35,034 bases of DNA from Thermomicrobium sp. CFH 73360 (lineage in GTDB: Bacteria; Chloroflexota; Chloroflexia; Thermomicrobiales; Thermomicrobiaceae): the NCBI RefSeq assembly GCF_023806465.1, contig NZ_JAMSLS010000012.1:1-35034 (forward strand). Direction: 5' to 3'. Shown piece after piece: positions 1-35,034 of the stretch (the stretch's first letter is position 1; every line of letters starts with the position of its first letter). The position numbers and the translations under genes are program-made. Below the pieces are notes generated by a model, which was not told the DNA's origin, ran no database searches, and was given only the letters and a program-made list of their open reading frames with translations.

Positions 1-1117
1 CAACGAGGAAGGGAATCCGTGGAGCGAGCGCGTTGAGCACCAACCCTGATGCCTCACGAGTGGCGAGCTGCTGTCCGTTGGTGAACGTGGGAAGCGCAGC
101 ATCCCATCCAGAGGGGAGTGTACGGGAAAAGGCAGTGTCCCACTCGGCTGCCAGCTCGGGATAGGCGGCGCGCCAGGCGACGAATATGGCGTTCCATTCG
201 TCCTCGAACTGCTGCCACGTGGGACGAAGGCTGGCAAAGTAGTCCAGGACCTCTTGGGGGACGAAGAATGGGGGCTCCTCTGGCCAACCGAGTGCCTGCT
301 TCGTGCGGCGGACCTCGTCGGGGCCGAGCGGAGCGCCGTGAGCCGCCGCGGTGTCTTGTTTACCGGGGCTGCCATAGGCGATGTGGGTATGACAAATAAT
401 GAGGCTGGGGCGGTCGAGCTCGGCGCGGGCCTCGATGAGTGCCTGATCGACAGCAAGCCGGTCGTGGCCATCGACCTCGAGCACGTGCCAACCGCAAGCG
501 GTGAAGCGGAGGCGGACGTCCTCGGTGAAGGTGAGATCAGTGGAACCATCGATGGAGACCTCGTTGTCGTCATACAGGTAGATGAGTCGACCCAGGCCGA
601 GGTGCCCAGCGAGCGAGGCTGCCTCGTAGCTCACTCCCTCCATCAGGTCGCCATCGCTAACGATGGCGTAGGTATAGTGGTCGACGACCGGGTAGCCGGG
701 TCGGTTGAAGCGCTCGGCAAGCCAGCGTTCCGCGAGGGCCATCCCTACCCCAGCTGCGAACCCCTGGCCGAGTGGGCCAGTAGTGATCTCAACGCCTGGG
801 GTATGGCCATACTCGGGATGGCCGGGTGTGCGGCTGCCCCACTGGCGGAAGTTCTGGAGATCGTCGAGCGTGAGTACGCCGCTCAAGTAGAGAAGAGCGT
901 AGAGGAGCATCGAGCCGTGGCCGGCGGAGAGGACGAAGCGGTCGCGGTTGAGCCAGCGTGGATTCGCGGGGTTGTGCCGCAGGTGCTTTGTCCAGAGGAC
1001 AAAGGCGACATCGGCCATCCCCATCGGCATCCCGGGATGACCGGAACGAGCACGTTCCACGGCATCCATGGCGAGGACACGGATGGCATTCACGCAACGC
1101 TGTTCACGGTCGGGCAT
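1..1117 (-). CDS. tkt: Transketolase, N-terminal part (truncated by the window edge)
   Basis: The gene reads leftward from an ATG at 1117 and is still open at base 1, so about 372 of the usual ~660 residues are visible. Transketolase is a thiamine-diphosphate enzyme of the cytosolic non-oxidative pentose phosphate pathway. It moves two-carbon units between sugar phosphates. Visible family motifs are SGHPGMPMG near residue 25, [10 protein letters not shown] near 64, TTGPLGQG near 112 and the cofactor and metal loop SDGDLMEG near 154, followed about 24 residues later by an Asn. The start is supported by GGAGGTG on the minus strand, 4 nt before the ATG. An upstream reading frame overlaps the start by a few bases but is not convincing as a gene. 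The pyrimidine-binding and C-terminal domains lie outside the window, so completeness cannot be judged. Confidence 0.95.
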
Positions 1118-1406
1118 CGAACACCTCCACCATTCCGCGCAGGGGATATCCGCGCTCCTGTCCCCGCAAGAGGGTACCGCAGACGGGAGTTTCCGCGTAC
1201 CCGCCGGGGCGACCGACTCCCGTCAGCGCGTGGCAGGCGGATTTGCCGTCATCGGCGACGAGCAGCTGCATGGGAGGTGACGGAGGTTCACGAGCGTGAC
1301 CGCACCACGCGTCCTGGTCGGTGGACGCGAGCAGAGGGGAAGGTACAACCTTACAGCAGAGGCAACGCTGTCACCCCTGCGACGCTCAGCGGGGAACAGC
1401 CACCCG

Positions 1407-1985
1407 TCACCGTGGGCGCCAAAAGGTGCGCCAGCCCTGGTTCCGCAGACTGGCCTCAGGTGGTACTTGAGCCAAGACGAGGGCTGCGCTCAGCAGATCA
1501 CCGCCGGCGCCGATCGCGTTGAGCAGGCCGAACACCAGGGCTGGCTCGCGCCAGGCAGGGACCAGCCGACTCAACGCGAGTGTGGCCACAGTGACGGCGA
1601 CGAGCGGGCACAGGGTGACGAGGAGCCAGCGTTCGCGGGTGAGCTCGCCAGTATAGTGCACGTAGGCGAGGAAGGCACGGGGCCACACGCCCAGCACGAG
1701 CTGCGGTGAGGTGAATGAGCCAGGCATGACCAGGGCATGCAGGAACTCGTGCACGGGAATCAAGAGGAGGACGGCAGCGAAGGTCCAGCGATCGCCAGAG
1801 ATGACGAGTTGGCGTGTCGGTTCCAGGAACAGGGCCAGGGCAAGGTATCCGGCTGCGGCCGCCAATCCGAGCGGCAGAGCCAGGGCGATAACGACGGCGA
1901 TGTGGCGCGGCTCACGGAGCGGTCGCCAGGGTGGCTGAGCGTCAAACGTCGGGTCGTGAGGTGGAGGGCCGAGATGAATGCGCAT
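1407..1985 (-). CDS. DUF3267 putative membrane zincin-type metalloprotease
   Basis: The predicted protein has 192 residues. A hydrophobic segment spans about residues 28-55, a second hydrophobic stretch of about 66-90 carries HEFLHAL (79-85), and further hydrophobic stretches lie near 120-145 and 150-175. HExxH-type motifs inside a membrane segment define the DUF3267 family of putative zincin peptidases; His79, Glu80 and His83 would be the zinc and catalytic residues. No substrate is known for the family. The gene points the same way as transketolase but is 289 bases upstream of it, so a shared transcript is uncertain. The family call rests on the motif and topology only. The start is the first ATG and has no strong ribosome-binding site that would fix it. 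Confidence 0.7.
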   Translation of the reverse strand: MRIHLGPPPHDPTFDAQPPWRPLREPRHIAVVIALALPLGLAAAAGYLALALFLEPTRQLVISGDRWTFAAVLLLIPVHEFLHALVMPGSFTSPQLVLGVWPRAFLAYVHYTGELTRERWLLVTLCPLVAVTVATLALSRLVPAWREPALVFGLLNAIGAGGDLLSAALVLAQVPPEASLRNQGWRTFWRPR

Positions 1986-2554
1986 CTGACCTCCCCACGG
2001 TGAAGGCCGTCTGCGTTAGGCCGACGCGATTCTACCAAGTGGCGCGTAGCCGGGCGATCGACCACCCGCGGTGCCGCGGCTTACCCCCTTTCAGCAGGCA
2101 TGGTACCGATCCACCGATCAGGCTGGGGAAGTGCCCCTCGGCGCGGAATCGAGGGTCCGGGGCGACTGGGTGAAGACGCCCCCGGACGCTTCCGCAAGAG
2201 CCCATGCCGGCCCGCTGCAGTCAGAGGACGCGAGCACGACCCCTGAACGGCCGTATCCCTGATGCAACCTCGGAGATGAGAGGCAGCCCCCTCGCACTCG
2301 GCTCAGGCAGGGGCCTTCTCCAGAGTCCAAGATCGGAATGCTGCTCGTTCCTTGCGGAGCAGCAGAGTGTCAAGGTCACCCTGCGAGGCCCCCTGTCGCC
2401 CCAGTTACAGCAGAGGTGACCTCGGGAAAGAGAGGAGAGCCCACCCGGCCACGCGAGTGGCGAACAGTGCACAAGGGCCTGCTCAGGGACGCCCCCACTC
2501 CCGTTCGGGATTCCGCCACAGCACGAGAGGGCAAGGCGAACACGGGACCACCTC
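1986..2554. other. Gene-free stretch between divergent genes
   Basis: About 570 bases lie between the DUF3267 gene (leftward) and the regulator promoter (rightward). Reading frames here are short, overlap on both strands and match nothing I recognise. No tRNA, transposon end or tandem repeat was seen. Its length is more than two divergent promoters need, so it may hold upstream regulatory sites or a decayed gene. Confidence 0.5.
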
Positions 2555-2583
2555 TTGACCCGCAGCACACGTCCCAGTAGACT
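2555..2583 (+). promoter_or_regulatory. Sigma-70-type promoter of the regulator/peptide-transport operon
   Basis: A -35 element TTGACC (2555-2560) and a -10 element TAGACT (2578-2583) are separated by exactly 17 bases, the ideal spacing for a housekeeping sigma factor. Transcription would start near 2590, about 40 bases before the regulator's ATG at 2630. Confidence 0.6.
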
Positions 2584-2586
2584 GTG

Positions 2587-2602
2587 TTCAAGAGTATTTG
2601 AA
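2587..2602. promoter_or_regulatory. Palindromic operator candidate over the transcription start
   Basis: TTCAA (2587-2591) and TTGAA (2598-2602) form a perfect inverted repeat with a 6-base spacer. It begins four bases after the -10 element and covers the expected transcription start. A dimeric winged-helix repressor bound here would block initiation. The likely ligand is the ArsR-like protein encoded immediately downstream, which implies autoregulation. The short arms keep the confidence moderate. Confidence 0.45.
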
Positions 2603-2629
2603 TGCTCGAGACTTCTCGAAAGAGGAACG

Positions 2630-3331
2630 ATGGCCGCACACGAAGCGAACGAGGCGGAGCCCTTCGAGCCAGCCGATGTGCATGTGATTGCCGATCTGGG
2701 GACACTGCGCGCCTGCTTGCACCCGTTGCGGCTCGCGATCCTCGAGTGTCTGCAACGGGAAGCGTTGAACGTCGCCCAGATCGGATATCGGCTCGGACTG
2801 CGATCGACGACACTCTACTACCATGTGCGAGAACTCGAGAAGGCCGGGCTGATCCGGCTGGTGCGGACGGCGATCGAGTCCGGAATCCAGACCAAGTACT
2901 ATCGAGCCGCCGCGCGGTTCTACCGCCTTGCACCAACCCTGCTCCAGCCACAAGATGGGCCAGAACAGCTCGATGCAAGCGTCGACCTTGTGACGACGAC
3001 CCTCGACATGACCGTGGGGGAACTCCAGGCCGCGCTCCTCGAGGGCACGTTCACAGCCCATCCTGAAATAAGCCTCGTCCAGCGGTGGATCACGCGGACC
3101 ACAGCCGAACGGGCACAGCGGTTCAAGCAGCGTCTCCTAGAACTTCTCACAGAATTCCAAGCACTCGAGGACGAGTCGGGGGACATCGTGCTCGAGTTCA
3201 CACCGGTGCTCTTCCCGCGGGCCAGGCGATCGGCACTGTCCGTGCTCGGGCAACGCCGGGCACGACGAGGACGAGCGCGGGGCCAGCGGCGCCCGGACGA
3301 CGGAGCAGAACGGTCTCAAGCGAGCGAGTAG
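2630..3331 (+). CDS. ArsR-like winged helix-turn-helix transcriptional regulator
   Basis: This 233-residue protein has an ArsR-type winged helix-turn-helix at about residues 22-95. The sequence LHPLRLAILECLQ leads into the DNA-binding helices, with a recognition helix around RSTTLYYHVRELEKAGLI and a wing ending near TKYYRA. The remaining ~130 residues form an alpha-helical region of unknown role, longer than in minimal ArsR proteins, and the tail after residue 200 is Arg-rich. No metal-binding cysteine cluster is visible, so the effector is more likely a small organic molecule or peptide than a metal. I chose the ATG at 2630 because AGAGGA precedes it by a few bases; longer in-frame starts at 2555 would lie inside the promoter. 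The ABC substrate-binding gene begins 42 bases downstream, so co-transcription and control of that operon are likely. Confidence 0.85.
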   Translation: MAAHEANEAEPFEPADVHVIADLGTLRACLHPLRLAILECLQREALNVAQIGYRLGLRSTTLYYHVRELEKAGLIRLVRTAIESGIQTKYYRAAARFYRLAPTLLQPQDGPEQLDASVDLVTTTLDMTVGELQAALLEGTFTAHPEISLVQRWITRTTAERAQRFKQRLLELLTEFQALEDESGDIVLEFTPVLFPRARRSALSVLGQRRARRGRARGQRRPDDGAERSQASE

Positions 3332-3373
3332 TGCGGGGACCACTGCGTATTGCGAAGACGAGGAGGAGACGGC

Positions 3374-5128
3374 ATGGCCGAGACATTTCCCACATCCGAT
3401 GGTAGTCTGCGACAGCGACGCCTCACCGTGCGCACCACCCGCCGGCGCATGATCGCCTGGGGTTTGGCAGCAGGAGTGTTGGGCTCGAGCGCTCTCATCG
3501 CGGCGTGTCGAGGTCGTCAACAGCCGACCCCCGAGCCGACGCTTGTCCAGACACCAACGGCAGCAACTCCGGCGGTCACAGCGACCACGCAACCGCCCCA
3601 GGAGGCGAGTGGTCGGATCATCGTCGGGCGGACGGGTGACGCCGATACGCTGGATCCGCACCTCACGGTTTCTTCGCTCTCCTGGCAAGTTTTCACAAAC
3701 ATCTTTGACCCGCTGGTGTCGTGGAACGAGCGGCTCGAGGTCGAGGGCGTACTCGCCAGCGGATGGGAGATCTCTGAGGATGCCCGGGAGTACACCTTCT
3801 CGCTCAGGGATGGGATCCGGTTCCACGATGGCACAGCGTTCACTGCTGATGCGGTGAAGTTCACCTTCGATCGGATCCTCGACCCCCAGACCGGTGCACT
3901 GGCGAGTGCGTGGATCACCGCGTTGGAGAGCGTCGAGGTGATCGATCAGCTGACGGTACGCATGCGTTTGAAGGAGCCGTTCGCGCCGTTCTTAGGCAAT
4001 CTCTGCACGGGATACTTCGGAATCATCTCGCCCACTGCAGTCCAGACGTACGGTGACGAGTTCGGCAAGCATCCGGTCGGGACGGGACCGTGGAAGTTCA
4101 AGGAGTGGCGAGCGGGAGAAGAGATCGTTCTGGAACGCAATCCGGAGTATCGGAACTTCCGATCCTATGTGGAAAACCAAGGCCCGCCGCGCGTCGCTGA
4201 ACTCGTGTTTCGGACGATTCCGGACGAGCAGACACAGATCGCGGCATTCGAGACGGGGGAGATCAACGTGTTGGCCGTCCCACCCTACGCCGTCGCGGAC
4301 TTTGCCGCGAATCCCGAAGTCCAGCTGTTCCGCATCGAGCAGAGCGTCAGCATCGCCTTTCTCGAATTCCACATGGAGCCCCCGCCGGGCGAGTACGGTG
4401 CGATCTTCCGTCCGCCATTCGACGACGTCCGAGTACGCCAAGCGGTGGCGTATGGGATCGACGTGGATCAGATCATCGCCACGATCTTGGAAGGTCTCGC
4501 AGTACGCAATTACGGGCCGCTACCGACCGGTGTGGCCTGCTACGATCCAGCGATCGAGCAGTTCGGGTATCGCTACGATCCGCAGCGGGCGGCTCAGCTG
4601 CTCGACGAGGCTGGCTGGACACTTCCCGCCGGGGGTTCGGTGCGGCAGAAGGACGGGCAGCCTTTGCAGGTGACACTCTGGACGTGGAGCGCCACGACGC
4701 AGGAGAAGATCGCTCAGGTGATTCAGAACCAGCTGAATCAGCTTGGCTTCTCGGTGAAGCTCGAGACACTGGAGCCGGGGAGTCTCTTGGCGAGACTGGG
4801 GACTGCCGACGATACGTCCAACTTCACGCTCATCAGCTGGGGCTGGACGGAACCACACATGCTCTCCATGATGACCTCGACGAATGCTGGCATTGGCCTG
4901 TATCGGCCGGAAGAGTATCGGCGCCTGGTCACTGAGGCGAGTCGCGTCGTAGAGCACGGCGAGCGGTGCCGCCTGTACTTCGAGGCGATGAAGATCATGC
5001 TCCGTGATGCCGCGATGGTGCCCCTGTGGTCGCCGGTTTCCGTCGTTGCGGTCCGGAAGGAGGTACAGGGATTCAAGATCGGGCCGCAGGGGATTTACGT
5101 GTACGAGGACGCGGTCATCAGCGGCTGA
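3374..5128 (+). CDS. Peptide-type ABC transporter substrate-binding lipoprotein (family 5)
   Basis: This 584-residue extracytoplasmic solute-binding protein belongs to the family 5 group (DppA/OppA/NikA-like). The N-terminus has a twin-arginine-like stretch TTRRRM (21-26), a hydrophobic core and a lipobox LIAAC with Cys45, indicating an exported, membrane-anchored lipoprotein. A Thr/Pro-rich linker follows. The mature domain starts near GRIIVGRTGDADTLDPH, the classic opening of these proteins, and contains FSLRDGIRFHDGTAFTADAV-type family sequence near residue 145. The start at 3374 is fixed by AGGAGGAG seven bases upstream; an upstream TTG in frame lacks this. Two permease genes and a serine hydrolase follow. 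The ligand is probably an oligopeptide or dipeptide, but family 5 also includes glutathione, nickel and sugar binders. Confidence 0.92.
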   Translation: MAETFPTSDGSLRQRRLTVRTTRRRMIAWGLAAGVLGSSALIAACRGRQQPTPEPTLVQTPTAATPAVTATTQPPQEASGRIIVGRTGDADTLDPHLTVSSLSWQVFTNIFDPLVSWNERLEVEGVLASGWEISEDAREYTFSLRDGIRFHDGTAFTADAVKFTFDRILDPQTGALASAWITALESVEVIDQLTVRMRLKEPFAPFLGNLCTGYFGIISPTAVQTYGDEFGKHPVGTGPWKFKEWRAGEEIVLERNPEYRNFRSYVENQGPPRVAELVFRTIPDEQTQIAAFETGEINVLAVPPYAVADFAANPEVQLFRIEQSVSIAFLEFHMEPPPGEYGAIFRPPFDDVRVRQAVAYGIDVDQIIATILEGLAVRNYGPLPTGVACYDPAIEQFGYRYDPQRAAQLLDEAGWTLPAGGSVRQKDGQPLQVTLWTWSATTQEKIAQVIQNQLNQLGFSVKLETLEPGSLLARLGTADDTSNFTLISWGWTEPHMLSMMTSTNAGIGLYRPEEYRRLVTEASRVVEHGERCRLYFEAMKIMLRDAAMVPLWSPVSVVAVRKEVQGFKIGPQGIYVYEDAVISG

Positions 5129-5194
5129 TCGGCGGAAGGGCGCAAGAGGGCCCCGGCACGCGGTGGACAAGAAGGGGAGCATTCGGGCACAGGG

Positions 5195-6121
5195 ATGCAG
5201 CAGTATCTCGTCAAGCGACTCATCGCAGCCGGCGCAGTGCTCTTCGGCGTGACACTCCTGGTGTTCACGATGGTGCGGCTCGTCCCCGGTGATCCGGTCG
5301 ACATCATGTTCGCGAACCAGCCGCCGCCGACGCCTGAGCAACGAGCAGCGCTGCGGCGGCAACTCGGGCTCGACCTCCCCATCTATCGCCAGTATCTCCA
5401 TTTCCTCAGCCGGGCGCTGCGGGGTGACCTGGGGCGATCGTTCCGCAGTAAACAGCCAGTAACACGTGAGATCCTGACGCGGCTTCCGAACACCCTCAAG
5501 CTGACGGTCGCCAGTCTTACCGTGGCGCTCCTCACAGGAGTGTCCGCTGGCATCCTTGCAGCGGTCTTTCGCGGCTCCTGGATCGACACGGCGACGATGC
5601 TCCTGGCGGTCCTCGGCGTCTCGCTCCCGTCCTTCTGGCTCGGCTTGATGCTGATCTTGCTGTTCGCCGTCCACCTCGGATGGTTTCCGGTCTCCGGTGC
5701 AGCGAGCTGGCGTCACCTCGTGTTGCCCGCGGTGACGCTCGGGGTGCTGACGTCGGGCATCCTGGCACGCTTGATGCGCTCGAGCCTGTTAGACGAACTC
5801 TCCCGGGACTATGTCCGGACCGCCCGGGCCAAAGGGCTGCGTGAGGCGACTATCTTGACGCGGCACGTGCTGCGCAACGCGCTGATCCCTGTGGTCACGA
5901 TCGTTGGGCTCCAGCTCGGGCAGCTCCTCTCCGGGGCAGTCATCATCGAAGCGGTGTTCGCCTATCCAGGGATCGGATTGCTCGCAGTCAATGCATTGCA
6001 GGCGCGTGACTTCCCACTGATCCAAGGGATCGTCCTCTTTGTGGCGGTGGTGTACGTCCTGGTAAACCTCGCGGTCGATCTCCTGTACTGCCTGATCGAC
6101 CCGCGCGTGAGCTATGCCTAG
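5195..6121 (+). CDS. Peptide-type ABC transporter permease, DppB family
   Basis: The 308-residue integral membrane protein begins with QQYLVKRLIAAGAVLFGVTLLVF, the typical first transmembrane helix of DppB/OppB permeases, followed by RLVPGDPVDIM. About six transmembrane segments are predicted. The cytoplasmic coupling loop that docks the ATPase is seen as DYVRTARAKGL near residue 207, and the C-terminus (ALQARDFPLIQG) is characteristic. It would pair with the downstream DppC-type subunit and receive substrate from the lipoprotein encoded just upstream. The gap to the upstream gene is 66 bases. The Shine-Dalgarno sequence is weak (AGGG abutting the ATG at 5195), but the protein start fits the family. 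Confidence 0.93.
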   Translation: MQQYLVKRLIAAGAVLFGVTLLVFTMVRLVPGDPVDIMFANQPPPTPEQRAALRRQLGLDLPIYRQYLHFLSRALRGDLGRSFRSKQPVTREILTRLPNTLKLTVASLTVALLTGVSAGILAAVFRGSWIDTATMLLAVLGVSLPSFWLGLMLILLFAVHLGWFPVSGAASWRHLVLPAVTLGVLTSGILARLMRSSLLDELSRDYVRTARAKGLREATILTRHVLRNALIPVVTIVGLQLGQLLSGAVIIEAVFAYPGIGLLAVNALQARDFPLIQGIVLFVAVVYVLVNLAVDLLYCLIDPRVSYA

Positions 6122-6156
6122 AAGGCGAGGCCCAGTGATCGAGCGAGGCGCCTCTC

Positions 6157-7047
6157 ATGGCTGAGGTCGCGACGGTGGTACGGTCAGGGCCGTTCAGGCA
6201 CTCACGGCCTGGCACGTCCCGCACCTGGCGTGAACTCATGCGGCACCCGAGCGCGGTCGTCGGTGGAAGTATGATCGCGACCCTGCTGTTGGTGGCGCTG
6301 ATCGGGCCGCTCATCGCACCGCACGACCCGCTGGCGATGGATCTGGCGAATCGTTTCCAACAACCGAGCCTCATGCATCCCTTTGGGACGGATGAGTTCG
6401 GACGTGATGTCTTCTCCCGCGTGATCTACGGAGCGCGCATCTCTCTGCAAGTTGGCATCGTCGCAGTCGGCATCGCCGGGACGTTGGGATGCCTCCTTGG
6501 TCTCGTCACGGGCTACCTCGGCGGTTGGCTCGATACCGCGGGGCAGTGGGTGATCGACGTGCTGCTCGCCTTCCCAGGGCTCCTCCTCGCCTTGGCGATC
6601 ACTGCCGTGCTCGGGCCGGGTTTACTGAACGTGATAATCGCGGTCGGCATCGGAGCGCTTCCGACCTATGCGCGGGTGATGCGTGGGCAAGTGCTGGCGT
6701 TGAAGCAGGAAGAATTCATCGTCGCAGCACGGGTCACCGGATGTTCGACAACGCGAATCCTCTTCCGGCACCTCTTTCCGAACACGCTTTCACCGATCAT
6801 CGTGCTCGCTTCCCTCGGCTTTGCCAGCGCGGTCTTGGCAGGAGCAGCGCTCAGCTTCATCGGGATGGGAGCACAGCCACCGACACCGGAGTGGGGTGCG
6901 ATGCTGGCAAGCGGCCGGGAGTACTTGCGCCGACAGTGGTGGATCGCGGCCTTCCCGGGGTTAGCGATTGCCTTCACAGTGCTCGGGTTCAACCTCCTCG
7001 GTGACGGGCTGCGCGATGCACTCGACCCACACCGAGAGGCCGGGTGA
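6157..7047 (+). CDS. Peptide-type ABC transporter permease, DppC family
   Basis: The 296-residue inner-membrane permease has a cytoplasmic N-terminal tail followed by MRHPSAVVGGSMI, the usual start of the first helix in DppC/OppC proteins. It continues with IAPHDPLAMDLANRFQQPSLMHPFGTDEFGRDVFSR, a signature stretch of this subunit (periplasmic loop near residues 50-85). The coupling loop reads EEFIVAARVTG near residue 187, and the C-terminus ends NLLGDGLRDALDPH as in the family. It lies 35 bases after the DppB-type gene. No DppD/DppF ATPase genes follow, so the importer must borrow ATPases encoded elsewhere. The ribosome-binding site before 6157 is weak. Confidence 0.94.
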   Translation: MAEVATVVRSGPFRHSRPGTSRTWRELMRHPSAVVGGSMIATLLLVALIGPLIAPHDPLAMDLANRFQQPSLMHPFGTDEFGRDVFSRVIYGARISLQVGIVAVGIAGTLGCLLGLVTGYLGGWLDTAGQWVIDVLLAFPGLLLALAITAVLGPGLLNVIIAVGIGALPTYARVMRGQVLALKQEEFIVAARVTGCSTTRILFRHLFPNTLSPIIVLASLGFASAVLAGAALSFIGMGAQPPTPEWGAMLASGREYLRRQWWIAAFPGLAIAFTVLGFNLLGDGLRDALDPHREAG

Positions 7048-7105
7048 AGAAGCCGTGCGCAGTGCGTGAGGTAGTAGTGAGGTCATCAAGGGAAGGGTGG
7101 ACACG

Positions 7106-8482
7106 GTGGCCGAAGGACAGTGGATCGAGGAGCTGGGGGCATTCATCGAGCAGCACCTGACCACATGGAACGTCCCGGGGCTCGCAGTGGGCATTTGGGA
7201 TAGGGGCACGACCGCGGAGCGTGCCTTCGGCATCGCGCATGCCGAGACGGGTTGCGTTGTGCGTCCCAATACCCTATTCCAGATCGGTTCGATCACCAAG
7301 GTCTACACCGCCACGGTTGTTATGCAGTTCGTCGAGGAGGGGAAGCTCGAGCTCGACACGCCAGTCATGCGGTATCTCCCAGAACTCCAGCTGGCGGATG
7401 AGGAGGCCCGACAGACGATCACGATGCGGCATCTCTTGACACACACGTCAGGGCTGGAGGGGGATTACTTCGCCGACTGCGGCTGGGGCGATGATGCGCT
7501 TGCCAAGTATGTCGCCAGTCTGCACACCATCCGCCAGTGGACACGGCCGGGGCAACTTTGGAGCTACTGCAATAGCGGGTTCAATCTCGCCGGACGGATC
7601 CTGGAGGTCCTTGCGGACAAGCCGTATGAGCAGCTGGTGAAGGAGCGGATCTTCGAACCGCTGGAGATGCATCATTCGACCTTCTTCGCGCACGAGGCCA
7701 TTACCTTCCCGGTCTCAGTCGGACACTCCTACGACCCGACGACCGGAGCGGGGCCACAGATCGCCCGTCCCTATCCGATCCCGCGAAGTAGCAACCCAGC
7801 GGGCGGAATCATCGCGACGGTTGGCGACCTGCTCCGCTTTGCCGCACTGCATCTCCAAGGTGGACGTGTGGGAGAGCGGCAGCTGCTGAGCTCCACGGCG
7901 GTGGAGGAGATGCAGCGGCCCCAAGTGACGGCAGCGAACTTTGCTGATGCCTACGGGATCGGCTGGGCGCTGCGGACACCAGGAGGGCATCGGCTGGTCG
8001 AGCACGGAGGATCGACCAACGGCTTCCAGGCGCAGCTCTTACTCGTTCCGGAACGGCAGTTCGCAGTTGCGCTCCTGACGAACTCGAGTCGCGGAACAGC
8101 CGCGATCCGCGCGATCGAGGAGTGGCTCTTGCAGCGCGCTTGCGGGATCACCCTCGAGCGACCACCGGTCGTGTCCCTCGAGCAGGCGCAGCTGGCGCGC
8201 GTGACGGGACGCTATCGCCGTCCCGGTGTCGATCAGGTCGTGCGAGTTGAGGGGGACGGTATCGCGATCGAGTCGACGATGCGGCACCCGCTGACGGGGG
8301 AGGAGACGAAGCTTCCGGCGATCCTAGCCAAGCCGATCAGCCCCTGGGAGTTCATCGTGACGGAGGGTGACTACGCAGGGATGCGGATCGACTTCATCAG
8401 TGAGGAGGCGACGCAGCCGGTCTTCCTCCGCTTCGGCGGTCGGCTGGCGGAGCGTGTCAGCGAGGAGGCGCCGGAGCAGTAG
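7106..8482 (+). CDS. Serine beta-lactamase-fold hydrolase (PF00144; peptidase/esterase type)
   Basis: A 458-residue protein of the beta-lactamase/penicillin-binding-protein-like serine hydrolase family (class C-like; D-aminopeptidases, esterases, AmpH-type peptidases). The three active-site motifs are present: SITK (Ser62, Lys65), YCN (154-156) and HGG (300-302) in place of KTG. There is no signal peptide, so it probably acts in the cytoplasm. A C-terminal domain from about residue 350 resembles the lipocalin-like extension common in this group. I chose GTG 7106 because GGAAGG lies nine bases upstream; the in-frame GTG at 7097 abuts that site. Being last in the peptide-importer operon, it probably cleaves imported peptides, perhaps ones containing D-amino acids. 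That substrate is inference; esterase activity is equally possible. Confidence 0.88.
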   Translation: MAEGQWIEELGAFIEQHLTTWNVPGLAVGIWDRGTTAERAFGIAHAETGCVVRPNTLFQIGSITKVYTATVVMQFVEEGKLELDTPVMRYLPELQLADEEARQTITMRHLLTHTSGLEGDYFADCGWGDDALAKYVASLHTIRQWTRPGQLWSYCNSGFNLAGRILEVLADKPYEQLVKERIFEPLEMHHSTFFAHEAITFPVSVGHSYDPTTGAGPQIARPYPIPRSSNPAGGIIATVGDLLRFAALHLQGGRVGERQLLSSTAVEEMQRPQVTAANFADAYGIGWALRTPGGHRLVEHGGSTNGFQAQLLLVPERQFAVALLTNSSRGTAAIRAIEEWLLQRACGITLERPPVVSLEQAQLARVTGRYRRPGVDQVVRVEGDGIAIESTMRHPLTGEETKLPAILAKPISPWEFIVTEGDYAGMRIDFISEEATQPVFLRFGGRLAERVSEEAPEQ

Positions 8483-8803
8483 ATACCTTGCAGTGAGCAC
8501 ACGGCTAGGGTGAGACAAGATCGCAAGAGACTCACCATGGTGGACTGCACGATAGCGGGGATGGCGACCCACAACGCTCCGGGGGCCGGGCTAGGCGTGC
8601 TCCAGTGCTGCAGCATCAACAGGTGCTCGGTGGGGAGAGGTTGGATCAGTGGGCACGCTCCGCTGTGTCGAGGGTGACGGGACGGAGCTGGCCCGACCAC
8701 CGCTGCCGCGACGGTCGGACCGGCGTGTCTTCCCAGACGTATCCAGCAGGACTGACAACCGTCGCGGTGATGATCGGCGGGTCTGGGTGATGTCACGCCG
8801 GCT
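8483..8803. other. Gene-free stretch before the CRISPR relic
   Basis: About 320 bases follow the serine hydrolase stop. Frames are short and on both strands, and no terminator with a T-tract is evident. A possible sixth, heavily decayed CRISPR unit ends near 8759 (GACAAC), but it is too weak to count. Confidence 0.4.
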
Positions 8804-9069
8804 CGGTCCTCCCCACAGGAGGGGACCGAACTGGGCATAAACCGTGAACTCCTCCGCTTCGATACACAGCCACGCACGTGGGGAACCACTCGGTATGACC
8901 ACTCATATCCCACCGGAGGGTGGCACCACCACGTGCGTGGAGACACGGAAGCTCGTGCTCGGCGACAACACCGGCCTCCGGTACACCCCCAGGTGCGTGG
9001 GGGCAACGGCGATCCGGGCGAGCCTGGGCTCTGAGCAGTGCGGTACACCCCCACGTGCGTGGGGACAAC
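8804..9069 (-). CRISPR. Short decaying CRISPR array, type I-E-like repeats, no cas genes nearby
   Basis: Five repeat-like units begin at 8804, 8860, 8919, 8979 and 9041, each about 29 bases; the GGGG-type cores are spaced 59, 59, 60 and 62 bases apart, as expected for 29-base repeats with ~32-base spacers. The best unit (9041-9069) contains CCCCCACGTGCGTGGGG, flanked by CGGTACA and ACAAC. The unit at 8979 differs from it at 2 of 29 positions, the one at 8919 at 8, the one at 8860 at 9, and the one at 8804 aligns only with a gap. The core folds into a CCCCAC/GTGGGG stem with a four-base loop. By analogy with E. coli type I-E repeats, crRNA orientation (ending CCG) is the minus strand, so the leader end is at the right. 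Decay increases toward the left, which is the trailer end. No cas gene occurs in the window. Confidence 0.72.
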
Positions 9070-9360
9070 ACTTTGTACTGACGCCGAAATTCGGCCCTCT
9101 CCCCCTTGGTAGTACCACATCCGCATCGCGACGAGCAAAAGGGCCGTGAGGCCTCAGGCGGCGGACCCACGATGGGACACCTTTTGCCTCACCCCTTCAC
9201 CGATCATATCCTCAACCGCATGCTCGGTAGTGTCAGACCTCGCTGTGCTCACATCCCTCCCCAAAGACCTCTCATCCAACTGTCACTCTGCCGCTCTCTC
9301 TGATCACCGCTCGGTCGGGCGCACCACGCGAGCGCATGTCCCGTCGTATCTCTTTGCATC
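9070..9360. other. Gene-free right flank of the CRISPR relic (possible former leader)
   Basis: About 290 bases lie between the last repeat and the L-fuconate dehydratase stop. On the predicted orientation this is where a leader would be. It is not strikingly A+T-rich, no recognisable promoter was found, and no gene is supported. Confidence 0.4.
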
Positions 9361-10680
9361 TTACCCCTCTGCCCGCTTCAGGAGCTCCTGCCACACTGGG
9401 CCATCAGGGTAGCGGTACTGCTCAAGGGACCCCCGCTTCATCTCGATGGAGTACCCTGGCCGTTCCGGTGGGAGATAGCGCGCATGCTGCACCCGCACCG
9501 GGTCGACGAAGTGCTCGTGCAGATGCTCAACATGCTCAATCATCCGGTGCTCCATCGTGCCACTGACGGCGATGAAGTCGAACATCGAAAGATGCTGCAC
9601 GTACTCGCACAAGCCGACGCCCCCGGCATGGGGACAGACAGGGACACCGAACTTGGCTGCGAGGAGAAGGACTGCCAGCACCTCGTTGACGCCACCCAGC
9701 CGACAGGCATCGATCTGGCAGAAGCGGATGGCACCCGAGGCGAGCAGCTGCTTGAAGACGACGCGGTTGGCACAGTGCTCTCCAGTCGCGACGCCGATGG
9801 GCGCAATGGCCTCAGCGATCGCCTTGTGGCCGAGCACGTCATCCGGATGGGTGGGCTCTTCAATCCACCAGGGATCGAACTCCGCCAACTCCCGCATCCA
9901 AGCGATCGCCTCAGGAACATCCCAGCGTTGGTTGGCATCCATCATGAGCTTGCGCTCCGGGCCAATAACGTCGCGCAAGAGACGAGCGCGGGCACGGTCG
10001 TGCGCAAGATCCTGGCCCACCTTCATCTTGATGGCCGTGAAGCCCTGCTCGATGGCCTGGCGGGCTAATGCGGCAACCTGCTCGTCACTGTAGCCGAGCC
10101 AACCAGCTGAAGTGGTGTAGCAGGGATAACCGGAACGGAACAGCTCCAGCTCGCGCTCGGCGCGTGTCGGCGCCTGGCGGCGCAGCATGTCCAGCGCCTC
10201 GTCTGGAGTAAGAGCGTCGGTGATGTGACGGAAGGGGATCAGACGGACGAGTTCTTCGGGAGACAAGTCAGCAAGGAGCTTCCAGACCGGTTTCTCGACG
10301 GCCCGGGCCCAGAGATCCCAGAGAGCGTTTACGACGGCTGCCGTGGCCAGGTGCAGAACACCCTTCTCCGGGCCAACCCATCGCAGCTGACCATCAGCGG
10401 TGAGCCGATACCAGTAGCGGCCAAAGTCGGCCACGATCTCTTCCAGGCGTTGGCCAACGACAAACGGTTCGAGCGAGCGGACGGCAGCGACACAAAGCTC
10501 GTTCCCACGACCAATGGTGAAGGTAAGACCGTGGCCTTCCAGGCCCGGAGAATCGGTATGCAGGATGACGTACGCCGCCGAGTAGTCGGGGTCGGGATGC
10601 ATGGCATCGGAGCCGGCCAGGGTAAGGGAAGTCGGGAAACGGACATCGTAGACCTCAAGACGGGTAATCGTCGTTGGCAC
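9361..10680 (-). CDS. L-fuconate dehydratase (enolase superfamily)
   Basis: This 439-residue enzyme belongs to the mandelate racemase branch of the enolase superfamily and would dehydrate L-fuconate to 2-keto-3-deoxy-L-fuconate in cytosolic L-fucose oxidation. The catalytic set is intact and falls at the same positions as in the characterised Xanthomonas enzyme: KMK (Lys218, Lys220), metal ligands Asp248 (MMDAN), Glu274 (WWIEEP) and Glu301 (GEHCAN), and His351 (PHAGG). The GTG start at 10680 is preceded by AAGGAG with seven bases between; the frame is open farther upstream but lacks a comparable site. It is the last gene of the minus-strand sugar cluster, 240 bases after the GH20 gene. Related acid-sugar dehydratases share this architecture, but the length and the positional match favour fuconate. 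Confidence 0.88.
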
Positions 10681-10920
10681 GGGACAACTCCTTCCAACCC
10701 GGCGCCTCGTTGCGCAGTGACGGAGTCGAGCTTGGCCTGAATGGTAACGGGAATGCCCGACAGGGTCATGATCGCAAAGATAGCGCAGTTTGGGAAGAGT
10801 CAGGCAGGAAAGCAAGGCTAGGCGGGAGAGTTCAATCCGGCACTCTGCTCCTTGTCCGATTCCCCGGTGGAGCGCCACAACACGAGCAGCTGCCATGAAC
10901 AGGAGCGCAAGGCTGGCCCG

Positions 10921-13047
10921 CTAGGTGGTCGAGAGGCCACCAAGGAGTCCGGCATGTTCAAGAGAGTGACGAATGTCGGGCGGCAACTCCTCGACACCCA
11001 CCAACCGCGCAAGCTCCAGGATGTTGGCGAACCCTTCCTCCCACAGCGCGCGGTAGCCTCCGGTGGCATAGCTGTTGCATTCCGCATCGATCGGCTCACC
11101 GGCGGCGTACCGCACCCGTTGGGCACTGAGCCAGTCCAAGGCTGCCTGGTAACGGCGGTCGAGCGCAGCGAAGCGGTCAAGCGTCTGGTGTATCTCGCTG
11201 CGACGGGCATGACGCAGCCAACCGGCCTCGAATTCGGCAGACAGGGAGGCGAGGCGACCCCGGTGTGCCGCAAGGCGTGCAACCGCAGCATCGAGCCGCG
11301 TCAGACCGTCAGCGCGGGCAGTCGGATCAGCAGGATCAGGCAGCTGGCGGAGCAGCCTGCGGAGCTCCTGGCTCGCGTGGAGTTTCTCGGCGGCGAAGGC
11401 AACGAGACGGGCCGCGAAGGTGTAGTCGAGCCGATACCGTGGCTCGGGAAGCGCACTCCAGGCCTCCAGTGCCGCAAGCGCTGCCGCGTGCAGCTGGGCA
11501 AGTGCGGTGGGATCCACGGCGTCAATCAAGCGACCGGCCAGTGGCTCATCAAAGAGGGCAAGTGCGCTGTTCGAGCGGTTGGGCAACCCGAGCGTCGGTG
11601 CGGTCACTGCACTGCCGAGTGCGTGGATGGCCTGCACGCTGGCATCGCCTGGCGGACGCCGGAACAGGTGCACCGCGAACGCTGCATCGAGCGTCTCCTG
11701 TGGCACATCCGGGCCCGACCATGCCACTGCGGCACCAACGGCATAGGGATAAAGAGAGAGGGAGAGTGCCTGGTAGTGGCCGTAATCACCCCAGTCGGTG
11801 AGGAGCATGCCGGAGGCCCCAGCGGCGATCCCGTCGCGAACGAAAGTGCGGATGTTGCCGATGGCATTGGCGATGCGGGGGAAGAGGGTGTTCCAGCTCG
11901 AGGTACCGGGGCAGACCCAGAAGGCGCGGCCGAGCGAGCCAAGGAGCGCGGCAGTGGGGTACTGCTCCTGCGCCTCGTAATGCCAGTCCAGGAGGAGGAT
12001 GTCCTCCGGAAGCTCGGCGACAAGCTCCGGATAGTGGAGCAGGATGTCTGCCCAGATCATGATGCGTCGTCCATAGCGCGCTGCGAGGTCACGGAGGCGC
12101 AGAATGTGACGGAGATAGAGGCGTCCTTTCCCAAGTTCCCGGGCAAGCGGTTTGGACTGACCAGTGCCGAGATCCCAGGTCTCATCACAGTCAACATTAA
12201 ACCAGGAGGAGGTGAAGTTGGGCAGGAAGTCAGCGTAGAGCTCATCCAGGAGCTGGTAGGTCTCCTCCCGCGCTGGAGTGAGACTCCAGCGCCAGCCCAC
12301 CTCGTCGATATGGGCGTATTGTGGCAGAGAGAGCAAGCGTCGCTGGTGGCCGAACGACTGGAGATTGGGGACGAACTCCACGTGACGCTCGCGGCAGTAG
12401 TGATCGAGCGCGAGGATATCGTCCGGGGTGAGCGGGTCGCTCCCGGAACCGATCTCCGGATGATGCGTGGACCAAAAGGTGTGCTCGATATAGAACTGAA
12501 AATGGTTGTACTTCAAGCTGGAAAGGAGATCGACGAGTCGGAAGAGTGTCTCCCGGGTGGGGACTTTGCCGCGGGAGACATCGAGCATGATGCCACGGTG
12601 TGGAAGGACCGGCCAGTCACGGATGGTGAGCGGCGGGAGCTGCCGCCCGAGCACGTGGACGACCTGGCGGAACGTCTGGACGCCGGCCGAGAGACCGACC
12701 TCGGAGACAGCGGCGAGGATCGCGCGGTCACTCCGGATGTGGAGGACATAACCTTCTCGGCCAAGCTCCGGAAGACCAGCAAAGGGCGGGAGCGGCGGCA
12801 TTCCGAGGACGAGTGCGATGCAGTTCGTGCCATCGAGTGGATCAGCCGCTGAGCGGAGGGGGAGCGGGAGGCCGGTGGCCTCCTGGACTGCCGCTTGGAG
12901 CTGGCGCGCAGCGAAGTGGAGTCGGTCAGCGGCATTGGCTGGCAGGACAAGCGCACTGTCCCAGTCGAGCATCCAAATCTCGCCAGCAGGGCCGAACTCG
13001 AGCTGGCGTGGCGGGGGAAGCAGGGGCAACCGGACGGTCATTTCCAT
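10921..13047 (-). CDS. Glycoside hydrolase family 20 beta-N-acetylhexosaminidase-like protein
   Basis: A protein of about 708 residues. A GH20b-like N-terminal domain covers about residues 10-145, then the GH20 TIM barrel opens with RGIMLDVSRGKVP near 151. The catalytic Asp-Glu pair lies in NVDCDETWD (Asp288, Glu289), where the Asp orients the substrate acetamido group and the Glu is the acid/base. A long helical C-terminal region follows from about residue 430. GH20 enzymes release terminal GlcNAc or GalNAc from glycans. No signal peptide is seen, so it probably acts on imported oligosaccharides. Several in-frame starts exist between 13071 and 13041; ATG 13047 has GGAG seven bases upstream. 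The gene follows nagA by 76 bases. The exact linkage and sugar cannot be told from sequence. Confidence 0.85.
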   Translation of the reverse strand: MEMTVRLPLLPPPRQLEFGPAGEIWMLDWDSALVLPANAADRLHFAARQLQAAVQEATGLPLPLRSAADPLDGTNCIALVLGMPPLPPFAGLPELGREGYVLHIRSDRAILAAVSEVGLSAGVQTFRQVVHVLGRQLPPLTIRDWPVLPHRGIMLDVSRGKVPTRETLFRLVDLLSSLKYNHFQFYIEHTFWSTHHPEIGSGSDPLTPDDILALDHYCRERHVEFVPNLQSFGHQRRLLSLPQYAHIDEVGWRWSLTPAREETYQLLDELYADFLPNFTSSWFNVDCDETWDLGTGQSKPLARELGKGRLYLRHILRLRDLAARYGRRIMIWADILLHYPELVAELPEDILLLDWHYEAQEQYPTAALLGSLGRAFWVCPGTSSWNTLFPRIANAIGNIRTFVRDGIAAGASGMLLTDWGDYGHYQALSLSLYPYAVGAAVAWSGPDVPQETLDAAFAVHLFRRPPGDASVQAIHALGSAVTAPTLGLPNRSNSALALFDEPLAGRLIDAVDPTALAQLHAAALAALEAWSALPEPRYRLDYTFAARLVAFAAEKLHASQELRRLLRQLPDPADPTARADGLTRLDAAVARLAAHRGRLASLSAEFEAGWLRHARRSEIHQTLDRFAALDRRYQAALDWLSAQRVRYAAGEPIDAECNSYATGGYRALWEEGFANILELARLVGVEELPPDIRHSLEHAGLLGGLSTT

Positions 13048-13123
13048 GCTCATGCTCCATGAACAACTCACACCGCAAGTCCCCTAGGGCTTGAACGTCT
13101 CCTTCTGCAGTTTGCACTTGCGT

Positions 13124-14395
13124 TCATCGACGCATCCCAAGGTCATGCTCTGGTTCGCTCGAGGAACACTCGAGGTCTGGTCTCAACGCAGCTTCCTCCA
13201 AAGCCGCGGCCACTGGGTCATCTACTCGACCCAGCCAGTCGTTCCTCGCGAACGCGACGCGTCCGCGGCAGAAGGTCGCCTGGACGCGGAGTTTGCGGTC
13301 GAGCAGGACGAGGTCAGCATCATACCCTGGGGCAAGACGTCCTTTGCGCTGGTCGACGCCAATAGCGCGTGCCGGAGTTGTCGTGAGCATCAGGACAGCA
13401 TCTTCAAGCGGCACACCGACGGACTCCACAAGGACGCGCAGCGCCTGATCCATGGTGAGCACACTACCCGCGATAGTGCCGTCAGTGAGCCGAGCGACAT
13501 CTGGGTCGACTCGGGCGAGACAGCCAGCAAAGCTGAAGGTGGTTCCTGGTGGGAGACCAGCCCCAGGTTGGGCATCGGTGATCACTACTGTCCGGCCAGG
13601 GCCGAGCGCATGGACCAGAACACGCATCACGACCGGCAAGACATGGTGACCATCGGCGATGAGTTCACCGAAGGCGCTTTCCTGCTCGACCAGTGCGCCA
13701 AGCGGGCCGGGCGCCCGGTGGAGGAGCGGCGGCATGGCATTGAAGCAGTGAGTGAGAAGGCGCGCACCATGAGCGAAGGCTACTCGCGCTTGCTCATACG
13801 GAGCCTCAGTGTGGCCGATGGCCACGAGTACGCCAGCAGCGATGAAGCGGTCGAGAATGTCGAGGGCACCAGGGAGTTCGGGCGCAAGCGTCACGACCCG
13901 AAGGTGGCCGCGCGCTGCGGCGAGCAGACGTTCGGCGAGCGAAAGATCGGGACTGCGAAGCCAAGAAGCGTGGTGTGCACCGCGACGGGCCGGATTCAGA
14001 AATGGCCCCTCGAGATAGATGCCAAGTGGCTCAGCGCCAGAGCGATCCGGGTGGGTGATTGCCAATGCAGCGGCCGTTAGCTGGCGCTCGGGGAGATCGT
14101 CTGGCACACCAACGACGTTGACGAGGAATGCAGTGGTGCCGGTACGGGTAACCCAGCGGGCGTAGGCGAGAATCTCTTCGGGCTCGGTGGTGTGAAGCGC
14201 AAAGCCGCCTCCACCATGGGTATGGAGATCAAGAAAGCCGGGGAGGATGAGCAGATCAGAGACATCAACAACGACGCCACAAGACGGCACGTCCGGCCCC
14301 ACGGCGACGATACGCCCCTCGCGCAGCACGAGTCGCTCGCCCGTTCGCCGTACCCCACCGTCAATGAGCTCTCCTCCAACGAGTGTGAGATGCAT
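13124..14395 (-). CDS. nagA: N-acetylglucosamine-6-phosphate deacetylase
   Basis: This 423-residue amidohydrolase-superfamily enzyme removes acetate from GlcNAc-6-phosphate, giving glucosamine-6-phosphate. Visible motifs are the metal-site LHTHGGGG (His58, His60), the metal-ligand Glu129 in YLEGPF, His195 (IGHTEA), His216 (LTHCFNAM), the substrate-binding pair DGHH (250-251) and the catalytic Asp274 in VITDA. A C-terminal beta-sandwich return (GRLAPGYDADLVLLD) is intact. The ATG at 14395 has GGGAGGGAG immediately upstream. It begins 12 bases after the SIS-domain gene ends, so the two are surely co-transcribed. Together they convert GlcNAc-6-phosphate toward fructose-6-phosphate. Confidence 0.95.
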   Translation of the reverse strand: MHLTLVGGELIDGGVRRTGERLVLREGRIVAVGPDVPSCGVVVDVSDLLILPGFLDLHTHGGGGFALHTTEPEEILAYARWVTRTGTTAFLVNVVGVPDDLPERQLTAAALAITHPDRSGAEPLGIYLEGPFLNPARRGAHHASWLRSPDLSLAERLLAAARGHLRVVTLAPELPGALDILDRFIAAGVLVAIGHTEAPYEQARVAFAHGARLLTHCFNAMPPLLHRAPGPLGALVEQESAFGELIADGHHVLPVVMRVLVHALGPGRTVVITDAQPGAGLPPGTTFSFAGCLARVDPDVARLTDGTIAGSVLTMDQALRVLVESVGVPLEDAVLMLTTTPARAIGVDQRKGRLAPGYDADLVLLDRKLRVQATFCRGRVAFARNDWLGRVDDPVAAALEEAALRPDLECSSSEPEHDLGMRR

Positions 14396-14407
14396 GGCTC
14401 CCTCCCC

Positions 14408-15448
14408 TTAGAGCGTCCGGGTGACCTTGCGGAGACCGCGTGGGGCATCGGGGTCGAGTCCGCGGGCTTGGGCGAGGGAGACCGCGAGGAGCTGGCCAGG
14501 GACAACTGCGACAATCGGGGAGAGCCACTCTGGCACCCCCGCCGGGAGAGGGAGAGCGATATCTGCGACGCCTGAGAGGCCAGGATCGTCGGTGATGACA
14601 GCAAGCATGGCCCGGCGGGCCTGGAGTTCCTCGACAAGGGCAGCGACGTCGGGGAAGACAGCCCCGGAGGGAGCGACGACAACGACTGGGAAGCCTGGCT
14701 CGACGAGTGCGATGGGGCCGTGGCGGAAGTCGGCCGAGGAGTACGGTTCTGCGACGAGCAGACAGGTTTCCTTGAGTTTGAGCGCGACCTCGAAAGCGGT
14801 GGCGTAGTTAAATCCACGACCGATGACGGCAAGGTGACGAACGGAGACGAGGGGCGTCATCTGCTCCGGAAGGTCGCGGTTGAGCACCAACGTTTGGGCA
14901 ACGCGATCAGGAAGCAGGGCGAGGTCGTCCCAGGAGGTTGGATCATCGCTGAGTGCCGCACTGAGCATGGCGAGGACGAAGAGCTGAGCAGTATACGTCT
15001 TGGTGGCGGCAACCGCGCGCTCCTCGCCAGCGAGGAGGGGAAGCACGAGCTCCGCAGCGCGGGCAAGGGGTGAAGTCGGATCGTTGGTGATGGCAAGGGT
15101 CAGTGCGCCTTGGCGACGTCCCTCGGTGACGACTGCGACGATATCGGGGGAATGACCACTCTGGCTGATGCCGACGACCAAACTACCGGCAAGTGCTGGC
15201 GGGCGATGGTAGAAGGTGAAGAGAGAGGGGGTCGCAAGCGCAACAGTGAGTTGGTTGTGTGCGCCAAGGAGGTATTGGGCATAGCGGGCGGCGTTATCGG
15301 AGCTTCCGCGCGCGGCAATGACGACAAAGCGGGGCGCAGCGGCGCGAATCCGGACAGCCGCCTGCTCGACAAGCGGCCGCCCGGCCGTGAGGAGACGAGA
15401 GAGGACTTCGGGCTGTTCGTGAACTTCGTCCACTACTTGCCACATCAT
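14408..15448 (-). CDS. SIS-domain sugar-phosphate isomerase/deaminase (GlmS-like; likely glucosamine-6-phosphate deaminase)
   Basis: The 346-residue protein consists of two SIS (sugar isomerase) domains, about residues 35-165 and 195-330. It corresponds to the isomerase half of GlmS without the glutaminase domain. Typical sequences are AARGSSDNAARYA, GISQSGHSPDIV, the Ser/Thr-rich phosphate-binding stretch EERAVAATKTYTAQ, KLKETC, and the C-terminal LDPDAPRGLRKVTRT. Stand-alone proteins of this type act as NagB-II glucosamine-6-phosphate deaminases or AgaS-type galactosamine-6-phosphate enzymes. It lacks the MurQ etherase pattern. Its place directly before nagA argues for deamination of glucosamine-6-phosphate. 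The first of two adjacent ATG codons is taken as start; the ribosome-binding site is modest. Confidence 0.85.
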   Translation of the reverse strand: MMWQVVDEVHEQPEVLSRLLTAGRPLVEQAAVRIRAAAPRFVVIAARGSSDNAARYAQYLLGAHNQLTVALATPSLFTFYHRPPALAGSLVVGISQSGHSPDIVAVVTEGRRQGALTLAITNDPTSPLARAAELVLPLLAGEERAVAATKTYTAQLFVLAMLSAALSDDPTSWDDLALLPDRVAQTLVLNRDLPEQMTPLVSVRHLAVIGRGFNYATAFEVALKLKETCLLVAEPYSSADFRHGPIALVEPGFPVVVVAPSGAVFPDVAALVEELQARRAMLAVITDDPGLSGVADIALPLPAGVPEWLSPIVAVVPGQLLAVSLAQARGLDPDAPRGLRKVTRTL

Positions 15449-15941
15449 CCTGCCCCAGGTTAGCGCGGTCCACAGTCAAGTTGATGATACGACCGCAGCG
15501 CGAACACTCTCACCTTCGTCCAAGGGGGTGGCTCCCACACAGGTGCTAAGTACTGGTCAGACCACGGGAGCGCTCATTGCTACCTGCCAGAACCGAGTCC
15601 AGTCTGTGCCTCAAGTATTGCCGTGGCCGCTAACGAAAGTTCCGGACTCTTGCGTCCTGCCCCCGCCAGGATGGTGATCGTCGGAGGCCTTACAGCAGCT
15701 ATCAGTTACGCAAAAGGATCCAACAACGATCGTCGGTGTGCACAATACGCCCCTAAACAATGGAGGCGTTCCCATGCAGGAGCGGGGGATCCATGCGGTA
15801 GCTTTCAGACAGCCATCTCTCGTGCGTCGGTTAAGGCACGCACAAGCAAGTGATTGCAAGAGGTTTTAACGAGAACAGTTCCCCAACGATTCTGACATCA
15901 TCCAAATGATGATCAATCCAGCTTCTGTACGTGCTGCCTGT
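15449..15941. other. Gene-free stretch between the sugar cluster and the DUF1028 gene
   Basis: About 490 bases. It must contain the promoter for the leftward sugar cluster, but no clear -35/-10 pair was found. ATCATC (15897-15902) and GATGAT (15908-15913) form a small hairpin just beyond the DUF1028 stop, possibly a weak terminator. The stretch 15840-15915 is richer in A+T than its surroundings. Short frames here look random. Confidence 0.4.
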
Positions 15942-16823
15942 TCATCCCTGACGACGCCGGGCAAGATCACGGACGTACTCCAAGACGTTCCGGTCGATCC
16001 AGTCAGCGTCGAGCGGAATACGCTCCTCGAAGTTTTCATTGCCGATGAGAGTGGCATAAGCCTGGCGCGTCGCTTCGTCCCACTGGCCATGTGCCGGGCC
16101 CTGGTAATAGCCGAGCAGGTGCATCAGTTCTTGGAGTTCTACGAGGAGTGCTCCTTCGAGCGGGAGGCGGTCTTCTGGAGCCGGTTTCTCAAAGTACAAG
16201 CGCCAGATCTCGTAGAGCCGCTGCAGCTCACCGACCGGATCCACATGATCGTCCACGCGGAGGTCGATGAAACGATCAGTATACCCTCCATAGCCACCTC
16301 GCTCCTTGACGACCAGGAGTGCTGCCGATTGTCGACCTCGCCGGTCACCCCCTGCTCGGTCCCCTGCTGCCAGCGCAGCAAGGAGGCGGGCAGCAAGCGG
16401 CCCCTGCGTCGACTCGAATGTTTCCGCCATCGCGTCGACAACCTCCGGGCCGGCGAGAATGTTTCCCTGGGCTGCATAGCCCGGTCCGGTCCGCCCGCCT
16501 GCCCAGGCATGGCAACCGCTGCCGGTGAAGGTGGCAGCACCGCCGCGTCCATCGACGATGCCTACCTGCCGGAGCTCACGATCGGGATCATCGGCCAGGA
16601 GCTGCTCAAGCGCTTCCTGCGCGGAGACACCAGCCGCCATGAGGTCGAGACCACGCGGGCCATAGGAGACGTTAGCATAGGACTGGGTCGCTACGGCACC
16701 GGCCCCGGCCCGTGCCCAAGGAACAACTGCGCCGACGGCAAGGAATTTGGACGCTACCGCAACGCCAAGCTCGCCGTTCGCGAGATCCACCGCGACGATC
16801 GAATAGGTCGAGGGATACATCAT
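15942..16823 (-). CDS. DUF1028 (Ntn-hydrolase-like) protein with C-terminal peptidoglycan-binding-like domain
   Basis: This 293-residue protein has a DUF1028 domain at about residues 1-200, recognised by the opening STYSIVAVDLANGELGVAVAS and by WARAGAGAVATQSYAN, GPRGLDLMAAG and GPGYAAQGNILAG. DUF1028 proteins resemble Ntn-hydrolases; no reaction is established. From about residue 220 to 285 a helical segment (QELMHLLGYYQG...WDEATRQAYATLIG) resembles the small peptidoglycan-binding domain often fused to DUF1028. There is no signal peptide. GGAAGG lies eight bases before the first of two ATGs. The gene is separated from the helicase operon upstream by 205 bases, so a link with it is not shown. 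Confidence 0.85.
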   Translation of the reverse strand: MMYPSTYSIVAVDLANGELGVAVASKFLAVGAVVPWARAGAGAVATQSYANVSYGPRGLDLMAAGVSAQEALEQLLADDPDRELRQVGIVDGRGGAATFTGSGCHAWAGGRTGPGYAAQGNILAGPEVVDAMAETFESTQGPLAARLLAALAAGDRAGGDRRGRQSAALLVVKERGGYGGYTDRFIDLRVDDHVDPVGELQRLYEIWRLYFEKPAPEDRLPLEGALLVELQELMHLLGYYQGPAHGQWDEATRQAYATLIGNENFEERIPLDADWIDRNVLEYVRDLARRRQG

Positions 16824-17028
16824 ATCTCTGCCTTCCTCCGCCGCATGAGCATCGTAGCAAGTCCATTGAACCAGACGGCGGTCTCTCTGATTGTCACCGA
16901 CCTCTCGCCACTCGTGTGATCTGTGCGGGCAGGTGATCCGCTCATCCCTTCAGTCCACCCAGGACACGCTTGGACACCTGCATCACAAGACGGCCAACAC
17001 CGAGTTGGTTCCAAATCGCAGTCGGAGG

Positions 17029-17691
17029 CTACCGCGATTGGGCATCCACCTCAGCAGAAGGCGTCAACCACCATGGTCGCATTAGTCGGAAAGCCTGCCT
17101 GTCCTGCTCCCACTCTAGCCAACCAAGACCAACAAGTATTGCCAAACAAGCAGCGAGTTCGCGCCGCGAGCCCTCGAAGTCAGGTCGCGCAGCAGAGGAG
17201 TCTGCTTCCTCTGCTGCCACCGCCCCCTGATCGACGGCTGTCAGTGCATCGTCAAGCCATCTCTCTGCGAGTTGGAAGCTCGACCACATATCGTGCTCGC
17301 TGAACCGCTGCGCCAACCAGCGGGCAGCAAGATGCTCTGGGAGTCGTTCGACAAGAAGTTCTGGACGATGGATGAAAGCGTAGCTCTCAGCCGTGAGGCG
17401 GAACTTGCGCCAGCTCTTGCGGCGAACACTCGACGCCCCACCACTCCCTTCAAAGTCACCGGCATAGAGACAACGATCAGTTAGGGGACAGCTGTGCTCG
17501 CGACAGCGCGGGATTCGCTGCGTGAGAGGGCGCAGAAGTTGAAGCCGACCGAGTAGGAGGAGGACACCAGGCGCGAGGGCGCCGGGATACTCCAGTTCGG
17601 CCTGGTGGAGACAGATGACAGCGTTTTCACCGAACGCAGCAAGTCGCTCTGCGAGTGCTGCAGGAGTAAGACAGTGAGTACCGAGTGTCAC
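17029..17691 (-). CDS. Unrecognised protein with a cysteine cluster, co-encoded with a Dna2-like helicase
   Basis: I do not recognise this 220-residue protein. Near residues 61-75 it carries PRCREHSCPL followed by TDRC, giving C-x4-C-x5-C (Cys63, 68, 74) with His66 between. That could bind zinc or form part of an iron-sulfur site, although a fourth ligand is not obvious; Cys7 and Cys27 are candidates. The rest is predicted mostly helical, with a Trp/Arg-rich middle (RRKSWRKFRL). There is no signal peptide or membrane segment. Its ATG overlaps the helicase stop codon by four bases (ATGA), the strongest form of translational coupling. It is therefore very likely a functional partner of the helicase. 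Confidence 0.65.
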   Translation of the reverse strand: MTLGTHCLTPAALAERLAAFGENAVICLHQAELEYPGALAPGVLLLLGRLQLLRPLTQRIPRCREHSCPLTDRCLYAGDFEGSGGASSVRRKSWRKFRLTAESYAFIHRPELLVERLPEHLAARWLAQRFSEHDMWSSFQLAERWLDDALTAVDQGAVAAEEADSSAARPDFEGSRRELAACLAILVGLGWLEWEQDRQAFRLMRPWWLTPSAEVDAQSR

Positions 17692-20600
17692 GGACCTGCT
17701 CCTGGAACGAAGAGTTCACGAGTGGGAATTACGCGTGCCTCGCCGCGGCGCGCAAGCTCGTCGATCCGCGCAAAGACGCGGCGGAACCGCTCGCGGGCTT
17801 CCGCCTCTTCGACACTGCGCTCTGGCGCAGTAAAGGTACGCCGATCGCCAATCAGGACAAGGAGCGAACACGCCCGGCTTAATGCAACATTGAGGCGTCG
17901 CCACTCGGCATGCAGCGAGCCGATCACCCCCTCGTGATTACTGTTGACCAGGCTCACAACAATCACCTCCCGCTCGCCTCCCTGGAAGCGGTCAACCGTC
18001 TCCACACGGAGGGCACTAAGGGCCCGATGCGCCCGGGTAAGGCGCTGACGGAGAAGCGTGTTTTGGCGTCGGTAGGGCGAGATAACGCCGATCTGCTCAA
18101 CCACCTTCTGGTGGAGGGGTTCTGGAAGCCCACGGAGGAACTCGGCGAGTAGCTGGGCAACTAGCTCGGCTTCCCGCTCGTTGGCACGCCCCTCGTCGTC
18201 GGCCTGGAAAAGGGCACCCGAGTCGCGAGCGAGCGGGTCGTCACTGGTATCGAGGTAGAGGACGGGCGGACTCTGACCGAGCAACCCAGCAGGAGGGTCA
18301 GTCCCGAGCTCAGCGAGCCAGTGGGCGAGACGATGCTCAGCGACGCGTTCGTCAGCTGGGCGGAGGGCGTCTTCATAGAAGACGTGGCTGACCAGCGCAC
18401 AGATGGGCCCGTTCATCCGGTACTGCTCGGTGAGAGGAACACAGACCGACGGATAGCGCCGATGCAAGCGCTCGAAGGCCGAGGTGCGTAGACTGTCTCC
18501 CGGCCGGATGCCAAGCCGCTCGAGATCTGGCCACGGCTCTGGCGCTGTCACCGCCGTGACGACCGGCGGCAGCTGGTTCTCATCGCCGACGAGGACGAGG
18601 CGGCCGCGATACCCAAAAGGCAGACGCCGGAGCGCCTGAAGAAAGGCAGGTTCGGTGGCCTGTCCCGCCTCATCAACGATGACCGTCTCAAAGGTCAGGC
18701 CACGGAGTTCGGGAGCATCAGCCGAGCCAAGGGTGGCGACAAAGACGGCCGCGTGCTCACGGATGATCTGGGCACGTTGACTCATGGCCAAAAGCACCGC
18801 GATAGCCTCGTCGTCTGAGTCCGGCGGCTGATGACGACGCTCTGACGGGAGTCCGGCTCGCCTCGGGAGGGTCTGCGCTGCGACGGCGTCTTCCATGTCC
18901 TCACGTTCGTTGCCGACACGGACAAGGAAGGGAAGAACCTCAGACGCATTCTGGGCAATCTTGAGCACCACTTCATTGGCCGCACGGTGGGTATTGGTGA
19001 GCACTAGCACCGGTCGACGTTCAGGTGACCGCGCCGGATCGAAGAGGGCTCGTGCGACGAAGAAACGAACCATCGCAGCGATCAGCGACGTCTTCCCAGT
19101 GCCAGGAGGACCTTGGATAAGGAGTAGATCACCGGGAGCGAGCCCTGCGACGGCCGCCAGGGCATCACGCTGTGACGCATTGAGCCCCGAGGTCGCCCAC
19201 ACGGGGAGTGGTGTGTCAGTCCGGATGGATGCTGGCTGGCGTAGGCCAAGGATCGTCTGGGCCAGCGGGGGGAGCTCTGACCAGCGCAACATGCGCCCAC
19301 GCACTGGGGTGGCTGCCATCGCCGAAACAAGGAAGTCGGCCAGCCCTTCAAGCTGCCAGGCACGCATATCGAAACCGGTGAGCTGATCGATGCGATAGGT
19401 TGGTTCCTGGCCGGGCGGAGCAAGCGGCACACGGTCGTCCAATTCGACGACCAGGTCATACTCCTGGAGATCGACGACACGGCCCTGAACGGAGAAAAGC
19501 TCACCGGGACGTGGGACACGCCCCAGGAGACTATCCGACCACTGTGGAGTCACGAGGACAAGATCATCCTCGCGAATGCGCGTGTCGAGTCGGCGCTCGG
19601 GGCGGACAAAGGTGGCAAAGCGCCCATCCTGGCGTTGGAGACGAAGGTCAGCCAGCGTCACACCTTCCCGTTCCAGGACGGCGGGTGGCGTGTGGACGAG
19701 GTGGAAGAGGAGTTCCCGCTCGGCACGCTCTTCTGCCTTGAGCTGACGGTGGAACCAGACCCAGTAGGAGAAGAGGGGAGGTGGAGCGTAGCGGAAGAGC
19801 CCCTCAAGCGTGCGCCCCTCACGGTCCCGGCTGCTTGGGCAGACCTGGCGCTGCCGGGCCACACAGGAGCGGCACGGTGGACGGTCGTTGAGCAGGTCGA
19901 ACTGCCCGGAGACATCTGGGAGACGCCAGTTGCGCGTCGCATTGTCAAGGCGGTAGCGGTCGTACCCCGTGAAGAGCCCGCTGGTCACGCAATAGTAGAC
20001 GTTGCGCGCCTGGACGACGAGGTCAATGACGCGTTCGTCCGGCTTGGAGAGGTCGAGGCGGAGCCGACGGACGATCGGGTGCTCGCGGAGCGGCTTGGTC
20101 ACAATACGCTGCCCGTCCACCAATTCCACGACGGCATCAACATCGGGAAAACCGAGGCTTTGGAGAAGTTCGCGGTAGGCAAGCGCCTGGAGGCCACCAG
20201 GGAAGCTCTCGCCGGTGACCGGATCCTGCTCCCTGATGGCCGACTGTGTTTTGACTTCGGCGATACAGAGCGGACCAGCACTGGCATCACGCGGCACTTC
20301 AACCCGGTCGGCCCGCCCAGAGAGACCACGGGTTGCGGAGTAGAAGAGGCGTTCCAGATACAGTTCGACCGTTCCACTCCCAACACCCCCGTGAGCAATC
20401 TGTGTGAGAATGGAGTCAGCAGCGGTGAATGACCCGAGAAGGTCCTTTGGTGCACCACCCTCGCGGCTCACGTTGGTCGCGAGGAGCGCTTGAAGGGTTC
20501 GTGTCCACTCGCTCCACACACCAGCCCGGTAGGCCTGAGCAGCCTGGTCGAGATCTTGCGTTGTTGCAAATTCCACCAGTGCGCGGCGGTATCCGGTGTG

Positions 20601-21128
20601 CACAGCGCGGCCACGCACCTCGCCGAGGCGTGGCGGCTGCTCACGCGAGTCGCGTGCCAGTCCCAAGAAGCGCTCGAAGAGGACTTTCAACGGGCAGTTG
20701 TAGAGATCTTCCACGAAGCGTCCCGTCACGGTGTACTCAGGAGCAACGATGAACTTGAGCAGGACCACCTGCTCGCGCCCGCTGGAGGTTCGGGCACAGA
20801 CAGCCTTCAGGACCTGGAGGCGGAGCGGCTCGTGCTCTTTCCGGCGCAAACGGGCATCGAGCACGGAACGAAGCACCGGGAAATAGTGCGAGAAGGGATT
20901 GGGAGTCGTGCACCCTGGGTACCATTCGTCGGCATAGACGGCACAAGGACCGAGGTCTTTGCCGTCTTCGGTCTTCGCCCGCAGGACGATCTTGCGAGGC
21001 TGAGGCTCACCGATCGGCTCGACGAGAATCGGGACATCGAGCCATTGCGGCTGGCCGAGGGACGTGCGGAGCTGCTGCCAGGCGCGGGACACTCGAACGG
21101 AGACGGTAGAAGTCGTCGTCTCGACCAT
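17688..21128 (-). CDS. Dna2-like nuclease-helicase (PD-(D/E)XK nuclease with Fe-S-type cysteines plus SF1 helicase)
   Basis: A large protein of 1146 residues. The N-terminal half carries a RecB/Cas4/Dna2-type nuclease: Asp274 in GRADRVEV, then Glu291 and Lys293 in AEVKT. Cys145 (DLYNC) and Cys419, Cys422 and Cys430 (CRSC then C) are placed as the four ligands of the 4Fe-4S cluster found in Dna2 and AddB. The C-terminal half is a Upf1/Dna2-type superfamily 1 helicase: Walker A GPPGTGKTS near 673, VDEAGQ (818-823), GDENQLPP (848-855), EQYRM (901-905), VDRFQGGERE (1045-1054) and NVALSRA (1080-1086). It would unwind and trim DNA ends or flaps. ATG 21128 has GAGGAGG seven bases upstream. It starts 11 bases after the upstream gene and overlaps the downstream one. 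Whether it serves repair or anti-phage defence cannot be told. Confidence 0.9.
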   Translation of the reverse strand: MVETTTSTVSVRVSRAWQQLRTSLGQPQWLDVPILVEPIGEPQPRKIVLRAKTEDGKDLGPCAVYADEWYPGCTTPNPFSHYFPVLRSVLDARLRRKEHEPLRLQVLKAVCARTSSGREQVVLLKFIVAPEYTVTGRFVEDLYNCPLKVLFERFLGLARDSREQPPRLGEVRGRAVHTGYRRALVEFATTQDLDQAAQAYRAGVWSEWTRTLQALLATNVSREGGAPKDLLGSFTAADSILTQIAHGGVGSGTVELYLERLFYSATRGLSGRADRVEVPRDASAGPLCIAEVKTQSAIREQDPVTGESFPGGLQALAYRELLQSLGFPDVDAVVELVDGQRIVTKPLREHPIVRRLRLDLSKPDERVIDLVVQARNVYYCVTSGLFTGYDRYRLDNATRNWRLPDVSGQFDLLNDRPPCRSCVARQRQVCPSSRDREGRTLEGLFRYAPPPLFSYWVWFHRQLKAEERAERELLFHLVHTPPAVLEREGVTLADLRLQRQDGRFATFVRPERRLDTRIREDDLVLVTPQWSDSLLGRVPRPGELFSVQGRVVDLQEYDLVVELDDRVPLAPPGQEPTYRIDQLTGFDMRAWQLEGLADFLVSAMAATPVRGRMLRWSELPPLAQTILGLRQPASIRTDTPLPVWATSGLNASQRDALAAVAGLAPGDLLLIQGPPGTGKTSLIAAMVRFFVARALFDPARSPERRPVLVLTNTHRAANEVVLKIAQNASEVLPFLVRVGNEREDMEDAVAAQTLPRRAGLPSERRHQPPDSDDEAIAVLLAMSQRAQIIREHAAVFVATLGSADAPELRGLTFETVIVDEAGQATEPAFLQALRRLPFGYRGRLVLVGDENQLPPVVTAVTAPEPWPDLERLGIRPGDSLRTSAFERLHRRYPSVCVPLTEQYRMNGPICALVSHVFYEDALRPADERVAEHRLAHWLAELGTDPPAGLLGQSPPVLYLDTSDDPLARDSGALFQADDEGRANEREAELVAQLLAEFLRGLPEPLHQKVVEQIGVISPYRRQNTLLRQRLTRAHRALSALRVETVDRFQGGEREVIVVSLVNSNHEGVIGSLHAEWRRLNVALSRACSLLVLIGDRRTFTAPERSVEEAEARERFRRVFARIDELARRGEARVIPTRELFVPGAGP

Positions 21129-21139
21129 CAGCCGCCTCC

Positions 21140-22120
21140 TCAAGCGGTTGACGACGCTTCAGGGACCCAGAGCGCGAGCGCGAAGCGTTGCGTCGCCGCG
21201 AGCGCATCTTCGCCCCACTGTGCGGTGAGGACGGCAACGAGGGCCCGGAAAAGGTCACGCGGCGATGCCTCAGCTGCGCGCTCGTGGAGCTCGCGCTGTG
21301 CAGACTCATCAGCTGACGGCGCAGCAAGGAGCTGGAAGACCGCTTCTGCCCGCCGGAGCAGAGTGGCGAGCCCATTCGGGTCGTCACTGCTCGTGCTAAG
21401 GCCCGCCCGGCGCGCAAGCCGCAGCAACCAGGCCAACGTGGTCTCATGCCCCTCACCACGGAGCAGCGCAACACGCGCTCGGAAGAGTGCCCAGACGCAC
21501 CAACACCGGTCGTCCGCCGCGGCCTCACGCCAGGCAGCCGCAAGACGGCTCACCTCGCTGTGGTAGAAGGTTCGCTCGTCGTGCGGAAGCTGATCGAGTG
21601 TTGGGAGAAGCTCCGTGACCAGATGTTCAGCCGGCAGCGACTTCTCCTTTGCCTCGCCGGGGACGAGCCGGAGGAGGTCACTGACCAGACGGTACAACGC
21701 CCAGCCGAGCGCAATGCGCTGTTGGTGCTCCGGTAATCGTGTCACACGGAGGGCACGAGCGAACGCGGATTCAGCACCGCGGAGATCCCAGGTGGCAAGC
21801 GCACGGTAAGCAGTGGCCAGTTCCTCGGCAGCGACGTCTTCGGCTATGGAGACGAGCGTGCCGTTCAAGTCGAGAAGCGCACCGAGACGCTCTGCGGCGA
21901 GTGCCGCAGCAATCGCTTCCTCAATCACGGTAGCGCGCGAGACACGGCGTTTCGTCGCGCTGGGAATCTCAACAACCGGATCCTCGCCACCAAAACGACG
22001 TTGCTGCAGTTCCTGAACCAGCCTCATGACACGTTCCAGGAACTCCCACGTCGCCGTGGGGTCGAGGACACGTTCAAAGTGGATCGCTGGCGGCTCCTCC
22101 GGAACCGGCCGAACAGCCAT
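21140..22120 (-). CDS. Unrecognised helical protein, first gene of the Dna2-like operon
   Basis: I do not recognise this ~326-residue protein. It is strongly helical, rich in Ala, Leu, Arg and Glu, and has several stretches resembling helical-hairpin (TPR-like) repeats between about residues 90 and 250 (for example ATAYRALATWDLRGAESAFARAL). It has no signal peptide, membrane segment or enzyme motif that I can see. A scaffold or adaptor role is a guess. GAAGG lies eight bases before the ATG at 22120; an earlier ATG at 22129 directly abuts that site. Its stop is 11 bases before the helicase start, so the two are co-transcribed. Confidence 0.65.
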   Translation of the reverse strand: MAVRPVPEEPPAIHFERVLDPTATWEFLERVMRLVQELQQRRFGGEDPVVEIPSATKRRVSRATVIEEAIAAALAAERLGALLDLNGTLVSIAEDVAAEELATAYRALATWDLRGAESAFARALRVTRLPEHQQRIALGWALYRLVSDLLRLVPGEAKEKSLPAEHLVTELLPTLDQLPHDERTFYHSEVSRLAAAWREAAADDRCWCVWALFRARVALLRGEGHETTLAWLLRLARRAGLSTSSDDPNGLATLLRRAEAVFQLLAAPSADESAQRELHERAAEASPRDLFRALVAVLTAQWGEDALAATQRFALALWVPEASSTA

Positions 22121-22492
22121 GCGGCACATCCTTCACTGGCAGTGTATCCGAACCCCGGTAAGGGATCGTAGCCGAGAGCGCAGGGTGGTGTCCAGAGGGT
22201 CACGAGGGAGAGTGAGCGGTGTCCGCTCGGATAACCGCTCGGGGCCATCGATCACTGCCCACAGGTCTCACAATCCATGCGATCTGAATGGAACACGAGC
22301 ACACAACGCATGGCCCCGCGTCAGCCATGACGTTGGAGACCAAAAGCAGTCCACGCTCCTCTAACAAGACGCTCGGCACCACATGAAGCGCGCTCCGGTA
22401 CAGCACACCGATGTGCAGTGAATTCCTGTTTGTCCCGCAGGTCAATGAGTTCGACTTCCGCTGCGGTCATACAGCGACCGCCTCAGGAGCGG
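22121..22492. other. Divergent intergenic region between the Dna2-like operon and upp
   Basis: About 370 bases that must hold the promoter of the leftward operon and upstream sequence for upp. Frames are short and not convincing. I see no clear leftward -35/-10 pair, no tRNA and no mobile-element end. Confidence 0.4.
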
Positions 22493-22625
22493 TATACTCG
22501 AGCCCCAAGAGGCTGCTGCCGAGGTGAGCAGGGTCAGGCGGTACAGCCGCCCGGTGGCGGCTGGCGATGGATGGGGAGCAACGGGCACGGGAGCACTCTG
22601 TGCCGCGGGCATGAGGGGGTAGCGC
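22493..22625 (+). promoter_or_regulatory. Candidate -10 box and structured leader of upp
   Basis: TATACT (22493-22498) is a plausible -10 element, though no good -35 is visible. The ~120-base leader that would follow contains a perfect seven-base-pair hairpin, AGCCGCC (22545-22551), loop CGGT, GGCGGCT (22556-22562). A second, weaker GGCAC/GTGCC pair lies nearer the gene. GAGGGGG lies six bases before the upp ATG. No known riboswitch or PyrR-binding pattern was recognised. Confidence 0.35.
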
Positions 22626-23330
22626 ATGGCGGAACAACTCGTTCATCCCACGCCGATGCGGGGCGTACCACAGCCGAGGCGTGAGGACGTCGTCGGGCAT
22701 CCACGCTTGTGTGTCCTCGACCATCCACTCGTGACGGCACTGCTCACGGTGGCGCGCGACGAGCACACGCCCCCGGCCGAGTTTGAGCGCGTGCTGCATG
22801 AACTCACCCGCTTCCTCCTCTACGAGGCGCTGCGCGGGGAACCACTGGAGACATTCCGCGTCCCTTCGCCAACCGGTGAGGAGGCCGATGGTGGAGCGAT
22901 TCGCGCCGGCCTGGCCGTCCTAGCCATCCTCCGCGCCGGGCTCGGGATGCTGGCTCCGGTACGGCAGCTGATTCCCGCCGCACCGATCTACCTCGTGGGC
23001 GCCCGGCGTGACGAGGCGACGCTCCGCTCGACGATTTACTACAAAAAGCTTCCCGGACGATTTGATGTGCTGCGTCACGTTGTCATTGTCGACCCGATGC
23101 TGGCGACCGGTGGTTCAGCAGTAGCGACGGTTGAGCTACTGCGCCAGACTTTCAGCGGGCCGATCTCATTCCTCGGGATCATCGGGGCACCGTACGGCGT
23201 CCAACACCTGCTCGATGCTGATCCGGATGTACGGATCTACCTGGCCGCGCTCGACGACAGGTTGGACGACCGCGGCTTCATCGTCCCTGGGCTCGGCGAT
23301 GCGGGCGACCGGCTCTTCGGCACGCATTGA
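22626..23330 (+). CDS. upp: Uracil phosphoribosyltransferase
   Basis: This 234-residue cytosolic salvage enzyme makes UMP from uracil and PRPP. The PRPP-binding loop VIVDPMLATGGSA lies at about 153-165. AILRAGLGML (100-109) and the C-terminal uracil-binding stretch GFIVPGLGDAGDRLFGT are both characteristic of UPRT. It is about 25 residues longer than the usual ~209, due to an N-terminal extension; an internal ATG at codon 11 is possible. The first ATG is favoured by GAGGGGG six bases upstream. The subtilase gene starts 20 bases after the stop, suggesting co-transcription, although the functions are unrelated. Confidence 0.94.
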   Translation: MAEQLVHPTPMRGVPQPRREDVVGHPRLCVLDHPLVTALLTVARDEHTPPAEFERVLHELTRFLLYEALRGEPLETFRVPSPTGEEADGGAIRAGLAVLAILRAGLGMLAPVRQLIPAAPIYLVGARRDEATLRSTIYYKKLPGRFDVLRHVVIVDPMLATGGSAVATVELLRQTFSGPISFLGIIGAPYGVQHLLDADPDVRIYLAALDDRLDDRGFIVPGLGDAGDRLFGTH

Positions 23331-23349
23331 GCAATAACGCGACCAGGCG

Positions 23350-25485
23350 ATGCTGATCACCCCGGAGAAGGCAGGTCACGCCGAAACCGGATGGAGTTCC
23401 AGGCCGGTGAGACGATTGCGGAACGATCAACGCACCTCTCGACGGCGCGCGGCACAGACTCTCCTCTGCCTCCTCCTTTGGACCCTCGCCCTCACTTTCG
23501 GTGGGCCGCAGCCATCAGCTCCGATCACACACGCGCAGCCCGCTCACGCGATGAGCGCGCTGGAGTGGTCGGTTGCGGTGGACCCAACCAGCTGCCGCGC
23601 TCGGACCAGAAGCGCCATCCCAACGTGCCTGGGGCAGGTGCCTGGCTCTCTCAAGCGGATCGATCCGGACGGCAAATGGTGGCGCCTCTCCTTCACGAGC
23701 CGTCAAGAGGCAGCGGACTGGGTCACCCAGGTCCTCGCGCGTCCAGGTGTGGTGTACCTTGAGCCGGCCGTCCACCTGACTTACCAGTGGATGCCGGGGG
23801 ATCCGCTCATCCCGCAACAAGCCTGGCTGCAGGTCACCGGATTCCTTACTGCTTGGGAGGAGACAATCGGGCGGAGTGACGTGGTGGTAGCCGTCATCGA
23901 TTCGGGTATTGCGGTCGAACACCCTGATCTGGCGGAGAAGCTTGTGCCTGGATACGACTACCTCCACCATGACCCAGTACCGGAAGACGAGGTCGGACAC
24001 GGAACGGCCGTCGCAGGGATCATCGCAGCGGCAGTGAACGGATCAGGGATCGTCGGGGGAGCACCGGGCGTCCGGATCCTGCCACTCAAGGTGGGTGATC
24101 AGGTCGGGGCAAGCTCACTGGCGATTGCAGAAGCAATTTATGGAGCAATCGAGCGTGGCGTCCAGGTGATTAACTTAAGCTTGGGTGCTGATACACCGAG
24201 CGCGACGCTCGAGCGGGCGATCGAGCAGGCCTACGACCAGGGAATCATTGTCGTCGCCGCGGCGGGAAATACGCCGGACGCGGTGACCTTCCCGGCTAGC
24301 TACCCAGAAGTGATCGCGGTTGGTGGCGCGACGGCAGACGGGAAACGGTTGTCCAGCTTTAGCTCACGGCTGACGCGGGTCGACCTGATCGCTCCGGCAG
24401 AGGACGTCCTGACGACAAGTTGGGATGGACGGGAGCCAGGATGGGAGCCGCGCACGGGAACTTCGTTCGCTGCGCCCATGGTGAGTGCGGCCGCTGCACT
24501 CATCCGCTCGGTGGCCCCGGACAGCAGTGTCGAGTGGGTGCGACAGGCACTGCGAGAGACAGCCCGCCCGCTTGATCCGCCAGGTCAGCCGGGAGCCGGA
24601 AGCGGAGTCCTGGCGGCGGACAGGGCAGTGGAGCGTGCCGTGCTGCGCCGCTTTGCGCAGACCTGGCAGCGCGCTGATCTTCCGGTCGCAGCGGGGGCAG
24701 CGACGCGCTCCTGGCTGTGGGGGCCGAGCGCCTTCGTGGTGACCCGCGAGCCGTACCAGGAGACACGGGCCGGCACGCGCGCTGTGGCCTACTTTGACAA
24801 GGCGCGGTTGGAACTCACCAATCCAGACCGACCACCAGACGATCCGTGGGCCGTGACCTCGGGCCTTCTGGCAAAGGAGCTCCTCACCGGCCTCCAACAG
24901 GTGGGCGATGCCACGTTCATTCCCCAGCAACCGGCAGCGGTACCGGTTGCTGGCGATCCCGATGACCAGACGGCACCAACCTACGCCACGCTCGGCCGTG
25001 TCCTCGACGCTACCCCGCTGGCGGAGGGAGAATCGATCGTTTGGACAATCGACCGCACTGGGCGGATTGAGCGACAAGGCCAGCTGGCGCAGTACGGTGT
25101 GGTGGCCGGGCCGCTGGTGGCAGAGACGGGACATCGGGTGGCCTCAGTCTTCTGGGACTTTCTCCAGCAGCGCGGGGTGGTCTATGCGGGCGGTCTGTTT
25201 CGGACAGACACGCTGTTCTGGCCACCGTTTGCGGTGACCGGCTTTCCGATCACCGAGGCGTATTGGACGCGGGCCAAAGTAGCAGGGATTGAGCGCGACG
25301 TGCTAGTGCAATGCTTCGAACGGCGCTGTCTGACCTATACCCCGGACAATCCGCCGGGCTGGCAGGTGGAACTCGGTAATGTCGGACAGCACTACTACCG
25401 CTGGCGGTACGGAGCGCTCCCAAGTGGACCGGTCCCGAATGACCCGACGATGATGGCTCCGGTGGATGGTAGCGGGCACGGCTGA
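23350..25485 (+). CDS. Secreted subtilisin-like serine protease (S8) with C-terminal domain
   Basis: A protein of up to 711 residues. An Arg-rich N-terminus and hydrophobic segment (about 36-52) ending near AQPAHA form a Sec signal. A propeptide-like region follows to about 165. The S8 catalytic domain has Asp184 (AVIDSG), His217 (GHGTAVAG), oxyanion Asn307 (AAAGN) and Ser372 (GTSFAAPM), so it should be active. After residue 440 comes a long extracellular region. It ends with FWPPFAVTGFPITEAYW, QCFERRCLTYTPDNPPGWQ and GNVGQHYYRWRYG, a pattern I associate with secreted Chloroflexota proteins. The ATG at 23350 has only a weak AGG nearby. A GTG at 23407 with GGAG ten bases upstream would give a 692-residue product and a more normal signal peptide. 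Confidence 0.9.
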   Translation: MLITPEKAGHAETGWSSRPVRRLRNDQRTSRRRAAQTLLCLLLWTLALTFGGPQPSAPITHAQPAHAMSALEWSVAVDPTSCRARTRSAIPTCLGQVPGSLKRIDPDGKWWRLSFTSRQEAADWVTQVLARPGVVYLEPAVHLTYQWMPGDPLIPQQAWLQVTGFLTAWEETIGRSDVVVAVIDSGIAVEHPDLAEKLVPGYDYLHHDPVPEDEVGHGTAVAGIIAAAVNGSGIVGGAPGVRILPLKVGDQVGASSLAIAEAIYGAIERGVQVINLSLGADTPSATLERAIEQAYDQGIIVVAAAGNTPDAVTFPASYPEVIAVGGATADGKRLSSFSSRLTRVDLIAPAEDVLTTSWDGREPGWEPRTGTSFAAPMVSAAAALIRSVAPDSSVEWVRQALRETARPLDPPGQPGAGSGVLAADRAVERAVLRRFAQTWQRADLPVAAGAATRSWLWGPSAFVVTREPYQETRAGTRAVAYFDKARLELTNPDRPPDDPWAVTSGLLAKELLTGLQQVGDATFIPQQPAAVPVAGDPDDQTAPTYATLGRVLDATPLAEGESIVWTIDRTGRIERQGQLAQYGVVAGPLVAETGHRVASVFWDFLQQRGVVYAGGLFRTDTLFWPPFAVTGFPITEAYWTRAKVAGIERDVLVQCFERRCLTYTPDNPPGWQVELGNVGQHYYRWRYGALPSGPVPNDPTMMAPVDGSGHG

Positions 25486-25511
25486 GGCAGCGTAGACTGG
25501 ACCCGAGGACG

Positions 25512-25534
25512 ACACTGGTGAGCGAACACTGGTG
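25512..25534 (+). repeat. Two direct copies of ACACTGGTG before the MFS gene
   Basis: ACACTGGTG occurs at 25512-25520 and again at 25526-25534, a 14-base period. Each copy is itself close to palindromic (CACTGGTG against CACCAGTG). The pair lies just upstream of the GGAGGAG ribosome-binding site of the transporter gene, where an operator could act. No promoter element was identified beside it. Confidence 0.4.
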
Positions 25535-25554
25535 TCGGAGGAGCACGGGGCACA

Positions 25555-26835
25555 GTGCCGAGACGCAAGGCCGCACCGTCGGCTGCCGCGGCCAGCCGAC
25601 GCACCCGGAGCTGGCAGCGGACGCTCGCCGCACTCTGGCTTGCGCAGACACTCACGATTGTCGGGTTCAGCCTACGAACCCCGTTCTTACCGTTCTTCGT
25701 CGCCGAACTCGGCGCACGGAGTCTTGAGGCGCAGGCCCTCTGGGCTGGAGCGATCAACGCGGGGGGCGCGGCCGTCATGGCCATCACCGCGCCCCTCTGG
25801 GGTGCACTGGCCGATCGCTACGGACGGAAATTGATGGTGCTCCGAGCGATGCTGGCCGGCTCGCTGACAATCGGCCTCATGGCGGCAGCAACGAGCCCCT
25901 GGCAACTCTTCGCACTCCGCTTGATCGAGGGTGGTTTCACTGGGACAGTCACCGCATCCACGACACTGGCTGCCGCGACAGTGCCACGCGAGCGACTGGG
26001 CTTCGGGCTCGGACTCATGCAGATGGCAGTCTTTTCTGGCTCGGCGGTCGGCCCGTTGCTGGGTGGGGTGCTGGCTGATCAGATCGGCTACCGGGCAACG
26101 TTCCTCCTTGCAGGGAGCTTGCTCTTCATTGCAGCAATCCTTGTCTTCTTCTTGGTCGAGGAGCGATTTGAGCCCCCGACGGTCCGGGCAAGTCGCCAAG
26201 AGGCAGCGGGTGACGCCTGGCGGTTGCTTCTTGCGCCAGCATTGCTCGGTATTGTCATCAGTTTGTTCGCGCTGCGAGCCGCGAGTATGGCGTTGCAGCC
26301 GATCGTGCCGCTCTTGATCGAGCAGTTGGCTCAGGACACACAAGCCATCAACTCGCTGGCAGGGCTTGCGATGGGGGTCAGCGGCCTTACGAGCGCTGTG
26401 GCTTCGGTTGTGCTTGGCCGGGCAAGCGACCAAGTAGGACAACGGCCGTTACTCCTGGTGAGCGGTGCACTCGCTGCCGCAAGCTTCCTCCCTCTCGCAC
26501 TGACGAGTGCCGTGTGGCAAGTCGTTCTCCTGCAAGCGTTGTTCGGGATTGCTTCCGGCGGGATGCTCCCAACAGCCAATGCGCTCGTCGCCCGCCTGAC
26601 ACCGGAGGAACGTCGGGGTACCGTCTACGGGTTCACCACGACCGCCTCGTCACTGGGAGCATTCATCGGTCCGCTCGCCGGGACGATGTTGGCGGCGGCA
26701 CTGGGTCTTCACGCACCGTTCCTCGTGATTGGACTGGCACTCGGACTGACGGTAGCCTGGGTCTGGCGAGCACTGCCAGACGGCACGACAGCCATGCGCG
26801 AGCGGCGTCTCCCCGCCGAGACGGGGCAGGACTGA
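25555..26835 (+). CDS. Major facilitator superfamily transporter (drug-efflux-like)
   Basis: A 426-residue, 12-helix inner-membrane transporter. A basic N-terminal tail leads into the first helix (LAALWLAQTLTIVGFSL). MFS motif A is seen as GALADRYGRK (83-92) between helices 2 and 3, with a counterpart VLGRASDQVGQRPLL at the start of the second half. The motif-C-like stretch FSGSAVGPLLGG in helix 5 is typical of antiporters, favouring efflux of drugs or metabolites. The start is a GTG at 25555 with GGAGGAG about 11 bases upstream. It follows the subtilase by 69 bases. The substrate cannot be predicted. Confidence 0.9.
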   Translation: MPRRKAAPSAAAASRRTRSWQRTLAALWLAQTLTIVGFSLRTPFLPFFVAELGARSLEAQALWAGAINAGGAAVMAITAPLWGALADRYGRKLMVLRAMLAGSLTIGLMAAATSPWQLFALRLIEGGFTGTVTASTTLAAATVPRERLGFGLGLMQMAVFSGSAVGPLLGGVLADQIGYRATFLLAGSLLFIAAILVFFLVEERFEPPTVRASRQEAAGDAWRLLLAPALLGIVISLFALRAASMALQPIVPLLIEQLAQDTQAINSLAGLAMGVSGLTSAVASVVLGRASDQVGQRPLLLVSGALAAASFLPLALTSAVWQVVLLQALFGIASGGMLPTANALVARLTPEERRGTVYGFTTTASSLGAFIGPLAGTMLAAALGLHAPFLVIGLALGLTVAWVWRALPDGTTAMRERRLPAETGQD

Positions 26836-26854
26836 CACGCCCACACCGCCAGCT

Positions 26855-26935
26855 CGGAGGCCATTCGCTATCGACGGCCTCCCCATGATGGCATCTCCTG
26901 ACTCCAACGGAGGCCAACCGTGTATCGTGGGCCTC
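26855..26935. terminator. Two tandem hairpins between convergent genes (bidirectional terminator candidate)
   Basis: GGAGGCC (26856-26862) pairs with GGCCTCC (26876-26882). A second stem, GAGGCC (26910-26915), pairs with GGCCTC (26930-26935). Both use the same stem sequence. They sit between the rightward MFS gene and the leftward FAD oxidoreductase. No T-tract follows, so this would be a non-canonical or protein-assisted terminator. Confidence 0.5.
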
Positions 26936-27015
26936 TCGTCAAACACGGCGGAGCCTCACCGTTGATCAGACGCATCCGCCGAGATACCCAAAATTCAGTC
27001 ATTTGCCGGACGGGA

Positions 27016-28134
27016 TCAGGACAGAAAGCGAGACGGATCGAACGGCTCAAGCGGCAGCGCGGACGCTTTCCCTTCCAAGAGGTCAGCCATGAGCTCGGCA
27101 GTGACCACACTGAGGAGGACGCCGTTGCGCGCATGACCTGTTGCGATCCAGACGTTTTGGTAGTGGGGCAGCCGACCCAGGATCGGTAATCCATCGGCTG
27201 ACCACGGGCGGAGCCCAGCGAGCGCCTCCAAGAAGACAGCGCGGTTGAGCGCCGGCACCGTCTCCTGCGCGAATGTGGTGAGTTGCTGCACACCTTCGAG
27301 CGTCGGGCGCCGGTCGTAGACAGCAAGTTCCTCGGTTGAGCCGACGGCAACAGTACCGTCGGCCTTCACAGCCAGATAGAGATCGCCGCGGTAGAGGGTG
27401 TGGCGCACACGCGCATCCCAGGCGTGCAGACGGACCAGTTGCCCACGGAGTGGCCTGACAGGGAGCGGCACGCCAAGCTGCGCCGTGAGCTGGCCGCTCC
27501 AGGCGCCAGCGGTGATAACCACCTGGTCGGCAGTGAGACAGCCGGTACGGGTGTGCACGGCAGTGAGGCGCTCCCCAGAACGCTCAAAGCCGACGACTTC
27601 GACTCCTTCATCGATGCGAGCACCTCCCAGCGCAGCGGCCCGTGCGAACGCTTCCACGAGACGCGGGCTGAGCACCTGGTGTTCGAAGGGGAGAAGGAGC
27701 GCACCACGAAACAGGGGGGAGACTGCTGGCTCGAGCTGGCGAAGTTCATGGTGATCGAGCCAACAGCAGGCAGCATCGCGGGTACGTAAGACGGGAAGTG
27801 CGGCGCGAAGTGCCTCCTCTTCGTCAAGCGTGAGCGCAAGCAGCAAGGCACCAGTATGACGGAATTCCACGTCGATCCCGGTACGCTCACGCAGGTCAGC
27901 GACGACGGCTGGGAAGCGGGCAAGACTTGCTGCCCCCAACTCGCTCAGCGGATCACTGGTTGCGCCACTGCCGGGAATACTAAGGAGACCGGCATAGGCA
28001 ATGCTGGCTTGGCCACCGATCGTGACGCGTTCGAGGACGCGGACATCGCGCCAGCCCCGCCGCACCAGTTCCGCGGCCAGAGCACAGCCGATGATCCCAC
28101 CGCCGACGATGACGACCGAGGCTGATTCGGGCAC
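27016..28134 (-). CDS. FAD-dependent oxidoreductase, glycine oxidase (ThiO)/DAO family
   Basis: This 372-residue flavoprotein of the D-amino-acid-oxidase fold has an N-terminal dinucleotide site VIVGGGIIGCALAAEL (Gly11, 13 and 16). The C-terminal FAD-contacting sequence LAGLRPWSADGLPILGRLP and GHARNGVLLS are typical of ThiO and related amine oxidases. ThiO oxidises glycine to the imine used for thiazole synthesis; sarcosine or D-amino-acid oxidation is also possible. GGAGG at 28142-28146 (minus strand) is followed by three possible in-frame starts: ATG 28140, GTG 28137 and GTG 28134. Spacings are 1, 4 and 7 bases, so 28134 is preferred. No other thiamine gene is in the window, so the specific name is unproven. 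Confidence 0.8.
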   Translation of the reverse strand: MPESASVVIVGGGIIGCALAAELVRRGWRDVRVLERVTIGGQASIAYAGLLSIPGSGATSDPLSELGAASLARFPAVVADLRERTGIDVEFRHTGALLLALTLDEEEALRAALPVLRTRDAACCWLDHHELRQLEPAVSPLFRGALLLPFEHQVLSPRLVEAFARAAALGGARIDEGVEVVGFERSGERLTAVHTRTGCLTADQVVITAGAWSGQLTAQLGVPLPVRPLRGQLVRLHAWDARVRHTLYRGDLYLAVKADGTVAVGSTEELAVYDRRPTLEGVQQLTTFAQETVPALNRAVFLEALAGLRPWSADGLPILGRLPHYQNVWIATGHARNGVLLSVVTAELMADLLEGKASALPLEPFDPSRFLS

Positions 28135-28454
28135 CACCATTCCTCCCGTGGCGATTGTGATGGAACTGTAGCTCCAGCGCAAGGGACGGCTCCGAGGCGG
28201 AGCAGAGGCTGACAATCGGACAGGGGCACGGACCTCGACGGTCGGCGCCTCTCACGTGGAGGAACGTGCTGCGCGGCCGGCCGGGCCGACTCCCGCTCGT
28301 TCACGCTGCACTCACACGCACGAACGGCGACATGAGACACGCCCCGGCGAGATGCACCTCGCGGCGGGGGGGTGCAGAGAGGCCGAGCTGTGCCGCCCGC
28401 TGTCTTGTCGGCTCTTCATCGTTTCGGTAGACGCATGCGCTCCACGATCAGGCG

Positions 28455-28670
28455 TATACTCTTGTGGCTGCCTGGCGCAGCCGTGATGGTCGGTGTGCCA
28501 GCAAACAGCTACCGGAGACGCTGGAGGGAACAGGGCGATGCGAGAAGGCCCGAGTCCACAGCGCCCAGTGCTCCGGTCGGGTGGGACAGTGAACCGGTAG
28601 GGCTTGCCTCCACCACGCGGTACGCCGTCCCCGGACCGGATGACAGCTGGGGCACGAAAGGGGGTACCGC
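28455..28670 (+). promoter_or_regulatory. Long structured leader with an inverted repeat covering the start codon (RNA-switch candidate)
   Basis: A -10-like TATACT lies at 28455-28460 (no good -35). The ~200-base leader that follows contains a hairpin GGCTGC/GCAGCC at 28467-28483, a CCAGC/GCTGG pair near 28498-28525 and CCGGT/ACCGG around 28573-28597. CCACGCGGTAC (28613-28623) is a perfect 11-base inverted repeat of GTACCGCGTGG (28664-28674). The latter arm begins at the last base of the Shine-Dalgarno sequence AAAGGGGG (28657-28664) and includes the GTG start at 28671. An alternative pairing, GGTGG (28580-28584) with CCACC (28610-28614), overlaps the 5' arm and could compete. No known riboswitch class was recognised; TPP, cobalamin and SAM signatures were looked for and not found intact. 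Confidence 0.5.
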
Positions 28671-30437
28671 GTGGTCGGCCGTGTGTGGCCATTCCGCGTC
28701 GAGCGTCAGTCACTGCAACGGATCCGCGTGTCGTGGTGGGCCGATCTTGTCGCCTTCCTCGTGCTCGTACTCGTCCTCTTCGGGGTGATCGAGGTCGCGG
28801 CTCGCTGGATCGGCCCGATGACCTCAGAGACCACGCTCGACCTTTCTGCCTGGAACCTGCCACTCTACGCGCTCTTCTCGCTCGCACGGATGACGGCGGC
28901 TTTCACCGCTGCACTCGGCTTCGGCCTCGTCTACGGGCGGCTGGCTGCAGCAGACCCGCGGCTGGAGCATGTCCTCCTGCCAGTGTTGGACATTCTCCAG
29001 AGTATCCCGATCCTCTCCTTCATGCCCGGCGTGGTCTTGGCCCTTGTCGCCCTGTTCCCGCACCGGAACCTCGGGGCAGAGCTCGCGGCGATCGTGCTGA
29101 TCTTCACAAGTCAGGCGTGGAACCTCGCTTTTAGCGTCTATCAGTCGGTGATCACCGTGCCAAAGGACCTCCGCGAGGCGGCGGCCATGCTGCACTTCAC
29201 CCGTTGGCAGCGTCTGACGCGGCTGGAACTCCCATTCGCCCTCGTGCCGCTGCTCTGGAACTCGGTCATGAGTTGGGCGGGGGGATGGTTCTTCCTGATG
29301 GCCTCTGAGCAGTTCACACTAGGGGAGCGGAGTTTCCGGCTACCGGGGCTCGGCGCCTACCTGGCAACGGCAGCTGACCAAGGTGACCTGCGCGCCCTCG
29401 GACTCGGACTGGTCGCGCTTGTGACAGTGATCGTGCTTGTCGATCGGCTCTTCTGGCAACCGCTCCTGGCCTGGAGCCATCGGTTCACCTTAGACGAGGT
29501 CTCCTCGGAGCTCCGTCCGGGAAGAGCGGCAGGGAGCTGGTTCCAGCGCTCACTCTTGGTCTCCTGGCTCTGGCTCCAGTGGATGCACCCACTTGTGCGA
29601 TGGCTCGACCACGTGTTCGATCGGCTTCTGAGACAGGAAGCGACGTACAAGCTGACCAGGCAGGAGCTGCCGTCGCGCTCGGAGACTACTCGTCATGGGC
29701 GACGGGCACTACCGTTACTCGCCGGGATGGGACTCTTCGCCCTGGTCGGAGGAACAGTGGCACGTGCCGCATTGGAGCTCCCGGCCAGTAGCTGGCTGGA
29801 GCTCGCCACAGCAGCGAGCATCTCGTTCGCCCGCGTCATGGTGACCTTGATCATCACCGCACTCTGGACTGTCCCGGTGGGCGTGGCGATTGGCACGAAC
29901 CCCTCACTCACAGCCCGTGTCCAGCCCGTCGTTCAGACGCTGGCCTCGATCCCTGCAACCGCACTCTTCCCCGCTATCGTGCTGGTGCTGCTGGGACTCC
30001 CGGGCGGACTGCAGATGGCAGCGCTGGTGTTGCTGGCACTGGGGACGCAGTGGTACGTCCTGTTCAACGTGATCGCCGGAGCCGCAGCGATCCCCCATGA
30101 CTTCATCGAGGCAGCAACGATCTTTCGGCTCACCTGGTGGCAGCGGTGGCAGCACCTACTGCTTCCGGCAATCTTCCCCTCACTGATCACCGGTCTCATC
30201 ACGGCTGCCGGCGGGGCATGGAACGCAACGATCGTTGCTGAGTATGTGGTCTTCCGTGGGGAGATCTACGTTGCCGGTGGCTTAGGGGCAGAGATCGCAA
30301 GTAGCGCGGCTACAGGAGACTACCAACGGCTTTTGGCAGCTACCGTCCTGATGGCCGCGATCGTCGTAGTCCTGAACCGCACATTCTGGGCACGACTGTA
30401 CCGCCTTTCGATGGAGCGATTCCAATTGGCACGGTAG
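28671..30437 (+). CDS. Double-domain ABC transporter permease (NitT/TauT type)
   Basis: A 588-residue membrane protein made of two binding-protein-dependent permease domains in one chain, about residues 60-265 and 370-575. Each carries an EAA coupling loop: REAAAMLHFTRWQR near 168 and FIEAATIFRLTWWQR near 478. Single-domain NitT/TauT permeases are about 250-280 residues, so this is a natural tandem fusion that forms the whole channel alone. The GTG start at 28671 follows AAAGGGGG by six bases and lies inside a strong RNA inverted repeat. The ATPase gene starts nine bases downstream. No substrate-binding protein gene is in the window. The family imports nitrate, sulfonates, bicarbonate or thiamine precursors; the substrate here is unknown. 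Confidence 0.9.
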   Translation: MVGRVWPFRVERQSLQRIRVSWWADLVAFLVLVLVLFGVIEVAARWIGPMTSETTLDLSAWNLPLYALFSLARMTAAFTAALGFGLVYGRLAAADPRLEHVLLPVLDILQSIPILSFMPGVVLALVALFPHRNLGAELAAIVLIFTSQAWNLAFSVYQSVITVPKDLREAAAMLHFTRWQRLTRLELPFALVPLLWNSVMSWAGGWFFLMASEQFTLGERSFRLPGLGAYLATAADQGDLRALGLGLVALVTVIVLVDRLFWQPLLAWSHRFTLDEVSSELRPGRAAGSWFQRSLLVSWLWLQWMHPLVRWLDHVFDRLLRQEATYKLTRQELPSRSETTRHGRRALPLLAGMGLFALVGGTVARAALELPASSWLELATAASISFARVMVTLIITALWTVPVGVAIGTNPSLTARVQPVVQTLASIPATALFPAIVLVLLGLPGGLQMAALVLLALGTQWYVLFNVIAGAAAIPHDFIEAATIFRLTWWQRWQHLLLPAIFPSLITGLITAAGGAWNATIVAEYVVFRGEIYVAGGLGAEIASSAATGDYQRLLAATVLMAAIVVVLNRTFWARLYRLSMERFQLAR

Positions 30438-30446
30438 GAGGGTAAG

Positions 30447-31790
30447 GTGACGGCAACGGCCACTGCAGGACGGATAACGGCACGGATTCCGACGCTGCTC
30501 GCTGCCGAAGAGGTGAGCAAGTACTACGGGGCCGATGGAAGTCATGTCTTGGTGCTCGACCGCATCACGCTCGAGCTGCGGGACGGGGAGTTCGTTGCGC
30601 TTCTTGGTCCTTCGGGCTCGGGCAAATCGACGCTCCTCCGGATCCTTGCGGGGCTCCTCTCTCCGTCGAGCGGAGAAGTGCGGGTGCACGGGGAACCGCT
30701 TCGCGGTGTCAACCCGTTCGCGGCGATGGTCTTCCAGTCGTTCGCACTCTTCCCCTGGTTGACCGTCCTGCAGAACGTCGAACTCGGCCTGTTACACAAG
30801 CGGGGACTGAAGTCGGAGGAGCGGCGCCAGCGAGCCCTGGCAGCCCTCGACCTTGTTGGACTGGACGGGTTCGAGCACGCCTATCCGCGCGAACTCTCTG
30901 GCGGGATGAAGCAGCGGGTCGGCTTCGCCCGGGCGCTGGTTCGTGAACCGGAAATGCTGTTCTTGGATGAGCCGTTCTCTGCACTGGACGTCTTGGCCGC
31001 CGAGAACTTACGGGGCGACCTACTCGACTTGTGGTTAGCGCGCAAGATTCCAACCCGGGCCATCCTCATGGTCACCCACAATATCGACGAAGCAGTCACG
31101 CTGGCCGACCGCCTCCTGATCTTCAGTGCCAATCCTGGGCGGATCCGTGCAGAACTCCCTGGATTGCCGCTTGCCGAGCGGCTGTCAAAAGGACAGACGC
31201 ATGCCGAGCTGGTCGATACGATCTACCGCATCATGACCAACCCACGGGAAGAGATCGAACGACTACTCCCACAAGCCCGCATCCTCCAGCGACCAGCCGC
31301 CCCGACCTCTCCGGTGCTCCCCCACGCCGACGTTGGAGAGTTGACCGGTTTTCTGGAACGGCTCACCGCACTCGGCGGACGCGAAGACCTGTTCGAACTC
31401 GCCCGCGACCTGCAGCTCGAAGCCGACGAACTCCTCCCGCTCGTCGAAGCAGCGCAGCTGCTCGAGTTCACCCGAGTGGAGGAGGGCGATGTCGTCCTCA
31501 CCGAGACCGGGCGCACCTTCGCGACAGCTGACCTGTTGCAGCGGAAGGAACTCTTCCGGCAGATCGTGGCGGAACGGGTCGAGTGGATTCGGGAGATTGT
31601 GTGGACACTCCGCGTCGCTCCACGGCACCGTCAGGCAGAGGATTGGATCGTACGCCGCCTGGAGGAGCACTTCAGTCCAGCGGAAGCCCGACGGCAACTC
31701 GAAACAGCAATCGAGTGGGGGCGGTATGCGGAACTCTTCGCCTACGACGAGCATTCTGGGATCCTCTATTTAGAGGAGAACGGAGCATGA
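30447..31790 (+). CDS. ABC transporter ATP-binding protein with AAA-associated C-terminal domain (PF09821)
   Basis: A 447-residue peripheral ATPase. The nucleotide-binding domain (about 18-260) has Walker A GPSGSGKST (54-62), Q-loop VFQSFALFPW (95-104), signature LSGGMKQR (150-157), Walker B LFLDEP (171-176) and the switch His211 in VTHN. The C-terminal ~150 residues form the AAA-associated domain found on a subset of NitT/TauT-type ATPases, thought to be regulatory. GGAGGG is four bases before the GTG at 30447, and the gap to the permease gene is nine bases. Two copies of this protein would power the double-domain permease. The solute-binding protein must be encoded elsewhere. Confidence 0.92.
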   Translation: MTATATAGRITARIPTLLAAEEVSKYYGADGSHVLVLDRITLELRDGEFVALLGPSGSGKSTLLRILAGLLSPSSGEVRVHGEPLRGVNPFAAMVFQSFALFPWLTVLQNVELGLLHKRGLKSEERRQRALAALDLVGLDGFEHAYPRELSGGMKQRVGFARALVREPEMLFLDEPFSALDVLAAENLRGDLLDLWLARKIPTRAILMVTHNIDEAVTLADRLLIFSANPGRIRAELPGLPLAERLSKGQTHAELVDTIYRIMTNPREEIERLLPQARILQRPAAPTSPVLPHADVGELTGFLERLTALGGREDLFELARDLQLEADELLPLVEAAQLLEFTRVEEGDVVLTETGRTFATADLLQRKELFRQIVAERVEWIREIVWTLRVAPRHRQAEDWIVRRLEEHFSPAEARRQLETAIEWGRYAELFAYDEHSGILYLEENGA

Positions 31791-32143
31791 CCAGGAGAAG
31801 GTAGTCCCGGTGAAAATGCCTGTTGCCCTCCCGCATGAGAACCGATCGTCCGGCAGGCAAGAGGAGACCAGGCGAGCACTGCGGGAAGACCCCGGTAGAC
31901 GAGCAGCTCCCATCTGGTCTTCCTACTCCGACTCGGCCAGGAACCGGTCTCCATTCCATCGCGAGAAGAGCCGCTGGATACAACACGGGAGACGCCTTGG
32001 GAAGGCGCGGCCACCTTTTCACTCCGCATGCATCCAGGCGCCCGGACGGGGTAGGAAGTCGCGCGGACAAGTGGAAGGTGAGTCCAGGTCCACCTGGGCG
32101 GCTCGGCACCGATTGAGTAGCATTCGCGATGGAGGTGACACTC
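31791..32143. other. Gene-free stretch between the ATPase and sirtuin genes
   Basis: About 350 bases. Opposing short frames are present but none has a supported start or a family match. I found no T-tract terminator after the ATPase and no strong -35/-10 pair for the sirtuin, though it must hold both functions. Confidence 0.4.
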
Positions 32144-32959
32144 GTGAGAGAGGAACGTCCCCTCACGCCCGAACAACGGCGTCTGGTTGAGGTGATTGCC
32201 GATGCACTCTATCAGCGCGGGCCAGGCATGGCCTTTACCGGGGCAGGGATCTCCACCGAATCGGGAATCCCGGACTACCGGGGCCCAAACGGGTTGTGGT
32301 CACGACAGAATCCGACGCACTTTCGTGACTTTCTCACTGATCCCGCTGTGCGGCTCCGCTACTGGGAGCGTCGGCGCGCCCGCTACCCAGTGCTCGCCGC
32401 TGCCGAGCCGAATGACGGGCACCGTGCACTTGCTCGCTTGCAGGTGGCCGGGTATCTCGACGTGATTGTGACGCAGAATATTGACGGCTTGCACCAGAAG
32501 GCAGGAAGCCCACCGGAGCGGGTGATCGAGCTCCATGGAACAGCGCATTTGATCCGCTGTCTTTCCTGTGAGGCACGATGGCCAGCAGAGGCGTTCGATC
32601 CGGGCCCGCCGGGAACCGTCCCCGACTGCCCGCTCTGCGGCGGCCTCGTCAAGGAGGCAACCGTTGCCTTTGGCGAGCCGGTACCACGCGAGCTCCTCGA
32701 GCGAGCGCTTACCCTGGCCGAAGCGACACCGGTGATGCTCGTCATTGGGACATCGCTTGCAGTCGTACCGGCAGCGCACGTGCCACGCCGGGCTGCTCGG
32801 TCCGGAGCATTCGTCGCCATCGTGAACGACGAGCCGACACCACTCGACCGCGAAGCGCACGTCGTCGTGCGGGGACGAGCTGGAACAGCACTCGCTTATT
32901 TGGCGGACCTCCTCACGGGAGATCGCCTCAAAGCGGATCAAGGACTTACCGTTCGCTAG
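32144..32959 (+). CDS. NAD-dependent protein deacylase (sirtuin, Sir2/CobB family)
   Basis: This 271-residue cytosolic enzyme would remove acetyl or longer acyl groups from lysines using NAD+. Diagnostic motifs are GAGISTESGIPDYRGPNGLW (33-52), QNIDGLH (111-117), the catalytic His131 in ELHGTAH and a zinc site formed by Cys139-x2-Cys142 and Cys162-x2-Cys165. GTSLAVVPAAHVPRRA near the C-terminus completes the Rossmann fold. The Tyr/Arg pair marking CobB-type desuccinylases is not evident. An ATG at 32129 is in frame, but GGAGGTG lies between it and GTG 32144, six bases from the latter, so the GTG is the better start. The 3' end overlaps the convergent beta-helix gene by 14 bases. Confidence 0.93.
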   Translation: MREERPLTPEQRRLVEVIADALYQRGPGMAFTGAGISTESGIPDYRGPNGLWSRQNPTHFRDFLTDPAVRLRYWERRRARYPVLAAAEPNDGHRALARLQVAGYLDVIVTQNIDGLHQKAGSPPERVIELHGTAHLIRCLSCEARWPAEAFDPGPPGTVPDCPLCGGLVKEATVAFGEPVPRELLERALTLAEATPVMLVIGTSLAVVPAAHVPRRAARSGAFVAIVNDEPTPLDREAHVVVRGRAGTALAYLADLLTGDRLKADQGLTVR

Positions 32960-34208
32960 AGGGCATATCGAGCAGCACATTCTCTGCTGAAGCGCCATCG
33001 ATGCGCCACGGTTCACACTCAGCGCAGTAGCGATTCCCCTCGAGACGTGTTCCCGTAGTGTGTAGCAGGTAGACAGCACACTGCCCGTTGCTGATGAAAT
33101 GGTTATCGCGGAGTTCGTGACTGGTTGAGACGCACCGGTCGGGGAAATCGCGGTTGGCCGGATTGAGGGTGAAAGCGACGCCGTAACGACCGTTCCGGGC
33201 GATGAGGTTGTTCCGGAGGAAACCTCGCGCGCCATGCTCCCAATGGACACCGTCGACATGATTGTCAGTTATGAGGTTTCCCTCGAGGACAGTATCGGTG
33301 GAAAAACCGAGCCAGAAGCCGAAGTTGCTAAAGCACGCTCGATTACGACGGAAAACGTTCCCGCGGGAGAAGGTGGCTTCAAACGCATTATTGGGTGAGT
33401 AGGAACCGTCATTTCCGACGATCAGGTTGTCATTGGATGGTGGGCTGAACTGGTTCCCGAGGAAGAAGCCGTCACCCGACCAGCGCAGATCGTTACCGGC
33501 AACGAGATTGCGGTGGGAACCACAGGTGAGGAGGATGCCAGCGGCATCGCAGCCAGTGCCACCGCAGCGATTGACGTGATGCGCACGGTTGCGCTGGAGG
33601 CGGCAGTCAGAGGAACCATGGAGACGGATTCCCCAGGCGGTGTTGTATGAGAGGTCACAGTCGGCGATGACGAGTCCTCGGCAGGAGATCGCATCGACCC
33701 CGACATCTTGTTGCTGGGCGTGGGTGCGGGCAACGCGGCTGGTATCGACCCGGACGAATCGGATGCCCCCGCCTGCCGTCGCCTCGACCCGATTGATGTC
33801 GAGGAATGTCCCCTCGCTCGCACCGTTCTGGGAGAAATCGCAGTTCTCGATGAGGAGTTCCTCGCAATCGATCGCTTCAAGAGCCCAGGCGTAGCCGCGA
33901 ATCGTCAGGTTGCGCAGGACAACATGGCGACGGCCGCGAAGAGCGATTCCGATGCCACCACGTCCACCTCCATCGAGGATCGCACCCTGACCATCCAGAA
34001 CGATTTCGTCAGCAGTGATACGGAGAGCACCGTCACCAGGATCAGGAAGGAAGTAGAGCCCCGGACCAAGCTCGAGCGAGCTGGTCACAATGAGACCAGC
34101 GCGCGGCTCGCGCCAGCGACCAAGGAGCCGCTGCACAATCGACCAGCGCCTCACGGCCAGACACCGTCGGCAGAGACGGCGGCCAGTACCCCGCAGGCTG
34201 CGCAGCAC
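32946..34208 (-). CDS. Right-handed parallel beta-helix repeat protein (NosD/pectate-lyase-like fold)
   Basis: A protein of up to 420 residues built from about 12 short repeats of the type N-x-(L/I)-x-x-N, as in NLTIRGYAWALEAIDCEELLIENCDFS and LEGNLITDNHVDGVHWEHGARGFLRNNLI. This is the ladder of a right-handed parallel beta-helix. Such proteins are often carbohydrate-active or surface proteins, but no catalytic residues can be assigned. The opening (ELGPGLYFLPDPGDG then ADEIVLDGQGA) is the usual cap of the fold. No convincing signal peptide precedes it, which is unusual for the family. The start is uncertain: GTG 34208 has GAGG almost abutting it, and GTG 34154 is an alternative. It overlaps the sirtuin gene tail-to-tail. 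Confidence 0.8.
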   Translation of the reverse strand: MLRSLRGTGRRLCRRCLAVRRWSIVQRLLGRWREPRAGLIVTSSLELGPGLYFLPDPGDGALRITADEIVLDGQGAILDGGGRGGIGIALRGRRHVVLRNLTIRGYAWALEAIDCEELLIENCDFSQNGASEGTFLDINRVEATAGGGIRFVRVDTSRVARTHAQQQDVGVDAISCRGLVIADCDLSYNTAWGIRLHGSSDCRLQRNRAHHVNRCGGTGCDAAGILLTCGSHRNLVAGNDLRWSGDGFFLGNQFSPPSNDNLIVGNDGSYSPNNAFEATFSRGNVFRRNRACFSNFGFWLGFSTDTVLEGNLITDNHVDGVHWEHGARGFLRNNLIARNGRYGVAFTLNPANRDFPDRCVSTSHELRDNHFISNGQCAVYLLHTTGTRLEGNRYCAECEPWRIDGASAENVLLDMPSSER

Positions 34209-35034
34209 GCCTCAACCGTACGGCCGGTGCGGCGCAGGCGGACGGTCCGGGTGGCTGTGTGTCTGAGACCATAGTGCAGGCAGACGACTGATTCCCAGGT
34301 GCGAAGGGACTTGATGAAGTGGGCAGGAGAGCCGGTCACGAGGCGCGAATGGCTGCGCTGGGTTCGCCAGTCATCCCAGTTATCACACGCGAGACCAGGC
34401 CCAGACTTATAAGAACGCTGTCGACTCACCCCAGACCTCCACACCATGAGCGACTGGGTCGGCAATGCTTCTGCCGTCATTCCGACGCCACCCACCGTAG
34501 CAAAGGACGACACATAGGACAAGAAGCAGCCGCGATCGAGTTGTTCCCAGCGAAGAATGTCAAGAGGTGGACACTCTCCCTCGGGAGATCCATCACGGTA
34601 GGAGCCGTTGTTCTACCGAGTTGCGCTGGACATCACCAGGAGTAGGCCTCCTACCTGCGGTGGTATCCGCGCCGCAGACACAGCCATGACTCACATCGAC
34701 TCCGACCACGATGATCAAGTACCGGTTGCCACCGGAACCGTACCCGCTGAGCACCACGGCTGCTCCAGGCGGTGACCGGCAAGGCATCACGTGGGATAGG
34801 CTGCCGGCCACCATGACCTGCCTTTGAGGGACCGGCGCAATCACCCGCGTCTCGCACGCAGGCTCTGCCCATTCCTTTCCACCCCAGTCGGCTCCAGTAT
34901 GCTCTGCGACCGCGCTTGGTCCCGCCAATTCATCCTTCCGTTGTTCGCTAATCCCTCCTGCTGCCGCGTCTCCGCGCTTTTCGGCTTGCGAGGAACTCCT
35001 GTGCTCGTCGCTATCCGGAAACGCTCCACCAGTG
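34209..35034. other. Right-edge stretch without a recognisable gene
   Basis: About 826 bases upstream of the beta-helix gene. The longest frame with gene-like composition is leftward, about 34593-34928 (111 codons). It contains GAAVVLSGYGSGG and RYLIIVVGVDVS but no family match, no clear Shine-Dalgarno site and no known partner. It could be a fragment of a decayed secreted-protein gene. No tRNA or mobile-element end was seen. Confidence 0.4.

Follow-up and report, generated by a model that had tools for sequence, protein, structure and literature searches.

A probable leader-peptide attenuator tied to Mg2+ supply upstream of a putative Mg2+ ABC transporter gene in Thermomicrobium

The leader of a fused ABC permease gene of Thermomicrobium sp. 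CFH 73360 is probably a translational attenuator tied to Mg2+ supply, which would act on the gene of a putative Mg2+ ABC transporter. Within the window, that is the whole stretch of 35,034 nucleotides that was analysed, this leader contains a conserved short upstream open reading frame (uORF) and two alternative hairpins, one of which buries the start codon of the permease, and both the uORF and the transporter are tied to Mg2+ genes. Close permease orthologs (59% identity) occur in only two others among the 158 genomes of the class, namely G004, from the same genus as the window (its locus L004 is identical to L032, the uncultured Thermomicrobium MAG that is the nearest named relative), and G009 (locus L003), from the same family.

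The leader peptide and the start-hiding hairpin

The features of the leader and of the two genes that follow it are as follows.

28455-28460, + strand: probable -10 element TATACT (the corresponding site reads TATACT in G004 and TACACT in G009)
28512-28524, + strand: segment 1, CCGGAGACGCTGG, which pairs with CCAGTGCTCCGG (28565-28576) in the MFE and centroid structures of the leader, in competition with the A:C pairing
28523-28527, + strand: Shine-Dalgarno sequence GGAGG of the leader ORF, found in all three Thermomicrobia leaders 8-10 nt 5' of ATG
28538-28600, + strand: leader peptide ORF, MREGPSPQRPVLRSGGTVNR (then stop), conserved in G004 and G009, with MDxGPS uORFs in other Chloroflexota
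28572-28581, + strand: segment A, which lies within the uORF and forms the 5' arm of the anti-sequestor hairpin (28572-28640 in full)
28612-28623, + strand: segment B, 5' arm of the start-hiding stem, with compensatory changes in G009 and G004
28631-28640, + strand: segment C, which pairs with A as an inverted repeat
28657-28664, + strand: Shine-Dalgarno sequence AAAGGGGG of the permease, 6 nt 5' of GTG
28664-28675, + strand: segment D, 3' arm of the start-hiding stem, including the GTG start (28671-28673)
28671-30437, + strand: fused double ABC permease of 588 aa with two BPD_transp_1 stretches (Pfam)
30447-31790, + strand: ABC ATPase with a C-terminal AAA_assoc_C domain (Pfam), in the same operon as the permease

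The transcript would start just 3' of the TATACT element; a scan with the sigma-70 consensus returned no full promoter. The best conserved block upstream of the permease consists of GGAGG, a gap of 8-10 nt and ATG, from which M-x-[ED]-G-P-S is read. The uORF of the window comprises 20 codons and departs from the consensus at position 2, with R for D, and the orthologous peptides read MDEGPSLSGLGRWLAGR (then stop) in G004 and MHDDGPSPRRQPFLPVGLVS (then stop) in G009, the latter with one additional in-frame codon. Acidic and proline residues come early in the peptides MREGPSP, MDEGPS, MHDDGPSP and VDDSSGPRP, and this character is weaker in MDAGPSSS, which has a single acid. When a degenerate pattern combining the Shine-Dalgarno sequence and the uORF start was searched for in the 158 genomes of this class, with the reversed pattern as a control, it recovered the three leaders together with G014 and G027, in which the motif lies out of the ATG frame, versus 4 matches for the reversed control.

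Outside the uORF, the leaders of the window, G004 and G009 hardly align, and a conserved aptamer beyond the uORF was therefore rejected. This bears on the earlier note, a reading of the letters alone, which had proposed an aptamer joined to a translation-controlling platform, perhaps as a new class of riboswitch. The control layout, with a conserved start-hiding hairpin and a competing pairing, holds, and so do the several upstream hairpins, but the same stretch also harbours the 20-codon ORF, missed at that time, and the proposed aptamer gives way to it. A ligand-binding riboswitch made of an aptamer at 28455-28600 and the B:D stem as its expression platform would suit the alternative structures, the start-hiding stem and the upstream hairpins, but the conserved block is coding, as indicated by its Shine-Dalgarno sequence, its in-frame indel and changes mostly at third positions, the three leaders share little beyond it, and the Rfam scan of 28143-28800 returned no family at the gathering threshold and none up to E = 10, all of which makes such a riboswitch, new or known, very unlikely.

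The 11-bp perfect inverted repeat previously described over the GTG start is exact, CCACGCGGTAC (28613-28623) being the reverse complement of GTACCGCGTGG (28664-28674), and it extends by one outer pair (ACCACGCGGTAC, 28612-28623, and GTACCGCGTGGT, 28664-28675) into 12 perfect bp enclosing a loop of 40 nt. Its 3' arm starts at the last G of the Shine-Dalgarno sequence. In G009, the arms ATCACGCGGCAC and GTGCCGCGTGAT form 12 perfect pairs, two of them with changes on both sides relative to the window, and in G004 the arms TCCCACGGTAGC and GCTGCCGTGTGGA form 12 pairs, interrupted by one bulge and including one G-U. In all three leaders the GTG start lies inside the 3' arm, 6-7 nt 3' of the Shine-Dalgarno sequence. 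The start-hiding hairpin is thus real, and compensatory changes accompany its conservation in two orthologous leaders from the same family; a lack of conservation or covariation, which by the earlier note would have refuted the proposal, was not observed. Among the 101 homolog leaders with an assigned start, the longest perfect repeats hiding the start codon or the Shine-Dalgarno sequence belong to the window and G009 (12 bp each) and to L078 (11 bp). The start-hiding hairpin is present in the three close leaders and one distant leader only. Repeats of 8 bp masking the Shine-Dalgarno sequence or the start codon also occur in three Anaerolineae homologs (L063, L067 and L096), and are possibly other attenuators.

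The B:D hairpin alone folds with z = -3.5. A perfect start-codon stem of at least 12 bp arises with a frequency of 0.00025 (0.025%) in dinucleotide shuffles of the leader, which is remarkable for a single gene but amounts to about one such stem per genome, and it is therefore conservation that decides on function. This frequency, together with the whole leader folding no better than many shuffles (z = -1.15), would agree with a functionless hairpin formed by chance in GC-rich DNA; against it stand the compensatory changes in the orthologs and the first rank of the stem among the 101 leaders, next to two others that carry the peptide, and chance retains a negligible probability. The arms could also act as DNA, as two half-sites 52 bp apart bound by a regulator, and their perfection and the near-integral number of turns between them (about five helical turns) fit such an operator. 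The spacing differs among the orthologs, with loops of 40, 56 and 47 nt, exact copies of the arms are absent from the rest of the genome, and copies with one mismatch number 28 versus 27 in the control, which leaves the operator highly improbable.

The competing pairing and the proposed switch

The 3' half of the uORF (segment A) can base-pair with the loop of the start-hiding hairpin (segment C), the two segments reading TCCGGTCGGG and CCGGACCGGA in the window, CTGGTTGGCCGGGAG and CTTCCCGGCCAGCCAG in G004, and CCGTTCCTACCGGTGGGGC and GCCCCTCACTGGTAGGGGCGG in G009. The competing pairing GGTGG/CCACC pointed out in the earlier note does exist, but merely as a part of this larger hairpin, whose core joins 28572-28581 to 28631-28640. 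In transcripts ending before D, the A:C pairing has a calculated probability of 1.0 in the window, G004 and G009, and once a ribosome is placed at the uORF stop, A:C cannot form and B:D then forms. The z of the A:C hairpin against shuffles is -1.9 in the window, and -4.7 and -3.5 in the two orthologous leaders. Its consensus shows two-sided changes in 9 of 25 pairs across the three sequences, many pairs being broken in one sequence, and the A:C duplex alone is not significant in the window (p = 0.17). The pairing of segment 1 has an equivalent in G009 and a less clear one in G004. According to these folding models, it depends on where the ribosome stands on the uORF which of two mutually exclusive structures the leader can adopt. 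At equilibrium with D present and a ribosome on codons 4-7, G009 keeps A:C, and no switching was seen in the window and G004, where B:D beats A:C even with the ribosome on codon 7; a kinetic switch, set during transcription, must consequently be assumed for these two leaders.

The leader would accordingly work as a leader-peptide attenuator of translation, in which the uORF is read first. A ribosome reaching the uORF stop would cover A during the synthesis of the downstream RNA, allowing B:D to form and to bury the GTG start (OFF). A ribosome that pauses or drops off in the early conserved codons (E-G-P-S-P) would leave A free to pair with C before D is transcribed, trapping B inside that hairpin and leaving D free, so that the permease would be translated (ON). 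The signal would most likely be a shortage of Mg2+, under which ribosomes weaken on sequences of this kind. An attenuator coupled to the uORF is very probable, and Mg2+ is the physiological signal with good probability; ribosome drop-off at the EGPSP codons may be the sensor, a suggestion drawn from known systems that we put forward tentatively.

Relatives of the leader peptide and the link to Mg2+

A search of 400 Chloroflexota genomes for ATGGAYGMNGGNCCNRSNAGY (motif M-D-[E/D/A]-G-P-x-S) gave 27 matches in 25 genomes, versus about 4 for the reversed pattern. The same fused ABC permease lies downstream in nine of these matches. In six others, all from one genus, the same uORF precedes a PRC-MgtE_N-CBS-MgtE protein (Pfam-checked in G203 and G219), and in one match, L193 (G240), a single operon combines an M-box and an MDAGPSSS uORF with two Nramp genes and the gene of a PRC-MgtE_N-CBS protein that is devoid of the MgtE channel domain. 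As for the remaining matches, one runs off the end of its contig and the others, mostly lacking a Shine-Dalgarno sequence, look like chance. Several motif loci come from the same species as loci found through the protein, and the two sets therefore overlap. Acidic uORFs occur in 15 of 104 homolog leaders versus 4.8 in shuffles, an excess which comes from a few lineages, is partly redundant and is thus not counted as independent proof; taken by itself, the looser scan for the motif does not reach significance (15 versus 9.1, maximum 15).

Alternative pairings also accompany the peptide in distant loci. In the six loci of the MgtE group, all of which contain the three segments involved, TACTCGATGAG can pair either with the uORF tail CTCATCGAGTA or with the later TATCGAGTAA. 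L078, from another Chloroflexota MAG, combines a uORF starting with VDDSSGPRPYQ with its 11-bp repeat, which hides the Shine-Dalgarno sequence and whose loop holds an intrinsic terminator; when a ribosome occupies codon 7 and the RNA extends to the terminator, the uORF pairs with the terminator instead, although the A:C duplex test is not significant in this leader (p = 0.62). Four Dictyobacter leaders carry MD[ED]GP[GTA]S[PS] with an intrinsic terminator behind it. At about -320 from the permease match, L035, L040, L076 and L107 have a second conserved uORF, MNAD[P/A/S]EQR, which reads VDADPEPDQ in L045 (at -316); this second Dictyobacter uORF is located 3' of the MDxGP uORF and its terminator, and its acidic start is reminiscent of MgtL.

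Among 16 aligned leaders, pairwise differences at codon positions 1, 2 and 3 amount to 28, 79 and 239, respectively; Pro5 is encoded by all four proline codons and Gly4 by three glycine codons, both residues being invariant. The serine codon (codons 6-7; codon 6 in the window, 28553-28555) is AGT in 16 of 16 leaders, never TCN, a constancy which reflects a codon- or RNA-level constraint left unexplained by the attenuator model. The attenuator could be real and yet respond to some other signal, such as the charging of prolyl- or seryl-tRNA, the activity of EF-P or ABC-F proteins, or a general translation stress, with Mg2+ as an indirect cue. The conserved residues are indeed G-P-S, with no run of acids, the invariant AGT hints at a codon effect, and charged tRNA-Pro and ATP are the signals for known attenuators in the mgtCBRU operon of Salmonella (PMC8092293). 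This reading, which we regard as unlikely, has to face the occurrence of the peptide before three unrelated families of Mg2+-linked transporters and behind M-boxes, and the use of all four proline codons speaks against a codon-specific tRNA sensor. Since relatives of the uORF precede several kinds of Mg2+ transporters, a Mg2+ switch read by the ribosome is probably at work, rather than a ligand-binding riboswitch.

Compared with curated families of nitrate, taurine and sulfonate permeases, the fused permease remains far below the cut-offs (ntrB 88/209 bits, TauC 50/342, SsuC 32/347), and on these scores it is related in fold to NitT/TauT-type permeases rather than a member of those functional families, to which it had first been likened. 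Of the 80 best homolog loci, seven, from Clostridium, Sarcina, Ktedonobacteria and MAGs, have an M-box upstream of the permease homolog. MDAGPSSS lies 3' of the M-box in L036, L058 and L079, and M-boxes also occur at the uORF loci L170, L174 and L193. MgtE adjoins permease homologs in about 13 loci, mostly from one Chloroflexales-type lineage. The NitT/TauT substrates, thiamine precursors and cobalamin suggested earlier as ligands are not favoured, the M-box, MgtE, CorA and Nramp near the relatives indicating Mg2+. The named importers of Mg2+ are CorA, MgtE, MgtA/B and NrmT, and association with an M-box correctly predicted Mg2+ transport by NrmT (PMC4072509); by the same logic, the ABC system is a candidate Mg2+ transporter, and the fused permease and its ATPase most likely form an ABC transporter of Mg2+ or a related divalent cation.

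The genome of the window contains one MgtE; no CorA and no M-box were found in it. A loss of MgtE from genomes possessing the ABC system was considered and rejected, as G000 and G004 do possess MgtE, truncated only where the contig stops. L120 and L121, from G010 and G014, two members of the family that lack this permease, display an M-box upstream of an MgtE gene. In G009, a same-strand CorA-like gene split by a frameshift (C3:858922-859787), either a pseudogene or an assembly error, lies directly upstream of the leader. The divergent neighbour of the permease matches the ThiO glycine oxidase family, and a ThiO-like gene is found upstream in G004 too. Further downstream in the window, a Sir2 family protein is encoded at 32129-32959 (+) and a NosD/beta-helix protein at 32946-34208 (-), the two genes being convergent with an overlap of 14 bp. 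Very short acidic ORFs between M-box and permease in Clostridium and Sarcina (VVTDTEDGDNY, L049:2895; MSIEDGGSY, L061:2819; MDTEEGCSYR, L068:2896) lie just before the ribosome-binding site of the permease, like the 8-aa mgtQ.

Comparison with known systems

To our knowledge, enteric bacteria are the only ones in which a translating ribosome is established as a sensor of Mg2+. The chances seem evenly balanced that two things hold together, namely that M-D-x-G-P-S peptides are a new Mg2+-regulatory family distributed over several lineages of Chloroflexota before ABC, MgtE and Nramp genes, some behind an M-box, and that the permease and the AAA_assoc_C ATPase are an ABC Mg2+ importer of a new class. 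If so, ribosome-based Mg2+ sensing would be either widespread or of repeated origin, occurring in a distant phylum, before unrelated transporters and sometimes together with an M-box, and the regulatory link would assign a predicted substrate, Mg2+, to a widespread and uncharacterised fused ABC transporter that is nitrate/sulfonate-like by fold only. No description of this leader peptide or of an ABC Mg2+ importer was found in the open-access papers searched; the proposed mode of working is the one known from mgtQ and mgtL, and the ABC Mg2+ importer, still unproven, is the more novel part.

In Salmonella mgtQ, the leader ORF of mgtB, stem-loops 1:2 and 3:4 alternate with 2:3, and the ribosome-binding site of the transporter gene is freed when translation of the uORF aborts (PMC8092293). 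The leader described here shares with it a short uORF in which acidic codons come early, stem-loops that exclude one another and a ribosome-binding site hidden in one of them, that of a Mg2+ transporter gene in mgtQ and of a predicted one here (PMC8092293). It differs by its peptides of 17-29 aa, their G-P-S motif, and a location at the beginning of the transcript, ahead of an ABC permease gene, whereas mgtQ encodes 8 aa between two genes of the operon, before a P-type ATPase gene (PMC8092293).

In E. coli MgtL, the EPDP start destabilises ribosomes at low Mg2+ (PMC11282234). Both leaders have acidic residues and proline in their first codons and a Mg2+ transporter gene downstream (PMC11282234), predicted as such here, and the short ORF of the window leader is preceded by a Shine-Dalgarno sequence (GGAGG). 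MgtL acts on Rho-dependent termination (PMC11282234 and work cited there), whereas the window leader apparently acts on the initiation of translation; L078 and the Dictyobacter leaders add intrinsic terminators. With its one acid, the MDAGPSSS of the M-box lineages is weaker than the EPDP of MgtL. No similarity of sequence to MgtL or MgtQ was seen by eye, the uORF peptides being too short to trace common descent, and the resemblance is likely due to convergence.

The M-box (ykoK, Mg2+, RF00380) governs genes for Mg2+ transport, homologs of this permease among them, and in several Chloroflexota it precedes the same leader peptide, but its sensor is an RNA aptamer, unlike a leader peptide; the covariance model RF00380 gave no match at gathering score in the window or its genome. 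The putative ABC Mg2+ importer falls outside the four classes of Mg2+ importers (PMC4072509). The genes of L193, assigned at the level of the Nramp family, combine an M-box with this leader peptide. In this respect, the Nramp-related and M-box-controlled NrmT offers a precedent in logic, by which an unexpected family of transporters has been tied to Mg2+ (PMC4072509).
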